Shown piece by piece: positions 1-64,000 of a stretch of 64,000 nucleotides of DNA (position 1 is the first letter of the stretch; every line of letters begins with the position of its first letter). The stretch spans positions 1 through 64,000 of the forward strand of contig NZ_PGUW01000010.1 in NCBI RefSeq assembly GCF_002863565.1. Direction: 5' to 3'. Source of the DNA: Bacillus sp. V5-8f (GTDB lineage: Bacteria; Bacillota; Bacilli; Bacillales; DSM-1321). The position numbers and the translations under genes are program-made. The notes beneath the pieces are model-generated. The model had not been told where the DNA came from. It did no database searches and saw nothing but the letters and a program-made list of their open reading frames with translations.

Positions 1-124
1 GCTGGAAAATAAATTCTTGCAGATGGAAGTTACTGATCAGACTATATTCAGCGGGTATTTTAAGCGTTTAACCCTAATTTCTTATACCCCTGATTGTAAT
101 CTGAATGCAAATTCCCTACTTCTT

Positions 125-158
125 GCGGTAAACCTTTGACTTGGGTTTACCGCTTTTT
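125..158 (+). terminator. Intrinsic terminator of an upstream gene
   Basis: GCGGTAAACC at 125-134 pairs perfectly with GGTTTACCGC at 144-153, followed by TTTTT. It probably ends a gene lying left of the window. Nothing coding is seen in the rest of 1-295. Confidence 0.8.
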
Positions 159-295
159 CATATATTGTTTTCATATGTTGTGAGTTTAGAAGTACGTGAC
201 GTAAATTTATAATGAAAACATTCACACCTATTTTATTGTAAAACTTTTCACTTATGCAGAAATTGATATATAATAACTCCCATTGGAGGGTTGAA

Positions 296-1344
296 ATGGA
301 AAAAATTTCTACTAAATTAGTTCAATCAAATTTACTAAGAATAGGGAAGGAGCTTGGTTTTGAGGTAAAGGAAGAATATAGATTTGAACAACTAAAAGGT
401 ATGTATACACCAAGATATGATGTAATTTGGTTATTAAATGTATCGGGACTTGATGTGCAAAAGGTCTTAAATATTCCGTTGGTTGACCATAAGTATGTTC
501 CCTTTGCAGCATTCGAAATCGAAGGATCAACAACTACTTCAAAAAATCAATTAGGTAATTTCGGGAATCTTAAACTTTCACCTTGTTATTATAATTTTAT
601 AGTAGTTAATAATGCATCTGCAGCAAAAGAAAATGATACATATAGACGTGCCATGAAAATTGTGAGAACCATGCAACGTTTGATGGGGGAACGACCACTC
701 TTTCTTTTTGATGCATGCATGTTAGTAGGATTTCCGACTTTTGAATCAATTTGTAGTTTTGTTTGAGCAAGAACTTTAAATAATTTCTCAGCTACATCAA
801 TGGAGCCTTTCTCCCCGCCAGAGCCTTTTATTCGAACCTTCTTGTCCGAACTTGTACTCAAAACCATTTGATCTTGTATGACCGCACGCCTGATTACTTT
901 AAATGGGCCTTCCATGTAGATGGAAAATATATGCCTTCAAAGCATTTCACATATGATCCTGTAACATTTCAGCAAAAAGAAGTGCAAAAAAACAGTCAAT
1001 ATTATTACAAACCGAAAATTGATATGGCTGCTGGTTTTCATATAAGAGGAGGCTTTATCGATTTCCTAATCGAAATGTCGGTACGTTTAAAAAGTGATGC
1101 TATCCATTTTCCGCTCCTCCAGTATATTAGGGATAAACAAGTGAAGGATTTGTAACATCCCTTACTAGGTATAGAAGTAGAAATGAAGGAATCCAAGCGT
1201 GCCTTGGGTGGCTTAATGAATTTAACGAACTTCCATCATTTTGGTTGGATGGTAGCCCTAAAAGCAATGGGACCATATATAGAGACATATAAGTCCCATT
1301 TAGGTATGCAAAACGTGGAGCATATCACAATAGAGGAGTTGTAG
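296..1344 (+). pseudogene. Broken gene of unknown function
   Basis: I do not recognise this protein. The start is ATG 296, six bases after GGAGGG; an in-frame upstream ATG has no ribosome-binding site. Frame 2 is open to 766. Homology-like coding then continues in frame 1 (about 780-1152), so a frameshift near 760-780 is inferred. A TAA at 1153-1155 interrupts frame 1, which reads on to TAG 1342-1344. The first third contains a segment FEIEGS followed by a lysine-bearing stretch that loosely resembles a PD-(D/E)xK nuclease core; this is only a guess. It lies three bases before another broken gene (nitrilase family), so the two may once have formed an operon. Confidence 0.5.
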
Positions 1345-1346
1345 TC

Positions 1347-1911
1347 TTGAAAATTTTATTGGTGCAACCTTACGAAGACTATCAATATAACTATCAGAAA
1401 TTATATGACGAAGTCAAAGAGATCATTGGATATCAGCCAGTTGGATTTAGTAGTTTTTCCTGAGGCTTTTATTCAATTGAACAATGAAAATGATGCCTGG
1501 CCAACCATTGAATATATTGCAAATTACTTAGATAAGCCCGTCTTACTGGGTTTTTCCATACCGGATGGATCGGAAAGGGCCTATTATCTAAACTGGGAAC
1601 CAAATGAAAATGAAACGGCCAACAAAACTTTTATTAAACATTCTACAGCTATGAGAACCTTTTTTGACTATGATTTGACAGATGAAGAAATAGATAATAT
1701 TTATAAACCTATTGTATTAAATGGCTAACGTATTCAAGTATATATTTGTCATGATATGTTTTTCCCACTAGTCACGGAGCGTCTGGAGCGTGAGGGAGCA
1801 GACCTTTTAATCAATTTAACAGGCGGAAATGTCAAAATGTCTAAATGGTGCAATCTTCTGAAAGGGCGTTCCATAGAGCTGAATTCTTATGTTTTCAAAT
1901 AAAAGGTTGAA
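1347..1911 (+). pseudogene. Nitrilase / carbon-nitrogen hydrolase family, broken
   Basis: A TTG start at 1347 gives the start of a CN-hydrolase (MKILLVQPYED). A frameshift in about 1405-1440 moves the coding to another frame with LDLVVFPEAF, which fits the nitrilase motif containing the catalytic Glu. A stop at 1726-1728 interrupts it. Downstream sequence still encodes ICHDMFFPL and REGADLLINLTGG, the family's nucleophile region; the usual Cys position reads C-H-D. The gene therefore has at least one frameshift and one nonsense mutation. Family assignment is solid; substrate is unknown. Confidence 0.65.
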
Positions 1912-2009
1912 GTAGACCATAGGCTAAGGCCAATGTGAAGCCAAAACATGGTGTAAAGGGTGAAGCCGGCGGTAACAGTATTTAGTTATGCTCAGGAGGG
2001 ATTGGGAAA

Positions 2010-2265
2010 GTGAGCCTTTTCTTAATAGCTCGATTGAAAGGGGTGGAAAAGGAAGTGCGGTTGATGGCAGATCGTGAAAGTGGTCGTTTGTCGTTTTCGG
2101 TTCAGGTGGTAGATTCAAGGACAGGGGAGGGGACCATGTCTACATGGGAAGATGCCAAGGAACTCCTGATGCGTGTCAGTGGTAAAAGCTTGATACTAAT
2201 ATATTCGGCCGAATTTTGTGCCTTTGTTCTTGGAGCGCGGGCTTTCTTGGGAAAGAAAAAGTACA
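2010..2265 (+). pseudogene. Hypothetical protein, 3' end replaced by IS debris
   Basis: A GTG start at 2010 follows AGGAGGG by about nine bases. The first 60 codons (acidic/basic, with SGRLSFSVQVVDSRTGEG) look like a small soluble protein that I cannot place. From about 2266 the frame runs into DNA that on the other strand encodes an IS3-type orfA, so the native C-terminus appears to be lost. This could also be a chance open frame. Confidence 0.3.
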
Positions 2266-2388
2266 CAGGGAAGAGGGTGTCAGATCGTACTCACGAATGA
2301 TATCCTTTCTTTGCTTGCCATTAGGATACAGCTGCACCATCTGATTTTTAAATTCATCTGTAAAGGTTCTTCGCTCGCGTTTAGTCAT
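2266..2388 (-). mobile_element. IS3-family orfA fragment (IS150-like)
   Basis: Reading leftward from 2388, the first 41 residues (TFTDEFKNQMVQLY, later REYDLTPSSL) match the helix-turn-helix start of IS3-family OrfA proteins common in Bacillaceae. After residue 41 the similarity stops abruptly. A GAGGAG ribosome-binding site lies just upstream. Only the left tip of the element survives, with probable terminal sequence around 2440-2465; no orfB is present. Confidence 0.7.
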
Positions 2389-3007
2389 CGTACATTCTCC
2401 TCAACTATTGTATTAGTAGTCTACTTAACCTTAAATTTTCTGTCTAGATAAGTGTAGCCTGTCCAAGACAAAAGTTAATGAGTGTGGCGATAACTGGGGC
2501 GAAGGACTATTATCCTCTACAAATGGGACTTCCTTGATTTTGGGCCTTTCTATTATTTCGTATGTCTTTTCAATATACTGTTAATTCAGTGTAGGGAACT
2601 ACACAAGGGGGGGACGAGACGACCAGTCGAGCCGGATAGACCAGTTTCTTAAAATCACGAAAAATTTTGTAAGGATGAAATTATTTCGACATGAAAGAAC
2701 TTATTTCAACTAATTTAAGAATAATTATGTATGGTGTTTTAAATAATGATAACCTAATTTAATCTTTTTAATAAAATTTCAAAATAGTTTTTAGCCTATT
2801 TAAAAGGTGGTGTAAATAATGAAATATTTCCTATATTGTTATTTTATATATAACAATTTAAATATTAAGTTATGTTCTAAGTTATTATTTTTAAATAGTC
2901 CATGTGTCAAAAAACTTCAACCAGTTTGCATGGTTTTTTATTAAAACATTATAGGACCCATCGGTAGAAAGAATAGATTTTTGTTAGTATTTGTCCAATA
3001 AATTATA
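2389..3007. other. Intergenic region, no gene seen
   Basis: AT-rich DNA between the IS3 fragment and the promoter of the metallo-hydrolase gene. The left 70 bases are probably the IS tip. I see no open frame with a ribosome-binding site and no recognisable RNA. Confidence 0.5.
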
Positions 3008-3036
3008 TTGTGTTCAGAATATTCTAACAATATAAT
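3008..3036 (+). promoter_or_regulatory. SigA-type promoter
   Basis: TTGTGT at 3008-3013, a 17-base spacer and a perfect TATAAT at 3031-3036 form a strong housekeeping promoter. It is 41 bases upstream of the metallo-hydrolase start. Confidence 0.7.
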
Positions 3037-3049
3037 GAAAGCGTTAACA
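3036..3049 (+). promoter_or_regulatory. cre box (CcpA operator)
   Basis: TGAAAGCGTTAACA matches the CcpA consensus TGWNANCGNTNWCA at every position. It begins at the last base of the -10 box and covers the expected transcription start, so CcpA binding should repress. It implies that the downstream cluster is catabolic and shut off on preferred sugars. Confidence 0.75.
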
Positions 3050-3077
3050 ATAATAAAATGCAAAGGAGATGGAACAA

Positions 3078-3875
3078 ATGTCATTAGAAGTTCACATTAT
3101 GAATGTAGGGGATGTAGAGCTAGATTCAGGTTTTTTGGTTTGGGGGCATGACTTGGGTAAAAGGTTGATAGTCCCGACATATTCTTTCTTAATTTTAGGT
3201 GCGGAAAAGCCCATCTTAGTTGATACTGGATTTCGGAGTACAGACATAATGGCAAGGCTTGGGATGGTAGGGATACAAACCGAGGAACAAAAAATTGAAA
3301 ATCATCTAGCCAAGCATGGACTGAAACCTGAGGATATCGGCTATGTAATTCATACGCACTTGCACATTGATCATGCAGGGCAAACCCATAAGTTCCCGGA
3401 TGCGGTTGCTGTTGTTCAGCGACGTGAAATGGAAGCAGCATTCAGCGGGACTATGGGGAAACAGTATACCTATGAAGATTCAGAGCATATGTTCCAGCGT
3501 TTACACAAACCTGGTTCTTTATGGCTGCTAGATGGCGATAAATCTGGACCAATTGACGTAGTACCCGGAGTTAAATGTGTATTTGCGAATAGCCATACGC
3601 CAGGCTCACAATTTGTGTACGTTGAAACGTCAGAAGGAACAGCTGTTATATGTGGTGACACTATTTATAACATTAACTTACAAACTCGCCATTACCGTGA
3701 ACTAACTGGCAGCTACCAAACGACTGGAAACCACTATTGGAGCAGAGGTGATGAAATGGCAGCAATTGCCCGTGTAGTCAATGATGCAGATTTTCTGCTA
3801 CCTGCTCATGATTATGAGATTGAGGAAACATATGGGAATAAAATTGGAGATGCTTCAGTAAAATTGTCTAAATAA
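3078..3875 (+). CDS. MBL-fold metallo-hydrolase, N-acyl homoserine lactonase-like
   Basis: A soluble 265-residue enzyme of the metallo-beta-lactamase superfamily, closest in style to AiiA/AttM lactonases. The HxHxDH zinc motif is visible (HTHLHIDHAG, H94/H96/D98/H99), with further ligands in CGDTIY and a C-terminal PAHD. Such enzymes hydrolyse lactones or esters. In this catabolic cluster it may open a lactone intermediate rather than quench quorum signals; that is inference. ATG 3078 is preferred over 3069 because AAAGGAG at 3062-3068 is nine bases before it. It is the first gene after a cre-controlled promoter. Confidence 0.85.
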   Translation: MSLEVHIMNVGDVELDSGFLVWGHDLGKRLIVPTYSFLILGAEKPILVDTGFRSTDIMARLGMVGIQTEEQKIENHLAKHGLKPEDIGYVIHTHLHIDHAGQTHKFPDAVAVVQRREMEAAFSGTMGKQYTYEDSEHMFQRLHKPGSLWLLDGDKSGPIDVVPGVKCVFANSHTPGSQFVYVETSEGTAVICGDTIYNINLQTRHYRELTGSYQTTGNHYWSRGDEMAAIARVVNDADFLLPAHDYEIEETYGNKIGDASVKLSK

Positions 3876-3891
3876 ATACAGGACACATTTT

Positions 3892-3948
3892 GAGAGGAGC
3901 CTGCTTATTAATAAGCAAGGCTTCTCACACTGTATAAAGTGTTTTTTC
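3892..3948 (+). terminator. Hairpins with a T-run after the metallo-hydrolase
   Basis: A long imperfect stem at 3892-3926 (GAGCC...AGGCTTCTC) is followed by a short ACACT/AGTGT stem with TTTTTT at 3927-3948. This may end or attenuate transcription before the NIPSNAP gene. Confidence 0.5.
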
Positions 3949-4046
3949 TTAAGGTTGTGTCGGTGATATATTTTCAATGAATTTTTTAGTAGAAGAAATC
4001 ATAAGTATTTTGAGAATAAATAGACTATTTGAAGTAGGTGAAAAAT

Positions 4047-4361
4047 ATGATTTATGAGATGAGAACATACACTATCAAAATTGGGAAAATGCAGGAATAC
4101 TTGCATGCTTTGGAGGAAACTGGACTTCCCATCATAACTAAATACGCAAAACTGATTGGGTTCTGGACAACCGAAATTGGGGAGTTAAATCAAGCCATTC
4201 ACATTTGGGAATATGAGAGCCTCGACATTAGAGCAGAAAGGCGGAAAGCACTTTATAACGACACCGAATGGGTCGAAGGTTTTGTGCCAAAGTTATTGCC
4301 TTTACTGGACAAGCAAGAATCAAAGATTCTCAATCCGACTGCCTTTTCTCCTATCAAATGA
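4047..4361 (+). CDS. NIPSNAP family protein
   Basis: A 104-residue single-domain protein starting IYEMRTYTIK, the usual opening of NIPSNAP proteins (ferredoxin-like alpha/beta barrel dimers). A WEYESLDIRAERR segment matches the family's central W/Y-rich strand. NIPSNAP genes are often found in bacterial degradation operons, with unknown chemistry. The start is ATG 4047 rather than GTG 4038, because AGGTG at 4036-4040 then serves as ribosome-binding site. It lies between the metallo-hydrolase and aldehyde dehydrogenase genes in the same orientation. Confidence 0.8.
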   Translation: MIYEMRTYTIKIGKMQEYLHALEETGLPIITKYAKLIGFWTTEIGELNQAIHIWEYESLDIRAERRKALYNDTEWVEGFVPKLLPLLDKQESKILNPTAFSPIK

Positions 4362-4501
4362 AAAAAACTCCTATAAAGCTATATTTTGATAACACATGAT
4401 TAAAAGTAGCTAAATTAGTAGGTAATCCATATTTTGTTGCTAAAAACCGTGAAAATGAAATTTGGTATGTAAATCTCGCAGTAAAAAGGAATGGGTAAAA
4501 T

Positions 4502-5944
4502 ATGAAGAGATTACAAATGTTTATTAATGGAGAATGGACTGAAAGTTCTTCCCGGGGAATTATTTCTTCGATAAATCCTGCAACATTAGAAACAATTGCG
4601 GTAGTACCGCGCGGTGATTCGAAAGATGTGGATAGGGCCGTACACGCTGCACGAAATGCATTCGAATCATCTGAATGGAGGGACATACTTCCTGTCGAAC
4701 GTGGACGAATGCTCCTTAAAATGGCTACCATCATTCGAGAGCAGAAAGAGGAATTGTCATACTTTGAAAGTTTAGATACCGGTAAGCCTTTGACACAAGC
4801 ACAAGCAGATGTTGAAACGGCTGCCAGGTACTTTGAGTACTATGCAGGAGTTGCTGATAAGATATTAGGAGAAACGATTCCGGTACGCTCAGATGTTTTA
4901 GACTACACATTGCGCGAGCCGCTTGGGGTAACTGCGCACATAATTCCTTGGAATTATCCTATATCAATTACTTCCCGCAGTCTTGCCCCAGCTTTAGCGA
5001 CAGGAAATACAGCGGTGCTAAAACCTGCAGAAGATACACCTATAACTGCAATTCGGCTTGCAGCTATAAGTGAGTTAGCTGGTTTTCCAAAAGGGGTTAT
5101 TAATGTTGTAACAGGATATGGATATGAGGCAGGTGCTGCACTGGCCGAACACCCAGATATCGATCATATTACTTTTACAGGTTCAGTAGAAACAGGGTCT
5201 GTGATTATGAAGGCAGCCTCTGTACATATTAAACCGCTTACTTTAGAATTGGGCGGCAAATCGCCTAACATCGTGTATGCCGACGCTAATTTGGAAGATG
5301 CAGCACAGTGGGTAGTAAAATCTATCACTCAAAATGCAGGCCAAACATGCTCAGCTGGTTCTCGTCTTATTGTTGAAAAAAGAATTCATCAGTCCTTTGT
5401 TCAACGTGTGGTTGAGCTTATGAGTGAACTAAGGCTTGGCCCCGGGCTCGAGAGTCCGGATGTAGGACCTATTATTTCAGAAAAACAAATCAATAGAATT
5501 AAGAACTACATGGAAATTGCTGAACAGGAAGGGAGTCCGATTTTAATTGGAGGGAGAAGAAGTAAAGATATCACGAGCGGATTTTTCTTTGAACCGACTG
5601 TAATCGATACAGTTCTTCCTACTAGTCGTCTTGCTCAAGAAGAGATTTTTGGCCCAGTATTAGTTGTTTTTCCGTTTGAGACTAACGAGGAAGCTCTTCA
5701 GTTGGCAAATAATACGCAATATGGTTTAGTTACTGGCATCTGGACAACTAATCTTAATAAAGCCCACTGGTTAGCCAAGCGTGTTCGTTCAGGACAAGTT
5801 TTTGTAAACAACTATGGCTCTACTTCCGGTGTTGAAATGCCATTTGGCGGATCTGGAAAGAGTGGGTTTGGAAGAGAAAAGGGGCTTGAAGCAATAAAGC
5901 ATTACACTCAACCCAAAAACATTGCTATTAAAATAGAAATCTAA
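4502..5944 (+). CDS. Aldehyde dehydrogenase (NAD(P)+-dependent)
   Basis: A full-length 480-residue ALDH. Catalytic residues are all present: Asn151 in IPWNYP, Glu249 in LELGGKSPN and the nucleophile Cys283 in GQTCSAGSR, plus the EEIFGPV motif. It oxidises an aldehyde to the acid; its overall look (betaine-aldehyde or hydroxymuconic-semialdehyde-type) does not fix the substrate. The start ATG 4502 is preceded by a weak AATGGG. As third gene of the cluster, it plausibly supplies the carboxylate that the downstream CaiB-type enzyme turns into a CoA ester (inference). Confidence 0.9.
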   Translation: MKRLQMFINGEWTESSSRGIISSINPATLETIAVVPRGDSKDVDRAVHAARNAFESSEWRDILPVERGRMLLKMATIIREQKEELSYFESLDTGKPLTQAQADVETAARYFEYYAGVADKILGETIPVRSDVLDYTLREPLGVTAHIIPWNYPISITSRSLAPALATGNTAVLKPAEDTPITAIRLAAISELAGFPKGVINVVTGYGYEAGAALAEHPDIDHITFTGSVETGSVIMKAASVHIKPLTLELGGKSPNIVYADANLEDAAQWVVKSITQNAGQTCSAGSRLIVEKRIHQSFVQRVVELMSELRLGPGLESPDVGPIISEKQINRIKNYMEIAEQEGSPILIGGRRSKDITSGFFFEPTVIDTVLPTSRLAQEEIFGPVLVVFPFETNEEALQLANNTQYGLVTGIWTTNLNKAHWLAKRVRSGQVFVNNYGSTSGVEMPFGGSGKSGFGREKGLEAIKHYTQPKNIAIKIEI

Positions 5945-6063
5945 CCATTAGTTTTCTATGGTAAAACATCTAAATCCCAATAAGCGGAGGAAATACCTGC
6001 GGTGCAAGGAAAGTGAGGTTCCTCTTCTGATAATGGGTAAGTAACGGTAAGGAGAGATTATGA

Positions 6064-7086
6064 ATGCCAACTATGTTTGATCCATTTAAGTGTAAAGGAC
6101 TTGAGCTATCTAACCGAATTGTAATGCCGCCTATGTGCCAATACTCAGTTTGGAGTAAGGACGGCATTCCTAATGAATGGCATTATACCCATTATACTAG
6201 CCGAGCGGTAGGCGGGGCGGCTCTTATTATCATGGAAATGACAGATGTTGATCCGGATGGAAGAATAACGGATTATGACTTAGGTTTATGGTCTGACGAA
6301 CAAATTCCTGCTTTTGCGAACATTATAGAAAGTTGCAATAAGTACGGCGCAAAAGTTGGTATTCAGATTGGCCACGCTGGTCGCAAGGCACAAGATGCAC
6401 CGGAGTCAGTATCCTGCTCGCCTATTCCATTCTCAGATGTGTTTCGTACACCTAAAGAATTATCCACAATGGAAGTTGGAGACATGGTTGGGAAGTTTGA
6501 GGCTGCCTTTCGCCGCGCTTTAGAGGCAGGAGTTGATACCATTGAAATTCATGGGGCACACGGATACTTGATTCATCAATTCCATTCGCCTTATTCGAAT
6601 AAAAGAGAAGATCAATATGGAAAAGATAAGGCGCTGTTCGGAGTGGAAATTATTCAAGCTGCAAAAAAAGTGATGCCACAAACAATGCCGCTAATCATGA
6701 GAATTTCAGCCGTTGAATATGTCGAGGGAGGATACGGTTTAGATTATGCTATAAACCTTTGTAAACGCTATAAAGAAGCTGGAGTGGATATATTTCACGT
6801 TAGTTCCGGTGGAGAAGGTGCCATTGGAGCCGCCGGGAAACCAGGTGCAGGCCATGGCTATCAAGTGAGCTATGCAGAGCGAATAAAACAAGCAATAGAT
6901 ATTCCAGTTATCGCGGTAGGTAAACTAGAGAACATATCGCTTGCTGAAGAGGTTATCCGGGGAGAAAAAGCGGATCTCGTATCTGTTGGAAGAGGAATGC
7001 TAAGAAACCCTTATTGGGCAAATGAAGCATCCCTTTCAATACGACAGAAACCTATCACACCTAAAGCATATGAAAGAGCTTTTTAA
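6064..7086 (+). CDS. namA: NADH:flavin oxidoreductase, old yellow enzyme of YqjM/NamA type
   Basis: A 340-residue FMN TIM-barrel enzyme that reduces activated C=C bonds with NAD(P)H. The YqjM hallmark residues are present with a one-residue offset: Cys25 and Tyr27 in MCQYS, and His163/His166/Tyr168 in IHGAHGYL. The GAGHGYQVSYA and VGRGMLRNPYW segments form the C-terminal phosphate-binding part. AAGGAGA lies about eight bases before ATG 6064. In this cluster it could reduce an unsaturated intermediate; alternatively it is a stress reductase as in B. subtilis. Confidence 0.9.
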   Translation: MPTMFDPFKCKGLELSNRIVMPPMCQYSVWSKDGIPNEWHYTHYTSRAVGGAALIIMEMTDVDPDGRITDYDLGLWSDEQIPAFANIIESCNKYGAKVGIQIGHAGRKAQDAPESVSCSPIPFSDVFRTPKELSTMEVGDMVGKFEAAFRRALEAGVDTIEIHGAHGYLIHQFHSPYSNKREDQYGKDKALFGVEIIQAAKKVMPQTMPLIMRISAVEYVEGGYGLDYAINLCKRYKEAGVDIFHVSSGGEGAIGAAGKPGAGHGYQVSYAERIKQAIDIPVIAVGKLENISLAEEVIRGEKADLVSVGRGMLRNPYWANEASLSIRQKPITPKAYERAF

Positions 7087-7101
7087 TTTTTATATACATT
7101 A

Positions 7102-7140
7102 AACAAGCCATTTCTCAAACGGTATGGGCTTGTTCAATTT
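7102..7140 (+). terminator. Intrinsic terminator after the OYE gene
   Basis: AACAAGCC at 7102-7109 pairs with GGCTTGTT at 7127-7134, followed by a T-rich stretch. The SDR gene downstream may therefore have its own promoter. The 7141-7345 gap otherwise shows nothing convincing. Confidence 0.65.
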
Positions 7141-7345
7141 TGTAATGAATCTATATTCAATTTTTTATTAAAATGGCAGCTTACTATAAATAAAATGTTG
7201 TCTTTTCAACTTGGCGGAACAGTTAAAAAATGAAGCAATATTATTTTCTACTGGGTTACTTACAGTCCGCCCTATACAATAAAAAACGTTGTTGTTATTC
7301 AACATGGAATTAATAATCCTTAAGTATGATATCGGGAGGGGAAAT

Positions 7346-8116
7346 ATGACTTCGTTATTTAACCTTGATGGAAAAACCGCAATCGTAACTGGTGCAGGAA
7401 GGGGAATAGGGAAAAGCATTGCAATTGGCTTGGCTGAGGCAGGGGCCAACGTGGTTCTATGCAGCCGCACTCAATCTGAATTAGAGGAAGTTTCAGGCGA
7501 GATTCAAAAAATGGGTAGAAAAACATTAATTATCCCTTGTGATGTGACCAAGCCAGACCAAATTCAAGATGTAGTATATCAAACGAAAAATCATTTTGAT
7601 TCAATTGATATTCTTATTAACAACGCTGGATTGACAATTAAAAGACCGGCGGAAGAATATACTTTGGAGGACTGGAACCAAATTATTGCAGTCAATCTAA
7701 CAGGCGTTTTCTTATTTGCACAATATACTGGCCGTGAAATGATCAAGCAACGTAGTGGACGTATCATAAATATTTCTTCGGTAGCTTCCACAACAGCTCT
7801 TAGGAGTTCCATTGCATACTGTGCAAGTAAAGGTGGAGTAAACATGCTGACAAAGACCTTGTCTCTTGAGTGGGCACCATATGGTATTCATGTAAATGGG
7901 ATTGCCCCGTCTTACATCGAAACTCAATTAGTTAAAAATATTAAAGAAGCTAGGAAAGGTTTTGCCGAGCAAGTAGAAGCAAGGACACCGCTTGGACGAA
8001 TGGGTCATCCAAACGAATTGGTTGGTGCATCCATATTTCTTGCCTCCGATGCCGCTACATATATTACAGGTGAAACCATTTTTGTGGATGGCGGCTGGGT
8101 AGCTGCGGGTATGTAA
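7346..8116 (+). CDS. Short-chain dehydrogenase/reductase
   Basis: A 256-residue classical SDR. The coenzyme motif TGAGRGIG, the NNAG motif and the catalytic triad (Ser145, Tyr158, Lys162 in YCASK) are intact, and it ends with the family signature IFVDGGW. It resembles gluconate 5-dehydrogenase or 3-oxoacyl-ACP reductase-like enzymes, so an alcohol/ketone interconversion is expected. ATG 7346 follows GGGAGGGG by about six bases; an upstream in-frame ATG at 7289 lacks a ribosome-binding site. An insertion sequence begins soon after the stop. Confidence 0.88.
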   Translation: MTSLFNLDGKTAIVTGAGRGIGKSIAIGLAEAGANVVLCSRTQSELEEVSGEIQKMGRKTLIIPCDVTKPDQIQDVVYQTKNHFDSIDILINNAGLTIKRPAEEYTLEDWNQIIAVNLTGVFLFAQYTGREMIKQRSGRIINISSVASTTALRSSIAYCASKGGVNMLTKTLSLEWAPYGIHVNGIAPSYIETQLVKNIKEARKGFAEQVEARTPLGRMGHPNELVGASIFLASDAATYITGETIFVDGGWVAAGM

Positions 8117-8182
8117 ATCAAAAAAAGTAGTTTTTTCACACGCGGATTCGCAAATCTAACATTATTTAATTAATTAACTAGT

Positions 8183-9524
8183 CTCTTGCAATTTCGGTTT
8201 TAGACCCCCAAAAAAGGCATACGGGTAGTGCAGTTATAGAAATCGATTTTTAAGGCGATCGGTTTTAGGGTTTTCAGCACTTTTTCCAATGGTGTACTCG
8301 ACAGTCCTTCCTTGTAAGGTATACCACCAGCCGCCCTAATATCTCGCTTCTGATCCTTCTGACTGTGTCACCCAGTGTAAGTGGATTTTCCTTTGACCAT
8401 TCGTACCTATGAATCTCCAACAAATTTTTTGTCAGATACTGGATCACCCAATACCTTTCGATCGCGTTGAAGGAAGCATCTGATACTGGTCAAATCCTAG
8501 GAGTTCCTTGAAATTGCGGTATCCGGTTTCGATTTCCCAGCGGATATGGTAGTACTCGAGGATGGACACGACATCCAGAGTTGTATCCGTACACAGGAGA
8601 CACCCCGGAACTTGCCTTTATCCTTCACGGTCACAGAGGGAAGGTCGTCGTTCTGGATATACCGGTTCGCAAATTCTGCCATGGTACCCTGGATTCCAAT
8701 TGGATTGATTTTAGGATTGGATTTGACGGCGCCAATCACATGGAAGCCCTTGGCGTTACAAAAGTTCACCAGTTTCCTGCTTGTGTACCAGCTGTCCATC
8801 AGGACATAGACCTGTTCTTCTTCATTGGCAGGAAATGACTGGACCATCTCTATGGCCAGGTCATTCTTGCTTTTAAAGGGGATCCCAAGCTGTTCATAGT
8901 ATGCTTTCCTAAAATAGGGACGGTAATCCCAGGAAAACGAATAGCCTTCAGCCACGACATGCGCTGTCACAAGGCAATGCGACAAGACGCTTTTTCCTTC
9001 GGTATGGGAAAAGTGGAAATCCAAAGCTTCCATGGTTATCGTGGAGCGGTTCTTTGGCAGCCGGAATCATCTACAATCAGGAAAATGATCTGCTTGTCGT
9101 CTCCCTGGTTTTTGCGTGCACACCGAATGGACGTGATCAAATGGTTCATCCTCTTGCTTTGAACTCGGTTTGCACACCAAGGAGAATCTTTCAGAAAACA
9201 GGTCATACAGCTAAGGTCACGGTCCTTCCCAGAATGGTTCCGGATCTGTGTGATGGTCTTTCGTCCCTCTGCCAGGATGATTCCATGCATGATGGAAACA
9301 AGGTGATTGAACTGTGGCTTTGATAGGCAAAGACCCAGAGAAACAATGAACTTACGATAGCTGAATAGAAAGTTACCGTAACCTTAGACATCTTTTTTTT
9401 CTGGAAATTGTATTGGGTGGTACCTTTTAAATCCCATGAAAAAAGTGATGTCATTCTGGTTTTTATGAGATTTTCAATAAAACGACAAAACTAGACAATC
9501 TTTATGACAAGTTTTTTGCAAGAG
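8183..9524 (-). mobile_element. Degenerate DDE-type insertion sequence
   Basis: The outer sequences CTCTTGCAA (8183-8191) and TTGCAAGAG (9516-9524) are inverted copies and may mark the ends, giving about 1.34 kb. Between them a minus-strand transposase is broken into at least three frames: an N-terminal piece (about 9454-9300), a middle piece with IIFLIVDDSG (about 9290-9060) and a C-terminal piece (9033-8497) with VYVLMDSWYTS and GFHVIGAVKSN. These resemble IS4/IS701-type DDE transposases. The element is inactive. It splits the SDR gene from the CoA-transferase gene within one catabolic cluster. No target duplication was found. Confidence 0.65.
8497..9454 (-). pseudogene. Transposase remnant (IS4/IS701-like DDE)
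   Basis: Three overlapping minus-strand open stretches in different frames together give a DDE transposase. The catalytic Asp candidates sit in IVDDSG and in LMDSWYTS. At least two frameshifts separate them, and the C-terminus after SCPSS reads out of family. It is not functional. Confidence 0.7.
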
Positions 9525-9613
9525 TCAAGTAATCACTTCATTATTTGAATGGGGATGAAAGGCGGTAGAGTAATAAACGAAGGGGCTGCTAAGCATAGCT
9601 TGGAGGGATGGCT

Positions 9614-10801
9614 TTGAAATTGCCTTTAGATGATATTAGGGTCTTAGATTTATCCAGAATATATGCTGGTCCTGTAGGATCCATGATATTAGCGGATTTG
9701 GGAGCAGATGTCATTAGGATTGAATCTCCAAAAGGAACTGATAGTATGCGGGAATGGGGACCATTTGTTGAAGGGGAAAGCACCTATTATCTTTCAGCTA
9801 ACCGTAATAAACGCTCTGTTACTTTAAATATTAAAAGTGAAAAAGGGAAGTCTTTGTTTTTACAGCTTGTAAAAAAAGCTGATATCGTTCTGGAAAATTT
9901 TAAGACAGGGACTTTAAATCGGTTAGGAATCGGTTTTGAACAACTAAAAAAGATGAATCCTAAAATAATCCTTTGTTCCATTACAGGATATGGCCAAACT
10001 GGGCCATATAGCAAAGAACCTGGCTACGACCCTGTTATACAAGCAATTGGCGGTTTGATGGATATTACAGGCCACCCAGACGGAGAACCGACACGCGTTG
10101 GGGTACCTGTAGTTGATATTTTCAGTTCCCTATATACCGCCATAAGTATTATATCAGCGATTCGAATCAGGGATCGTACTGGAGAAGGGCAGCATATAGA
10201 TATTTCCCTACTAGATGTCCAAATCAGTACATTGGCCAATATTGCAAGCAGCTATTTGATGACGGGGAATATCTCTAAAAAACTTGGAAACCAGCATAAC
10301 AATGTAGTTCCGTATCAAGTCTTCCAGTGCAAAGACAGACCGATGATGATAGCAGTGGGTAATGATAACTTATTTAATAAGCTTTGTAAAATTGTAAATC
10401 GCCCGGAATGGGTATCTGATGAGAAATATAAAACAAACTATGCAAGAGTTGTAAACAGGGATGACCTTACAGAAAAACTACAACGTATATTCATAACTAA
10501 AAATGTAGATGAATGGTTTGAAATCCTTTCTAATCACGGTATTCCTGCAGGACCTGTGAACAATGTCGAACAAGCCTTTAATCATCCTCAAGTACAAGCA
10601 AGAGAAATGGTAGAAGAGATTTCTCATCCCACGTTAGGAAAAGTGAAATTGGTAAGAAACCCAATTCGTTTTTCCAACACGCCAATAAAGATTAGGAAAC
10701 ACCCCCCACTTTTAGGAGAACATACAGTTTCATTTCTTCAACAGGAATTAAATTTGGATTCAAAAGAAATAGAAGAATTGCGATCTGAAGGCTCTATATA
10801 A
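9614..10801 (+). CDS. CaiB/BaiF family CoA-transferase
   Basis: A family III CoA-transferase of about 396 residues. These enzymes move CoA between carboxylic acids through an Asp-CoA intermediate. The family opening (RVLDLSRIYAGP, MILADLGADVIRIE), the CSITGYGQTGPY segment and the C-terminal PPLLGEHT are all present. GGAGGG at 9602-9607 directly abuts ATG 9608, leaving no spacing, so TTG 9614 (six-base gap) is the likelier start. It follows an insertion sequence and precedes a crotonase gene, consistent with CoA activation followed by processing of the CoA ester. Confidence 0.88.
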   Translation: MKLPLDDIRVLDLSRIYAGPVGSMILADLGADVIRIESPKGTDSMREWGPFVEGESTYYLSANRNKRSVTLNIKSEKGKSLFLQLVKKADIVLENFKTGTLNRLGIGFEQLKKMNPKIILCSITGYGQTGPYSKEPGYDPVIQAIGGLMDITGHPDGEPTRVGVPVVDIFSSLYTAISIISAIRIRDRTGEGQHIDISLLDVQISTLANIASSYLMTGNISKKLGNQHNNVVPYQVFQCKDRPMMIAVGNDNLFNKLCKIVNRPEWVSDEKYKTNYARVVNRDDLTEKLQRIFITKNVDEWFEILSNHGIPAGPVNNVEQAFNHPQVQAREMVEEISHPTLGKVKLVRNPIRFSNTPIKIRKHPPLLGEHTVSFLQQELNLDSKEIEELRSEGSI

Positions 10802-10924
10802 TTTTTTTATCGAGATTTCTTTACTTTTAGAAGTAATGTGGGAAAAAAATTTAAATCAGAGTCAACAGCCTGTTAAGTATAACGGTTGTGTGCATGATTA
10901 GATAGTGACTGAGAGGGTGTAAAA

Positions 10925-11743
10925 ATGGCTGATTTACATTTTGAAATACAAGAAGGAGTCGCTACGATAAGATTAAATCGTCCTGATTCAAGGAATGCCT
11001 TCAGTATGGAGATGATCGATTTATGGATAAAGGCGCTTGAAGAAGTTAGGGATAATGATGCCATCCGTGTTTTGGTCCTAACAGGAAATGGAAAGGCATT
11101 CTGCGCTGGCGGGGATATTAAAGCTATGAAACAGGGACTAGGTTTTATGGATGTTACTGGTCATGAGGAGAAAGATTTAACGACAACTGGATTAGCTCGC
11201 AAGAATAGTTTGTGGAAGTATATTCAAAGAATTCCATTGTTAATGGAAGAAATCGATAAACCAACCATCGCAGCAATAAATGGCGATGCCATAGGTGCAG
11301 GACTGGACATGTCGTTACAATGTGATATACGAATCGCTTCAGAAAAGGCAAGGCTAGGTGAAGGTTATGTAAATGCAGCAATTGTTCCTGGTGACGGAGG
11401 AGGTTATTTTTTGCCTCGATTAATAGGTATTGACAAAGCCCTTGAACTATTATGGACGGGGAGAATAATTGATGCACAGGAAGCTAGTGATATGGGATTA
11501 ATTACGAAAAGTGTTGCTCATGATTCATTAATGGAGGAAACTTACAAGTTAGCAAACAAGCTAGCGAGAGGGCCTCAACAGGTTATTCGTTTAATGAAAC
11601 GGACCGTGTATCAAGGGTTAAAGACAGACTTAAGAACCTCTTTAGATATGGTATCCTCCTTTATGGGAATTGTCACTGAACATCCTGATTACCAGGAAGG
11701 AATAAATGCTATCAGTGAGAAGCGTAAGCCTAAGTTTAAATAG
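10925..11743 (+). CDS. Enoyl-CoA hydratase/isomerase (crotonase) family, atypical active site
   Basis: A 272-residue crotonase-fold protein. The oxyanion-hole segments (FCAGGDIKAM and AINGDAIGAGLDM) are clear. The two glutamates of classical hydratases are not conserved: the first is Asp (GLDMSL) and the position aligned with the second is Tyr (GEGYVNAAI). It may therefore be an isomerase, hydrolase, decarboxylase or ring-processing crotonase rather than a simple hydratase. There is an extra loop around residues 70-100. GAGAGGGTG precedes ATG 10925. It acts downstream of the CaiB-type transferase in the presumed pathway. Confidence 0.85.
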   Translation: MADLHFEIQEGVATIRLNRPDSRNAFSMEMIDLWIKALEEVRDNDAIRVLVLTGNGKAFCAGGDIKAMKQGLGFMDVTGHEEKDLTTTGLARKNSLWKYIQRIPLLMEEIDKPTIAAINGDAIGAGLDMSLQCDIRIASEKARLGEGYVNAAIVPGDGGGYFLPRLIGIDKALELLWTGRIIDAQEASDMGLITKSVAHDSLMEETYKLANKLARGPQQVIRLMKRTVYQGLKTDLRTSLDMVSSFMGIVTEHPDYQEGINAISEKRKPKFK

Positions 11744-11882
11744 GCCTAATTTTTAATACTAGATGTTACTCAAGCTGAGAAAAATGCCTAGCTTTATTAC
11801 TTCTACTAATAAATTGATCAAAATTCTTAAAGGATACTTAATTAAATACTATTATCTTCGTATTTATTGGAGGAGATTCAGT

Positions 11883-12272
11883 TTGAGAAAAGTAATTAAC
11901 ACTGAAAACACACCCAACGCAGTAGGACCATACTCAGATGCAGTGAGAGTAGGAAATTTGTTGGTGTGCGGGGGCCAAGGGCCAATTGATCCAGTTACCC
12001 AACGGGTATACAGTGGAGAATTTGAACAAGAGGTACGTATTACAATGAATAATTTAAAGGCTGCCGTAGAAGCAGGGGGTTCTTCTATGGAAAATCTGGT
12101 TAAGGTGAATGTGTATCTTACTGATATAAATGATTTTGAGAGCTTTGGAAAAGTTTATCGTGAGTTTTTCAAAGATAGATATAACATGCCTACCCGGGTT
12201 TTATGTCAAGTGGCTGGATTATGGGGCGGTATTAGAGTTGAAGTAGAAGCTTTAGCGTATGTAGAAGATTAG
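11883..12272 (+). CDS. RidA family protein (Rid/YjgF/UK114)
   Basis: A 129-residue single RidA domain. Family members form trimers that hydrolyse reactive enamine/imine intermediates, and relatives in pathway operons do related deaminations. The signature NAVGPYSDAV, the conserved Arg in MPTRVLCQV and the C-terminal VEVEALAYV are present. TTG 11883 follows GGAGGAG by about seven bases and gives the normal family length; an upstream ATG at 11763 would add an atypical 40-residue leader. It suggests that a nitrogen-containing compound or an unstable intermediate is handled by the cluster. Confidence 0.88.
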   Translation: MRKVINTENTPNAVGPYSDAVRVGNLLVCGGQGPIDPVTQRVYSGEFEQEVRITMNNLKAAVEAGGSSMENLVKVNVYLTDINDFESFGKVYREFFKDRYNMPTRVLCQVAGLWGGIRVEVEALAYVED

Positions 12273-12400
12273 ATGACGAAGTAGAAGAAAAGTATCGTAA
12301 TAGAGTTGGTTAATTTGCTAGTTTAGAAGGTGCTCACCTTTAGCAAAAGCAAGCACGTACATCCCTTGTATAAGAGAAATGTGCATATATAGGCCCTAGC

Positions 12401-12550
12401 TTTGTTTATGCTCATAAAGATCATCATTTTTTTCAAGATGAATTGGTTGATAAGGAAGTATTAGAGCGTTTAGAAAGTTTAGCAAATGAGCTTGTGTTTA
12501 TGCAAAAATCATTAAAAAGATCTGTGAAGACAGTAGGAGAAATAAATTGA
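12401..12550 (+). pseudogene. C-terminal remnant of an unidentified gene
   Basis: An open frame ends at TGA 12548-12550 with a helical tail (DELVDKEVLERLESLANEL). There is no start or N-terminal part; the frame upstream is broken. It overlaps the following riboflavin-kinase remnant by a few bases, as coupled genes do. By context it might be the end of a flavin-linked enzyme, but I cannot identify it. Confidence 0.35.
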
Positions 12551-12714
12551 CAATGATTACGGGTAAAGTAATAAGGGGTAATCAGATTGGCCGGACTATT
12601 GGATATCCAACCGCTAATATTTTATTTGATACAAAAGAGCCCGATTTAAAAAAAGTCGCAGAATTATTATATTTTTTCTTGAATCCCTTAACGCTTAATT
12701 ATCTGTATTTATAG
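12547..12714 (+). pseudogene. Truncated riboflavin kinase domain (RibR/RibF C-domain-like)
   Basis: Starting at TTG 12547 or ATG 12553, the frame gives ITGKVIRGNQIGRTIGYPTAN. This is the substrate-binding opening of riboflavin kinases, including the G-x-P-T-A-N motif. The next residues are unrelated and the frame stops at 12714, after about 55 codons instead of about 125. It is a dead copy of a flavin-supply gene attached to the first catabolic cluster, which implies that the cluster once included a flavin-dependent enzyme. Compare the intact FAD synthetase at 55243. Confidence 0.6.
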
Positions 12715-12755
12715 AAACAGCCAAGGCTTTTTATAAAGCTCTTGGCTGTTTGCCT
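12715..12755 (+). terminator. Intrinsic terminator-like hairpin
   Basis: AAACAGCCAAG at 12715-12725 pairs with CTTGGCTGTTT at 12741-12751; the T-tract is weak. It closes the left catabolic cluster and could serve both strands. Confidence 0.6.
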
Positions 12756-12827
12756 ATTTTTGGTTTATGTTTTGAGGAAATTCTATCCGCTTAAGTAAAA
12801 CACAATGTTATGTTTGTCTACCTCAAC

Positions 12828-12905
12828 ACGAGCTTTTGGTTTACAGCATTGACGTTATCGATCTCTTCGTGAGTCAATTCAACATCAAAGATTTTTTTTA
12901 TTGTC
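12828..12905 (-). pseudogene. C-terminal scrap of an aldo/keto reductase
   Basis: Read leftward, this piece encodes IFDVELTHEEIDNV and ends in a basic tail, like the C-terminus of aldo/keto reductases (IFDFELTEEEM-type). No further homology is visible upstream. It is a short remnant and the call is tentative. Confidence 0.35.
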
Positions 12906-13041
12906 AGTACTAGGAAGTTCTTTATTTGACTTAGGAATGTTCATGACTTCATCCAAACGCTATAATATCTGGGGGTAGATTTGTTTATTTGCGGCCGATT
13001 TTTTTCATTTTGGTTATCTCGTAACTGGCCTAGTAAAAATC

Positions 13042-13932
13042 TTAAATAATATCTAATGGCATTTTCCTAGTTGGTTTAGGAAAGACTTGATCAAGTTTAT
13101 CAAGATCTTCTTGGGTAAATTCTATCGTTGCAGCTTCAGCATTTGCTAAGACATGTTCTTGTTGAACTGCTTTTGGAATGGCGAGGACGTTATTTGAACG
13201 TATGGTCCAGGCAAGAGCGATTTGCAATGGCTGGACATTATATTTGTTAGCAATATCTTGAATCGTTGGATCGTTTAAGAGTTGAGTTCTTAAAGAACCT
13301 CCTTGAGCAAGGGGACTGTAGGCCATGATTGGCATATTATGTTTATGGTGCCAAGGTAAGAGATCAAAATCGATTCCTCTAGAACCCAAATGGTAAAGTA
13401 CTTGGTTCGTCACACCATTCTTTCCATTCGGAGTATTCCATAGCTCATCCATGTCAGCTGTGTCAAAATTGGAAACGCCCCATCGTAAAATTTTCCCTTC
13501 CTCGCGCAGTTTTTCCATTCCTTCAATGGTTTCCGTTAATGGAACACGTCCTCTCCAGTGGAGAAGATATAAGTCCAAGCGGTCTGTTCCGAGTCGTTTC
13601 AAGCTGCTTTCACATGCTTTTGAAATCATATCTAACCCTGCATGATGGGGATACACTTTGGAAACTAAAAAGACTTCATTTCTACGTCCTTTAATGGCTT
13701 CGCCAACTAAGCGTTCAGAATCGCCATCTCCATACATTTCAGCAGTGTCAATCAGTGTCATCCCTAATTCTAGGCCCAGCTGCAAGGCTTTCATTTCTTT
13801 ATCTTTCGTTTGAGGATTTTCCCCCATGTACCATGTTCCTTGTCCTAAACTAGGTAATGAAGTGCCATCAGGTAGGGTTACCGTGCGTTTTGCTAATGCA
13901 TCTTTAATTTTTGCTATTCTCTTTTCATCCAT
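13042..13932 (-). CDS. Aldo/keto reductase
   Basis: A 296-residue NADPH-dependent TIM-barrel reductase of carbonyl compounds. The tetrad is visible: Asp and Tyr in DTAEMYGDGDSE, Lys in FLVSKV and His in YLLHWRG. The C-terminal cofactor loop (AIPKAVQQEHVLANAEAA) is complete. ATG 13932 is preferred because AAAGG lies about nine bases upstream; a further in-frame ATG at 13998 would add an odd 22-residue leader. It is transcribed away from the upstream SDR gene on the same strand and is probably a separate stress/detoxification gene. Confidence 0.88.
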   Translation of the reverse strand: MDEKRIAKIKDALAKRTVTLPDGTSLPSLGQGTWYMGENPQTKDKEMKALQLGLELGMTLIDTAEMYGDGDSERLVGEAIKGRRNEVFLVSKVYPHHAGLDMISKACESSLKRLGTDRLDLYLLHWRGRVPLTETIEGMEKLREEGKILRWGVSNFDTADMDELWNTPNGKNGVTNQVLYHLGSRGIDFDLLPWHHKHNMPIMAYSPLAQGGSLRTQLLNDPTIQDIANKYNVQPLQIALAWTIRSNNVLAIPKAVQQEHVLANAEAATIEFTQEDLDKLDQVFPKPTRKMPLDII

Positions 13933-14152
13933 GTGGCTCGACCTTTCATATATGTATTTGGCTAGTATAGAAGAAGCTGAACCTTCCCGTTGCTTCATAT
14001 AGAGTCTGCATATGTTAGTTTATCTACAAACAACTAAATCATTCTTTATTGAAGATAAGGCTATTTCTCTTTCAACTATGACAAAAAAGGTGGGATGACC
14101 AAAAATGTTTCACTTAAAGTCATCCTCACCAGTTGAAAGCTAATTCTATTTT

Positions 14153-14869
14153 TTATACTAAATGGGCTCCTCCATCGATTAAAACCGATGTACCGGTTGT
14201 AAACCCATTTTTGGCTAGGTAAACATAAGTTTCTGCTATATCTTTTGGTTCGGCAACACGTCCAACAGGTAATTGCTTAGCGATCTCTTTATACATATCC
14301 TGTCGTTGATCTTCTGGCATTCCACCATATAGAGGAGTGTCAACGATGCCAGGGGAGACCACGTTTACTCTAATAGGCGCCAGGTCTACTGAAAGTCCTC
14401 GGACTAATCCATCTATTGCTGAGTTGATGGAAGCTAGAGTTGTTGCACCTTGAGGAGGACGGACCCCATATACACCAGAAGTTAATGTAATGGAGCTTTC
14501 ATTATTCAAGTATGGAAGAGCGGCACGAACAGAAATGTATTGGCCCCAGAACTTGCTATCAAAAGCCTCTCTTGCAGTTGCAACTGGCAGTTCGCTAAAG
14601 CGGCCCATTGCGCCTTCACCTGCAGTAACTACGAGGTGATCAAATGTTCCAACCTTCTTGAAAAAGTAAGCCACCTTTTCTTCACTACGAAAGTCGATTT
14701 CATATCCTTCTACACTGCCAACAAGCTTTTCTTTTGCATCGGATAATTTTGAAGCAGAACGGCTAGCAATAATGACTTGAGCTGATTCATTTAGAAACGC
14801 CTGAGCAGTGGATAAGCCAATCCCAGATGTCCCTCCTAAAACAACCACACGTTTTCCCTTTAATGACAA
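14153..14869 (-). CDS. SDR family protein lacking catalytic Tyr and Lys
   Basis: A 238-residue Rossmann-fold SDR with the cofactor motif GGTSGIG. The catalytic Ser is present (TLTSGVYG), but the positions 13 and 17 residues later, normally Tyr and Lys, are Thr and Ile (TTLASINSAIDG). Such divergent SDRs with an A-x-x-N-x-A motif exist as a family of unknown function (Lin1944-like). A classical dehydrogenase reaction is therefore doubtful. It ends with the usual SVLIDGGAHLV. It sits in a minus-strand row with a PfpI-type and an aldo/keto reductase gene. Confidence 0.85.
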   Translation of the reverse strand: MSLKGKRVVVLGGTSGIGLSTAQAFLNESAQVIIASRSASKLSDAKEKLVGSVEGYEIDFRSEEKVAYFFKKVGTFDHLVVTAGEGAMGRFSELPVATAREAFDSKFWGQYISVRAALPYLNNESSITLTSGVYGVRPPQGATTLASINSAIDGLVRGLSVDLAPIRVNVVSPGIVDTPLYGGMPEDQRQDMYKEIAKQLPVGRVAEPKDIAETYVYLAKNGFTTGTSVLIDGGAHLV

Positions 14870-14954
14870 AGTAATGACCTCTTTTATTTGAAATTTTTAT
14901 AACCAACTTGACGATCCCGATTGTTGACGAGATTTAAGTTTTTCATTACCAATC

Positions 14955-15473
14955 TTATTTTGCTAAAAGTTTTAGTGATTCACGATTAAATGCTGGAATG
15001 TCTTTTGGTTCCCGACTTGTAACAATATTATTGCTGATGACAACTTCTTCGTCTTTATAGTTTGCACCAGCGTTTTTCAAATCGTTGCGAATGGATTTAT
15101 AACCAGTGATGTCGACACCTTTTAAAAGATCTGTATCGATTAACACTTGTGGTCCATGACAAATCGCAAAAACAGGTTTTCCGTCTTGGATGAATGCTTT
15201 TGCAAATTCACCAAAGCGATCGTCTTCACGCAATAAATCAGGAGAAAATCCACCAGGGATAAGCAAAGCATCAAAATCTGCTGGATTTACTTCACCAATG
15301 GCTTTGTCAATTTTTACGGTTGCGCCTTTTTTACCAGTTACTTTGTGACCTGATTGTTTGTCTATCGTGATCACTTCATGACCAGCTTCTTTAAAGGCTT
15401 GAGCTGGTTCCGTGTACTCAACGTCTTCAAATAAATTTGTTATAAGTGTAGCGATTTTTTTGCTCATATCCAT
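14955..15473 (-). CDS. DJ-1/PfpI family protein (general stress protein 18-like)
   Basis: A 172-residue single-domain class I glutamine-amidotransferase-like protein. The nucleophile elbow AICHGPQ holds the reactive Cys, with the acidic partner in LIPGGFSPDLLRED. Bacillus homologues (YraA/YfkM type) are stress-induced and linked to deglycation/glyoxal or thiol protection. AGGAG upstream fits ATG 15473 (six-base gap) better than 15479. Following gap: 15480-15890 holds nothing recognisable. Confidence 0.88.
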   Translation of the reverse strand: MDMSKKIATLITNLFEDVEYTEPAQAFKEAGHEVITIDKQSGHKVTGKKGATVKIDKAIGEVNPADFDALLIPGGFSPDLLREDDRFGEFAKAFIQDGKPVFAICHGPQVLIDTDLLKGVDITGYKSIRNDLKNAGANYKDEEVVISNNIVTSREPKDIPAFNRESLKLLAK

Positions 15474-15889
15474 TAACATCTCCTCACAAATGATGATAGA
15501 AACAGAAGTATACGAATTATTATTTTCGTAAAGTATTCTTCTGCGTATTGAAGATATTACTGCAGAAAATTCGATTACTCACGTAATTTGCTCAAAGATA
15601 TAAAATGTAGAGTCAGATAATTACTTGATAATGAATAGTAGAATTTATAAATTTCAAAACATACTGGACGCTTGGCAAAGATAAAATTTCATATCCTTTA
15701 AGGTTGTTTATTAATGAGCCTTTCTGTCTTCGGGTATTTCTGTGGACATAATATTCGTCTATACCGGACAGGCAGCTTCATTACTGATTGTTTTAATTCA
15801 TTAGGCTATGTTAAAGTTCTTGGTTGATTTTGAATAAATCACAATCATTTGTGGTATCCTGATTGTTATTAATGACAAAAGAGGTAATT

Positions 15890-16913
15890 CAAATGACCGA
15901 GCAACCATATTAGCTGACATATCTTCTTTAAACGATAGGGATAAAGAATATATCTTAGGGTTTCTTACCCGCCATTTTACTCCTTCTAGTTCCCAACAAG
16001 GAGCTTTTATAGGTGAATTAAGGGAGCGGAAATTTTCTCACGGCTTTCATTGTCGTATTGTGGAAGTATGTCAGTTGTTCGCTATGGAAAGCGAAATGGT
16101 CGCCAACGTTATAAGTGCAAAGATTGTATTAAATTGAGCTGTGATTTTAACAAATTCCCCTATGTATCGTTGGAAAAAGGCAGACAAATGGGTTGCATTT
16201 ATTGAATGTAAGTTGAAGGGGCTATCTCTTCGCAATACAGCCGAAATAGTTGGTATCACTCACGTAACTGCTTTTTACTGGAGACATAAAGTGTTGTCTG
16301 CTCTTGGGAAAGAAAGTGTAGGTGCATTTGAAGGAATAGTAGAAGTAGATGAAACCTATTTCTTAGACAGTTATAAAGGTCGAAAGACTATCCCAACTCG
16401 CAAATCAAGAAAACTTGGAGGTTCAGCGTCAAAAAGAGGTATCTCCAATGAACAAGTCTGTGTATTGGTCGTAAGAGACCGAAACAAAACAACCCTTTCA
16501 AAGCGTGTCGGTTCAGGCAGAATTCTAACCGAACAAATTGATATAACTCTTAATTCCCATTTCCAAAGTCATACGTTACTTATTTCTGATGCTCATAAAT
16601 CATATAAATCTTATTCGGCTAAAAACAATGTTCAACACATTATCATAAATGGAAGTAAGAAAGAAAAGGTCAAGAAGGGCATCTATCATCTGAACAATAT
16701 TAATAATTATCACTTCCGATTGTAGAAATGGATAAGTCGATTTAATGGCGTTTCTACGAAGTATTTACAGCTTTATTTAGTGTGGTTTCAGTTCCTTGAC
16801 ATTAGGAAAATGGAAAGCGAGTTAACTAAGAAAATTCATATGCTTATTTTATCAAGTGTTCTCGGAACTTGGGAAACCGCAGATACATTAAGACTTAGAA
16901 ACACAGCCTTCTA
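15890..16913 (+). pseudogene. IS1595-like transposase, inactivated
   Basis: The longest intact stretch (16141-16725) carries a helix-turn-helix (RNTAEIVGITHVTAFYW) and DDE residues in VEVDETYFLDSYKGR and LISDAHKSYK, typical of IS1595-type transposases. The N-terminal zinc-ribbon part (from about 15890; CGSMSVVRYGKRNG-like codons near 16060) is out of frame, with stops at 15909-15911 and around 16136. The C-terminal part continues beyond the TAG at 16723 (KWISRFNGVSTKYL) to about 16913. At least three lesions make it inactive. Confidence 0.7.
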
Positions 16914-17054
16914 AGATTACAGAATATCTAAACAGGAAATCACAAATATGTACCGGTGGTTTCAATTAAAAATGAACTTGGAAATGTATCTCCAAGCTCA
17001 TTTATTTTAATGTCCATTTTTTTCAAAAGCACCCATTACTTTAATAAGTCAATT

Positions 17055-17588
17055 TTATTTAAAATTTTTAAGAATTGAGTAGACATATGTATCGTGTGCT
17101 TTACCATTTTGATACATATAATCCCTCAAAATACCTTCTTTTTGAAACCCTACTTTAGTTAGCAAATTATTAGATGCTTCGTTATCTATAAAAACGACAG
17201 CCCCTAAGCGAGTTAGCCCTAATTCATCAAAGCCATATTGAAGGACTTTTGAAACTGCCTCCGAGGTATATCCCTTCCTCCATTGTTCCGGATGAATTTC
17301 ATAACCTATTTCCGCCCGTTTATGTTTAGGAGACCAGGCATTAAAGCCAATTGTTCCAATTATTCCTTGAGTTCCTTTTATTTCAATTCCCCACCGTATA
17401 CCCCTTTTTTCAGTATAACTTTTTGCAAAAAAATCAACGAATGTTTCCGCTTGTTTTATATCCTCTAATGTCTCTTGTCCGTAATAACGTGTTACATTCT
17501 CATTAGAAAAACAAGCAAATATGTCTTTTGCATCATCTATTGTTATTTCTCTTAATAGTAATCTTTCTGTTTCAAATATAGGAAACAT
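17055..17588 (-). CDS. GNAT N-acetyltransferase, RimJ/RimL-like
   Basis: A 177-residue acetyl-CoA-dependent acetyltransferase. It begins FETERLLLREITIDDA, the typical RimJ/RimL opening. The acetyl-CoA-binding loop is EQWRKGYTSEAV, and NEASNNLLTKVGFQKEG gives the C-terminal part of the fold. The substrate may be a ribosomal protein N-terminus, an amino acid or an antibiotic; sequence does not decide. An AAAGGGAGAGA ribosome-binding site precedes ATG 17588. Confidence 0.88.
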   Translation of the reverse strand: MFPIFETERLLLREITIDDAKDIFACFSNENVTRYYGQETLEDIKQAETFVDFFAKSYTEKRGIRWGIEIKGTQGIIGTIGFNAWSPKHKRAEIGYEIHPEQWRKGYTSEAVSKVLQYGFDELGLTRLGAVVFIDNEASNNLLTKVGFQKEGILRDYMYQNGKAHDTYVYSILKNFK

Positions 17589-17894
17589 CTTTTCTCTCCC
17601 TTTTATTTATCTGTTTTTCCGTTTGAACTGTAAATATGCTTTTAAGAATTAGACTTTAAATTAAACCCCGTTAGTTTTAGTAGAAATTTTTATAATCTCA
17701 TATTCATTTTAACATAAATATCCAACAGTATTCTTTTATTGTCTATTCAATCAACCTTTTCCTTTAACATAGCCATTCATTAAAAACTATGAGATCTGAT
17801 AGAAATGTCTTAATACAGTAATTGTTATAAATCAGAATATTTTACCTGCTAGTCTAATAAGTATTTGTTAATCAAAGTTATTGTCTAAATAGTA

Positions 17895-18032
17895 ATGGGA
17901 GGAGGTTCCGTTCTAACAAATTTGCAAAGCAGCTTAAAGCATTTTGACTTACATGAAGTTAAAAGATTATATGCTAAACATATAGTTGGAAATAAGTTAT
18001 TAAACAATACAGGGAACTTTTTGTCTGTATGA
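17895..18032 (+). CDS. Possible 45-residue peptide upstream of the ABC operon
   Basis: ATG 17895 opens a 45-codon frame ending TGA 18032, rich in Leu/Lys (HFDLHEVKRLYAKHI). There is no good ribosome-binding site before the ATG; the GGAGGAGG is inside the frame. It could be a fragment of a lost regulator or a chance frame. The rest of 17589-18082 shows no gene. Confidence 0.2.
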   Translation: MGGGSVLTNLQSSLKHFDLHEVKRLYAKHIVGNKLLNNTGNFLSV

Positions 18033-18082
18033 AAGAGGGAGTGAAAAAGTAATAGACGACTGAATGGAGGGGAAGCGGAGAA

Positions 18083-18952
18083 ATGATTTTACAAACTCTT
18101 GTAAGCGGTCTCACCATTGGGTGTATTTATGGACTTGCCGCTCTAGGCTTAGTGTTAATTTATAAGACAACGGATGTTGTGAATTTTGCGCAAGGGGAAA
18201 TGGCCATGTTCACAACTTTTATCAGCTATATTTTTCTAAATAGTTATGGTCTTCCTTATTATCTTTCATTTATCTTATCTTTGCTGTTTGCGGCCGTATT
18301 AGGTATCGTTGCCCACCAAGGGATCATGAGGCCCGTTCAAAAAGCATCTTTATTAAATCAAATCGTATTGACTCTTGCGTTGTATATGTTTTTACGAGGG
18401 GTTGCTGGAATACTTTGGGGACATATTCCCGTTGGGTATCCGGAAGCTTTACCGGGAGAACCTTTTCAGCTTGGCCAAGTGTTTATCAAACCGAATGAAT
18501 TATTTGTTTTAGGTGTGTCACTTTTGTTAATGGTGGTATTTTATGTGATTTTTCATTATACAAAAATAGGATTAGCTATGCGTGCAGCGTCGCAGGATGT
18601 GAGTACTTCTCAGCTAATGGGAGTAAGGGTTTTAGGAATTTTTACTTGGGCTTGGGCTATCGGAACTGTGTTAGGTGGGGTAGCTGGGATGTTAATTGCC
18701 CCGATTACCTATCTTGATCCGAATATGATGCAGGAAGTTTCTATTCTCGCATTTGCAGCTGCAGTACTAGGCGGATTTGTAAGTTTGCCGGGAGCTGTAC
18801 TAGGCGGGCTCTTTATTGGGATATTTGAGACGATCGTCGCAACCTATATTTCTACAGAATTAAAAACTCCCCTTGTGTTTCTTCTGATTATCCTGATTCT
18901 TTATGTACGGCCAAATGGTCTGTTCGGTGTTGAATACACAAGAAAGGTGTGA
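18083..18952 (+). CDS. Branched-chain amino-acid-type ABC transporter permease (LivH-like)
   Basis: A 289-residue integral membrane permease with about eight hydrophobic segments. It opens with the LivH hallmark ISGLT-like LVSGLTIGCIYGLAALGLVLIYK, and VNFAQGEMAM follows. GGAGGGG precedes ATG 18083. It is the first gene of a contiguous permease-permease-ATPase-ATPase-binding-protein-ligase operon. Substrates of this transporter family include branched-chain amino acids, urea and aromatic or short-chain carboxylates. The linked acyl-CoA synthetase favours a carboxylate here (inference). Confidence 0.9.
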   Translation: MILQTLVSGLTIGCIYGLAALGLVLIYKTTDVVNFAQGEMAMFTTFISYIFLNSYGLPYYLSFILSLLFAAVLGIVAHQGIMRPVQKASLLNQIVLTLALYMFLRGVAGILWGHIPVGYPEALPGEPFQLGQVFIKPNELFVLGVSLLLMVVFYVIFHYTKIGLAMRAASQDVSTSQLMGVRVLGIFTWAWAIGTVLGGVAGMLIAPITYLDPNMMQEVSILAFAAAVLGGFVSLPGAVLGGLFIGIFETIVATYISTELKTPLVFLLIILILYVRPNGLFGVEYTRKV

Positions 18953-19938
18953 TGAATATGGCAAAAATACTGCGGTATAAATGGCCGCTACTGCTATTCA
19001 TCGTCATTTTGTTTTATCCATTGATAGTGGGCGGGTCGAATTACTATATTATCATTGTGAACATGGTCGCCATTTATGCCATCGCCTCCCTCGCATTAAA
19101 CCTGTTAACCGGATATGGAGGACAGGTTTCAGTGGGACACGCGGGATTCCTTTCAATTGGAGCCTATACGGCGGCCATTTTCTCTACAAAACTAGGAATG
19201 CCCTTTTGGATTGCACTTCCTATTTCAGGTGTAGTTACGGGAATAATCGGCTTTCTTATCGGGATTCCGGCGGTTCGTTTAAAAGGGCATTTTTTGGCTG
19301 TGGCAACCCTTGGATTTGGTGTTTCCATACCGCTTATCGCAATGAAATGGGATAAACTGACCGGGGGGTTTGCCGGGATATCTGTTTTGAAACCTGCATT
19401 GTTTTCAACTAGCTTCAGTTTCTTTTATCTTGTTGTTTTTGCAACTGTTTTCCTTGTATGGATTATATACAACATTATCAACAGTAGCATGGGAAGGGCA
19501 TTTATCGCGATCAGGGAAAGTGAAATAGCCGCTACCGTTATGGGGATCAATGTTCCGTTTTATAAGGCTATTATGTTTTCTGTCAGCGCTTTTATAACAG
19601 GTCTAGCGGGAGGCCTCTACGTCTTTATGGTAGGGTTTATCAGCCCGAATGATTTTACCGTAACCACATCCTTTTTAATTTTAGCTATGATCATCGTTGG
19701 AGGGCTTGCTTCACTGCCAGGTTCCATTCTTGGGGCTGCGTTAATGACATTGCTGCCATATATGACCGACAAGTGGATTGGGGTAACAAATACAGTGATC
19801 GGATTAGTAATGGGACTTGTCATTATTTTCTTGCCGAACGGTCTCATCTCTATCTTACAAAGAAAAAAGAAAACGTCCACCTCGTCCAGTCATAGCGTAA
19901 ATCCAATGAAGGGTGGTGAGCGGAATGCTAACGTTTGA
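18952..19938 (+). CDS. Branched-chain amino-acid-type ABC transporter permease (LivM-like)
   Basis: A second membrane subunit of about 328 residues. It has the LivM signature NLLTGYGGQVSVGHAGF and about eight membrane segments; the cytoplasmic coupling region GRAFIAIRESEIAATVMG faces the ATPases. The start overlaps the livH-like stop; ATG 18952 or 18958 are both possible after GAAAGG. The C-terminus is basic and cytoplasmic. It overlaps the next gene by 14 bases, indicating translational coupling. Confidence 0.9.
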   Translation: MNMAKILRYKWPLLLFIVILFYPLIVGGSNYYIIIVNMVAIYAIASLALNLLTGYGGQVSVGHAGFLSIGAYTAAIFSTKLGMPFWIALPISGVVTGIIGFLIGIPAVRLKGHFLAVATLGFGVSIPLIAMKWDKLTGGFAGISVLKPALFSTSFSFFYLVVFATVFLVWIIYNIINSSMGRAFIAIRESEIAATVMGINVPFYKAIMFSVSAFITGLAGGLYVFMVGFISPNDFTVTTSFLILAMIIVGGLASLPGSILGAALMTLLPYMTDKWIGVTNTVIGLVMGLVIIFLPNGLISILQRKKKTSTSSSHSVNPMKGGERNANV

Positions 19939-20698
19939 CAAGGTTTTATTAAAATTTGGCGGATTATCTGCTATAAATGATCTTTCCTTTCATGTTCAGG
20001 AAGGCCAGATCTTCTCCTTAATCGGGCCAAATGGCGCCGGTAAAACTACTGTTTTCAATTGTATAAACCGCTTATATACTCCATCTTCTGGATCGATTAC
20101 ATTCAATGGCCAAAATCTGTTGGAATCAAAGGCCCATCAAATCATTCACTTGGGAATAGCAAGGAGCTTTCAAAATGTTGAGCTATTTTCAAAAATGAGT
20201 GTAATGGATAATTTATTAACCGGTCTCCATCCACATATAAAAAAGAATCTATTATCGATCGCCTTTAATCTTCCTTCCGTAAGGGCAACGGAGCGAGAGG
20301 CGAGAAAGAAGGCGGAGGAAATTCTGGACATACTTGGTCTATCTGATTTAGCTAAAGAAGAGGTTGTTAATTTGCCTTTTGGCTATCAAAAAATGGTCGA
20401 TATCGGAAGAGCATTGATTGCCAAACCAAAGCTTCTTTTATTGGATGAACCAGTGGCCGGCATGAACCCTACAGAAACGGAAAACCTCGGAAAGCTTATT
20501 GTACGGTTAAAAGAGGAAATGAACATCACCGTATTGTTAATTGAACATGATATGTCCCTCGTTATGAATGTATCAGACTATATTACAGTCATGAATTTCG
20601 GGAAAAAAATAGCGGAGGGATTGCCTCATGAAATACAAAATAATCCAGAGGTAATTGAGGCTTATTTAGGGGAGGGAGAATCCATTGCTGTCACTTAA
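19925..20698 (+). CDS. ABC transporter ATP-binding protein (LivG-like)
   Basis: A 257-residue ATPase. Walker A is GPNGAGKTT, Walker B is LLLLDEPVAGM and the H-loop is LLIEHDM. The signature loop reads LPFGYQK rather than LSGGQ, as is usual for LivG subunits. ATG 19925 follows GGTGG by eight bases and is preferred over GTG 19913. It overlaps both neighbours and pairs with the LivF-like ATPase to drive import. Confidence 0.9.
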   Translation: MLTFDKVLLKFGGLSAINDLSFHVQEGQIFSLIGPNGAGKTTVFNCINRLYTPSSGSITFNGQNLLESKAHQIIHLGIARSFQNVELFSKMSVMDNLLTGLHPHIKKNLLSIAFNLPSVRATEREARKKAEEILDILGLSDLAKEEVVNLPFGYQKMVDIGRALIAKPKLLLLDEPVAGMNPTETENLGKLIVRLKEEMNITVLLIEHDMSLVMNVSDYITVMNFGKKIAEGLPHEIQNNPEVIEAYLGEGESIAVT

Positions 20699-21386
20699 AC
20701 AGGTATCTGTATTCTATGGACACGTCCAGGCCTTAAATAACATCTCTTTACGGGTGGAACCGGGACATATTGTCGCGTTATTAGGTGCGAATGGGGCTGG
20801 GAAATCAACGACTCTAAAAACGATTTCAAGATTGGTTACGCCAAAAGAAGGCTCACTCGAGTTTGAAGGTGCGTCATTATTACAATCTTCCCCAAGTGCA
20901 GTCGTCAAAAAGAGAATTATCCATTGCCCGGAAAACCGCCGTATTTTTCCAAAGTTCACGGTCGAGGAAAATCTTCGAATAGGAGCCTATACACGTAAGG
21001 ATCAAAATACTAAACAAGATATGGAAAAGATATTTGAATTTTTCCCTCGAATAAAAGAGCGGTTAAAACAGATGGCAGGAACATTGAGCGGGGGAGAACA
21101 ACAAATGCTTGCGATTGGACGATCTTTAATGGCAAATCCGCGGGTTTTGCTTTTGGATGAACCGTCTCTTGGATTGGCGCCTAACTTAGTCAAGGAAATT
21201 TTTTCAATTATTAAAAAGATAAACAATGAGGGTACATCTATCTTACTTGTTGAACAGAACGCACACATGGCATTAGAAATTTCAGGATACGCTTATGTGT
21301 TGGAAAACGGACGTGTGGAATTGGAAGGACCTTCTGAGCAGCTGAAAAATAATGAAGAAGTGAAAAAGCTTTATTTGGGAGGGTAA
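20685..21386 (+). CDS. ABC transporter ATP-binding protein (LivF-like)
   Basis: A 233-residue ATPase. Walker A is GANGAGKST, the signature is LSGGEQQML, Walker B is LLLDEPSLGLAP and the H-loop is LLVEQNA. TTG 20685 is used, eight bases after GGGGAGGGAG and inside the end of the previous gene. The start MLSLKQVSVFYGHVQAL is typical of LivF. Confidence 0.9.
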   Translation: MLSLKQVSVFYGHVQALNNISLRVEPGHIVALLGANGAGKSTTLKTISRLVTPKEGSLEFEGASLLQSSPSAVVKKRIIHCPENRRIFPKFTVEENLRIGAYTRKDQNTKQDMEKIFEFFPRIKERLKQMAGTLSGGEQQMLAIGRSLMANPRVLLLDEPSLGLAPNLVKEIFSIIKKINNEGTSILLVEQNAHMALEISGYAYVLENGRVELEGPSEQLKNNEEVKKLYLGG

Positions 21387-21478
21387 TTTTTTATCCTGAA
21401 AGGGGGGATCTTTGGAGCGAATATAACCAATCAATCCTGAAAGGAATCGGCTCGATTATTAATAATGGGGGGATTTTT

Positions 21479-22720
21479 TTGAAACATTTACGGTTAGTTG
21501 GTATGGCGTTTTTCAGCATGGTCCTACTTGTTGTTTTAAGTGCTTGCAATCAGACTAGCTCAACCTCAGAAGGCGGTTCAGGGAAAAATGTTGCCCAGGG
21601 TGTGACAGATACAGAAATCCGTATTGGCCACTTTGGTCCACAAACAGGATTTGCTGCTAACTATGATGCGATTCGGCAAGGGGCACAGTCCTATTTTAAT
21701 CTCGTGAATGAACAGGGCGGTGTAAATGGACGAAAGATCAAATTGATTGCTTACGATAATGAATATCAACCCAGCAAGACGGTTCCAGTAGCAACGAAGC
21801 TGGTACAGGAAGACAAGGTTTTTGCAATCGTAGGAACTCCATGTACACCATGCCATCAGGCGGCTGAGTCTTTATTCAGTGAAATTCCGATGATTGGCCC
21901 ATCACCTGCATCCACTAGTGCTTTCACTGAACCGCTCCGAAAAAACTGGTTTGGCGCACAAACCAATTACGGAATTGAGGGCAGGTTTTTTGTTGACTAT
22001 GCGGTAAACAAGCTTCATGCAAAAAAGGTTGGAATTATATACGAAAATGATGATTACGGTAAGGAAGGGTTAAAAGGAGCGAAGAGCCAAGTTAAAAGTA
22101 TTGGCGGAGGGGTAGAAGTCGTAGCGGAGGTTCCTTACAATGTCCAAGATATTGATTTTAGCTCCCATGCGCAGCAGCTAAAAAAGGCTGACCCAGACGT
22201 GATTATCATGACAGGCGTTCAAAAGCCCGCTGCTGCATTTAGAACCCAAATGAGCAAAATAGGCGCTGCCGACATACCGCTTATGGTTACCTACGCGATA
22301 GGCCAGGATCCAAAAGTCATGTACGACTTGGCCGGGAAGGCTTGGGAAGGAGTTTATTCAACCCTGGCACTGCCAACAACAGAAGAAACGGATAATCCAA
22401 AAATCAAAGAGTTTTTAGACCAGTTTAATAAGGATTTTCCAAAAACAAAAGCCAATGGAAGTGCGCAGGCTGGCTGGGCCGCTGCACAGATATTGGTTGA
22501 AGGGATTAAAAGATCAGGAGATGACTTGACCTGGGATAACTTCATTGCCCAAATGGAGACAATCAAAGATTGGGAAGGTTCATTATATTACGATGTTTAT
22601 TACACCCCAGATACTCGTTACGGACAAACAACCATGTACTTAACTCAAGCCAAAGATGGAAAGCTTGCAACCATTGGTGAACCAATTAAATACGATCCTG
22701 CTAGTAAAACATTTAAATAG
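21479..22720 (+). CDS. ABC transporter substrate-binding lipoprotein (LivK-like)
   Basis: A 413-residue type I periplasmic-binding-fold lipoprotein. The signal peptide ends in the lipobox VLSAC with Cys23 as lipidation site, so it is anchored outside the membrane. The receptor domain starts DTEIRIGHFGPQTG and contains YENDDYGKEG, both typical of the branched-chain/aromatic acid receptor group. The start is TTG 21479 behind GGGGGGA. Aromatic-acid receptors also belong to this family; ligand residues cannot be assigned by eye. Confidence 0.9.
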   Translation: MKHLRLVGMAFFSMVLLVVLSACNQTSSTSEGGSGKNVAQGVTDTEIRIGHFGPQTGFAANYDAIRQGAQSYFNLVNEQGGVNGRKIKLIAYDNEYQPSKTVPVATKLVQEDKVFAIVGTPCTPCHQAAESLFSEIPMIGPSPASTSAFTEPLRKNWFGAQTNYGIEGRFFVDYAVNKLHAKKVGIIYENDDYGKEGLKGAKSQVKSIGGGVEVVAEVPYNVQDIDFSSHAQQLKKADPDVIIMTGVQKPAAAFRTQMSKIGAADIPLMVTYAIGQDPKVMYDLAGKAWEGVYSTLALPTTEETDNPKIKEFLDQFNKDFPKTKANGSAQAGWAAAQILVEGIKRSGDDLTWDNFIAQMETIKDWEGSLYYDVYYTPDTRYGQTTMYLTQAKDGKLATIGEPIKYDPASKTFK

Positions 22721-22755
22721 TAAATTGAGAATCGTTCAATTTGGAGGATAGGTAC

Positions 22756-24693
22756 ATGACAAAACCAGTCTGGTTCCCGACGGAGGAAATGATTCAGTCG
22801 TCGCGGTTGTTTCGATTAATGAAGGATTTAGGGTTTGAAGATTATAATTCATTTTATCAGGCATCTATCAGGGACATACAATGGTTTTGGAAAGAAGCAG
22901 AAAAAGCGATGGCCATCGAATGGTCCGAGCCGTACCATCAAGTTCTTAATCTATCAAAGGGAGTAAAATGGCCCGATTGGTATGTTGGCGGAAAGCTTAA
23001 TATCACCCACAATTCGCTTCATAAATGGTTAGGCGATGAAGAGACGGCAGACCGTTTAGCGCTTATTTGGGAGAGGGAAGATGGAAAGGTTGAGAAGTAT
23101 ACGTACCGGGAATTGGCTAAATGGGTTGACCGTGTTGCGAATGGTCTAAAAAAACAAGGAGTTCAACAGGGAGATCGGATTGCTATCTATCTTCCTATGA
23201 TTCCTGAGACTGTGTGCGCTGTTCTGGCCATAGCTAAAATCGGAGCCATATTTGTCCCCTCATATTCAGGCTTTGGAGCTGATCCGGTTGCTGCCCGCAT
23301 AGACGGCGCCAAGGCAAAGATTGTGATAACTGCAGATGGTTTTTTACGAAAAGGCAGAGTTATAGAAATGAAAGAAGAAGCTGACAAGGCTTTAGGTTTA
23401 GTTGATTGTGTGGAAAAAGTCATCGTAGTTAGAAGGTTAGGAAGAGAGATTCCTTGGAATGAAACGCGCGACTTAGAGTGGTCTCAGCTAGAACTGGAAG
23501 ACTCCATGACAGAGTGTGAAGCAATGGATAGCTCAGATCCATTTATGATTTTATATACATCCGGGACAACGGGACGACCGAAGGGGACAGTGCACACACA
23601 TGCCGGATTTACTGTGAAAGGTGGCTTTGACAGCGGGTATGGAATGAACATTGGAAAAGGTGATGTTCACTTTTGGGTAACAGACATGGGGTGGATCATG
23701 GGCCCATTCTTGGTTTTTGGTTCCCTGCTAAATGGCGCTACCATGGTTGTATATGAAGGTGCACCGGATTTTCCGGCAAACAATCGCCTTTGGAAGCTTG
23801 TGGAGGACAATAGAGTAACCTTGTTGGGAATATCCCCTACATTAATTCGCTCTCTTATGCCACATGGAGACGGCCCGGTGAAGAAGCATGATCTATCAAG
23901 TCTGAAGAGTATAGCTTCAACTGGGGAACCTTGGAATCCGGCGCCGTGGAATTGGTTATATGAAAAAGTAGGAAAAGGCAGGCTTCCGATCTTGAATGTC
24001 TCAGGAGGAACGGAGATAGGAGGCGGTATTCTAACAAATACAATACTGCGTCCCATTACACCAACAGGATTTAATACCCCGCTTCCAGGTATGGACGCGG
24101 AGGTATTTGATCAAAATGGGTCCCCGGTAAGAGAAGCTGTGGGTGAGCTTGTCATAAGGCAGCCATGGGTAGGAATGACAAACGGGTTTTGGGAGGATTC
24201 TGAGCGCTACGAGAACACCTACTATCATGTTTGGGAAAATACTTGGGTCCATGGAGATGCTGTTACAAGGGATGAAAATGGGTTCTGGACAATTGTTGGC
24301 CGTTCTGATGACATTTTTAACATTGCTGGCAAACGCATCGGACCTGCAGAAATTGAATCTATTTTAATATCTCATCCAGCCGTGCGCGAGTCGGCTGCAG
24401 TCGGAGTTCCAGATGATATAAAAGGGGAAGCCGCCATTTGTTTTACAGTGTTGAATGATGGGTTTAACTCAACCGAAGCACTGGCCCTTGAACTTAATCA
24501 ATTGGTTTCGGAACGATTGGGGAAATCACTGGCACCAAGAGAAATCCATTTCGTTTCCGACTTACCCAAAACTAGAAGTGCAAAGGTTATGAGGAGGGTG
24601 ATCCGTGCCTTATACCTAGGCACGGATCCAGGGGATTTATCATCTCTCGACAACCCGCTTTCAATGGAGGAATTTAAAAAATTAATGCTGTAA
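22756..24693 (+). CDS. AMP-forming acyl-CoA synthetase (acetyl-CoA synthetase-like)
   Basis: A 645-residue ANL-superfamily ligase forming an acyl-AMP then acyl-CoA. The ATP motif is ILYTSGTTGRPKG, followed by the acetyl-CoA-synthetase-like WVTDMGWIMGP, the hinge GRSDDIFNIAGKRI and the catalytic Lys in KTRSAKVMRR. The residue before that Lys is Ala, not the usual Gly. ATG 22756 follows GGAGG by eight bases. It is 35 bases after the binding-protein gene, so import and CoA activation are probably co-expressed. The substrate is likely a carboxylic acid of unknown nature. Confidence 0.88.
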   Translation: MTKPVWFPTEEMIQSSRLFRLMKDLGFEDYNSFYQASIRDIQWFWKEAEKAMAIEWSEPYHQVLNLSKGVKWPDWYVGGKLNITHNSLHKWLGDEETADRLALIWEREDGKVEKYTYRELAKWVDRVANGLKKQGVQQGDRIAIYLPMIPETVCAVLAIAKIGAIFVPSYSGFGADPVAARIDGAKAKIVITADGFLRKGRVIEMKEEADKALGLVDCVEKVIVVRRLGREIPWNETRDLEWSQLELEDSMTECEAMDSSDPFMILYTSGTTGRPKGTVHTHAGFTVKGGFDSGYGMNIGKGDVHFWVTDMGWIMGPFLVFGSLLNGATMVVYEGAPDFPANNRLWKLVEDNRVTLLGISPTLIRSLMPHGDGPVKKHDLSSLKSIASTGEPWNPAPWNWLYEKVGKGRLPILNVSGGTEIGGGILTNTILRPITPTGFNTPLPGMDAEVFDQNGSPVREAVGELVIRQPWVGMTNGFWEDSERYENTYYHVWENTWVHGDAVTRDENGFWTIVGRSDDIFNIAGKRIGPAEIESILISHPAVRESAAVGVPDDIKGEAAICFTVLNDGFNSTEALALELNQLVSERLGKSLAPREIHFVSDLPKTRSAKVMRRVIRALYLGTDPGDLSSLDNPLSMEEFKKLML

Positions 24694-24765
24694 ACGTTAA
24701 GAAGCCAACTTGCTGATATAAAAAGGTACATGGAAGGTAGAGACAAAAAGGGAATATGATCTATA

Positions 24766-24818
24766 AACCAACCGTTATTTGGAAAGCGAATATCCAGATA
24801 CCGGTTGGTTTTATTTTT
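24766..24818 (+). terminator. Terminator of the transporter/ligase operon
   Basis: AACCAACCG at 24766-24774 pairs with CGGTTGGTT at 24802-24810, followed by TTATTTTT. The remaining gap to 25189 has a 7-bp inverted repeat (TAGGTCA 25061-25067 / TGACCTA 25099-25105) and no gene. Confidence 0.75.
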
Positions 24819-25189
24819 GCTAGTTATTTCCCTTACATATTCTCAGGTTCTAACAAGAGCTGAAACAATAGAACTGGTAGGTTAGTTATACAAGAGAAAA
24901 TTTGTTTTCGTTAGAGGCATTGTATGAAAACAAATATTGATTTTTCCTGAATGGATTGTTCTCTTAGTCTGCTGGAAACAACAATTATGAATAAATGATA
25001 GGATTTATGTTAGTTACTAATATTATTCTAATATAATTATGAAGGAAGACCGGAGGGGATTAGGTCATCTGTTCATCTCTTTCGGTTTTAAGTACCTTTG
25101 ACCTAGGGGGAAGGGCTTATAAAAGAATTAAAGTTATAGTATGATAGGAATGTTATTTAAAACTATATAAAATTGTAGGGGGCTTTTTT

Positions 25190-25819
25190 ATGCGTAAATT
25201 TGGCTATATCTTTTTGATATTAGCATTGACTTTAATTACTGCTTGCTCATCGAATGAACAAGCTGCCAACTCAGAAGAGAAAAAGTCAGATACAGAAAAT
25301 AAGGAAGAAAAGGACAATGAAGAAGTATCAGTGGATAAGGGTCTATTAAATGTAGAAATAACATTGCCGGCTTCAATGTTTGAAGGCGAGGATATAGATA
25401 CTGTAATTGCAGATGCGAAAAAAGATGGAGTAAAAGAAGTAACGAAAAATGAAGATGGATCTTTGACTTATAAAATGTCTAAGTCGAAACATAAAGAGAT
25501 GATGCAGGAATTAGAAACAGGCATTAAAGATTCAATCAAAGAAGCCAAGACGAGTGGAGATTTTGTTTCTGTAAAGGACATAACACATAATGATTCATTT
25601 TCTGAGTTTACCCTTACAGTAGATAAAGCAGCTTATGAAAACAGTATGGACGGTTTTGCTGCTGTTGGTTTCGGTATATCTGGAATGATGTATCAAATGT
25701 ATAACGGGTCTGATTCAGACAACACGAAAGTAACTATTTTCGTTAAAGATGAAGCTACTAACAAAATATTCGATGAAACGGTTTACCCGGATGACTTAGA
25801 AGACTCAGATACTAATTAA
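25190..25819 (+). CDS. Putative lipoprotein
   Basis: A 209-residue secreted lipoprotein: a hydrophobic signal of about 18 residues ends in the lipobox LITAC (Cys19), followed by a low-complexity Glu/Lys/Asn linker. The rest has no family I recognise; it is acidic and contains a central GEDIDTVIADAKKDG segment. GTAGGGGG precedes ATG 25190. The neighbouring lipoprotein gene follows 36 bases later and the two may be co-transcribed. Confidence 0.8.
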   Translation: MRKFGYIFLILALTLITACSSNEQAANSEEKKSDTENKEEKDNEEVSVDKGLLNVEITLPASMFEGEDIDTVIADAKKDGVKEVTKNEDGSLTYKMSKSKHKEMMQELETGIKDSIKEAKTSGDFVSVKDITHNDSFSEFTLTVDKAAYENSMDGFAAVGFGISGMMYQMYNGSDSDNTKVTIFVKDEATNKIFDETVYPDDLEDSDTN

Positions 25820-25861
25820 TTTCTTGAATTAATCAAATCCAAGGTTAAAGGATGATTGTAC

Positions 25862-26512
25862 ATGCAGTTTGAATTTAAAAAAATACTTAATCTATCTCTA
25901 ATTGGCTTACTTTCCATTGCTGTGCTTGCGGCTTGCGGCCAGGACACTAAAGATGTCTCTATCGAATCTGATGAGAAACAGGAAGAGTCAAGTGCTACGA
26001 ATAAATCGGAAGATACAGAGAAAAAAGAAGAGACGAAATCCAAACTTGGCTCTCGAACGAATCCAGTACCATTTCAAACAACTGCTACAGTTGAAGACGA
26101 ATTGTTCAACGATAATGGAGACTCTTTCCCGATTAAATTTAATTTAACGGTAAATGAAGTTGTTCGTGGTGATGCTGCCTTCCAAAAGTTAAAAGGTATG
26201 AATGAATTTAATGAACCAGCACCAGAGGGCTACGAATGGGTCCTGGCGAAAGCGAAAGTTAAATTCCTTGAATCAGATACACAAGATTTAGCTTTTCATA
26301 TTGATGGAATAATGAATTTTGAAATGGTAAGCGAGAGCGGAGACATTTATAGCGGGGATCTAACTGCAACTACAGAACCTGATTTCAGCTTCGAAATGTA
26401 CGTAGGGAATGAGAAAGAGGGTTATATCGCCCATCTAGTCAAAACAGGTGAAAAAGCTCAACTTCGTTACGACGAGATGATGGATGGCCAAGTTTTCTTT
26501 AATTTACAATAA
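25862..26512 (+). CDS. Putative lipoprotein, DUF4352-like
   Basis: A 216-residue lipoprotein. The signal ends in VLAAC, then comes a charged linker and a C-terminal beta-rich domain with GSRTNPVPFQTTATVED and GYEWVLAKAKVKF. These resemble the immunoglobulin-like telokin/DUF4352 domains of Firmicute surface lipoproteins. ATG 25862 (after AAAGGATG) is preferred over TTG 25856. The function is unknown, and a role at the cell surface is inferred from the lipobox. Confidence 0.75.
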   Translation: MQFEFKKILNLSLIGLLSIAVLAACGQDTKDVSIESDEKQEESSATNKSEDTEKKEETKSKLGSRTNPVPFQTTATVEDELFNDNGDSFPIKFNLTVNEVVRGDAAFQKLKGMNEFNEPAPEGYEWVLAKAKVKFLESDTQDLAFHIDGIMNFEMVSESGDIYSGDLTATTEPDFSFEMYVGNEKEGYIAHLVKTGEKAQLRYDEMMDGQVFFNLQ

Positions 26513-26602
26513 AACTTGATGTAAAAAACAGTAGGAAAACTTAACACCCGTTTTCTTTTAAGGTACATATAAAGGTAAAAAACGAATATAAAAACAACCA
26601 TC

Positions 26603-26636
26603 AAAAGCAGTGTATTCGTTGAAATGCACTGCTTTT
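26603..26636 (+). terminator. Terminator hairpin after the lipoprotein pair
   Basis: AAAAGCAGTG (26603-26612) pairs with CACTGCTTTT (26627-26636). It is the first of three consecutive hairpins before the convergent STAS gene. Confidence 0.65.
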
Positions 26637-26639
26637 AGC

Positions 26640-26685
26640 TTTATATAAAGCTCTATTTTTAAAAAACAGGTGAGCTTTATATAAA
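26640..26685. repeat. 14-bp perfect inverted repeat
   Basis: TTTATATAAAGCTC at 26640-26653 and GAGCTTTATATAAA at 26672-26685 are exact inverted copies with an 18-base loop. They lie between two terminators. A structural or termination role is possible. Confidence 0.6.
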
Positions 26686-26690
26686 TAAAT

Positions 26691-26709
26691 AACTCCCTTT
26701 TTGGGAGTT
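26691..26709 (-). terminator. Bidirectional terminator
   Basis: AACTCCC (26691-26697) and GGGAGTT (26703-26709) form a hairpin directly after the stop of the minus-strand STAS gene. Confidence 0.6.
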
Positions 26710-26716
26710 AGAATTC

Positions 26717-27202
26717 CTAATCTGTCTTTATAAGTGCCAGTCCCTTCTTTTTCATAAGAAATTGTAAAGCCGTTTTAAAAGTTGAGAAAGCCTTGAGGTC
26801 ATTAGTGAACGGTAAACCAGACTTCACCAGTTCTTGAGAAAATTGAGGAGAAAAACCTACCACAAGAACTTCAGCACCCATCAAGTGTAAAGAAGCAGTT
26901 AAATTTTGAATATACGTTCCTAAAACATCCAGTTCAGCATCTTTTATTGTTAATGCTGTAAAATCAATGATGACTGATTCATTACCTTCATTATGTACGT
27001 GATTTAATATTTTGGGTATGATCATTTGAAACCGTTCAGGAGACAACTCCCCAGCAACAGGAATTAAAACAGTTTTGGGCAAAATGGAAGGAATAATGGG
27101 GACCGCCAATTGATCAACTAGGTCTTCCAATTCATTTACTCTCATGGTTAGTCTGTTAATTGTATCCTGCATTAATTCTGGTCTGCTTGTATTTCTTTCC
27201 AT
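26717..27202 (-). CDS. STAS-domain protein, RsbR paralogue-like, without phospho-acceptors
   Basis: A 161-residue protein: a short coiled-coil-like N-terminus (residues 8-35) and a STAS domain starting LPKTVLIPVAGELSPER. It resembles the C-terminal half of RsbR stressosome proteins. The two threonines phosphorylated in B. subtilis RsbRA appear replaced by Ala (IKDAEL) and Glu (FSQELV). There is no N-terminal sensor domain. It could be a non-switchable stressosome component or a decoy (inference). Upstream, 27203-27666 shows no gene. Confidence 0.75.
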   Translation of the reverse strand: MERNTSRPELMQDTINRLTMRVNELEDLVDQLAVPIIPSILPKTVLIPVAGELSPERFQMIIPKILNHVHNEGNESVIIDFTALTIKDAELDVLGTYIQNLTASLHLMGAEVLVVGFSPQFSQELVKSGLPFTNDLKAFSTFKTALQFLMKKKGLALIKTD

Positions 27203-27666
27203 AAATCCTCACCATCTGATCAAAGTTTATAACGTACCTTATATACCCAAAGTTTAACATACTAACACTAATTACACATTAATTTTCATTAAACATTTAT
27301 TACAGGGGAAAATTTCTAAAACATACGAAAGTTCTGCTTAAACAACGGAATAGTGAAACAAACGCCTTCGGAAGGTAGCTCGCATTATGTGGAAAACCCT
27401 TCTGTTTATCTATACTTTAAAATAATTAAAGTTCTCAGCGGAAAACGTACTCTTCTATAACTCCTGTTTTTTGAAGTTTAGAGATAGTAAAACCAACGAA
27501 AAATATAGTAAAATAAAAAATGTTTAGACTATTTGGAATTGTGTGGTCTACCTCGTATCAATAGATTTATCTTGCTAAAGGATTTGTTACCTACGCTTTT
27601 TGAATTATTAAATGAACAAGGCTAAACCAGTTCAACGGAGAATCTAAAAAAATCCAGGAGGTAACT

Positions 27667-28752
27667 ATGAAGCATTGGAAGATTGCCTTGATTCCAGGTG
27701 ACGGAATCGGTCCAGAGGTAATTTCAGAAGGAGTAAGAGTATTGAAAGCAATTGAACAAATAGATTCCCAGCTTTCTTTCTCCTTTACGGAATTCCCTTG
27801 GGGATGCGAGTATTATGTAGAAAACGGCAAAATGATGGATGAAGACGGCATTACACAATTAAAAGAATTTGATGCGATCTATTTAGGGGCGGTAGGATTT
27901 CCGGGTGTTCCGGACCATATTTCTTTATGGGATTTGCTTTTGAAAATCCGTAAAGGTTTTGATCAGTATGTTAATATAAGGCCTATTAAACTACTGGATT
28001 CCACCTTAACGCCGTTAAAGAATAAAAGTGAAAAAGATATTGATTTTTTAGTCATCCGGGAAAACAGTGAAGGGGAATATGCGGGCGCCGGCGACTGGCT
28101 CTTCAAAGGAAAACCGGAAGAAGTTGTGCTGCAAACAGGCGTCTTTTCTCGAAAAGGGACTGAGCGGATAATTCGTTATGCTTTTGAAGAAGCTCGCAGG
28201 CAGCAAAAAACGTTAACCAGCATAAGCAAAGCAAATGCATTAAATTATTCTATGGTTTTTTGGGATGAGGTCTTTGAGGAAATTAGCAAGGAGTATCCTG
28301 ATGTTAAAACTTACTCTTACTTGGTGGACGCGGCAAGCCTCTATTTCGTCCTTCAGCCTGAAAGATTTGAAATTGTTGTAACCTCTAACTTATTTGGGGA
28401 TATTTTAACAGATCTTGGAGCAGCCATCACGGGAGGTTTGGGATTGGCTGCTGGGGCAAACATCAATCCTGAGCGTGAGTACCCGTCCATGTTTGAGCCT
28501 ATCCATGGATCAGCTCCGGATATTGCAGGAAAGGGCCTGGCCAATCCGCTTGCAGCGATTTGGTCCGTAAGCCAGATGATGGACTTTTTTGGAGAGGTCG
28601 AGTGGGGTGAAAGGATTTTAACAACCATACAGAAACTTCTCGCTAATAAGAAGGTTTTAACCCCTGATCTGGGCGGCACAGCTACGACGGAGATGGTGGG
28701 GGAAGAGTTTATTAAACGATTAAAGAAATCTACTGTCACCAGTCAAAGTTGA
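27667..28752 (+). CDS. Tartrate / D-malate dehydrogenase-type isocitrate-isopropylmalate dehydrogenase family enzyme
   Basis: A 361-residue NAD+-dependent beta-decarboxylating dehydrogenase. It opens with ALIPGDGIGPEV, and the motif VIRENSEGEYAGAGDW with the following FKGKPEEVVLQTGVFSRKG is typical of tartrate dehydrogenase/DmlA/YcsA proteins rather than LeuB. Metal ligands sit in NLFGDILTDLGAA, and the cofactor loop is PIHGSAPDIAGKG. AGGAGG lies seven bases before ATG 27667. It would convert tartrate or D-malate to a keto acid. It stands alone between the STAS gene and a methyltransferase. Confidence 0.85.
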   Translation: MKHWKIALIPGDGIGPEVISEGVRVLKAIEQIDSQLSFSFTEFPWGCEYYVENGKMMDEDGITQLKEFDAIYLGAVGFPGVPDHISLWDLLLKIRKGFDQYVNIRPIKLLDSTLTPLKNKSEKDIDFLVIRENSEGEYAGAGDWLFKGKPEEVVLQTGVFSRKGTERIIRYAFEEARRQQKTLTSISKANALNYSMVFWDEVFEEISKEYPDVKTYSYLVDAASLYFVLQPERFEIVVTSNLFGDILTDLGAAITGGLGLAAGANINPEREYPSMFEPIHGSAPDIAGKGLANPLAAIWSVSQMMDFFGEVEWGERILTTIQKLLANKKVLTPDLGGTATTEMVGEEFIKRLKKSTVTSQS

Positions 28753-29026
28753 ATAACCCATCGGAGAGAAGCGGCAAAAAGATATCAGGAATCCTAAAAA
28801 TCTTAAATGGATATACAACTGTTGAACATTTTCAGAGAGTTACATGTTAAAAGAACGGTGCTTTACCATGTTTTTTTGCCGCTTATGCAATTGTTAAAAA
28901 AATTGGGGAAGAAACTAAAGGTATATATTCAAGTACCGTGAAGAACAGGGCTGCCATTGGGCGGCCCATTGTGTTATGGAACTATCGGGAACTGGACAGG
29001 AAGGAACTGTGTTGGTCCCTTCTGAT

Positions 29027-29803
29027 TTATTCTTTAACCCCGATAACACGAATTCTTTTATAATCAGCTATCCAATGACCGTCTTTACATAATGTTTCTT
29101 TTAGATTGTTTTCTACTTCTTTTATGATGTAGTCTTTTTTACTTTCTGACATATCTCCAAAAAAGCCACTGCCGAACATTTCAATCCAATTCTTTAACCC
29201 ATCCTTACCGTCTAAAACAGTTGGTCTATCGTAGTGTTGAACAAAGAGGACCCTAAACCCTGTTTCTTCCATTAAAGAAGAATATTCACCGATACTTGGG
29301 AAATACCAAGGGAACTGTTCTGCTTTAAACTCTAGTCCTAATTCCTCCATTTGCTTAATTATTTCATCAGTTATCATTTGGACATTTCCCTTACCGCCAA
29401 ATTCTGCAACAAACCTTCCACCTTGCTTCAAGCTGTTGAAGATGCTAATTAGTGCTTTCTTTGCTGGTTTTACCCAATGTAGAGCGGCGTTCGAGAATAC
29501 CGCATCGAATTCGTTATCATATTCCAAGTCTGTTGCATCCCGTACCATAAACCTAATATTTGGGTACTTACTCGTAGCTTGCAAAATCATATTTTTTGAT
29601 TTATCGACACCCACAACATCCACTCTGCTATCATACAATTTCTTTGCCAGGTCTCCTGTTCCGCACCCCACATCAAGAATCTTCTCGCCCTCCTTTGGGG
29701 CTAATAATTCAACTAGGTCATTGCCGTATTTGGAAACAAACGAATGCTTCACATCATATAAATTTGGATTCCACGTATCCTTTGTGCTTTTCACTTTTTC
29801 CAT
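29027..29803 (-). CDS. Class I SAM-dependent methyltransferase
   Basis: A 258-residue methyltransferase. SAM-binding motif I is ILDVGCGTGDLA, the acidic residue after strand 2 is in VVGVDKSK, and motif IV is FDAVFSNAALHWV, as in trans-aconitate methyltransferase (Tam)-like enzymes. A GGCTTTGKG-like glycine-rich segment follows. ATG 29803 has AGGGAGAG upstream; a farther ATG at 29893 would add 30 residues without a ribosome-binding site. It is divergent from a LysR gene, which may regulate it. Confidence 0.85.
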   Translation of the reverse strand: MEKVKSTKDTWNPNLYDVKHSFVSKYGNDLVELLAPKEGEKILDVGCGTGDLAKKLYDSRVDVVGVDKSKNMILQATSKYPNIRFMVRDATDLEYDNEFDAVFSNAALHWVKPAKKALISIFNSLKQGGRFVAEFGGKGNVQMITDEIIKQMEELGLEFKAEQFPWYFPSIGEYSSLMEETGFRVLFVQHYDRPTVLDGKDGLKNWIEMFGSGFFGDMSESKKDYIIKEVENNLKETLCKDGHWIADYKRIRVIGVKE

Positions 29804-29948
29804 ATCAATCTCTCCCTTGATTAATAGATTGTATTCTCTTAAAGGTGTAGGTAATTTTTGGTTAATTCGATTATAATGGAAAGGGTTGTTCATGTTAATT
29901 AACTAAAAAAGGGGAAATTAATAACGAATTGTTATTAATGAGGATTAT

Positions 29949-30836
29949 ATGGATATTAAGTGGATAAAAACTTTTATTTTTGCGGCTGAGAATGAAAATT
30001 TTAGGAAAACATCTGAGCAACTTTATTTAACTCAACCCGCTGTAACGAAACACATTCAAAGGTTGGAAGAACATCTTAACGTTCAGTTGTTTGAAAGGGT
30101 AGGTAAAAAAGTTGCCCTGACACCGGCAGGCCATAAGTTTCTTTCTTTTGCGAGAGATCTCATCTCAAAATATGAGCAGGGAGTGACAGAATTTGATTCG
30201 TGGAAGGAAGGCTATAGTCGAAAGCTGATAATTGCTGCTGCTCCACAAATTGCTTCTTCATTTCTTCCTGATTTATTGCGAAATTTTATTGATGAACATC
30301 CAACGATAGAAGTGTTAATAAGTGTACTCAAATCTTATGATATATGCGAGGCAATCAGTGCAGGAAGAGCAGACGTAGGACTCACGAGAATTTTACCGAT
30401 ACAAGCTAATATAAACAGCGAGATTGTACACGAAGAGTCTGTGATTTTAGTTGGACCCCCTCAATGTAAAGAGGACTCTTCTTTTGATGAGCAAACAGTC
30501 CTGCATAAATACCGGCTAATAAGCCATAACCATCCAGATTATTGGGATAAACTTTTAAAGGATGTGAAGAGGCATTATCCGACTGTGAAAACGATGAAGG
30601 TTGACCAAGTGGAAGTGACAAAGCGTTTTATTGAAGTGGGTCTTGGCGTTTCCTATTTGCCCTATGCGATGGTGAAAGACGAAATAGGTGCGAAAAAGCT
30701 GGTTGAAATTCAACCGGATAAAATTGAACCACCAACATCCTCCACCTATGTATTAACGAAAGTAGAAACGGATGAAGTATCAATCTTTACTACGTTTTTA
30801 AAAGAAGCTTTGTCATATCAGATAAAAAAGCGATAA
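29949..30836 (+). CDS. LysR-family transcriptional regulator
   Basis: A 295-residue regulator. The N-terminal winged helix-turn-helix (residues 1-60: FRKTSEQLYLTQPAVTKHIQ, then LFERVGKKVALTPAG) is followed by a periplasmic-binding-like effector domain (IIAAAPQIASSFLPDLL). It is transcribed divergently from the methyltransferase with a 145-base gap from its start, the classical LysR arrangement, so it probably controls that gene and itself. The effector is unknown. Confidence 0.9.
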   Translation: MDIKWIKTFIFAAENENFRKTSEQLYLTQPAVTKHIQRLEEHLNVQLFERVGKKVALTPAGHKFLSFARDLISKYEQGVTEFDSWKEGYSRKLIIAAAPQIASSFLPDLLRNFIDEHPTIEVLISVLKSYDICEAISAGRADVGLTRILPIQANINSEIVHEESVILVGPPQCKEDSSFDEQTVLHKYRLISHNHPDYWDKLLKDVKRHYPTVKTMKVDQVEVTKRFIEVGLGVSYLPYAMVKDEIGAKKLVEIQPDKIEPPTSSTYVLTKVETDEVSIFTTFLKEALSYQIKKR

Positions 30837-31043
30837 CAATTTCACAACTTTTCGAAATGTAATATGGTCAAAAAGCTGTAGTACCACTCGCATTGCTCTT
30901 GTATTCAAAATCTCTAGACAGGCACGTATATGACGGTTTTTATTTATGTGTCAATGGCAATTATTTTGTTTTGCTATTATTCTTTCAGCCATTTATAATT
31001 CTTCTAGGAATGCAAAAAAGACCATGTCGAAAGGACCAGAACA

Positions 31044-31322
31044 ATGAACATCAAGAACGCAGAAACGTTTCAGAATATTACAATAAATGAATTGAAGGAT
31101 TTATTATTCACATACATATCTCCCTTTAAAGACATGGTCATTACGACTCCGACTCAAGAATTCAACTTGAGTAAGGCGAAATCCATTAAACTTTTACTGA
31201 AGCAGCTATCAAAGGATCAACTAAAAGAACTAATCCTGCAATTGGAGCTTTTACAATCAAAAAATATGAAGGATACGATGTATCTGAAGTACATCCTTAC
31301 GGCGATCCTCTTCACATTATAG
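31044..31322 (+). CDS. Small hypothetical protein
   Basis: A 92-residue open frame, Lys/Leu rich, predicted mostly helical (LSKAKSIKLLLKQLSKDQLKELILQLELLQ). The ribosome-binding site is weak (AGGACC). It is followed by a strong terminator and may be a small phage-type gene next to the replication module; it could also be spurious. I recognise no family. Confidence 0.35.
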   Translation: MNIKNAETFQNITINELKDLLFTYISPFKDMVITTPTQEFNLSKAKSIKLLLKQLSKDQLKELILQLELLQSKNMKDTMYLKYILTAILFTL

Positions 31323-31402
31323 ATGGAAGCTCAATTTATACAGACACAAAAATCAGGTTACATAGTAAAACCGGAACCTATAAGAATGAAAAATGTAAAT
31401 AC

Positions 31403-31451
31403 ACCAACCGATTCTGGAACTTGACTACCAGTTTTTCGGTTGGTTTTTTTG
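31403..31451 (+). terminator. Intrinsic terminator
   Basis: ACCAACCGA (31403-31411) pairs with TCGGTTGGT (31436-31444), then TTTTTTT. It separates the region from the phage replication module. Confidence 0.75.
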
Positions 31452-31595
31452 TTTTTAGAATTTTTATTTACTCAGCATGCTACTTTTGCTCCATTCGGAT
31501 GTATATAAAAAGCAAAGGATGAACCAATCGAACAATATATTTTGGTTACTCGTTTTGGGTGTCTAGCTACTTACATTTTAGGAGGAATCGTTTCT

Positions 31596-32351
31596 ATGAG
31601 TCATTTAATTATTGAAGACAAAACGCTTCTAATCATTACGTCCTTGGCAGTGAAAATTGGGTTAAACGAAGCAGTCATGCTACAGCAGGTTCATTACTGG
31701 CTTTCGAAAAGCCAACATTGGATTGAAGGGAGAAAGTGGGTTTATAACACTTATGAAGACTGGCATAAGCAGATGCCGTTTTGGTCTGTTAGTACGATTA
31801 AGAGGACAGTGAAGGTACTAGAGAAATCGGGTTACTTAATTTCCGAGAGATTTAATCATTCAAGGATGGATCAGACGAAGTGGTACACGATTGACTATGA
31901 AAAGCTGGCTGATGTGGCAAGAGAGACAGGAGAGGTCCAGGTTGACTCTTTAGAGGATCAGGAAGAATTCGTGTTTGAACAGGAAAGATCCGTTGAAGGG
32001 AGCACAATGACCAACCCAATACCAGAGAGTACTTCAGAGAATACTTCAAAGAAAAAAGATATATTGCCGATTATCGAGATAATCGCCTACCTAAACAGAA
32101 AAGCCAATACGGCTTACAGACCGAATTCCAGAAAAACGAGAAAATTTATTACCGCAAGATTTAGGGATGGTTTTACCTTGGAAGATTTTAAAAAAGTGAT
32201 TGACCTGAAAACGGCAGAATGGTTAAAGGATCCCAAATGGAACAAATATCTCAGGCCTGAAACATTATTCGGCACAAAATTTGAATCGTATTTAAATCAA
32301 AAGCCAGAAAGGAAAAGGATGAGAGAGGAGGATTTGGACTTACATGACTAA
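31596..32351 (+). CDS. Phage-type replication initiator / replisome organizer
   Basis: A 251-residue protein. The N-terminal half is a winged helix (AVMLQQVHYWLSKS, then WSVSTIKRTVKVLEKSGYL) as in phage replisome organizers of the DnaD/gp38 type. The C-terminal domain has the conserved phage signature TRKFITARFRDGFTLEDFKKVI and YLRPETLFGTKFESYLNQ. AGGAGGA sits nine bases before ATG 31596. It overlaps the helicase-loader gene by eight bases. The set initiator-loader-helicase mirrors SPP1 genes 38-39-40. Confidence 0.85.
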   Translation: MSHLIIEDKTLLIITSLAVKIGLNEAVMLQQVHYWLSKSQHWIEGRKWVYNTYEDWHKQMPFWSVSTIKRTVKVLEKSGYLISERFNHSRMDQTKWYTIDYEKLADVARETGEVQVDSLEDQEEFVFEQERSVEGSTMTNPIPESTSENTSKKKDILPIIEIIAYLNRKANTAYRPNSRKTRKFITARFRDGFTLEDFKKVIDLKTAEWLKDPKWNKYLRPETLFGTKFESYLNQKPERKRMREEDLDLHD

Positions 32352-32679
32352 GAGAGAGCTGTTTACTTTACTGGATTTAATTACAGAGTATTACGACCAA
32401 TTTGAAGTGGATCAAAAAAAGGTGGATTCCTGGCATGAAGCGTTGCGGGCTTACTCCTTCGAAAAAGTGAAGGAAAATACCCTTGCTTTCGTTACTACTT
32501 CTCCTTATCCACCCAAAATATCGGATCTTGTGGGAGGCAATCCGGTTGCTTCTAGATATGTCCCTGATGATAAGGAAACCGTTGTCGTTCTTTACACCCG
32601 TGAAAAGCCGGCATCAGAGGAAGTTATTCAGGAAGAGTTGGCGAAAATGAGACAGATCCTTGGCATCAGGAGGGGGTGA
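32344..32679 (+). CDS. Phage replicative helicase loader/inhibitor (G39P-like)
   Basis: A 111-residue protein matching SPP1 G39P-type loaders in size and place. The helical N-terminal domain has FTLLDLITEYYDQFEVDQKKVDSWHEAL; SPYPPKISDLV then starts a disordered tail. Such proteins bind the DnaB-type helicase and deliver it to the origin-bound initiator. It overlaps the initiator gene and abuts the helicase gene. Confidence 0.75.
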   Translation: MTKRELFTLLDLITEYYDQFEVDQKKVDSWHEALRAYSFEKVKENTLAFVTTSPYPPKISDLVGGNPVASRYVPDDKETVVVLYTREKPASEEVIQEELAKMRQILGIRRG

Positions 32680-32684
32680 CGATT

Positions 32685-34001
32685 ATGGATGCTTGGGGGT
32701 TATACAATCAGGAAGCGGAAGAAGCAGTGGTTGGGGCTTTGTTTTTGGAGGAGGATTTGATTAAGGAGTGCGCTTTAACGCCAGACCATTTTTATTTCAC
32801 CAGGCTGAAACGAATTCTCTGGGCGATGAAGCGACTGGATGAAAAAGGAAAACCGGTTGATGTCATCTCGGTTGTGGAGCAAATCGGCCCGCATAATCTT
32901 GAGAAGATCGGCGGCATAGGCTATCTTACTGATTTGGCAGGGAGTGTCCCTTCCACGGCGAATTTCAGCTTCTACCAGAACACGGTGCTGGAGTATTTTC
33001 AAAAAAGAAAGGCAGTCGAGATTGCAGACAGATTGATCCAGGAAGCAAAAACAGAAGACATTGGCAGTACGATTCAAAAGGGGATTCAAGAGCTTATGGC
33101 GATTAGTCAGGCGGAAACGGGGGAAGAGAGCGGAAGCATTTTTGCATCTCTATCCGATATCTACCATGAATGTGAGCTGGAGCATGGGGATGTAACTGGA
33201 ATCCCTTCCGGCTTCCAGAAGCTGGATCAGCTTACAGGCGGGTTTCAGGAGTCAGATTTTATTGTTATCGGTGCCCGTCCCAGCGTCGGAAAGACAGCAT
33301 TTGCCTTAAATATCGCAGCCCACGCAGCTAAAGAACATCTTTCACTTGTTTTTTCACTCGAAATGGCAAAAAAGCAGCTTCTAAAACGGGCAGCGAGCTT
33401 CCTCGGAAACATCAGTACGCAGCGAATGAGAAATCCGAGAAAATTTTTTCAAAACGAGGACTGGGTGAATCTATCGGAGGCGATGGGGAGGCTCTCGCAA
33501 ACCAATCTCCAAATTTATGACAGGGCGGGAATGGATATGGGGTATATCTGGTCCCAGGTTCGTAGGATGAGAAAGGCGTATGGGGATGAGGAGAAGATCT
33601 TAGTGGTGATCGACTATCTGCAGCTGATTGTAGGGGACCCCAAGCACAAGCAAAATCGGCATGCAGAAATCAGCGGGATCAGCCGGGACCTGAAGCATAT
33701 GGCGAGAGAGTTGAATGTGACGGTGATTGCTCTTTCCCAGCTTAGCCGCGGTGTAGAAAGCCGGCAGGACAAAAGGCCGATGCTATCAGATTTGCGTGAG
33801 AGTGGACAAATTGAGCAGGATGCGGATCTGATCGCTTTTCTTTATCGCGACGATTATTACAACAGGGATAGTGAAAAAGATAATCTGGTGGAGGTGATCC
33901 TGGCAAAACAGAGGAATGGTCCGATCGGGACGGTGAAGCTTGCGTTTCATAAGGAATATGGGAGGTTTGAAGAGGCGAATTCAACATTCAATCTATTATG
34001 A
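32685..34001 (+). CDS. Phage-type replicative DNA helicase (DnaB/G40P-like)
   Basis: A 438-residue hexameric helicase. The N-terminal primase-interaction domain (NQEAEEAVVGALFLEEDLI) and the RecA-like motor (Walker A GARPSVGKTA, Walker B ILVVIDYLQL, and LSQLSRGVESRQDKRP) are complete. ATG 32685 is eight bases after AGGAGGGGG. It is too phage-like in context to be the host dnaC; the host helicase gene is usually with rplI. It forms an operon with the initiator and loader. Confidence 0.88.
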   Translation: MDAWGLYNQEAEEAVVGALFLEEDLIKECALTPDHFYFTRLKRILWAMKRLDEKGKPVDVISVVEQIGPHNLEKIGGIGYLTDLAGSVPSTANFSFYQNTVLEYFQKRKAVEIADRLIQEAKTEDIGSTIQKGIQELMAISQAETGEESGSIFASLSDIYHECELEHGDVTGIPSGFQKLDQLTGGFQESDFIVIGARPSVGKTAFALNIAAHAAKEHLSLVFSLEMAKKQLLKRAASFLGNISTQRMRNPRKFFQNEDWVNLSEAMGRLSQTNLQIYDRAGMDMGYIWSQVRRMRKAYGDEEKILVVIDYLQLIVGDPKHKQNRHAEISGISRDLKHMARELNVTVIALSQLSRGVESRQDKRPMLSDLRESGQIEQDADLIAFLYRDDYYNRDSEKDNLVEVILAKQRNGPIGTVKLAFHKEYGRFEEANSTFNLL

Positions 34002-34036
34002 TCAGAACACACAATTCCAATAAGGAAGTCCAATGC

Positions 34037-34252
34037 ATGAAAACAGAAAAAGAGAAGATGCTGGCCGGAGAGATGTACAATGCTGCTGATCCGGTATTAG
34101 TAAAAGAACGTGAGGAAGCAAGGGGAAAGGTTAGACTATATAAGCAAACTTTAGAAACCGAAGGAGACACACGGGCTAGATTATTAAAGGAATTGCTCGG
34201 TTCAACTGGAGAAAACATTCTTGGAAGTAGCAATTACAAGCTTGATTACTAG
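34037..34252 (+). pseudogene. Truncated maltose/galactoside O-acetyltransferase
   Basis: ATG 34037 starts KTEKEKMLAGEMYNAADP, the canonical N-terminal domain of Maa-type hexapeptide acetyltransferases. Homology runs only to about residue 58 (LLKELLGSTGENI) and the whole left-handed beta-helix is missing. It is a stump left next to the phage replication genes. Confidence 0.7.
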
Positions 34253-34790
34253 GTTCCATTATGAAAGAAGTACTAAAGTAACTAAGGAACGTCTAAAAAT
34301 TCAAAAAGGTATTTTCATAAGTGGAAAATATGGAGTCATTGCATACCTGATAGAAATGTTTGAAATCAACAAACTGGGCAGGATAAAAATATAATATTCA
34401 GCTTCACGTGGATAAAATAACTTAGGGCGAAATTCAAAGTCGGTGTAATGGTTCTAAGTGTATATAGCCGTGAACGGCGTGCGTGGAAAGTATCGATTGT
34501 TTTCAGGCATAGATGGTGATCAAGTGCGCTCTCGCCGCCGTACACCTATACGTCTAGCGGCTGTAGAAGCTAAACGAGGATTATTGGATCTTTATACCAA
34601 GAGGAAAAGGAGAGGGCTAATGACTTTAAGATTGGGAGTGAAACATCCCTCGCAAACCATAAAAGGTATGGAAGCAGCGTTTCGAGTTTGGCCCTCAACA
34701 GTAATGATGAATCGAAACGTATTTCACACGAACCGACAATGCTGGTCCGGAACCAGCGATAGATTGAAGCGAAAGTGCAAAGATATTTAG
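34253..34790 (+). other. Low-information region with an unassigned open frame
   Basis: An open frame at 34458-34790 is Arg/Lys rich (RKYRL-, RSRRRTPIRLAAVEAKRG-like segments) but has no recognisable family or ribosome-binding site. I consider it decayed or spurious. Nothing else is seen here. Confidence 0.3.
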
Positions 34791-34803
34791 GGAGGTTCAA
34801 GCA

Positions 34804-35661
34804 ATGCCAGAATGGGTGAATGTAGTGTTACGCGCAGTGTTTTTCCTTATTGTTCTTTTTTTAATCACGAAGTTGCTTGGTAAAAAGCAAATATCCCAGC
34901 TTTCTTTTTTTGAATATGTGAATGGAATTACGATAGGGAGTATTGGGGCAGAAATGGTGACCGGACTAGAGCACAGGATACTTATTGGAGTGTTGGCCAT
35001 TGTAACGTTTGCGGCCGTCCCCTTTGCCGTTGGCTTTATTTCTTTAAAGAACAGACCATTCCGGAATTTTGTGGAAGGGAAAGGTTCTATTTTTATTAAA
35101 GACGGCAAAATCATGGAGGATAATTTAAGAAAGGAAAGATACACAACGGACGAGTTACTGGAATTGCTCCGAAAACGCAATGTTTTTCAGGTCTCCGATG
35201 TAGAGTTTGCGGTTTTAGAACCAACGGGAGATTTGAATGTTTTGTTAAAAAAAGAAAATCAACCGATAACAGCAAAAGATTTGAAATTAACTGTTGCGCC
35301 AGTGAAGGAACCCCAGACTGTCATTATGGATGGGGAATTATTGGAAGAACCTATGTTTTCAACAGGACGAAGTACAGAGTGGTTATACAATGAACTGGAA
35401 AAACAAGGGGTCACATTAGAAGATGTCTTTCTGGGACAAATAAACTCGTTTGGAGAACTATCAGTTGACCTTTTTGATGATCAACTTCAGGTTTCCTCTT
35501 CTCATGAAAGATCGTTACTTTATGCGACAATGAAAAAATGCCAGGCCGACCTTGAGTTATTTGCATTAAAAACGAAGGATAAGGACGCAAAGGACTCTTT
35601 TGAGGAGAGTAGTAAAAAGTTACAAGAAGCGATTAATAAAATTGCATCCATTAGTAAATAA
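34804..35661 (+). CDS. DUF421 / YetF-family membrane protein
   Basis: A 285-residue protein of the YetF/YrbG/YkjA group. It has three N-terminal membrane helices (about 7-25, 35-52, 58-78) and a cytoplasmic region with two YetF domains: FIKDGKIMEDNLRKERYTTDELL followed by the QVSDVEFAVLEPTGDLNVL signature. GGGAGG precedes ATG 34804. The family is common in spore formers and linked to membrane/spore properties; its molecular role is unknown. Confidence 0.88.
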   Translation: MPEWVNVVLRAVFFLIVLFLITKLLGKKQISQLSFFEYVNGITIGSIGAEMVTGLEHRILIGVLAIVTFAAVPFAVGFISLKNRPFRNFVEGKGSIFIKDGKIMEDNLRKERYTTDELLELLRKRNVFQVSDVEFAVLEPTGDLNVLLKKENQPITAKDLKLTVAPVKEPQTVIMDGELLEEPMFSTGRSTEWLYNELEKQGVTLEDVFLGQINSFGELSVDLFDDQLQVSSSHERSLLYATMKKCQADLELFALKTKDKDAKDSFEESSKKLQEAINKIASISK

Positions 35662-35672
35662 ACATGATTCAA

Positions 35673-35725
35673 ATTGAGGCTGCCATAGAGCGGCTTTTTC
35701 TTGTTGTCTAACGAGTCGTTAGTTA
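35673..35725. repeat. Dispersed intergenic repeat, copy A (partial)
   Basis: GAGGCTGCCAT...GCGGCTTTTTC followed by CTAACGAGTCGTTAG. It shares its two core motifs with copies at 35821, 44845 and 46544. The GGCTGCC/GGCGGC-like hairpin with T-run may also terminate the DUF421 gene. Confidence 0.5.
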
Positions 35726-35820
35726 AAGAACCCGTTTGAAAAAATACACACAGTACGGTTGATTGCCATGTTTACATCCGGAAGAATTACTTCATACATT
35801 GCAACTATAGTTTGTGAATG

Positions 35821-35905
35821 TTGTACTTAAACTAAAGGGTTCGTTACTTCAAGATCACGGCTACCATAGCGGCTTTTTTAGAGAGCTAACGGGACAGTTT
35901 AGCTT
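35821..35905. repeat. Dispersed intergenic repeat, copy B
   Basis: TTGTACTTAAACTAAAGGGT, then TTCGTTACTT, CACGGCTACCATAGCGGCTTTTTT and GCTAACGGGACAGTTTAG. It has the same order of modules as copy D at 46544-46629. Confidence 0.6.
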
Positions 35906-36275
35906 AGTATCACCTATAACAATTTCAATACAAAAAATTGGATCCGTTGACTCATTAATAATGTCATCCGGGACATGATATTAACTGAGATTAAACCATT
36001 CTTCCTAGTGAAGTTACTTAAGAAGAAACAATGCTCGGGTATTGACAATACAAGGAAACTAGTTCGTTACAATAGAAAAATTATTGAGTTTCCTATTGAC
36101 TAAAACTAAATGAAAACTATGTGTAATGTGTACGATTCCACCTGTTCAAAATAATAACCATCCCAAAGGTGGGGGCTGATATGGTCCAGCTTGCTGTTTA
36201 CGATAGTATCATCCGTATTCTAACACATGGAAAGCACATTGCTTTTATTGCTAACAGATATGCGAGGTAATTGAT

Positions 36276-36773
36276 ATGAACAAAAACAAACAGATGCAAA
36301 CGGATCGGAATTTAACTCTGTTGATATGGAAAATGGCAATTGGAAGTGCGTTATCTTGGGAATTGGCTAGCCTGTTTGGTTCAAAACATCCCTATCTGGC
36401 GCCACTTTCGATTATCCTATGCCTACAAAACACAGTGAATAAAACAATTAAACTGGCTATCCGTCGGATCATCGGAACTGTCATAGGTGTATCGGTCAGT
36501 GTCATTATTGCAAGTCATATGAGTGTACACGGGTGGACACTGGGATTAATGATCTTAATCGGTTCCTATATTGGTAAATGGTTAACCGTAGATAAAATTG
36601 TATTGCATCAGGTCGCTTTAACGATCCTATTCGTTTTTGTATTTGAACATCAAACCAAACAGTACCCCCTGGACAGGCTTCGGGATACCGCCATAGGAGT
36701 TATCATTGCTATATTGCTTCAATTTTTGTTGTTTCCTAGATTTAAAAGTAGTGATAGCGTTAAAATATTTTAA
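36276..36773 (+). CDS. FUSC-family membrane protein (aromatic acid exporter-like), short
   Basis: A 165-residue protein with about five membrane segments. It matches the membrane half of FUSC/ArAE aromatic-acid exporters (YLAPLSIILCLQNTVNKTIKLAIRRIIGTVIGV). Full exporters carry a C-terminal cytoplasmic domain that is absent here. A second frame stays open past the stop to about 36855, so either it is a genuine short form or a frameshift truncated it. AATTG-ATATG start context is weak. The gap 35906-36275 holds no gene. Confidence 0.7.
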   Translation: MNKNKQMQTDRNLTLLIWKMAIGSALSWELASLFGSKHPYLAPLSIILCLQNTVNKTIKLAIRRIIGTVIGVSVSVIIASHMSVHGWTLGLMILIGSYIGKWLTVDKIVLHQVALTILFVFVFEHQTKQYPLDRLRDTAIGVIIAILLQFLLFPRFKSSDSVKIF

Positions 36774-36894
36774 TGATTCCCGAATACCCTATGTAAACGT
36801 ATGGCAAGAAACGGTGCTATTTAACATGACAGATCTGATGGCATCAGTCGTATAATGATTGTCCGCAAGAAACAACTTGCTGCAGTCTTCGAAA

Positions 36895-36930
36895 AAAAAG
36901 GCCCGGGTTGGAACCCGGGCCTTTTTGGAG
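36895..36930. terminator. Very strong bidirectional terminator
   Basis: A perfect 15-bp stem: AAAAAGGCCCGGGTT (36895-36909), GG loop, AACCCGGGCCTTTTT (36912-36926). A/T tracts flank it on both sides. The following 36931-37251 contains no recognised gene. Confidence 0.85.
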
Positions 36931-37251
36931 GCATTCGAACCAAATATCACGAAGAAGAACTGGAAGCCAATCCCATGCTGCCCTTTTACTTTATCTTTAT
37001 ATATGCTTCTTGTACTAATTATCACCCACGCAAAATATATATATCTAAACTATCAGGAAAAAGTGCATGCTTAATGCCCGTCGGTGGAATATCAAGGCAC
37101 CCTTGTATAATTGCAAAATCAAAGAATGAGATTTGGAGGCCAGTTCTGCATTCGGTTAGAAAGGCTTGTTTTTTATGCTTGAAGATATAATTCTGTTTCA
37201 TGCAGGAAATCCTTTGAAACGGCAATCATTCTTATGCATGGAGGCTGGATT

Positions 37252-39573
37252 TTGAAAACAATAGGAAAGAGTGTAATTCGGAAAGAGGCATTTGAAAAGG
37301 TAACTGGAACCGCAAAGTATACAGGTGATTATCAGTCACAGGATCTGTTGCATGCAGCACTAGTAGTGAGTCCATACGCACACGCAAAAATTCTGGGTAT
37401 GAAAACAGCCACAGCAAGGGAGGTACAAGGAGTAAGGGCTATTATAACAGGTGAGCCTTTCCCGCTACTTGGAGAGGAAATCAGTGACCGACCAGCCCTT
37501 GCTTATGATAAGGTCCGATATTATGGGGAGCCGGTGGCTCTTGTTGTGGCCGATACGTTATATGCAGCGAAAAAGGCGGCCGCCCTTGTGCAGGTCCGTT
37601 ACGAACTCCTTCCGGTTGTAAATTCAGCAGCTGAAGCATTTCGAGAGGATGCTCCCCTGGTTCATGAACATCTAGGACGTTATAGAGTTAAACCAAGAAT
37701 TTTTCCTGAACCAGGAACAAATGTCGCCAACCGGACAAAAATACGTAAAGGAAATATGGATGAAGGTTGGGAAGCTAGTGAAATTGTCGTGGAAGCTGAA
37801 TTTTCTTTCCAGCCGTCGGATCATGCAGCAATGGAAACGAGGTGTGCTACAGCAGAAATAAAGCCTGGAGGTAAACTCATTATCTCCTCCTCATCCCAAG
37901 CGCCATTTATGATAAAGAGGCTGATCAGTGACTATTTTGGTGAAGAAATCGGCAAAATCGTGGTCAATACGCCTTTAGTTGGCGGAGGTTACGGAGGGAA
38001 GGCCTCCATTCAATTGGAAATATGGGCGTATTTAGCATCAAAAGCTGTTGGAGGAAGGCCGGTTAAACTGATGAATACAAGGGAAGATGACATGGTTACA
38101 TCCCCCTGCCATATCGGTCTTACTGCAAAAGTAAAGTTTGGATGTACGAAGGAAGGCAAGCTAAAAGCTGCTGAAATCCTATATTTGTTTGACGGGGGTG
38201 CTTATTCGGATAAGGCTGTTGATCTTAGCCGGGCAGCAGCTGTGGATTGCACAGGCCCTTATCATATCGAAAACGTCTGGTGTGATTCCCTTTGTATGTA
38301 CACCAATCACCCGTATGCTGCTCCGTTCAGGGGTTTTTCCCATTCGGAACTCTCCTTTGCCATTGAAAGGACCTTAGATATACTAGCTAGGAAACTACAA
38401 ATGGATCCCCTGGAACTACGTCATAAGAACGCCATTCTGCCTGGACACACAACCCCAACCCAAGTCCTCTTAAACCGCAGTAATGTTGGGAATTTACCGG
38501 AATGTATAGAGCGGCTGAGAAAGTTGATACAATGGGATGAAGGACAAGTCACAGTAGTGAATGATCGAATTCTTCGGGTTAAAGGTGTCAGCTGCAGCTG
38601 GAAAACGTCTACTATCGAAACCGACGCAAGCTCTGGTGTTATTCTGACGATGAACCCGGATGGAACAATCAATCTCATGTCAGGAGTAGTGGAAATAGGA
38701 ACGGGAACAAAGACAGTCCTTGCCCAGATGCTGGCTGAGTACCTAAAAATGGATGTTAATAATATCTATGTACGAATGAAAGTCGATACACAGACCACAC
38801 CGGAACACTGGAAAACGGTAGCGAGCCGCGGGACATTCATGGCGGGAAGGGCAGTGATTGAGGCGGCGGATGACATGATTCGCCAGTTGAAGGAAATTGC
38901 TGCGTGTGTTCTCAGAGCATCCGAGGATGACTTGGAAATAGCGGATAGCCGGGTTTTCCTTAGAGATGATCCGGGAATTGGATTACATTTCTCCAAGATT
39001 GGATATGGATATGAATTTCCGAATGGAAATTCTATTGGTGGGCAGGTCATTGGGCGAGGTAATTATATACTGCGTGGCATGTCGCATCTTGATCCCAAAA
39101 CAGGTGCCGGTAAGCCCGGACCGGAATGGTCTGTAACTGCACATGCCGTGGAAGTAGAGTTTGATAGACGTGATTACACCTATAAGCTGCTTAAAGCTGT
39201 AACAGTAGTGGATATAGGCAAAGTCCTCAACGAGAAAGCTGCAAGGGGACAGGTAATGGGAGCGATGAGTATGGGACTTGCATTCGGAGGAAGGGAAACG
39301 TTTGTGTTCGACAAACTGGGAAGGGTCCTCAATTCTCAGCTACGTACATACCGTCCCATCCATTATGGGGAAAATCCTGGTTATATCGTAGACTTTGTAG
39401 AAACACCCCATCTTGAGGCACCTTATGGAGCAAGGGGGGTGGGAGAGCACGGGCTGCTCGGAATGCCAGCAGCACTGGGAAATTGTCTGTCAGCTGCAGC
39501 TGGAGTTTCTCTCCACCATCTCCCCCTTACCCCGGAGCTGATATGGAGGACAAAGGAGGGAAAGATTACATGA
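37252..39573 (+). CDS. Molybdenum hydroxylase large subunit (xanthine dehydrogenase family)
   Basis: A 773-residue molybdopterin-binding subunit. It opens GKSVIRKEAFEKVTGTAKYTGDY; the molybdenum-site loops include GGGYGGKA, APFRGFSHSE (Arg next to Mo) and the base-catalyst Glu in GARGVGEHGL. This family hydroxylates purines, N-heterocycles or aldehydes; PucD is one member, but substrate-pocket residues differ. TTG 37252 follows GGAGG by eight bases. It is coupled (ATGA overlap) to the FAD subunit. Moco cytosine-dinucleotide insertion proteins are not encoded nearby. Confidence 0.85.
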   Translation: MKTIGKSVIRKEAFEKVTGTAKYTGDYQSQDLLHAALVVSPYAHAKILGMKTATAREVQGVRAIITGEPFPLLGEEISDRPALAYDKVRYYGEPVALVVADTLYAAKKAAALVQVRYELLPVVNSAAEAFREDAPLVHEHLGRYRVKPRIFPEPGTNVANRTKIRKGNMDEGWEASEIVVEAEFSFQPSDHAAMETRCATAEIKPGGKLIISSSSQAPFMIKRLISDYFGEEIGKIVVNTPLVGGGYGGKASIQLEIWAYLASKAVGGRPVKLMNTREDDMVTSPCHIGLTAKVKFGCTKEGKLKAAEILYLFDGGAYSDKAVDLSRAAAVDCTGPYHIENVWCDSLCMYTNHPYAAPFRGFSHSELSFAIERTLDILARKLQMDPLELRHKNAILPGHTTPTQVLLNRSNVGNLPECIERLRKLIQWDEGQVTVVNDRILRVKGVSCSWKTSTIETDASSGVILTMNPDGTINLMSGVVEIGTGTKTVLAQMLAEYLKMDVNNIYVRMKVDTQTTPEHWKTVASRGTFMAGRAVIEAADDMIRQLKEIAACVLRASEDDLEIADSRVFLRDDPGIGLHFSKIGYGYEFPNGNSIGGQVIGRGNYILRGMSHLDPKTGAGKPGPEWSVTAHAVEVEFDRRDYTYKLLKAVTVVDIGKVLNEKAARGQVMGAMSMGLAFGGRETFVFDKLGRVLNSQLRTYRPIHYGENPGYIVDFVETPHLEAPYGARGVGEHGLLGMPAALGNCLSAAAGVSLHHLPLTPELIWRTKEGKIT

Positions 39574-40409
39574 TCCCTTTCGATTTTGATTATTACAGGC
39601 CGAATACGTTGCAGGAGGCCGTAACCCTATATCACTCATTGGACGAGCAAAGGAAGAGGCCTATGTATTTTAGCGGTGGAACGGAAATCCTTACGCTCGG
39701 AAGAATTAATATCGATTATACGGAAGCTGTTATCGATATTAAGGCAATTAAGGAATGTAACACTTTGGAGATAATTGGAGATCAATTGGTTTTGGGTGCA
39801 GCGACAAGCTTATCGAGAATAGACGACGCCAATCCCTTCCCCTTATTGACCCAAACTGCAAAGGAAGTGGCCGACCGGACGGCAAGAAATAAAATCACAT
39901 TGGGCGGGAACATCTGTGGAAGGATATTTTACCGGGAAGCTGTCCTGCCGTTTTTATTAGCCGATAGTCAGGTGGTAATAGCGGGATTAGCCGGCCACAA
40001 GTTAAAACCGATAAATGAGGTGTTTCAGCAACAACTGCAACTGGGGAAGGGGGAGTTACTAGTACAAGTGATTACGGAAAGGATATATATACAGGCTCCT
40101 TATACTCACATAAAAAGACGAAGGCAGTGGGAGACTGGTTATCCCCTGATCACAGTGGCTTCGTTACGGGCAAAAGGACAGATAAGGGTCGCGATTAGCG
40201 GTCTCTGCCCATTTCCATTTCGGTCACCTGCCGTAGAGTCTGCTCTTAATCGAACCGACCTAGCTCCGGAAGATAGAGTAGACATTGCTATGCAGAAACT
40301 GCCTCAACCACTATTAAATGATACGGAGGGTTCTCCAGATTTCCGACTCTTTCTCTTGAGGAACACATTGATGGATATCATCACGGAATATGAGGAGGCA
40401 GTGTTTTGA
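39570..40409 (+). CDS. Molybdenum hydroxylase FAD-binding subunit
   Basis: A 279-residue middle subunit. It starts IPFDFDYYRPNTLQEAV; the FAD contacts are in YFSGGTEILTLGR and TLGGNICGRIFYREAVLPFLL (GGNI motif, here with less typical surroundings). ATG 39570 overlaps the large-subunit stop as ATGA; GGAGG lies eight bases upstream. It relays electrons from the [2Fe-2S] subunit to NAD+ or another acceptor. Confidence 0.85.
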   Translation: MIPFDFDYYRPNTLQEAVTLYHSLDEQRKRPMYFSGGTEILTLGRINIDYTEAVIDIKAIKECNTLEIIGDQLVLGAATSLSRIDDANPFPLLTQTAKEVADRTARNKITLGGNICGRIFYREAVLPFLLADSQVVIAGLAGHKLKPINEVFQQQLQLGKGELLVQVITERIYIQAPYTHIKRRRQWETGYPLITVASLRAKGQIRVAISGLCPFPFRSPAVESALNRTDLAPEDRVDIAMQKLPQPLLNDTEGSPDFRLFLLRNTLMDIITEYEEAVF

Positions 40410-40879
40410 TAAAGAGAATAACTGTGAATCTAAGCATTAACGAGGAAGATACGGAAGTGATTGTCCGTCCTGCAGATACACTGCTTTATGCTTTAAGAGA
40501 AGGGCTGGGATTGACGGGGGCAAAGCCAGGTTGTTTGAATGGGGATTGCGGGGCATGTACGGTGATGATAGATACAAACCCAATGAAGTCTTGTTTGATG
40601 CTGGCTGTTGAAGGAATTGGCAAGAAAATAACTACAATCGAGGGTGTAAAAAACAGTCTCATCCAGAATGCATTCGTAGAGAATTTTGCATTTCAATGCG
40701 GCTATTGTACCCCAGGTTTCATCATGAACTGTGAGGCATTGCTTCTGCACCATCCAGATGCTGACGATCAAACATTGAAAGAATGGCTGGAGTCCAATAT
40801 ATGCAGGTGTACTGGCTACCAGGAAATCGAACAAGCGGTAAAGTCCTTATTAGTTAGTAATCCGTACCATGACGATTAA
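40406..40879 (+). CDS. Molybdenum hydroxylase [2Fe-2S] subunit
   Basis: A 157-residue small subunit with two clusters. Plant-type ligands are Cys43, Cys48, Cys51 and Cys63 (PGCLNGDCGAC); the second cluster is Cys98, Cys101, Cys133 and Cys135 (QCGYC and CRCTGY). TTG 40406 overlaps the preceding stop and has GAGGAGG upstream. It completes a large-medium-small operon. The downstream gap 40880-41412 shows no gene. Confidence 0.9.
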   Translation: MIKRITVNLSINEEDTEVIVRPADTLLYALREGLGLTGAKPGCLNGDCGACTVMIDTNPMKSCLMLAVEGIGKKITTIEGVKNSLIQNAFVENFAFQCGYCTPGFIMNCEALLLHHPDADDQTLKEWLESNICRCTGYQEIEQAVKSLLVSNPYHDD

Positions 40880-41412
40880 GGATGCTAAACAATACACCCG
40901 TCGATAAGGCCTTCTAATGTACTTGAATCTAGAAAGAAAGGTTATTCTAAATATTCACAAATTGTACATAATTTATTGGTTAGATAGTCTGAAAGGAAAG
41001 AATTCAGGTCTAGTAAGCGTAAACAAATTAACTGATTGGATAAAATTCATGTTTGAGATAAGTTAGACATGACTGCTTTTTTAATATAAGGTAATTTTAC
41101 TAGAATATGATTATAAAATTTTGAGCAACAAAGACTATATAACTACTTTTGTCTGAGTCAATAAAAACAAAAGTTAGATGGACAAGAAATATGATTGAAT
41201 AGTAGGGAAAAATACCTAAAACCGGTTGGGCAACTTTCAATCCTTCTGTTTTTATATGAAATGGCTAGGTTCAGCAAATGTTTTTCCTTTAAATTCATAG
41301 AGAACCGGCAGCATGTACAATCAGATTTTAGTTAGGTATGTACATATTCAAATAAGTTTAAGTCCTAAACATTAAATTAGGAGAAAAATGAGAAAGGATA
41401 TGTGTTTTAAGC

Positions 41413-42498
41413 ATGTTGATTTTGGAAGGCTTTTTCATTAATTTTTGTATTCTCTGCACAGGCATTTTCCTGATCCATCATTATTTCACGAGTGAATTGG
41501 CACCTTCTAAAAACACGATTCGAAGACCTATTCGCCGTGGCATTATGCACGGGCTGTTTGGGATAATCCTGATGCACTTTGGCATCCAGCTAAAAGACGG
41601 CCTATTGATCGATTTACGAAGCATTCCAATCATGATGGCCGCGTATGTGGGCGGGGGGATTTCCGCTGGGATAGCGGCTGCAATCCTGATTGTATTTAGA
41701 CTGTCCATGTACCCCATCACATTCGCATCCCTAAATAACATATATGTTTTGGGGTTATCCGCCATCGTGTTTTCGTTTATTTGTAGGTCCAGGTTAAGTG
41801 ATGGAAAGAAGTGGATCCTAATGCCTGCATCGTTTATCGTAATCCTTGGTTCCACGTTTCATTTGGTGGTACCCGAGGTTAAAATGGAAATCATCATCTT
41901 CATGCAATACGCCATTAGTGTCGGCTGCGGTGCTTTAGGCACCTATATGATAAAGTCCTATCTATGCCGTAACGATGAAAGTTATGAAAGGATCAAAGAA
42001 GCATCTAGGAAAGACCACCTTACCGGGTTACATAATGTCCGTTCCTTTGACCAGCAGATCAATGCCATATTTTTAAACGCTAAGGAACAGGGAAAGGAAT
42101 TGTCCTTACTGGCGATAGATATTGACCATTTTAAGGGAATCAATGATACCTATGGCCATCCTGCAGGGGACAAAGTCATCGCTAGGGTTTCGGAACTCCT
42201 TCTGCTTTCATCAAGGCCGGTCGATGTCGTTTCCCGTAATGGCGGGGAAGAGTTCAGCATATTGATGCCGGAATGTAATTCTCAATCCGCCGAGGCTGTG
42301 GCAGAAAGGGTACGGCTGGCGGTGGAAAAAAGCATATTTGCGATAAGCGAACAGGTGGAATTACGGGTAACGGTTTCCGTCGGCTATGCCACCATGAAGG
42401 ATGGAGACATTGGAACGGTCTCACAGTTAATAGGACAAGCGGACCAAGGTTTATACAAGGCTAAGCTAGGAGGGAGGAACCTGGTCATGGCAGGATGA
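41413..42498 (+). CDS. Membrane-bound diguanylate cyclase (5TM-LYT + GGDEF)
   Basis: A 361-residue protein. The N-terminal half has about six hydrophobic segments of the 5TMR-LYT type (residues 1-185, with GIQLKDGLLIDLRSIPIM); the C-terminal half is a GGDEF domain (DHLTGLHNVRSFDQQI). The active site reads GGEEF, and the product-inhibition I-site RPVD lies exactly five residues upstream, so it should make c-di-GMP with feedback control. The ATG 41413 ribosome-binding site is weak. Downstream 42499-42934 has no gene. Confidence 0.85.
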   Translation: MLILEGFFINFCILCTGIFLIHHYFTSELAPSKNTIRRPIRRGIMHGLFGIILMHFGIQLKDGLLIDLRSIPIMMAAYVGGGISAGIAAAILIVFRLSMYPITFASLNNIYVLGLSAIVFSFICRSRLSDGKKWILMPASFIVILGSTFHLVVPEVKMEIIIFMQYAISVGCGALGTYMIKSYLCRNDESYERIKEASRKDHLTGLHNVRSFDQQINAIFLNAKEQGKELSLLAIDIDHFKGINDTYGHPAGDKVIARVSELLLLSSRPVDVVSRNGGEEFSILMPECNSQSAEAVAERVRLAVEKSIFAISEQVELRVTVSVGYATMKDGDIGTVSQLIGQADQGLYKAKLGGRNLVMAG

Positions 42499-42934
42499 AT
42501 GTAGCGTAGCCGTTCACCAGGTAGGAAAAAGAGTGGATTTTTCTATGTAACTAAACATAAACTTATAAATTTGATAGGATAAATGATTTTAAAAAGACAG
42601 GAATCATATTGATTTTTGGTAGCTGAATAAGAAAGTATAAATGCTCCTTTGTTGGTTGATTTTGATTGGAAAAAATAAATTTGGCTTACGGCAATTCCGA
42701 CTAGACGATCTAGTAGAGTTTATGGATTCTAGTGCTTAGAAACAATTGAATCGTAGTACATTCAAGCAAAATAGGGTTGGTCCTATATTTGTTTAGTATT
42801 TGTCGAAGAAAACATTACATGTAAATAGGCAAACTTATTGAAAGATGAGGACGCAAAGTATCGGATCTAACATTCTTTTGAATTATGATGGCCGTACTGC
42901 CAAATGAGAAAAACTTGTTTGGGGGAGTTATAAA

Positions 42935-43411
42935 ATGGAAGATCAAAATGAGGTATTGAAGAAGATAATAGAAAGCCAGCCAGAAGTCATGCTGAAAAAT
43001 TTAAACAACTACAATGACCTTAGTATTGTAGACTACATGTTAATTCAAAGTCTCAGAGAACGGTTTCAGTTTAGCGATGGTGTGATTAATATATTGTTAC
43101 AATACGTAAAAGAAGAAGTAGATCCGTCTTTACAATGGATGTATATTGAAAAGATCGCGATTAATTGGCTTAGAGCAAACATTCAGACGGTTGAACAAGC
43201 GTTAGAGGCAGCAAAAGTTTGTCTCCCTACAAAAACGCAGGTAGAACCTTCATTGATATTGGAATACATAGGTAGTCAACTTGATTATAAAGTAAATCAG
43301 TTAGTCGAAATGTACAAAACAGAGGAAAGTAAAGAGTACGCATCGATCGGAATTGAAATACTTAGCAATATTTTAAGTGTTGATTTACTAGAAACATATC
43401 ATTTAAAATAA
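42935..43411 (+). CDS. DnaD/DnaB_2-like domain protein
   Basis: A 158-residue protein with a DnaD-type C-terminal domain: FSDGVINILLQYVKEEV leads into YIEKIAINWLRANIQT, which matches the YxxxIxxxW core that binds DNA in DnaD/DnaB proteins. There is no winged-helix half. GGGGGAG precedes ATG 42935. It is an orphan with unknown partner; a phage or plasmid origin is possible. The C-terminus (residues 100-158) is unassigned. Confidence 0.65.
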   Translation: MEDQNEVLKKIIESQPEVMLKNLNNYNDLSIVDYMLIQSLRERFQFSDGVINILLQYVKEEVDPSLQWMYIEKIAINWLRANIQTVEQALEAAKVCLPTKTQVEPSLILEYIGSQLDYKVNQLVEMYKTEESKEYASIGIEILSNILSVDLLETYHLK

Positions 43412-43540
43412 GGGGCTGCTCCGAAAAGTAGTTTTTGCACCACAAATGTTAAAAAACAAAACCCAAGAATGCTGTTATATCAACATTCGGTTTTTATTTT
43501 GGGAGATTTCTACCCTATAAAGGACTTTCTAGACAGCCCC
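43412..43540. mobile_element. MITE-like element with IS1182-type ends
   Basis: The left end GGGGCTGCTCCGAAAAG and the right end CTTTCTAGACAGCCCC form imperfect terminal inverted repeats (GGGGCTG shared exactly) around 129 bp with no coding capacity. Ends of this sequence are typical of IS1182-like elements. An internal ACCCAAGAATG...CATTCGGTTTTT hairpin may also terminate the upstream gene. No target duplication is obvious. Confidence 0.5.
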
Positions 43541-43649
43541 TTGTCCGACGAGTTTCTGACAAAAACACGGAGGTAGAAGGGAAACGTGAAAATACACTGG
43601 TTGGCGGGTATCTCAGTTAAAGAAACAAAACAGAATGTATAAGATGTGA

Positions 43650-43678
43650 TTTATTTTGTTAAGGAAATGTAGTATAAT
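43650..43678 (+). promoter_or_regulatory. Putative promoter of the EamA transporter gene
   Basis: TTTATT (43650-43655), a 17-base spacer and a perfect TATAAT (43673-43678). It would produce a leader of about 140 bases before ATG 43827. Confidence 0.5.
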
Positions 43679-43745
43679 TTTTTAAAAACATATAAAGAAG
43701 TGAAACCTTCTATAAATTCAATTAGATGGCTGTCGAAAACTGTAT

Positions 43746-43797
43746 AAGAGTAGATAAAATCCAACTCTTTTAAGGGAAGAGTTGGATTTTTTGTGTG
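43746..43797 (+). promoter_or_regulatory. Attenuator-like terminator with competing hairpin in the eamA leader
   Basis: AAAATCCAACTCTT (43756-43769) pairs perfectly with AAGAGTTGGATTTT (43777-43790), followed by T residues, between promoter and start codon. AAGAGT (43746-43751) can alternatively pair with ACTCTT (43764-43769), which would dismantle the terminator stem. This geometry suggests regulated termination. Confidence 0.5.
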
Positions 43798-43826
43798 ATT
43801 TAAAACAAAAAGGGGAGAAATAATAT

Positions 43827-44744
43827 ATGAAAATGTCAAAATCAATGGCAAATATACTGCTATTGATAACTTCAGTATTTTGGGGTTCAGGGTTTGTGGT
43901 AACCAAAATAGCATTAGACGCAAACGTGTCTGCTGGTTTTATAAATTTTGTTCGAGGATTTCTCTTTGTTGTTTGTGTGCTTCTGTTTTTTTATAAAAAA
44001 ATATGTAAAATGACCTTCCAGGACTTTAAAGTAGGTCTAATTGCCGGATTGCTTAATTTTGGCGGATTTATTACCCAAACAATTGGAGTCATTTATACCA
44101 CTCCATCAAATAATGCTTTTATTTCCGCAGTGTATGTGGTGATCGTGCCTTTAATGGCATGGATCATTTATAGGAAAGTGTTTCAACTAAAAAGTTTGGT
44201 CTCCATAGTTGGTTGTTTATTGGGAATGGTGATTATCACAGGAATATGGAACGAAGAGATTAACATTAATATCGGGGACGTATACACCCTTATCTGTGCG
44301 TTTTTTTACGCGGGTTCTATTGTCTACCTGGGATATAGCACACGAACAGCCGATTTTAGTGTTGTAGCGTTTATGCTTGCTGCTGTACAAGCAGTAGGCG
44401 GATTGCTGTTTTTCCTCTTCGTAGAGGAAGGGCAACTATCAAATGTTAGTTGGTCTGTTGCCATTGTACCATTGTTATACATGGGAATAATATGTTCCTT
44501 TGTGGGTCAAACCTTACAAGTTTTAGCTCAAAAACATACATCTGCAACATCAGCTGGACTCATCATGATGCTTGAATCGGTTTTTGGCAGCATGTTTTCA
44601 ATCACATTTGGTTTTGAACCATTTACCGTAAAGTTAGTAGTTGGTGGAATGCTTATTATGCTTTCGATTATTCTCATGGAAGTGGAATTAAAGCCGTTTT
44701 TATCAAGAACAAGGAAACAGCTTAGTATTAAGGAAAATGTTTAA
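43827..44744 (+). CDS. EamA/DMT-family transporter
   Basis: A 305-residue drug/metabolite transporter with ten predicted membrane helices in two EamA repeats (ITSVFWGSGFVVTKIAL in the first; LQVLAQKHTSATSAGLIMMLESVFGS in the second). Such proteins export metabolites or drugs. GGGGAG precedes ATG 43827. The leader carries a terminator/antiterminator pair, so expression may depend on a small molecule or RNA-binding factor. The substrate is unknown. Confidence 0.85.
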   Translation: MKMSKSMANILLLITSVFWGSGFVVTKIALDANVSAGFINFVRGFLFVVCVLLFFYKKICKMTFQDFKVGLIAGLLNFGGFITQTIGVIYTTPSNNAFISAVYVVIVPLMAWIIYRKVFQLKSLVSIVGCLLGMVIITGIWNEEININIGDVYTLICAFFYAGSIVYLGYSTRTADFSVVAFMLAAVQAVGGLLFFLFVEEGQLSNVSWSVAIVPLLYMGIICSFVGQTLQVLAQKHTSATSAGLIMMLESVFGSMFSITFGFEPFTVKLVVGGMLIMLSIILMEVELKPFLSRTRKQLSIKENV

Positions 44745-44801
44745 TCACTCATAAGAGAATGGTCGACTTTGCGGGGGGAAAAAGTCTAGCGGTTATCTTC
44801 T

Positions 44802-44826
44802 GCGGGCTTGTATCCCCGCCTTTTTT
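44802..44826 (+). terminator. Terminator after the EamA gene
   Basis: GCGGG (44802-44806) with CCCGC (44815-44819) and TTTTTT. A second hairpin with a long T-run lies at about 44926-44960. Confidence 0.6.
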
Positions 44827-44844
44827 ATTGTCACAAAGATTGTG

Positions 44845-44885
44845 AAATTTTACACTTAAACTAACGGGATAGGTTAGTGAAAGAA
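44845..44885. repeat. Dispersed intergenic repeat, copy C (left module only)
   Basis: TTACACTTAAACTAACGGGATAGGTTAGTG matches the left module of copies B and D without the GGCTGCC hairpin. Confidence 0.5.
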
Positions 44886-45033
44886 GGAATGGGTAAAAGA
44901 TTAGTCGAATTAATATTAAATGTAGGGCTTTACTTATTAGGTAAGGCTCTTTTTTTTTTTTAATAAACAATTAACTTAGATTTCTGTATACATATTCAGC
45001 TTAGTTTCGTTATAAATGATGAAAGGAGTGAAA

Positions 45034-45522
45034 ATGGTGCAGCCCTCGAATGAAGAAATAACAAGATTATCAAATGAAATATTTCAAAAGCTATGCTCGA
45101 TGGGGGCTAATCCTCAAGATGCTAAGGAAATTGTTCAAGAATCTTTATATCGTGGTTTCTTGAACATAGAAGGTATAAACGCAGGGTCATTTAGGTCTTG
45201 GCTTTACAGAGTTTCCATTAATCAATATTACGATATGTATAGGAAAAATAAACGTTTTACAATCATGGAGTTTGAAGATAATCATATCTCTGAAGAAAAT
45301 CATCCAGAAGATATGTTAATTAAACAAGAAGATAAAGAAGAATATGAAAAAGTATTAGAAAGATTAAAGCCGATTGAAAAAGCATTAATCAAAATGAAAT
45401 ACGAAGAGGATTATTCCTATAAAGAGATTGCTGGTCATCTAGATTTAAAAGAATCTAATGTTAAAACCTATTTGTATCGTGCAAGGAAGAAACTTGCAGG
45501 AATATTAAGGAGGGATATTTAA
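45034..45522 (+). CDS. ECF-type RNA polymerase sigma factor
   Basis: A 162-residue sigma70-family factor. Region 2 (NPQDAKEIVQESLYRGFLN, then FRSWLYRVSINQYYDMYRK) and region 4 (ALIKMKYEEDYSYKEIAGHLDLKESNVKTYLYRARKKL) are complete. AAAGGAG lies six bases before ATG 45034. The stop overlaps the start of the membrane anti-sigma gene, the typical arrangement for a cell-envelope-stress-responding pair. The target promoter is not obvious. Confidence 0.88.
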   Translation: MVQPSNEEITRLSNEIFQKLCSMGANPQDAKEIVQESLYRGFLNIEGINAGSFRSWLYRVSINQYYDMYRKNKRFTIMEFEDNHISEENHPEDMLIKQEDKEEYEKVLERLKPIEKALIKMKYEEDYSYKEIAGHLDLKESNVKTYLYRARKKLAGILRRDI

Positions 45523-46469
45523 TGACAAATAAACCGTTTAAACCAGGAGATATTGAGGGAATCGTTAAAAATGCTAAAAGGAAAAGTATAAAAAGGAACA
45601 TAATAATTACAACTCTTTTAATAATTATACTTGGATTTATTGCGATTATAGGTAATGGTGTAATAGTAAGTTGGGCATTTAATAAAGCTTCTGAAGGTAA
45701 CGAATTGCTATATGAAATTTCAGAACCAAATGTGGTTATTGGTCAAGCTAAACTTAGTTCAGGAATATTATCAGGAGAGTATATCTATCAAAAATACAAA
45801 TTGATTGAAGATAAAGTGGTCCCGTGGGGAACGGAACAAAAAGCCTTTAATGCTTTAGGTAAGAACACCCCTTCAGCCAAATATGATAGCGTTAGCAGCG
45901 GAGAAACTAAACAAGGAATACGATATTATAATCCAACTAACGGACAAAGAATGATGTTATTTTATCACCCATGGCTTGAATATAAAACAATTCAGAACGA
46001 TCTATCATTGATTGAAAAAGCACCTAGCGATGCAGTGATGGAAGTGGCTATCTCGTTTGATAGACCATTTTCAGTTAATGAGATTCAAAAGTTTCTTAAT
46101 TTAAGAAAAAAAATTACTTGGTATTGGGTAAATGATTATTATAAAAATGATAAGAAAAATTTACAAGGGCTACATGAAACGGGTGATTCTGCTTCACTAG
46201 TTTATGGTTTTAATGCTACTGCTGCTGGTGGAGATGGAGACACTCTAGGTCAAAACGAAGATGATTATATCGCAATCTTAACGAAATTAAAGGGTCTAGG
46301 AAGTTATGATTATATTGTAGACCGACTTCTTGAAACTGAAAAAGAAAATAGAAATGATGGACTAATACTTGGAGTAGTTGTGACAGGAACAAAAGATGAG
46401 TTGTTAAAACTAAAAGAAGATAAACATATTAGGGCAATATCATTAGGAGCAGTTGCAACAGATTTTTAA
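45522..46469 (+). CDS. Membrane anti-sigma factor (Sigma_reg_N/C-type)
   Basis: A 315-residue protein: a cytoplasmic N-terminus rich in Lys/Arg (residues 1-27), one membrane helix (about 28-53) and a long extracytoplasmic domain. The extracytoplasmic part (FYHPWLEYKTIQNDL, AISFDRPFSVNEIQKFL, LGVVVTGTKDELLKL) looks like the anti-sigma regulators of Bacillus ECF factors. It presumably holds the sigma factor at the membrane until a surface signal is sensed. It starts within the sigma stop region. Confidence 0.8.
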   Translation: MTNKPFKPGDIEGIVKNAKRKSIKRNIIITTLLIIILGFIAIIGNGVIVSWAFNKASEGNELLYEISEPNVVIGQAKLSSGILSGEYIYQKYKLIEDKVVPWGTEQKAFNALGKNTPSAKYDSVSSGETKQGIRYYNPTNGQRMMLFYHPWLEYKTIQNDLSLIEKAPSDAVMEVAISFDRPFSVNEIQKFLNLRKKITWYWVNDYYKNDKKNLQGLHETGDSASLVYGFNATAAGGDGDTLGQNEDDYIAILTKLKGLGSYDYIVDRLLETEKENRNDGLILGVVVTGTKDELLKLKEDKHIRAISLGAVATDF

Positions 46470-46543
46470 ACTCGTTCATAAAAATTCGTTAAATAATTGG
46501 GGCTTCAGTTAAACAAAGAATTTTCGAGTGAGTTTGTGAACAA

Positions 46544-46629
46544 TTGTACTTACACTAACGGGTACGTTACTTGAAAAAGGGGCTGCCATCAGGCGGCTTT
46601 TTCTTAATGCACTAACGGAGCAGTTTAGT
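46544..46629. repeat. Dispersed intergenic repeat, copy D (full)
   Basis: TTGTACTTACACTAACGGGT, CGTTACTTG, GGGGCTGCCATCAGGCGGC with TTTTTC, then CACTAACGGAGCAGTTTAGTG. It is the most complete copy. The hairpin may terminate the anti-sigma transcript. Confidence 0.6.
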
Positions 46630-46762
46630 GAAATAAGAAAGAATAAAATGTAGTCGTATTCGAAAAGAAAAAAATATATACATTCCGCATATTGTCATCT
46701 AGTATGTTATACTTAAACAAACCTTTTAAGCTTTACATCTTTTTTCTTTACCTGTACCATAT

Positions 46763-46791
46763 CCCTACTCGATCGTTGAGTAGGGTTTTTT
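46763..46791 (+). terminator. Intrinsic terminator (plus strand)
   Basis: CCCTACTC (46763-46770) with GAGTAGGG (46778-46785) and TTTTTT. It is convergent to the cold-shock gene. Confidence 0.75.
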
Positions 46792-46815
46792 ATTGAGTCT
46801 ATACAGAGAACATAA

Positions 46816-46845
46816 AAAAACAGGCTCCATATAAAGAGCCTGTTT
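46816..46845 (-). terminator. Terminator of the cold-shock gene
   Basis: AAACAGGCTC (46818-46827) with GAGCCTGTTT (46836-46845). On the minus strand a run of seven T follows. Confidence 0.8.
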
Positions 46846-46862
46846 GTATAATCGATTTAAGA

Positions 46863-47063
46863 TTAAGCTTTTTGAACGTTAGCAGCTTGAGCTCCACGTG
46901 GACCTTGCTCAACGTCAAACGTTACTTTTTGACCTTCGTCTAAAGATTTGAAACCTTCACTTTGGATAGCAGAGAAGTGTACGAATACGTCGTCTCCATT
47001 TTCACGTTCGATAAAGCCGAAGCCTTTTTCTGCATTAAACCATTTAACTGTACCTTGTTCCAT
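46863..47063 (-). CDS. cspD: Cold-shock protein
   Basis: A 66-residue OB-fold single-strand nucleic-acid-binding protein. RNP1 (KGFGFIE) and RNP2 (VFVHF) are present, and the length and sequence are those of Bacillus CspB/CspC/CspD; the [19 protein letters not shown] opening is nearest to CspD. AGGAGG precedes the start. A leader with the inverted GCGTTAACGC (about 47081-47090) lies upstream and may be regulatory. Confidence 0.92.
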
Positions 47064-48025
47064 ATTTGTTTCCTCCTAGTGCGTTAACGCACAACGTATT
47101 ACTATCCTTGCCCAAAGTGATCATCAAGACGAAAAGTCGATACTTATACTATCCTTTACACCGAACAAAAATAATTCTTTTTCATCATAACAGAAAACGG
47201 AAGATAATGCAAATATGGATTGAATTACTTTATTTATTACCAAGTAGAAAATTTTATCTGAGGATACCACTAGATATGAGTACGGTAGTGGAGAAATTAA
47301 CACATTTGGATGCGAGAAAATTTTAGCGGCAGGACACAAATACTCTATCATTGGTTGCCAAGTTTACAAAACACCTTATTACTTAGCGGAAGGTAATTAA
47401 TGTGATTTTAACTGTGTTATCCCCAACGTCCCTTATCACACCATGATTCGGTATCACGAGAAGGCATGTACTATCTTGACAATGAGTGGATTCCTGTAAA
47501 AAAAGGGGACTATATTTTCATGGCACCATACTTACATCAAGCTGAATATGCTGTTGGGAGAGACCGCTAGCCTATGTCTATTCTAAAGATTGTAGGGTCT
47601 TCCTTTTATTCACTTGTTTATAAATCATCACCAACATGTTATATTCATATTAATCAGAAAATTAAAACTAACAATAGCGGAAAGTTTATGAAAAATACGA
47701 TATCTGTATTCTTTTCTTCTAGGGAAAGCATTACACAGAGTAAATTAAGTGAGTTCCTGCTTTAAGAAACCGGTAGGGGGTGAGGCTATAGTAATCGGTA
47801 TGGCGTCAAACGTTCGGATTAATGTGGCTTAGTTAAATGTAATGTATATGATAAAAAAGGAAGTCTTGTTGCTCAATCTACAAGTACATATATGATTTGA
47901 AAAGGTAATGTTGATGGTAAGAGGTTCGAAAAATAAGCATATATTTAACCAATTAAGGTTATGAGGACAAGTTCTTAATAAATAATATAAGGCAAAAATT
48001 ATACCTATAAATGGATATAAATTGA
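47064..48025. other. Decayed region between cspD and the nitronate monooxygenase
   Basis: It contains only the cupin remnant at 47461-47570 and a few short frames without ribosome-binding sites. No other gene is supported. Confidence 0.5.
47461..47570 (+). pseudogene. Remnant of (S)-ureidoglycine aminohydrolase-type cupin
   Basis: The frame encodes [20 protein letters not shown] followed by [12 protein letters not shown]. This is the cupin segment typical of AllE/ureidoglycine aminohydrolases, which act in purine (allantoin) breakdown. There is no start and the flanks are scrambled. Confidence 0.5.
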
Positions 48026-48040
48026 ATGGAGGAACAACAA

Positions 48041-49015
48041 ATGTCAAGAATTCCGTCAATACTTCAGAATTTGCGTATCCCTGTAATTGGCTCACCGTTA
48101 TTTATTATTAGTAACCCTAAACTAGTGATAGAACAATGTAAGGCAGGAATCGTTGGATCAATTCCGTCACTGAATGCTAGACCTGCATCCTTACTTGATG
48201 AATGGTTGGCAGAAATCACAGAGGAGCTCGCAACTCATAATGCAAAGAATCCAGATCGTCCAGCTGCACCATTTGCTATTAATCAAATTGTCCATAAGTC
48301 AAATGAACGGTTAGAAGCCGATATGGAGTTGTGTGTGAAATACAAAGTTCCAATAATCATTTCGTCCTTAGGTGCCCGCGAGGAGATATTTGAGGCAACA
48401 CATAGCTACGGAGGAATTGTTCTGCACGACGTAATCAATAACTCTTTCGCGCACAAGGCAATCGACAAAGGTGCAGATGGCATAATTGCCGTTGCGGCAG
48501 GAGCTGGCGGTCATGCAGGAACAAAGAGCCCGTTTGCATTGGTTCAGGAAATCCGTGAGTGGTTTGACGGTCCGCTCGCTTTGTCCGGATCAATTGCTAC
48601 GGGAGGTGCAATCCTGGCCGCCCAAGCGATGGGGGCTGATTTTGCATATATCGGCTCGCCGTTCATTGCAACACATGAAGCCCGTGCTTCTGAAGAGTAT
48701 AAGCAATCAATCGTTGACTCTACGTCTGATGATATTGTTTATAGTAGTCTTTTCACAGGTGTACATGGAAATTATCTGAAACCGTCAATCAAGGCAGCAG
48801 GTTTGGATCCTGACAATCTTCCTGAAAGTGATCCCTCTCAGATGAATTTTGGAGAAAAGGCCGTCAAGCCATGGAAGGATATTTGGGGAAGCGGTCAAGG
48901 CATTGGTGCTATAAAAATGGTTACTGGTGCAGCAGAATTTGTAGAGAAGCTTCATAATGAATATATTGATGCCAGAGATAGTCTAAACAGCCGAAATATA
49001 GTTAGAACAATCTGA
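48041..49015 (+). CDS. Nitronate monooxygenase / 2-nitropropane dioxygenase family
   Basis: A 324-residue FMN TIM-barrel enzyme that oxidises nitronates such as propionate 3-nitronate. Typical segments are IPVIGSPLFIISNPKLV at the start, AAGAGGHAG (phosphate loop and catalytic His) and LSGSIATGGAI with GADFAYIGSPF. ATG 48041 is eight bases after GGAGG; an ATG at 48026 overlaps the ribosome-binding site. It is monocistronic with its own terminator. Confidence 0.88.
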   Translation: MSRIPSILQNLRIPVIGSPLFIISNPKLVIEQCKAGIVGSIPSLNARPASLLDEWLAEITEELATHNAKNPDRPAAPFAINQIVHKSNERLEADMELCVKYKVPIIISSLGAREEIFEATHSYGGIVLHDVINNSFAHKAIDKGADGIIAVAAGAGGHAGTKSPFALVQEIREWFDGPLALSGSIATGGAILAAQAMGADFAYIGSPFIATHEARASEEYKQSIVDSTSDDIVYSSLFTGVHGNYLKPSIKAAGLDPDNLPESDPSQMNFGEKAVKPWKDIWGSGQGIGAIKMVTGAAEFVEKLHNEYIDARDSLNSRNIVRTI

Positions 49016-49062
49016 TCTGAAAAATCTTCTCAAATTAACATTTTATGGCCTTATTCGAGATT

Positions 49063-49096
49063 AGCCGCACAATGGTTTTATTTGTGCGGCTTTTTT
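49063..49096 (+). terminator. Terminator of the nitronate monooxygenase gene
   Basis: AGCCGCACA (49063-49071) with TGTGCGGCT (49083-49091) and TTTTT. Confidence 0.8.
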
Positions 49097-49298
49097 CTAA
49101 ATATGTTCGTTTGTCAGAATAACTATTTATAAATTTCAACACTTCTCTTAGTTATGAAAAGCGTGCGCTTTACTTACTTCAAGTTCGTAGTTAACCCAAA
49201 CTTTCATTAAACAGGTGGTAAGATTGCATTTTTAAAACTATGTATAGAGGACAGGGCCTTCCCATCCTCAGTATATGGCTTATTTTTTTGATCTAACA

Positions 49299-49433
49299 TT
49301 ACCACCAATGATGCCAGTGACCATGCCAATGATGAAAATGAGGATAATACCCGTAACCATATCCACCATACATGAATGGCGAGTATCCAAAACCCATCAC
49401 TGGATAACCGAATCCACCAAAAAACGGAGGCAT
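49299..49433 (-). CDS. Small Gly/Tyr/His-rich protein
   Basis: ATG 49433 follows AGGTG by six bases and encodes 44 residues: a Gly/Tyr/Phe-rich first part (FGGFGYPVMGFGYSPF, MYGGYGYGYY) and a His/Trp-rich end (HFHHWHGHWHHWW). A second frame over the last part encodes a hydrophobic helix (MVTGIILIFIIGMVTGIIGG), so an original YjcZ-like membrane peptide with a frameshift is an alternative. Composition suggests a spore-coat or surface micro-protein; the function is unknown. Confidence 0.4.
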   Translation of the reverse strand: MPPFFGGFGYPVMGFGYSPFMYGGYGYGYYPHFHHWHGHWHHWW

Positions 49434-49629
49434 ATAAGCACCTGCTTTCATCAGAATTTATACTACACTTTAGACATATGCACATCTGAAAAAATTGACC
49501 GTTTTTTATTGAAAATGGGCACTAGTAGATATGAAAATAGAAATATATCAGAGGACATAAATATTAGCGTCTTAAGAAATTTTTGGTATAATGAATTTTT
49601 AAATTTCATTACAAAAAAGGGGAATAATT

Positions 49630-50064
49630 ATGACACTAAAAGATAGTTTGAATAAGCAGATAGCTAACTGGAGTGTGCTCTACTTTAAACTACACAACTA
49701 TCACTGGTATGTTAAGGGACAGCAATTTTTCACATTACATACAAAATTTGAAGAACTGTACACCGAAGCTGCGTTACATATTGATGAATTGGCTGAACGT
49801 TTACTAACTCTAGGCGGACAACCAGTCGCAACGATGACGGATTGTCTGGAGCTAGCATCCATTAAAGAAGCCGAAGGAAATCTAACTGCAGAACAGATGG
49901 TTGAATCAACAGTAGAAGACTTTGCTCAAATGATTGAAGAATTAAAGCTGGGAATGAAACTTGCGGAATCAGCTGATGATGAAATTACCGGAGATATGTT
50001 CCTAGCCATTCATTCTACTCTTGAAAAGCATGCTTGGATGTTAAACTCTTTCTTAGGAAAATAA
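49630..50064 (+). CDS. dps: Dps-family ferritin-like protein
   Basis: A 144-residue mini-ferritin. The ferroxidase residues are visible: His in LHNYHWYVKG, then FTLHTKFEELYTEAALHIDELAERLL carrying the Asp/Glu ligands. Dps stores iron with peroxide and protects DNA. AAGGGG precedes ATG 49630, and TATAAT at 49587-49592 is a plausible -10 box. No PerR box was recognised. It is monocistronic. Confidence 0.9.
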   Translation: MTLKDSLNKQIANWSVLYFKLHNYHWYVKGQQFFTLHTKFEELYTEAALHIDELAERLLTLGGQPVATMTDCLELASIKEAEGNLTAEQMVESTVEDFAQMIEELKLGMKLAESADDEITGDMFLAIHSTLEKHAWMLNSFLGK

Positions 50065-50316
50065 TGGGGATGCCCAGTCAGTATGGCTTGGCTTTAAATG
50101 ATAGATGAATGAAGGAATACATAGAGAAGATTTGTTTGTGAAACTATAATCCAGGTGCTTTGTTTGGGATTCGGTGCTGAAATTCGCAGTTCTTTTTTAT
50201 CTCAAGCTATTGGGACAGTTAAGTAGAACAAGTTACAAGCACTATATAGACTTACAGCCTTTTTACTTCGTTTGAACTTAGTCACGGAAGGGTAAAATTA
50301 ATATTGAGGTGAAAAA

Positions 50317-50628
50317 ATGAAAGTTACTATAACCAAAGATGCAAATCAGCAGCTAATACATGCACTTGGTGCGGAACCAACCATTAGGATTAATCAAATC
50401 CAAACCAGTGGTTGAGGAGCCACGTATGTGTATGAACTTGCTCAGGTTGAGCAGGTAAACAATGATGAGGTATTTAAAGTCGATGAAATTACAATTTTAA
50501 TAGACCCACTGGTAATTAACCATCTGGATGGAGATATAGTGATCGACCATAAAAGTAATTATGGGTTCATTCTTAAAAATAGTTATGAGATCTTAACCTT
50601 TGGGATGAAATTAATTAAAAATTTTTAA
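50317..50628 (+). CDS. HesB-like iron-sulfur biosynthesis-family protein with in-frame TGA
   Basis: From ATG 50317 (behind TTGAGGTG) the frame encodes a HesB/YadR-like protein of 103 codons. Codon 33 (50413-50415) is TGA in the context TSG-TGA-GATYVYELA, where homologues are expected to have Cys. The rest, with NDEVFKVDEITILIDP and HKSNYGFILKN, is intact to TAA 50628. A hairpin (8-bp stem at 50437-50444/50448-50455, loop GGT) begins 21 bases after the TGA. It is either a selenoprotein with a bacterial SECIS element or a recent nonsense mutation. Nothing in the window encodes selenocysteine machinery. Confidence 0.6.
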
Positions 50629-50854
50629 AGCCAAATAAATGTAATAAAGCCACTGTATTCAAAAGATGAACGATACCCAGAATAATGGACATTTATAAAA
50701 AAGTCCCCTATTCTGGGTTTTTCTATGTCTATATACTCATTTTCCTTAACAAAATGAAAAGAGATTCATTTCTTATAACTATTTATACTATTTACATGGT
50801 AAATTTGTATATAACCATACTTTTTTACTGTTTCGTGCCACAAGCATATTTTGC

Positions 50855-50877
50855 TATTATTTGTGTAAGCGTTAACA
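50855..50877 (+). promoter_or_regulatory. Extended -10 promoter element and perfect cre box before the flavin reductase
   Basis: TGCTATTAT gives an extended -10 (TATTAT 50855-50860). TGTAAGCGTTAACA at 50864-50877 matches the cre consensus at all fixed positions and would cover the start of transcription. It is nearly identical to the cre at 3036. Confidence 0.7.
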
Positions 50878-50899
50878 ATTTGTTAAAGGAGAGAAAATT

Positions 50900-51361
50900 A
50901 TGGATTCAAGAGAATTGAGAAACTGTATGGGACATTTCGCTACGGGTGTAACTGTTATAACATGTGATACGGAAGATGGAACTCATGGCATAACCGCAAA
51001 TTCTTTTACTTCTGTTTCACTTGATCCACCGCTCGTTTTAGTTTCTATAGACAGAAAAGCGAAAGCACTTCAACATTTAAAAAATAATAATTTCACTGTG
51101 AATATCTTAAAGGAGGATCAAGAGGATATCGCTATGCATTTTGCTGGCCGCCCGCTTGATGAACCTACTTTTCAATTGCAAAAAGGTAATCTTTCGACCA
51201 GGTTGAAGGATACCCTTGCTTATGTGGAATGTGAACCATGGGCCGAGTATGATGGTGGGGACCATGTTCTATATGTGGGTAAAGTGAGTGATTTTACGTA
51301 TAATCCTGGTCGCCCGCTTGCCTACTATTGCGGCAAATTTTCGGACGTTTTACCAAAATGA
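50900..51361 (+). CDS. pheA2: Flavin reductase of a two-component monooxygenase (PheA2/HpaC-like)
   Basis: A 153-residue flavin-reductase-like split-barrel protein that uses NADH to supply FADH2 to a partner monooxygenase. It begins RELRNCMGHFATGVTVIT, has GITANSFTSVSLDPPLVLVS for flavin binding and ends with the H-x-L-Y-V-G motif (DHVLYVGKV). AAAGGAGAG precedes ATG 50900. Its partner oxygenase is two genes downstream at 53547; the sensor/regulator gene lies between. It is controlled by a cre box and probably by that regulator. Confidence 0.9.
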   Translation: MDSRELRNCMGHFATGVTVITCDTEDGTHGITANSFTSVSLDPPLVLVSIDRKAKALQHLKNNNFTVNILKEDQEDIAMHFAGRPLDEPTFQLQKGNLSTRLKDTLAYVECEPWAEYDGGDHVLYVGKVSDFTYNPGRPLAYYCGKFSDVLPK

Positions 51362-51402
51362 TCCCGAATTGAAATTATGAAATAGTGAGGGGAGCAGAAA
51401 AA

Positions 51403-53202
51403 ATGAAAGCTCATAAGTTACAATTTGATCGTTTAATAGATACTAATCCCCGTACTGGAGTAATAAAGTTTAGTGATAGAAGAATGGCCCTGGTGTCTGT
51501 AGAGGCACTGGGCATTCTACGGAGAGATTTGGTGAATACCCTGAGCATGGAGAGAGCTAAAGGGTTTCTCATGCGTTATGGATGGGCATGCGGATACAAG
51601 GATGGACAAACTTTAGAAAAAATGTATGAATGGGATTCGCAAAAGGAATTATTTTTGGCAGGTCCATATCTTCATACTTTAGAGGGAATCGTTACAGTGG
51701 AGCCTGATATACTAGAGCTTAATGAGGACACTCTTCATTTTACCGGGATATGGAGGAATTCATTTGAAGCGGTTGAACATATCAATCATTTTGGTCACAG
51801 CAGCGATCCTGTATGCTGGATTCTGATCGGATATGCCAGCGGCTATTTAACCAGAGTATTTGGAAAAGAAGTGCTTGTATATGAAGAATCATGCCAAGGA
51901 AAGGGAGACGATCATTGTTACTTTGTAGCCAAAACCTATGATCCACGTGATGAACGGCATAAGCAGGACTTACGTTATTACAAGTCTGAAACATTACTAT
52001 CAGAATTAGATCGGGTGTATAAGGAAGTTAGAGAACTCAACGAGAACATAATAGAGTCCGAGCGGGTTCAAAACGAATTGACAGATATGCTGCTTGAAGA
52101 TAAAAATGTGTCAGAAACGGTTGGATTAATATCAAATATTGTTCAAAAAAGTATTGTTATAGATTCTTTTCATAAGCAGATGGATAGCTGTTTCAAGTCC
52201 ACTATAGATATGGAAACGTATGAGAGATGGATCAAAAGTGAGGGCCGGTATGAAGCGTTAGATACATACATTGATACATTCCCCATCCGGACTCATGATG
52301 TGAACCTAGGAAGAATGGTTGTCATCGGTGATAAACCACTTAGTAAAAGGGAACAAATGATTATAAATAGATCAGTTACTGTATGTACTGTTCAATTGTA
52401 TCACCAGAGGAAAATCACGCAATCTATATGGAGAAAACGGGAGGATTTCTTTGATGAATTATTAAACAACAAAATTGATGAAAACACTCTTCAACGGCAT
52501 ATGCCTGTATTTGACTTTGATCCCCAGGAACCAAACCGCATCCTCACATTGAAGATAGAACCTTTTGATAATAAGAAAGATATTCTTCAATACATAGGTT
52601 TAAATTATCCAGATATTGACGCTTTCATAAAAGATCAATATATCGTTCTTGTATTAACAGAGAAAGAAATTGAGATAGAAACCTTTACAACGAAACTCCA
52701 GAAAGTTATTCAGGAAGAATTCAAACATATAAAAACCTATATTAGTGTCGGGCGCATAGCAAAAAATCTCAAAGATTTAGCAAAAAGCTATAAAGACGCA
52801 TGCCGCATATGTGATTTTATACAGCTTGCCTATCCCACTGACAGCAGGGCTTCTTATTACGAAGAATTGGAACCTGTCATTATGTTCCTTAAAGGGATCG
52901 ATCAGGAGGAATTGATTGATTTTTGTAAAGAAACCATCGGTAAATTGGTCGAATATGACGATACAAACCAAGGAAATTTAGTTATTACATTGAAGTCTTA
53001 TTTGGATCATAACGGGAATCTTCAGCAAACTGCAGATGACCTGCATCTTTCCATTGCAGGTTTGCGTTACCGCATAGAAAAGATAGAATCTTTTTGCAAA
53101 GCTGACTTAAAAACGGGAACTGGACGTTTTAAATACCAGTTGGCTATTCGCATTTATTTCGCGATGCAAATCATTAACAATAGACCAGCTTTGACAACCT
53201 AA
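51403..53202 (+). CDS. Phenol-sensing regulator: XylR_N + V4R sensor fused to PucR-type output
   Basis: A 599-residue protein. Residues 1-180 are the XylR-N/V4R sensor of DmpR/MopR. The MopR zinc ligands are all present at exact spacing: Cys138, Glu161, Cys164 and Cys172 (EESCQGKGDDHC). His91 (YLHTLEG) and Trp117 (GIW) fit the phenol-OH-binding residues. A coiled-coil linker follows (about 185-235). There is no sigma54 AAA+ domain; the rest is a PucR/CdaR-type regulator ending in a helix-turn-helix (NGNLQQTADDLHLSIAGLRYRI, about 540-565). ATG 51403 lies nine bases after GAGGGGAG. It likely activates the flanking hydroxylase genes on phenol. Confidence 0.85.
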   Translation: MKAHKLQFDRLIDTNPRTGVIKFSDRRMALVSVEALGILRRDLVNTLSMERAKGFLMRYGWACGYKDGQTLEKMYEWDSQKELFLAGPYLHTLEGIVTVEPDILELNEDTLHFTGIWRNSFEAVEHINHFGHSSDPVCWILIGYASGYLTRVFGKEVLVYEESCQGKGDDHCYFVAKTYDPRDERHKQDLRYYKSETLLSELDRVYKEVRELNENIIESERVQNELTDMLLEDKNVSETVGLISNIVQKSIVIDSFHKQMDSCFKSTIDMETYERWIKSEGRYEALDTYIDTFPIRTHDVNLGRMVVIGDKPLSKREQMIINRSVTVCTVQLYHQRKITQSIWRKREDFFDELLNNKIDENTLQRHMPVFDFDPQEPNRILTLKIEPFDNKKDILQYIGLNYPDIDAFIKDQYIVLVLTEKEIEIETFTTKLQKVIQEEFKHIKTYISVGRIAKNLKDLAKSYKDACRICDFIQLAYPTDSRASYYEELEPVIMFLKGIDQEELIDFCKETIGKLVEYDDTNQGNLVITLKSYLDHNGNLQQTADDLHLSIAGLRYRIEKIESFCKADLKTGTGRFKYQLAIRIYFAMQIINNRPALTT

Positions 53203-53510
53203 ACTTCTAATCATTTTAAAACAAGAGTTCGGATATTTTTACTGCTAGGTTTATAACGTTTTGTAAAGATCATGAAATGAAGCGGCTTCCATTGCTTCTT
53301 TAGTGGTCTTTTTTTAATGATCCATTCAATTTTTCAAGGATATCCGCTTAAACCAATCTGTAAAAACAATAGGCTGTTTCTTATAGTGATTTCCATACGA
53401 ATCATTACTAAAGAGTCTAATACCGCAAAAACATGAAATAGAACGATATTTGTCAGTATATTTTTGCAGTTCAAAAAATTTAAAAAACAATTCATAATAA
53501 AAATATGAAA

Positions 53511-53524
53511 TGAAAGCGCTTCAA
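53511..53524 (+). promoter_or_regulatory. cre-like box before the phenol hydroxylase gene
   Basis: TGAAAGCGCTTCAA matches 12 of 14 cre positions. Immediately upstream TTCATA (53491-53496) and TATGAA (53504-53509) form an inverted repeat. The gap 53203-53490 holds no gene. Confidence 0.4.
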
Positions 53525-53546
53525 AATTATTCAAGGAGGCTAGAAA

Positions 53547-55094
53547 ATGAAAGTTGATCAAAAAGTATTAACAAAACGGCCATTAACTGGACAAGAATAT
53601 TTGGAAAGCCTGAGAGACGGCCGAGAGATTTGGATTCATGGTGAGAAGGTGGAAGACGTTACCACTCATCCGGCTTTCCGGAATTCTGCACGCTCCATTG
53701 CAAGGCTTTATGATGCTTTGCATGATGAAAAAACGAAGGATATTCTAACAGTGCCAACTGATACAGGAAATGGAGGTTATACCCAAAAGTTCTTCCAATT
53801 TGATCAAAGTGCCGAGGATCTGTTGAAATCCCGTAATGCAATCGCACAATGGGCCAAATTAACATATGGGCAAATGGGCAGATCACCGGATTATAAAGCC
53901 GCCTTCCTGGCAACGCTCGGCGCAGACCCTGATTACTATGCGCCATATCAAGATAATGCAAGAAGATGGTATAAGGAAGCTCAGGAAAACAATTGGTTTT
54001 TCAACCATGCCATCATCAACCCGCCGGTAGACCGACATAAACCTTTGGAAGCCGTATCAGATATTTTTATTAGGGCGGTAGGGGAAACCGAGGAAGGAGT
54101 AATTGTAAGCGGCGCGAAGATGGTTGCCACCGGATCGGCCCTCACGAATTACAACTTTGTCGCCCACTATGGTGCAGCTCCAATCAAGAAAGAGGAATTT
54201 GCCCTTTGCTTTATAGCACCAATGAATACTCCAGGTGTCAAGCTTGTCAGCCGAGCTTCGTATGAAATGAACGCGGCCGTAATGGGCAGTCCATTCGACT
54301 ACCCTTTAAGCAGCAGGTTCGATGAAAATGATGCTGTTCTTATCTTTGATGAAGCTTTGATTCCATGGGAAAATATCTTGATTTATAAAGACGTCGAGAA
54401 AATCAATAATTTCTTTGCTGAAACTGGTTTCCTAAATCGCTTTACATTCCATGGAGTGACACGACTAGCCGTCAAGCTGGATTTTGTGTCAGGTTTACTT
54501 TTAAAAGCTGTAAAGGTGAATGGCACAGATCAATTCCGAGGAGTACAGGTTAACGTAGGAGAAGTTTTGGCATGGAAGAATATGTTTTGGGCTTTAAGTG
54601 ATGCTATGGCACTAAACCCTAACGAGGGAAGAAATGGAACAGTTCTACCAAATTTAAATTATGGATTAGCCTATAGGGTCTTCATGTCAGAGGGCTGGCC
54701 AAAGGTAAAAGAAATCATTGAAAACGTGGTGGCAGGCAGTTTGATTGTCCAGCCTTCCAGCTCACGCGACTTTAAAAATCCGGAGCTGCGTCCTTTTCTT
54801 GATAAGCTGTACCGCGGGGCCAATGGTGTTGAGTCAGTGGACAAGATCAAGCTTATCAAGCTGCTCTGGGATGTTGTAGGTACGGAATACGGCGGAAGGC
54901 ATGAACTGTATGAACGGAATTATTCAGGAAACCATGAAAATATTCGCCTTGAGAACCTGATCGTTGCAAATCAGAATGGGCAAGCGGCTGAGTTTGAGAA
55001 ATTCGTGGAAGAATGCCTAAGCGACTATGACCTGAACGGGTGGACAAATGATACATGGATCAATCCGGATGATATCAACTATTTTGCTAAATAA
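53547..55094 (+). CDS. pheA1: FAD-dependent phenol / 4-hydroxyphenylacetate monooxygenase, oxygenase component
   Basis: A 515-residue HpaB/PheA1-family enzyme using FADH2 and O2 to hydroxylate phenols ortho to the OH, giving catechols. Family segments include LTGQEYLESLRDGREIWIHG at the start, a HAIINPPVDRHKP loop, GVIVSGAKMVATGSALTNYN for flavin binding and GTEYGGRHELYERNYSGNHE near the end. AAGGAGG precedes ATG 53547. The downstream catechol ortho-cleavage genes and the phenol-sensor regulator favour phenol over hydroxyphenylacetate. FADH2 comes from the reductase at 50900 and FAD from the synthetase at 55243. Confidence 0.88.
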   Translation: MKVDQKVLTKRPLTGQEYLESLRDGREIWIHGEKVEDVTTHPAFRNSARSIARLYDALHDEKTKDILTVPTDTGNGGYTQKFFQFDQSAEDLLKSRNAIAQWAKLTYGQMGRSPDYKAAFLATLGADPDYYAPYQDNARRWYKEAQENNWFFNHAIINPPVDRHKPLEAVSDIFIRAVGETEEGVIVSGAKMVATGSALTNYNFVAHYGAAPIKKEEFALCFIAPMNTPGVKLVSRASYEMNAAVMGSPFDYPLSSRFDENDAVLIFDEALIPWENILIYKDVEKINNFFAETGFLNRFTFHGVTRLAVKLDFVSGLLLKAVKVNGTDQFRGVQVNVGEVLAWKNMFWALSDAMALNPNEGRNGTVLPNLNYGLAYRVFMSEGWPKVKEIIENVVAGSLIVQPSSSRDFKNPELRPFLDKLYRGANGVESVDKIKLIKLLWDVVGTEYGGRHELYERNYSGNHENIRLENLIVANQNGQAAEFEKFVEECLSDYDLNGWTNDTWINPDDINYFAK

Positions 55095-55123
55095 ATAGAT
55101 TATCGCTGGACCGAACTAAACGC

Positions 55124-55160
55124 GAGGGCCATGCTTTCTTAAAAAATGGCCCTCTACTTT
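55124..55160 (+). terminator. Terminator-like hairpin after pheA1
   Basis: GAGGGCCAT (55124-55132) with ATGGCCCTC (55146-55154). The T-tract is poor, so read-through into the FAD synthetase gene is possible. Confidence 0.5.
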
Positions 55161-55242
55161 AGATTCACAGTTATGATAGTCGACTGTGTTGCTGGATTTT
55201 CCCATTCCCTAATGAAAATTTACATGTGCTGGAGGACTCACC

Positions 55243-55788
55243 ATGAAAGTAATCAGAAATGGAATATTGTCGCTTAAACACTCTGTTCTAACTATCGGTG
55301 CTTTTGATGGCATCCACCTTGGACACCAGTCACTAATAGCCAAAACTGTGAATCGTGCTCGTGAATTAGATGTGCCGTCTGTCGTCTATACATTTGATCC
55401 ACCGCCCCGAGTGTATTTCCAAAAGCAAATGTTGTTGACTACTGTTCAAGAAAAGCTGGTTTTCCTCCGAAAACTGGGGGTGGATTATACAGTCATAGCT
55501 AACTTTGACACTTACTTTCTTTCAAAAAGTGCAGCGGAATTTATTGAAGAGTTGAAGAGTTTGGCACCCGATGAGATATGGATAGGCCCAGACTTTCAGT
55601 TCGGGAAAGGCAAGACAGGTTCGATAAAAGATCTTTCAGAACAGTTTAACACCTATACATTTCCGGTTGTGAAGTGCTCCAGGGGGGAAATCATTTCCTC
55701 CACCCGCATTAGGAAATTGCTTGGAAATCAGCAACAACAGCTTGCACATGAGCTGCTCGGAAGAAACAGGTTACAGAAAATCCATTAG
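55243..55788 (+). CDS. Single-domain FAD synthetase (RibF N-domain-like)
   Basis: A 181-residue FMN adenylyltransferase. The nucleotidyl-transfer motif FDGIHLGHQ and the C-terminal ISSTRIRKLL signature are present. The riboflavin-kinase half of normal RibF (about 130 residues) is absent. It should make FAD from FMN. Placed right after the FAD-dependent phenol hydroxylase, it probably boosts FAD for that enzyme. GGAGG lies about nine bases before ATG 55243. A compact open frame continues downstream in another frame. Confidence 0.85.
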   Translation: MKVIRNGILSLKHSVLTIGAFDGIHLGHQSLIAKTVNRARELDVPSVVYTFDPPPRVYFQKQMLLTTVQEKLVFLRKLGVDYTVIANFDTYFLSKSAAEFIEELKSLAPDEIWIGPDFQFGKGKTGSIKDLSEQFNTYTFPVVKCSRGEIISSTRIRKLLGNQQQQLAHELLGRNRLQKIH

Positions 55789-55954
55789 GAACTTAAGGGA
55801 AATAAAAAATGGGGATTACATGTTTTCCATAGGCCCTGCGACATTAAGTGAGAGGGATAGCTACAAGTTACTCATTGGAAGTATCATTCAGTACCCTTTC
55901 AAAGATGAAGTATATGAAAAATGGAAATCCGTCATGAACGACTCTAAGCTGTAA
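55721..55954 (+). CDS. Unassigned open frame overlapping the FAD synthetase end
   Basis: A frame overlapping the last 68 bases of the FAD synthetase gene encodes a protein-like stretch (EIKNGDYMFSIGPATLSERD, then a K/E-rich end). No family is recognised and no clear ribosome-binding site is seen. It could be a frameshifted C-terminal extension of the synthetase or a small coupled gene. Confidence 0.3.
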   Translation: MEISNNSLHMSCSEETGYRKSIRNLREIKNGDYMFSIGPATLSERDSYKLLIGSIIQYPFKDEVYEKWKSVMNDSKL

Positions 55955-56153
55955 ACCGGTTAGCCGGTGATAACTATGCAGTAGTCGGACATGTATTTTC
56001 TCTAAAGAGACCGGTTTAGTGCGGAATAATACGCCGATGTGATACTCCCTTCTGGATTAATTCTCTAAATCATCTTGCCATAAGAAAACAATCTTTCTTT
56101 TCTTATGACAAGATCGATTAATAACAAAGAATTTAAGCCCTATTTTTAAACTA

Positions 56154-56960
56154 CTAATACTGCGCTGAGTTATAAGCAGCGCTAATAGTCCGGCTGATTT
56201 TTTCTGCAGTTTCAAATAAGAGTGGGAGAAATTCTTCTCGGACCGTGTTTTCACTAATACGACCGGCGTGGGCGGAACAGTTAATCGCAGCTATTACTTT
56301 TCCTTCTCCATTTTGGATTGGTACAGCGATGGAACGGAGTCCTTCTTCGAATTGCTGGTCAACACCGCCCCACCCATTTTCCTGAACGGTTGCTAACACC
56401 TTTTTTAATTGTTCTTTATCCGTGATGGTATTGTTTGTAAACCGTTTGAAGCTCACTTTGTTTAAATAATCTTCAAGTTCGGCCTTTGGTAAAAATGCCA
56501 GCAATACATGTCCCATTGATGTGGCATAGGCGGGAAGGCGGGATCCGACTTCGAGATTGATCGTCATAATCCTTTTTGTATGAACACGAGCGACATATAA
56601 AATATCGGTACCATCCAGAATCGAAATCGAGCAGGATTCACCCGTTTTTGCGACAAATTCCCTCATGATCGGTTGGGCGATGTTCCATATGTTTTTGGAG
56701 GAGATATATGCATAGCCCAACGTAAGGATGCGAGCTGTCAGTGAGAAACTGCCATTGTTTGATTCTACGAAGCCCAAGTATTCGAGGGTGAGCAGCATTC
56801 TTCTTGCAGTCGGTCTGCTAAGCCCGGTAATCTTAGCTGCGTCACTAATAGTGAGCGAAGGTGTTTCCTGGGAAAAAGCCTGAATCACTTTGAGTCCGCG
56901 GTCAAGGGATTGAATATAATCACCAGATTGTTCGAAATTGTCGGAGTTTTGTATTGACAA
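56154..56960 (-). CDS. IclR-family transcriptional regulator
   Basis: A 268-residue regulator. The N-terminal winged helix (YIQSLDRGLKVIQAF, TISDAAKITGLSRPTARRML) is followed by the IclR effector domain (VARVHTKRIMTINLEVGSRLPAYATSMGHVLLA, then GVDQQFEEGLRSIAVPIQ). This matches CatR/PcaR/PcaU-type regulators of beta-ketoadipate pathways. TTG 56960 is used, eight bases after GGAGG. It is divergent from the catechol dioxygenase gene, with a palindrome between them that also recurs before the next operon. The effector is perhaps muconate or beta-ketoadipate. Confidence 0.9.
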   Translation of the reverse strand: MSIQNSDNFEQSGDYIQSLDRGLKVIQAFSQETPSLTISDAAKITGLSRPTARRMLLTLEYLGFVESNNGSFSLTARILTLGYAYISSKNIWNIAQPIMREFVAKTGESCSISILDGTDILYVARVHTKRIMTINLEVGSRLPAYATSMGHVLLAFLPKAELEDYLNKVSFKRFTNNTITDKEQLKKVLATVQENGWGGVDQQFEEGLRSIAVPIQNGEGKVIAAINCSAHAGRISENTVREEFLPLLFETAEKISRTISAAYNSAQY

Positions 56961-57009
56961 AATTATAACCTCCCATGATAAAATAAAAATGTGTACGAAT
57001 AGTATAATA

Positions 57010-57028
57010 TTGTACGTATATCGTACAA
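57010..57028. promoter_or_regulatory. Palindromic operator 1 (7-5-7), probable IclR site
   Basis: TTGTACG (57010-57016), TATAT, CGTACAA (57022-57028) is a perfect inverted repeat. It lies 50 bases upstream of the iclR start and overlaps its promoter region. A TGTACG half-site sits at 56992-56997. Confidence 0.65.
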
Positions 57029-57094
57029 CTTCTTAGAGTCTTTTGCAAACACATAAACAGCATGGGGCCATAATCGCCAAACTATTCGTTAAAA

Positions 57095-57108
57095 TGTATG
57101 CGATTACA
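57095..57108 (+). promoter_or_regulatory. cre-like box upstream of catechol dioxygenase
   Basis: TGTATGCGATTACA matches 13 of 14 cre positions and is largely palindromic. It is 59 bases before the gene start. Confidence 0.55.
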
Positions 57109-57166
57109 TAACTTTATTGTGCCTCAGCAACTATTTTAAACTAGTAAAAAATAGGAGGAATTGATG

Positions 57167-57937
57167 ATGGTAGAAACTCAAGTAAAGAATCAGCGTGTGT
57201 TGGAAGTGTACGAAAGCTTTGTCAAACACTTGAAAAACTTTTTGGATGAACAGCAGCTTAACCATGAAGAGTACTCGAATTTCGTGAAATGGGCAGACCG
57301 TCTTGGTCGAAGCGGTGAAGTTCCCCTGTTTTTAGATGTGTTCGTTGAAACCCATGTACTTGAATCCAAGTACAAGGATGCGCCTGGAACTCAGCCATCA
57401 CTGCTTGGGCCATACTTTGTGGAAGGATCCCAGTTATTGGAACAAAAACCATTTGTCATTCCGCAGCGTCCGGATGAAGCGGGAGATAAGCTAATTTTTA
57501 GGGGCAATGTTACCTCAGTGGATGGAAAGCCATTAGCCAATACAAAGGTGGAATGGTGGCAGGATGATAATGACGGATTATATTCAAATTTCGACTCACC
57601 TGCACCTGCATTTAACCTTAGAGGCCATTTCTATACAGATGAGAATGGGGATTTTGAGGTCCATTCCATCGTTCCGATTCCTTATCAGATTCCGACGAAT
57701 GGGCCGACTGGCGAGTTCGTTCGTGCGGCAGGTTACCATGCGTACCGCCCGGCTCATATTCATATGATGTTTATCCAGGAAGGGTATGAAACACTGATTA
57801 CCCAAGTGTTCTTTGAAGGAGATCAGTGGCTGGAAACTGATGTAGCGAAGGGTGTCCGTTCTTCATTATTAACCAAGCTCCATCAAGTTGGTGACCACAA
57901 AGAAGCTTCACTGGATTTCGTCCTTCGCCCTTTATAA
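57167..57937 (+). CDS. catA: Catechol 1,2-dioxygenase (intradiol)
   Basis: A 256-residue non-haem Fe(III) dioxygenase that cleaves catechol to cis,cis-muconate. The iron ligands are Tyr139 (DGLYSNF), Tyr173 (VPIPYQIP), His197 and His199 (RPAHIHM), with the second Tyr-to-His spacing as in known CatA. An N-terminal helical linker domain (residues 8-75) is typical of catechol-type enzymes. Muconate cycloisomerase downstream supports catechol rather than hydroxyquinol. The start is ATG 57167 (eight bases after GGAGG); ATG 57164 is possible. Confidence 0.9.
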   Translation: MVETQVKNQRVLEVYESFVKHLKNFLDEQQLNHEEYSNFVKWADRLGRSGEVPLFLDVFVETHVLESKYKDAPGTQPSLLGPYFVEGSQLLEQKPFVIPQRPDEAGDKLIFRGNVTSVDGKPLANTKVEWWQDDNDGLYSNFDSPAPAFNLRGHFYTDENGDFEVHSIVPIPYQIPTNGPTGEFVRAAGYHAYRPAHIHMMFIQEGYETLITQVFFEGDQWLETDVAKGVRSSLLTKLHQVGDHKEASLDFVLRPL

Positions 57938-57952
57938 AAAATAATATACTAG

Positions 57953-57985
57953 GACCGTCGGGAAATATTCCGATGGTCTTTGTTT
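57953..57985 (+). terminator. Terminator after catA
   Basis: GACCGTCGG (57953-57961) with CCGATGGTC (57970-57978), one mismatched pair, then TTTGTTTT. It separates catA from the next operon. Confidence 0.7.
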
Positions 57986-58061
57986 TAAGCCACACATATC
58001 GTAGGAAATAACTTATTTTAATAGATTAATTTTTTTGTATTAGTGTACGCAAAAAGTAATA

Positions 58062-58080
58062 AGGTACGTTATGCGTACTT
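58062..58080. promoter_or_regulatory. Palindromic operator 2 (7-5-7), probable IclR site
   Basis: AGGTACG (58062-58068), TTATG, CGTACTT (58074-58080): six of seven pairs match. It has the same GTACG-N5-CGTAC core as operator 1 and lies 35 bases before the alpha/beta-hydrolase start. A TGTACG half-site sits at 58044-58049. Confidence 0.6.
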
Positions 58081-58114
58081 AGTTAGTAATTAATAAAGCG
58101 GGGTGTAATTGTAA

Positions 58115-58954
58115 ATGGAACTTTATAAGGTGAGAGTTAATGGTAATGATATTCAAATCGCTGATTATTACGGAACAAAAGGGACTATCATTGCTATCCA
58201 TGGATTAACAGGGACACATAGAAATATGCATTATTACGCGGAGAAGTTTAAAGGGCACTATCGTATTATTGCGGTCGACCTGCGAGGGAGAGGCAATAGT
58301 GCAGCAACAGATGAAGAGACTTCGATATTCAAACATGCTGAGGATATCATTGCTTTGATAAAGGAACTTCAAATTGAAAATCCGATTTTGTTGGGGCATT
58401 CCATGGGTGCTTTTATCTCCGCTATTGTTGCTAGTAAATTAGCTTCTGTTAAAGCAGTGATATTACTCGATGGTGCAGCCAAAATGTCTGATAACCAGCG
58501 GGCCATTGTCCAGCCTTCACTTGGACGTCTCAGCAAGGAATACGAATCCAGGGAGCACTACATGGCTGAGATTAAAAGTATTTATCACAATTTAGGCATT
58601 GCTTGGAATGAAACGCTCCAGCAAACAGTCGAATATGAGGTGGGACCTGTCGGTGGCCACTGGGAAAATAAATCTAATGAGGAAAGAATACTTGCAGATT
58701 TTAACAGCTTTTATACATACGATCCTCAAGAAGTCAGCTCACGGATTGAATGTCCTGTTCTGCTTGTTTATGCCAAAGCAAATATCGGGGCAATGCCGCC
58801 TCTGTTTAATTTAAGTGATTATGAAGAAACACAGGAATATACAAAGCATCTGAAAACCGTTGTGTCAGACTGCAATCATTACACCATGGTATTCGAGAAT
58901 AGAGACGACATTAATCAATATATCGAAACGTTTTTAAGTGAAATTGAAAATTAA
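58115..58954 (+). CDS. Alpha/beta hydrolase, candidate 3-oxoadipate enol-lactonase
   Basis: A 279-residue alpha/beta-fold hydrolase. The nucleophile Ser96 is in GHSMGA, the oxyanion region is IAIHGLTG, and the catalytic His is in CNHYTMVFE. The sequence alone could be a lactonase, esterase or C-C hydrolase. Its position in a beta-ketoadipate operon makes it the best PcaD candidate (enol-lactone to beta-ketoadipate). GGGGTG lies about ten bases before ATG 58115. It is the first gene of the operon behind operator 2. Confidence 0.75.
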   Translation: MELYKVRVNGNDIQIADYYGTKGTIIAIHGLTGTHRNMHYYAEKFKGHYRIIAVDLRGRGNSAATDEETSIFKHAEDIIALIKELQIENPILLGHSMGAFISAIVASKLASVKAVILLDGAAKMSDNQRAIVQPSLGRLSKEYESREHYMAEIKSIYHNLGIAWNETLQQTVEYEVGPVGGHWENKSNEERILADFNSFYTYDPQEVSSRIECPVLLVYAKANIGAMPPLFNLSDYEETQEYTKHLKTVVSDCNHYTMVFENRDDINQYIETFLSEIEN

Positions 58955-58987
58955 TAGAGTTACAAATGCAGACAACAAGAAAGGTGG

Positions 58988-59719
58988 ATGATTGAAGTGA
59001 GTAAGGGATTGGCTTATTTTAAAGAAGTTTATGATGAAGTGCCAGGCTGGGTACAGAAAATGCATGATTATAGTCCAGGCGTATTGGATCATTATACGGG
59101 AATTCGCAGTGAAATCATGCAGGACGGTACTCTCTCCAGAAAAGAAAAAGACGTCCTCATTGCCGTGATGAACGCTGCGAGACTCTATCCACGCAGCATG
59201 CTCTACCATACCAAGGGGGCCATTGATTTTGGCTCAACGATTCCAGAGCTCGCTGAGTATTTTCTGATTTCCTATTTGTACGGGGGAATCTCTTCCCTTA
59301 AAGTATCGCTTCAGGCCCTTTCATATGCCCTTGAACTTAAAGGGACGGCCGTACAGCAACCCGCGACGGAGCCACAGACAATCAATGAGGTGCTGAACAT
59401 CATGATCGATTGGATGGGCGATGAAGATAGCAGCTTTGTGAAGGACGCTTTGGAAGTGATCCAGACAAATGATCCTGCCAAGATTGAAAAAAAGCTCCTT
59501 TCTGACGGCAACGTATCAACGAGATTGAAACACCTTAGCATGGTGGGCAACTATATAGCACAGCTAAGAGGGGAAGAAGCGGTTGAATGGATTGAAAAGG
59601 CGAGGCAGGCTGGAGCAACAGAAGCAGATTTGGCAGACATTGGCTATATCTGCATTTTAACAGCAGGAATTCCTTCTTGGTTTGAGCTAAGTGACTCATT
59701 AAAACAGGCTGGGCAATAA
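58988..59719 (+). CDS. Carboxymuconolactone decarboxylase-like protein, CatC-replacement candidate
   Basis: A protein of about 240 residues, all-helical, apparently with two CMD/AhpD-type halves (about 25-115 and 130-235). The CMD motif region reads MLYHTKGAIDFGSTIPELAE; the AhpD CxxC cysteines are absent, so it is not a peroxidase. No protocatechuate branch exists here that would need PcaC. Because no muconolactone isomerase gene is visible, it may carry out that isomerisation (inference). ATG 58988 abuts GGTGG; GTG 58997 gives better spacing. Confidence 0.7.
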   Translation: MIEVSKGLAYFKEVYDEVPGWVQKMHDYSPGVLDHYTGIRSEIMQDGTLSRKEKDVLIAVMNAARLYPRSMLYHTKGAIDFGSTIPELAEYFLISYLYGGISSLKVSLQALSYALELKGTAVQQPATEPQTINEVLNIMIDWMGDEDSSFVKDALEVIQTNDPAKIEKKLLSDGNVSTRLKHLSMVGNYIAQLRGEEAVEWIEKARQAGATEADLADIGYICILTAGIPSWFELSDSLKQAGQ

Positions 59720-59740
59720 TCTTCGAATGGAGGGAAAGGT

Positions 59741-60427
59741 ATGTCCAAAATTAAACAACAAGTGGAAGATGCGTTATTATGCGTGAAATCAGGCCAAACC
59801 ATCTTAGTTGGGGGCTTTGGCCTGATTGGCGCCCCGCTAACACTGATTGACGGCCTTACCAAAAAGGATGTTAAGGAACTTACCATTGTTAGCAATAATC
59901 TGGGTGAATCAGGTAAGGGACTAGGAATCCTGTTGAATCAAAATAAAATCAAAAAAGGGATCGGTTCCTATTTTACAAGCAATCGGGATGTTGGCGATAA
60001 ATATCAAAAAGGTGAAATTGAGCTTGAATTACTCCCGCAAGGAACCTTGGCAGAATCACTTCGGGCAGGCGGCGCTGGACTGGGTGGTTATTACACCACT
60101 ACTGGAGTGGGAACCAATCTGGCAAATGGAAAGGAAGAACGTGAGATAGATGGTGTGACCTATTTATTTGAAAAAGCAATCCGTGGGGATGTCGCGTTGA
60201 TCCGTGCCCATAAAGCCGACCGGTTGGGGAATCTCGTTTACTATAAAACAGCACGCAATTTCAATCCGCTTATGGCAACGGCCGCAAAAACGGTTATAGT
60301 CGAGGTTGATGAAATTGTAGAACCAGGTCAGCTCGACCCTGAAGAAATTGTCACTCCGCATCTTTATATCGATTCCATCATTTTGGCTCAGCAAATCCTT
60401 ACAAAGGAAGGAGTGGTAGCGAGATGA
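59741..60427 (+). CDS. pcaI: 3-oxoacid (3-oxoadipate) CoA-transferase subunit A
   Basis: A 228-residue alpha subunit of a family I CoA-transferase, transferring CoA from succinyl-CoA to 3-oxoadipate. It has the N-terminal glycine loop TILVGGFGLIGAPLTLID, ELTIVSNNLGE and the GAGLGGYYTTTGVGT loop. GGAGGG precedes ATG 59741. It overlaps subunit B by ATGA at 60424-60427. Relatives use acetoacetate; the operon argues for oxoadipate. Confidence 0.88.
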   Translation: MSKIKQQVEDALLCVKSGQTILVGGFGLIGAPLTLIDGLTKKDVKELTIVSNNLGESGKGLGILLNQNKIKKGIGSYFTSNRDVGDKYQKGEIELELLPQGTLAESLRAGGAGLGGYYTTTGVGTNLANGKEEREIDGVTYLFEKAIRGDVALIRAHKADRLGNLVYYKTARNFNPLMATAAKTVIVEVDEIVEPGQLDPEEIVTPHLYIDSIILAQQILTKEGVVAR

Positions 60428-61065
60428 GTACACAATTAAGCAAACAGGAATTACAGCATCTTATTGCTAAGCGCGTTGCCAAGGAGCTTAAGGGGCCTTG
60501 TACCGTTAATTTGGGAATTGGAATTCCGACCCTTGTCGCTGAATATCTGGATGATGACCAGGTCTACCTTCACACAGAGAACGGACTGCTTGGTGTCATG
60601 GATGTTGAAGAGGATAAAATTGACCCTAATCTCGTAAATGCCGGAAAGTTGCCCGTAGGCGAAGCAATCGGTGCATCATTTTTCAATAGTGCGGATTCGT
60701 TTGCGATGATTCGCGGAGGGCATGTGGACGTTGCCATATTGGGAGCCCTTCAGGTAGATGAAAGGGGGATTATTGCAAATTGGGCCGTTCCAGGAAAGAA
60801 CATCATGGGTGTCGGCGGAGCGATGGATTTACTAGTGGGGGCCCAAAAGGTGATAGTGACTATGAATCATACTTCGAAGGACGGTCAAAGCAAGATTTTA
60901 AAAGAATGTACCTATCCGATCACTTCAACCCGATCCGTCGATATGATCATGACCGAATTAGCTGTATTCAAAGTTGAGGATCACCAACTAAAGCTAATTG
61001 AACTTATGCCAGGGGCCAGCATTGAAGAGGTACGGGAGAAAACAGAGGCCAATTTTATCGAGTAG
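60424..61065 (+). CDS. pcaJ: 3-oxoacid (3-oxoadipate) CoA-transferase subunit B
   Basis: A 213-residue beta subunit. The catalytic glutamate that forms the CoA thioester is in HTENGLLGV, and [16 protein letters not shown] and [14 protein letters not shown] are family segments. GGAGTGG is close before ATG 60424, which overlaps subunit A. Together they commit 3-oxoadipate to thiolysis. Confidence 0.9.
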
Positions 61066-61078
61066 GGAGCAGTTGATA

Positions 61079-62191
61079 ATGAAAATCCATTCAGTTGATG
61101 TTTTTATAGTAGATTTGCCAACAGTCCGTCCGCACCAGCTTGCCATGCATACCATTGTTACACAAACAATTGTTGTCGCCCGCTTAAAGGATGAAGAGGG
61201 GCGTGAAGGCTGGTCCGAGGTAGCAACGATTGGGGGGGCTTCCTATGGGGAATCGACTCCGGAAGCGATAAAAGTAAATATCGACAGGTACATTACTCCC
61301 CTTGTGATAGGCAAGGATCCGGTTCACTTTGACAAAATCATGTACGAGGTTGGAAAACATGTAAGAGGTAATCATTTTGCCAAAGCATTAATCGAAGCGT
61401 CCATTATTGACTTGGCAGCGAGGGCCAAAGAGGTTCCAGCGTATGAATTGTTTGGCGGGAAAATTCACTCCTCCTTGCCAGTCGCGTGGACTCTGGCAAG
61501 TGGAGATACAGAAAAGGACATTGAAGAAGCAAAAGAATTACTTCAGCAGAGGCGCCATAACATTTTCAAGTTGAAGATTGGAAAAGGTGACCCTAATAAA
61601 AATGTTGAACATGTTTTAAAGATTAAAAGTGCCGTTGGAAACGAGGCAAGGATTACGGTAGATGTGAATCAGGCATGGGATGAGGATACGTCAAATTACA
61701 GCATTGCTGCCTTACAGGATGGCGGAATCTCGATGGTAGAACAGCCTCTGCCGACATGGAACCATGAAGGAATGGCACGCCTGACGAGCCGCTTTCGAGT
61801 TCCCATTATGGCAGATGAAGCCGCGAATACAGTTCAGGATGTTTTCCAAATTGCCAAACACCGGGCTGGAAATTCCATTGCATTGAAGGTATGCAAAGCG
61901 GGCGGACTGACGCAGACAAAAAAAGTAGCTGCCATTGCTGAAGGCTCAGGGCTTGGATTGTATGGAGGCACAATGATTGAATCAAGCCTTGGGACAGCAA
62001 TTTGCGCCCAGCTTTATTCCACACTTCCAGAGCTGAAATTTGGAACAGAGTTATTCGGACCGCTGCTTTTTAAAGACAACCTGACATTGAATAACATTAC
62101 ATACGAGAACTTCGAGATCGTCATCCCGGATGGTCCTGGATTCGGTATGGAAATCGATAAAGAAAAACTAAAGCACTATACAAGGGAATAA
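61079..62191 (+). CDS. catB: Muconate cycloisomerase
   Basis: A 370-residue enolase-superfamily enzyme lactonising cis,cis-muconate to muconolactone. The active site aligns with the Pseudomonas enzyme at a constant -3 offset: Lys164 and Lys166 (FKLKIG), metal ligands Asp195 (VDVNQAW), Glu221 (VEQPLP) and Asp246 (ADEAAN), and Lys270 (ALKVCKAGG). ATG 61079 follows GGGAG by about nine bases; an upstream in-frame ATG lies inside the CoA-transferase gene. It sits between pcaJ-like and thiolase genes. Confidence 0.92.
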   Translation: MKIHSVDVFIVDLPTVRPHQLAMHTIVTQTIVVARLKDEEGREGWSEVATIGGASYGESTPEAIKVNIDRYITPLVIGKDPVHFDKIMYEVGKHVRGNHFAKALIEASIIDLAARAKEVPAYELFGGKIHSSLPVAWTLASGDTEKDIEEAKELLQQRRHNIFKLKIGKGDPNKNVEHVLKIKSAVGNEARITVDVNQAWDEDTSNYSIAALQDGGISMVEQPLPTWNHEGMARLTSRFRVPIMADEAANTVQDVFQIAKHRAGNSIALKVCKAGGLTQTKKVAAIAEGSGLGLYGGTMIESSLGTAICAQLYSTLPELKFGTELFGPLLFKDNLTLNNITYENFEIVIPDGPGFGMEIDKEKLKHYTRE

Positions 62192-62215
62192 TGTTTGGAT
62201 AAGGGAGAGATAAAA

Positions 62216-63409
62216 GTGAAAAACGTGGTAATTGTCGATTCCGTTCGTACAGCAATTGGCAAGCTTGGCGGCAGCCTGGGAAATGAAACAGCAGATTATC
62301 TCGGATCCCATGTCATCGGTGAATTGCTTAAACGTACTGGATTAAACGCAAATGAAGTGGAAGAAGTGATTTTGGGCCAGGCAAAACAAAGCGCTGATGC
62401 GTCTAACTTAGCGAGGGTTTCCATGCTCCGTGCGGGCATACCGGAAACCGTTCCCGGCTATACCATTCACAGGCAATGCGGCTCAGGCGTTCAGGCAGTT
62501 AATTCTGCCGCCCAGCAAATTCAAGCTGGCATTTCCGATATCATTATTGCTGGGGGAGCGGAATCTATGAGCACCGCTCCATATTACGTAAATGCTGTGC
62601 GCTTCGGAACGAAATCGGGAGATGTGTCTTTGAAGGATCCGAATACGGCCAGCCAGCCAGGTTCCCAGCCGAGAGAAATCTATGGGGATTTAAATATGGG
62701 AACCACGGCAGAAAACGTGGCAGAAAAATATAAGATTTCGCGTGAGGAACAGGATGAATTTGCCTTAAGAAGCCAGGAAAAAGCCAAAGCTGCCATATCC
62801 AAGGGTTACTTTGAAAAAGAAATCACAGCGTATACATTAAAGTCCAGAAAAGGGAATGTTGAATTCCAAGTTGATGAACATCCACGCGAAACAAACATGG
62901 AGAAATTATCAGCATTAAGACCAGTGTTTAAACAAGGAGGAACGGTGACCGCCGGGAATGCGAGCGGAAGAAATGACGGCGCTTCCGCCTTGCTGGTCAT
63001 GTCGGAAGATGAAGCATTAAAACGAGGATACAAACCAAAAGCACGCATCCTTGCCCAGGCTGCAGCCGGCTGTTCACCTGAGTTAATGGGAATGGGGCCG
63101 GTTTATGCGACTTTGAAGGCATTAAAACAAACGAATTTAAAGATAAATGATCTGGATGTTGTCGAATTGAATGAAGCATTTGCTTCACAAGCAATTGCTT
63201 GTATCAATGAACTAAACCTGGATATAAATAAGGTGAATCCTAACGGTGGAGCCATTGCTATGGGACATCCTATTGGTGCAACAGGTGCCATCCTTTTTAC
63301 AAAACTGGTACATGAGCTTGAAAGGACCGGAAAAAAATACGGGCTTGTTACGTTATGCATCGCAGGTGGAATGGGGATAGCGACCATTATTGAAAATATC
63401 CAAGTATAA
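62216..63409 (+). CDS. pcaF: Thiolase (3-oxoadipyl-CoA / acetyl-CoA acetyltransferase)
   Basis: A 397-residue thiolase. The acyl-accepting Cys88 (HRQCGSG), His351 (GHPIGATGA) and Cys381 (LCIAGGMG) are present. It would split 3-oxoadipyl-CoA into acetyl-CoA and succinyl-CoA; general acetoacetyl-CoA thiolase activity cannot be excluded. GTG 62216 follows AAGGGAGA by about seven bases and gives the usual KNVVIVDSVRTAIG start; TTG 62195 is less likely. It is the last gene of the operon. Confidence 0.88.
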   Translation: MKNVVIVDSVRTAIGKLGGSLGNETADYLGSHVIGELLKRTGLNANEVEEVILGQAKQSADASNLARVSMLRAGIPETVPGYTIHRQCGSGVQAVNSAAQQIQAGISDIIIAGGAESMSTAPYYVNAVRFGTKSGDVSLKDPNTASQPGSQPREIYGDLNMGTTAENVAEKYKISREEQDEFALRSQEKAKAAISKGYFEKEITAYTLKSRKGNVEFQVDEHPRETNMEKLSALRPVFKQGGTVTAGNASGRNDGASALLVMSEDEALKRGYKPKARILAQAAAGCSPELMGMGPVYATLKALKQTNLKINDLDVVELNEAFASQAIACINELNLDINKVNPNGGAIAMGHPIGATGAILFTKLVHELERTGKKYGLVTLCIAGGMGIATIIENIQV

Positions 63410-63435
63410 TATAGATGTATCTACATAAAACGCAG

Positions 63436-63466
63436 AGCAGAAGATTACTTCTGCTTTTTGTTTTTT
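63436..63466 (+). terminator. Terminator of the beta-ketoadipate operon
   Basis: AGCAGAAG (63436-63443) with CTTCTGCT (63448-63455) and TTTTGTTTTTT. The following gap to 63764 shows no gene. Confidence 0.8.
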
Positions 63467-63764
63467 AATTTCAGGCTGCATACTTGCTGAAGCCAGCATA
63501 AGACGGGTCCATAAATCCCAAAGTTACATAGGAAATATACGGTCTTGGAAGCAAGATTAAATTCTTAAAAAATATTTTCATAAACTTTTGAAATCATAAT
63601 TGAAATACCTGCCATTTTTTTCTATACTAAAAATGCAAATGGAATTGTAGGAATATTATATAAATAAACAATAATCCTACTCAAAAGTATTAAAGTTTGA
63701 TATTTCAACCATTCCTTTGTTATAATAAAGTGTTTTTAACATATCGAGGAGGAACATTATTTTA

Positions 63765-64000
63765 ATGTCAATTGAAATAGGAAGTAAGGTACAAGGTAAA
63801 GTAACTGGTATCACTAATTTTGGAGCATTCGTAGAATTACCTGGAGGAACAACAGGTCTTGTGCATATCAGTGAAGTTGCTGATAGCTATGTAAAAGATG
63901 TTAATGATCATCTGAAAATAGGTGATATGGTTGAAGTTAAAGTGTTGAGTGAAAAAGAAGGAAAGGTTGCCTTGTCGATAAAGCAAACCATAGATAAACC
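63765..64000 (+). CDS. yabR: S1-domain RNA-binding protein (YabR-like), cut by the window end
   Basis: ATG 63765, behind GAGGAGG, opens a frame that runs off the window. The first 78 residues are one S1 domain (GSKVQGKVTGITNFGAFVEL, GLVHISEVADSYVKDVND, GDMVEVKVLSEKEGKVALSI). It closely resembles the start of Bacillus YabR. The C-terminus is not visible. It is unrelated to the phenol operon. Confidence 0.85.
   Translation, partial: MSIEIGSKVQGKVTGITNFGAFVELPGGTTGLVHISEVADSYVKDVNDHLKIGDMVEVKVLSEKEGKVALSIKQTIDK

Follow-up and report, generated by a model that had tools for sequence, protein, structure and literature searches.

How does a protein with the phenol-sensing half of a sigma54 activator control genes when its other half comes from a different family? 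The locus that raises this question lies in Bacillus sp. V5-8f, in a stretch of 64,000 nucleotides (contig NZ_PGUW01000010.1, positions 1 to 64,000) that we call the window. The regulator gene sits there between the genes for a flavin reductase and an HpaB-type monooxygenase (Table 1).

Table 1. Features of the regulator locus. Positions are those of the window; domains are given in residues of the regulator.
Feature	Position	Strand	Remarks
Half-site of the flavin reductase-regulator promoter, TTTTTACTGTT	50822..50832	+	TATTAT 22 bp downstream at 50855-50860
cre-like site (CcpA), TGTAAGCGTTAACA	50864..50877	+	Follows the flavin reductase promoter
Flavin reductase component	50900..51361	+	PF01613, 127 bits; 41 bp upstream of the regulator
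Regulator ORF	51403..53202	+	599 aa, ATG start; basis: domain searches and HTH alignment
XylR_N domain	aa 9-106
V4R domain	aa 118-177
Linker	about aa 195-225
GGDEF_2 domain	aa 360-468
HTH_30 domain	aa 526-584
Distal half-site, TACCGCAAAAA	53421..53431	+	Bipartite pattern unique in genome; conserved upstream of HpaB
Proximal half-site, TTTTTGCAGTT	53461..53471	+	Overlaps -35-like TTCAAA (53470-53475)
-10-like CATAAT	53493..53498	+	21 bp after the proximal half-site; 17 bp after TTCAAA
cre-like site (CcpA), TGAAAGCGCTTCAA	53511..53524	+	Follows the HpaB promoter
HpaB-type monooxygenase, presumed phenol hydroxylase large component	53547..55094	+	PF11794/PF03241
Stand-alone FAD synthetase domain protein	55243..55788	+	PF06574 and overlapping PF01467 only
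IclR-family regulator, PcaR/PcaU/PobR-type	56154-56960		Same cluster as the regulator
Intradiol (catechol-type) dioxygenase	57161..57937	+	PF00775/PF04444, NCBIfam

Regulator domains, pocket residues and neighboring genes

Pfam recognized four domains in the regulator, each above its cut-off: XylR_N (E 5.7e-29), V4R (E 9.6e-14), GGDEF_2 (E 2e-6) and HTH_30 (E 6.4e-15). No AAA+ or Sigma54_activat domain was found in the protein by Pfam up to an E value of 1. These matches include the three domains, XylR_N, V4R and HTH_30, for which the sequence-only reading had advised a search, and they bear out its view that the AAA+ module is replaced by a PucR-like region and a helix-turn-helix. In phmmer searches against the PDB, residues 7 to 219 aligned to DmpR/CapR (6iy8, E 2.3e-38), and the regulator also matched MopR (5kbe, E 5.8e-37) and PoxR (5fru, E 2.7e-34). 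Its C-terminal profile matched the solved PucR-type HTHs Rv2242 (9f80, E 7.9e-8) and 3onq (E 5.4e-5). Two NCBIfam models aligned below their cut-offs: the MobR model over residues 13 to 225 (an exception model, with a cut-off of 999), and the model of the sporulation activator AdeR over residues 395 to 584. The homology to DmpR extends beyond the sensor, to residue 219. The region just after the sensor is called the coiled-coil B-linker in the available text of the DmpR paper (PMC7264223), and because the homology reaches into it, the joint between sensor and PucR part lies near residue 220.

The regulator has the XylR_N and V4R sensor, the His/Trp anchor and the Cys/Glu/Cys/Cys zinc ligands of the NtrC-type phenol regulators, and lacks their AAA+ sigma54-interaction domain. 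It has the C-terminal HTH_30, usually placed behind GGDEF_2, of the PucR/AdeR/CdaR family. All three parts of the XylR_N-V4R-PucR (PheR-like) form are present, with aromatic oxygenase genes adjoining. By these domain assignments, the regulator is a DmpR/MopR-type sensor (XylR_N-V4R) fused to an AdeR/PucR-type output.

Matches to the four MopR zinc ligands and to the phenol-binding His and Trp had also been claimed, and the phmmer alignment confirmed them. C138, E161, C164 and C172 of the regulator align to MopR C155, E178, C181 and C189, and H91 and W117 align to MopR H106 and W134. Among 85 PucR-type rows (window included), whose labels come from similarity to the query and not from a Pfam scan of each row, the four zinc ligands were kept in all 85, and H91 and W117 in 84 each. 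Near-copies or fragments (L003, L040, L043, L054 and L064) had been dropped before this count. Such conservation argues that the residue matches to MopR are not due to chance. In six sigma54-type rows, H91, E161, C164 and C172 were each present in all six, and W117 and C138 each in five.

The wall of the pocket can be compared in the same way. In the available text of PMC10715001, the MopR ring contacts are F99, P103, V112, V114, F132, Y161, A162, Y165, Y176 and I191, and S166 closes the pocket. The regulator has, in the same order, F84, P88, V97, V99, G115, Y144, A145, Y148, V159 and F174, with L149 at S166. The changes from MopR are F132 to G115, Y176 to V159, I191 to F174 and S166 to L149. 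Judged by alignment to these reported contacts, the regulator's pocket retains the anchor, and part of its wall is altered relative to MopR.

These four wall positions also vary within the family, and the physiological inducer of the same protein could be another phenolic, such as a cresol, a chlorophenol, 4-hydroxyphenylacetate or a lignin phenol. The neighboring monooxygenase points the same way, because its best solved relative is a chlorophenol-4-monooxygenase (642 bits), with 4-hydroxyphenylacetate 3-monooxygenases close behind (618 to 623 bits). However, the His/Trp anchor and the zinc ligands are kept, and the intradiol dioxygenase, muconate-cycloisomerase-type enzyme, CoA transferase and thiolase encoded nearby fit a route from phenol through catechol to beta-ketoadipate. 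We consider an inducer other than phenol rather unlikely.

Phenol is also the substrate that the downstream genes suggest. They encode the intradiol dioxygenase, an alpha/beta hydrolase, a CMD protein, CoA transferase subunits, the muconate-cycloisomerase-type enzyme and the thiolase. Because this set fits the conversion of catechol to beta-ketoadipate, we infer that HpaB acts on phenol and that the HpaB-type monooxygenase is a phenol hydroxylase. The regulator gene had been placed between the two components of a phenol hydroxylase; Pfam upheld the flavin reductase and HpaB on its two sides, and the name phenol hydroxylase comes from the downstream genes. No terminator-like site was found between the regulator and hpaB, so read-through is possible.

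Several other features of the neighborhood were recorded. Pfam found no riboflavin kinase domain in the FAD synthetase domain protein, relatives of which occur at 26 of 80 related loci, 24 of these also having a monooxygenase relative. A gene for an ECF-type sigma factor adjoins a sigma-regulator (Sigma_reg_N/C) gene at 45016-46469 (+). The HesB-like Fe-S_biosyn ORF at 50317-50628 (+) has one in-frame TGA (50413-50415), scores 38.1 bits against PF01521 with the TGA read as Cys, and is followed by a stable hairpin (56 nt, -19.6 kcal/mol, z -3.17). Genes for SelA, SelB, an AIRS-family (SelD-like) protein and a tRNA-Sec that exceeds the gathering score are present in the genome, so this ORF may encode a selenoprotein. 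A blastn comparison with the near relative L030 matched just the 3' part of the ORF, with the frame shifted.

Promoters and a candidate operator

Upstream of HpaB lies a candidate operator of two inverted half-sites, AACCRCAAAAA-N29-TTTTTRCAGTT, followed by N21 and a sigmaA-like -10. The distance from half-site to half-site is 40 bp. With up to 3 mismatches, the bipartite pattern matched one place in the 4.43-Mb genome, 53421-53471, on both strands because it is an inverted repeat, and the reversed-pattern control matched none. The half-site and -10 without the distal part were not specific (5 genome matches versus 4 for the reversed control, the window matches being near chance). Specificity resides only in the bipartite form. 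The -35/-10 consensus matched 19 times in the region versus 14.2 expected, so a consensus match alone is weak evidence. No good distal half-site was found for the window's flavin reductase promoter.

A sigma54 promoter at the flanking genes was rejected, because a -24/-12 search (TGGCAC-N5-TTGCW, up to 2 mismatches) gave no match in either intergenic region, 50065-50900 or 53203-53546. The genome does encode sigma54. The sequence-only reading had spoken of a sigma54-independent phenol switch. The sigma54-independence of activation is likely, because a sigmaA-like -10 lies at a fixed distance, the operator lies over a poor -35, and the -24/-12 match is absent.

Promoters at which sigmaA depends on an activator usually have a poor -35 with the factor bound over it. 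Protein bound at the proximal half-site, which lies across the -35, can also obstruct polymerase, and the regulator could instead be a phenol-released repressor or a dual regulator. However, TTCAAA is a poor -35, as general knowledge leads one to expect where an activator is needed, AdeR is a sporulation transcriptional activator in NCBIfam, and DmpR and MopR are activators. A repressing or dual role is unlikely, and we prefer an activator.

The window has 8 cre-like matches versus a chance mean of 2.4, and 1 of 100 shuffles had as many. A cre-like match of at least 13 of 14 was present in 17 of 22 orthologous upstream regions; in the window, such matches lie just before both hydroxylase component genes.

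The half-site and -10 were spotted by eye, as TTTTTRCNGTT-21 bp-TANNAT-like -10, among the upstream regions of orthologues, 22 in all. The HpaB regions of this set have the inverted half-site 29 bp further upstream. Fifteen of the 22 regions had a score reached by at most 2 of 200 shuffles, and seven were at or close to the level of shuffles at N21 (flavin reductase of the window and of L030, L035 HpaB, the L036 and L037 regulators, and both L004 regions). The window's flavin reductase region has the proximal half-site only, which fits with N22, and the element is absent from the L035 HpaB promoter.

Because the pattern was derived from these regions, it was tested on loci outside the set. Seven of 10 HpaB promoters there had the proximal half-site and -10, six of the seven also had the distal half-site (L119 did not), and three had neither; three of the seven (L138, L141 and L142) are from the genus of L036, which was used in defining the pattern, and are not fully independent. 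By the shuffle test, six of eight new-locus HpaB regions reached scores matched by 0 to 1 of 300 shuffles, and L125 and L126 failed. Two further HpaB regions had been skipped at first by the alignment filter; L118 has the element and L145 does not. The flavin reductase promoters of the new loci L118, L121 and L122 all had the proximal half-site and -10 and no distal half-site at N29. Flavin reductase promoters generally lack a distal half-site at that spacing, with scores of 0 to 6 of 10 in the new loci.

A blind scan then covered 34 genomes: 16 whose regulator has the recognition helix HLSIAG or YLSIAG, four with NLSIPG, and 14 regulator-free congeners, that is, genomes with no match to the regulator in the genus and family search. 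Fifteen of the 16 [HY]LSIAG genomes have a site with at most 3 mismatches in the 400 nt before HpaB, the exception being G044 (a poor distal half-site, 5 mismatches), and none of the four NLSIPG genomes has one there (best, 7 to 10 mismatches). Nine of the 16 were unread when the pattern was made (G213, G044, G350, G311, G763, G613, G700, G405 and G309), and eight of the nine have the site. In G405, G309 and G200 the site is 11 to 19 kb from the regulator, with HpaB directly downstream of the site, and in G389 a second site precedes an HpaB start on another contig. At up to 2 mismatches, a site was present in 11/16 [HY]LSIAG, 0/4 NLSIPG and 0/14 regulator-free genomes. At exactly 3 mismatches, six of the 14 congeners and one NLSIPG genome (G129, not at HpaB) matched, and the reversed control did too, so 3-mismatch matches alone mean little. 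One 1-mismatch site (G390:C16:10806) is in the upstream region of the regulator itself. Other 2-mismatch sites were not tied to targets (G200:C23, G390:C16:23019, G405:C39 and G309:C89), and three of them resemble terminator hairpins by eye.

The correlation across genomes makes these half-sites the likely DNA site that the regulator reads at HpaB. A correlation would also leave room for another owner, with the XylR_N-PucR protein acting elsewhere, and the gene cluster does contain an IclR-family regulator that could be that owner. However, the element tracks the XylR_N-PucR recognition helix (15 of 16 against 0 of 4), with the HpaB gene present in all 20 genomes, and L018, L032, L033, L036 and L037 have the element at HpaB with no IclR relative at E 1e-10 in their flanks. 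We regard another owner as quite improbable, and take the element as a probable site of the XylR_N-PucR regulator. In distant clades, the same operator gave low scores (raw, unshuffled). A generic inverted-repeat scan of related clades, including Neobacillus, gave a similar geometry at some loci, where shuffles mostly scored equally, and we treat it as no more than a lead.

Distribution of the fused form

In the genus and family search (E <=1e-20), 14 of 43 genomes matched the regulator, as did 21 of 397 genomes of the order sample and 22 of 398 of the class sample (E <=1e-60); these tallies include the window's genome, and some genomes are in both samples. When genome contigs were scanned, 316 stretches matched, of which 315 were confirmed as relatives and 80 kept, and 59 of the 80 were aligned with the window protein. 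Across these 60 proteins, Pfam found XylR_N, V4R and HTH_30 in all 60, GGDEF_2 in 59 and AAA+ in none. The locus had been called a natural domain swap. The XylR_N-V4R/PucR fusion is real, but a recent one-off swap was rejected, because all 59 scanned relatives share the architecture; the PucR-type form is widespread in Bacillota.

In the flanks of the 80 loci, 39 had an HpaB/PheA1 relative, 25 a catechol dioxygenase relative and 53 at least one of the two, as raw counts without a background rate (E <=1e-10 over half of the query, flanks of up to 6 kb with some contigs ending sooner, and some matches only about 30% identical). By the same counting, 22 of the 80 had none of monooxygenase, dioxygenase and flavin reductase. 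In six Clostridia-type members (L049, L050, L056, L058, L068 and L069; Desulfotomaculum, Pelotomaculum and kin), the sensor is kept and none of the sought oxygenase or flavin reductase relatives is nearby. These members may serve anaerobic phenol metabolism.

In a sample of the phylum, XylR_N was present in 7 of 398 genomes, at 11 places. Eight of these ORFs were scanned, leaving out the window's own and two short fragments. Four had a PucR-type output, with HTH_30 present in two of them and the other two truncated behind GGDEF_2; three had a GAF match, their output not being seen, and one had no output. None had AAA+. Elsewhere, in KSB1 (L102:3117-5306), the same XylR_N-V4R sensor is joined to PAS domains and a histidine kinase.

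In an unrooted tree, the six sigma54 rows, the only ones included, grouped as a single clade with 100/100 support amid PucR- and GAF/HK-type rows. Counts of label changes on this tree were set aside, because four rows labelled 'x' are PucR-type (two with HTH_30, two cut off after GGDEF_2). As a tentative view, about which we have considerable doubt, receptors with a PucR output would make up most of the phenol-sensor family and would be its older members, and DmpR, MopR and XylR one lineage that gained a sigma54 output. The Bacillota branch would then act on ordinary sigmaA promoters by way of an inverted operator whose half-sites are widely separated (by 40 bp) and which lies 21 bp before the -10, as a compact sigma54-free phenol switch.

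Proposed mechanism and known systems

The best explanation of the whole, which we hold to be probable, is that the regulator is a one-component phenolic sensor and activator that acts at inverted half-sites on a sigmaA promoter. Phenol or a small phenol would be held between H91 and W117, in a pocket braced by the zinc site (C138, E161, C164 and C172). The ligand-induced change would pass through the linker, and the PucR part would work at the two half-sites. Because the proximal half-site lies over a poor -35, the bound regulator would recruit sigmaA polymerase and not remodel sigma54 polymerase. It would activate hpaB and, probably, the flavin reductase-regulator operon to which its own gene belongs, which would give positive feedback. 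CcpA would repress at the downstream cre sites, and the catechol product would pass to the ortho-cleavage genes at 57-63 kb.

What is new here is the likely operator of an XylR_N-V4R-PucR regulator; a relative, PheR, has been known since 2008. We found no description of the fusion or its operator in the open-licence PMC literature (subscription papers lie outside this scope), as far as the available text goes, and the available parts of PMC2253512 and PMC5847659 do not mention the fusion. Omokoko et al. (2008) described pheR in Geobacillus stearothermophilus DSM6285, where it belongs to the phe operon and shares a transcript with the degradative genes. According to the available text, the sub-domain architecture of PheR differs from those of DmpR and XylR, its function was not tested there, and its PucR part was not named (PMC2590616). 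Like the window regulator, PheR comes from a Gram-positive bacterium and has its gene among those of a phenol hydroxylase operon (PMC2590616). The window regulator offers a mechanism for such a Gram-positive phenol regulator, whose mode stayed open in 2008.

PheR was compared not by its own sequence but through L019, its likely counterpart, which is encoded on a Parageobacillus plasmid. L019 has XylR_N, V4R, GGDEF_2 and HTH_30, and its gene order is that reported for the phe operon (C23O, 4OT, monooxygenase, flavin reductase, ferredoxin-type protein, regulator). However, it shares about 26% identity with the window protein along its length, its operon is of the meta-cleavage type with a different monooxygenase, and the best match to the half-site/-10 pattern at its locus is just 9-10 of 14. 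Closer is Priestia WP_016765997.1 ('XylR N-terminal domain-containing protein'), which is 67% identical and lies on a plasmid in the same flavin reductase-regulator-HpaB neighborhood, with the difference that a GNAT acetyltransferase gene intervenes before HpaB.

The window regulator shares the C-terminal GGDEF_2 and HTH_30 output with the AdeR/CdaR/PucR family, fused here behind XylR_N-V4R, an arrangement that allows a direct test of how V4R passes its signal to an unrelated output. With MopR, DmpR (CapR) and PoxR (5kbe, 6iy8 and 5fru), it shares the XylR_N-V4R sensor, the zinc ligands and the His/Trp anchor. Those proteins carry a sigma54 AAA+ ATPase and a Fis HTH, and the AAA+ domain was found in the DmpR-like control L172; in contrast, the window regulator has a PucR-type output and neither of these. 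Phenol biosensors built on DmpR and MopR need sigma54, whereas the same type of sensor with a sigmaA-type output and a defined candidate operator could be tried in Bacillus and other hosts.
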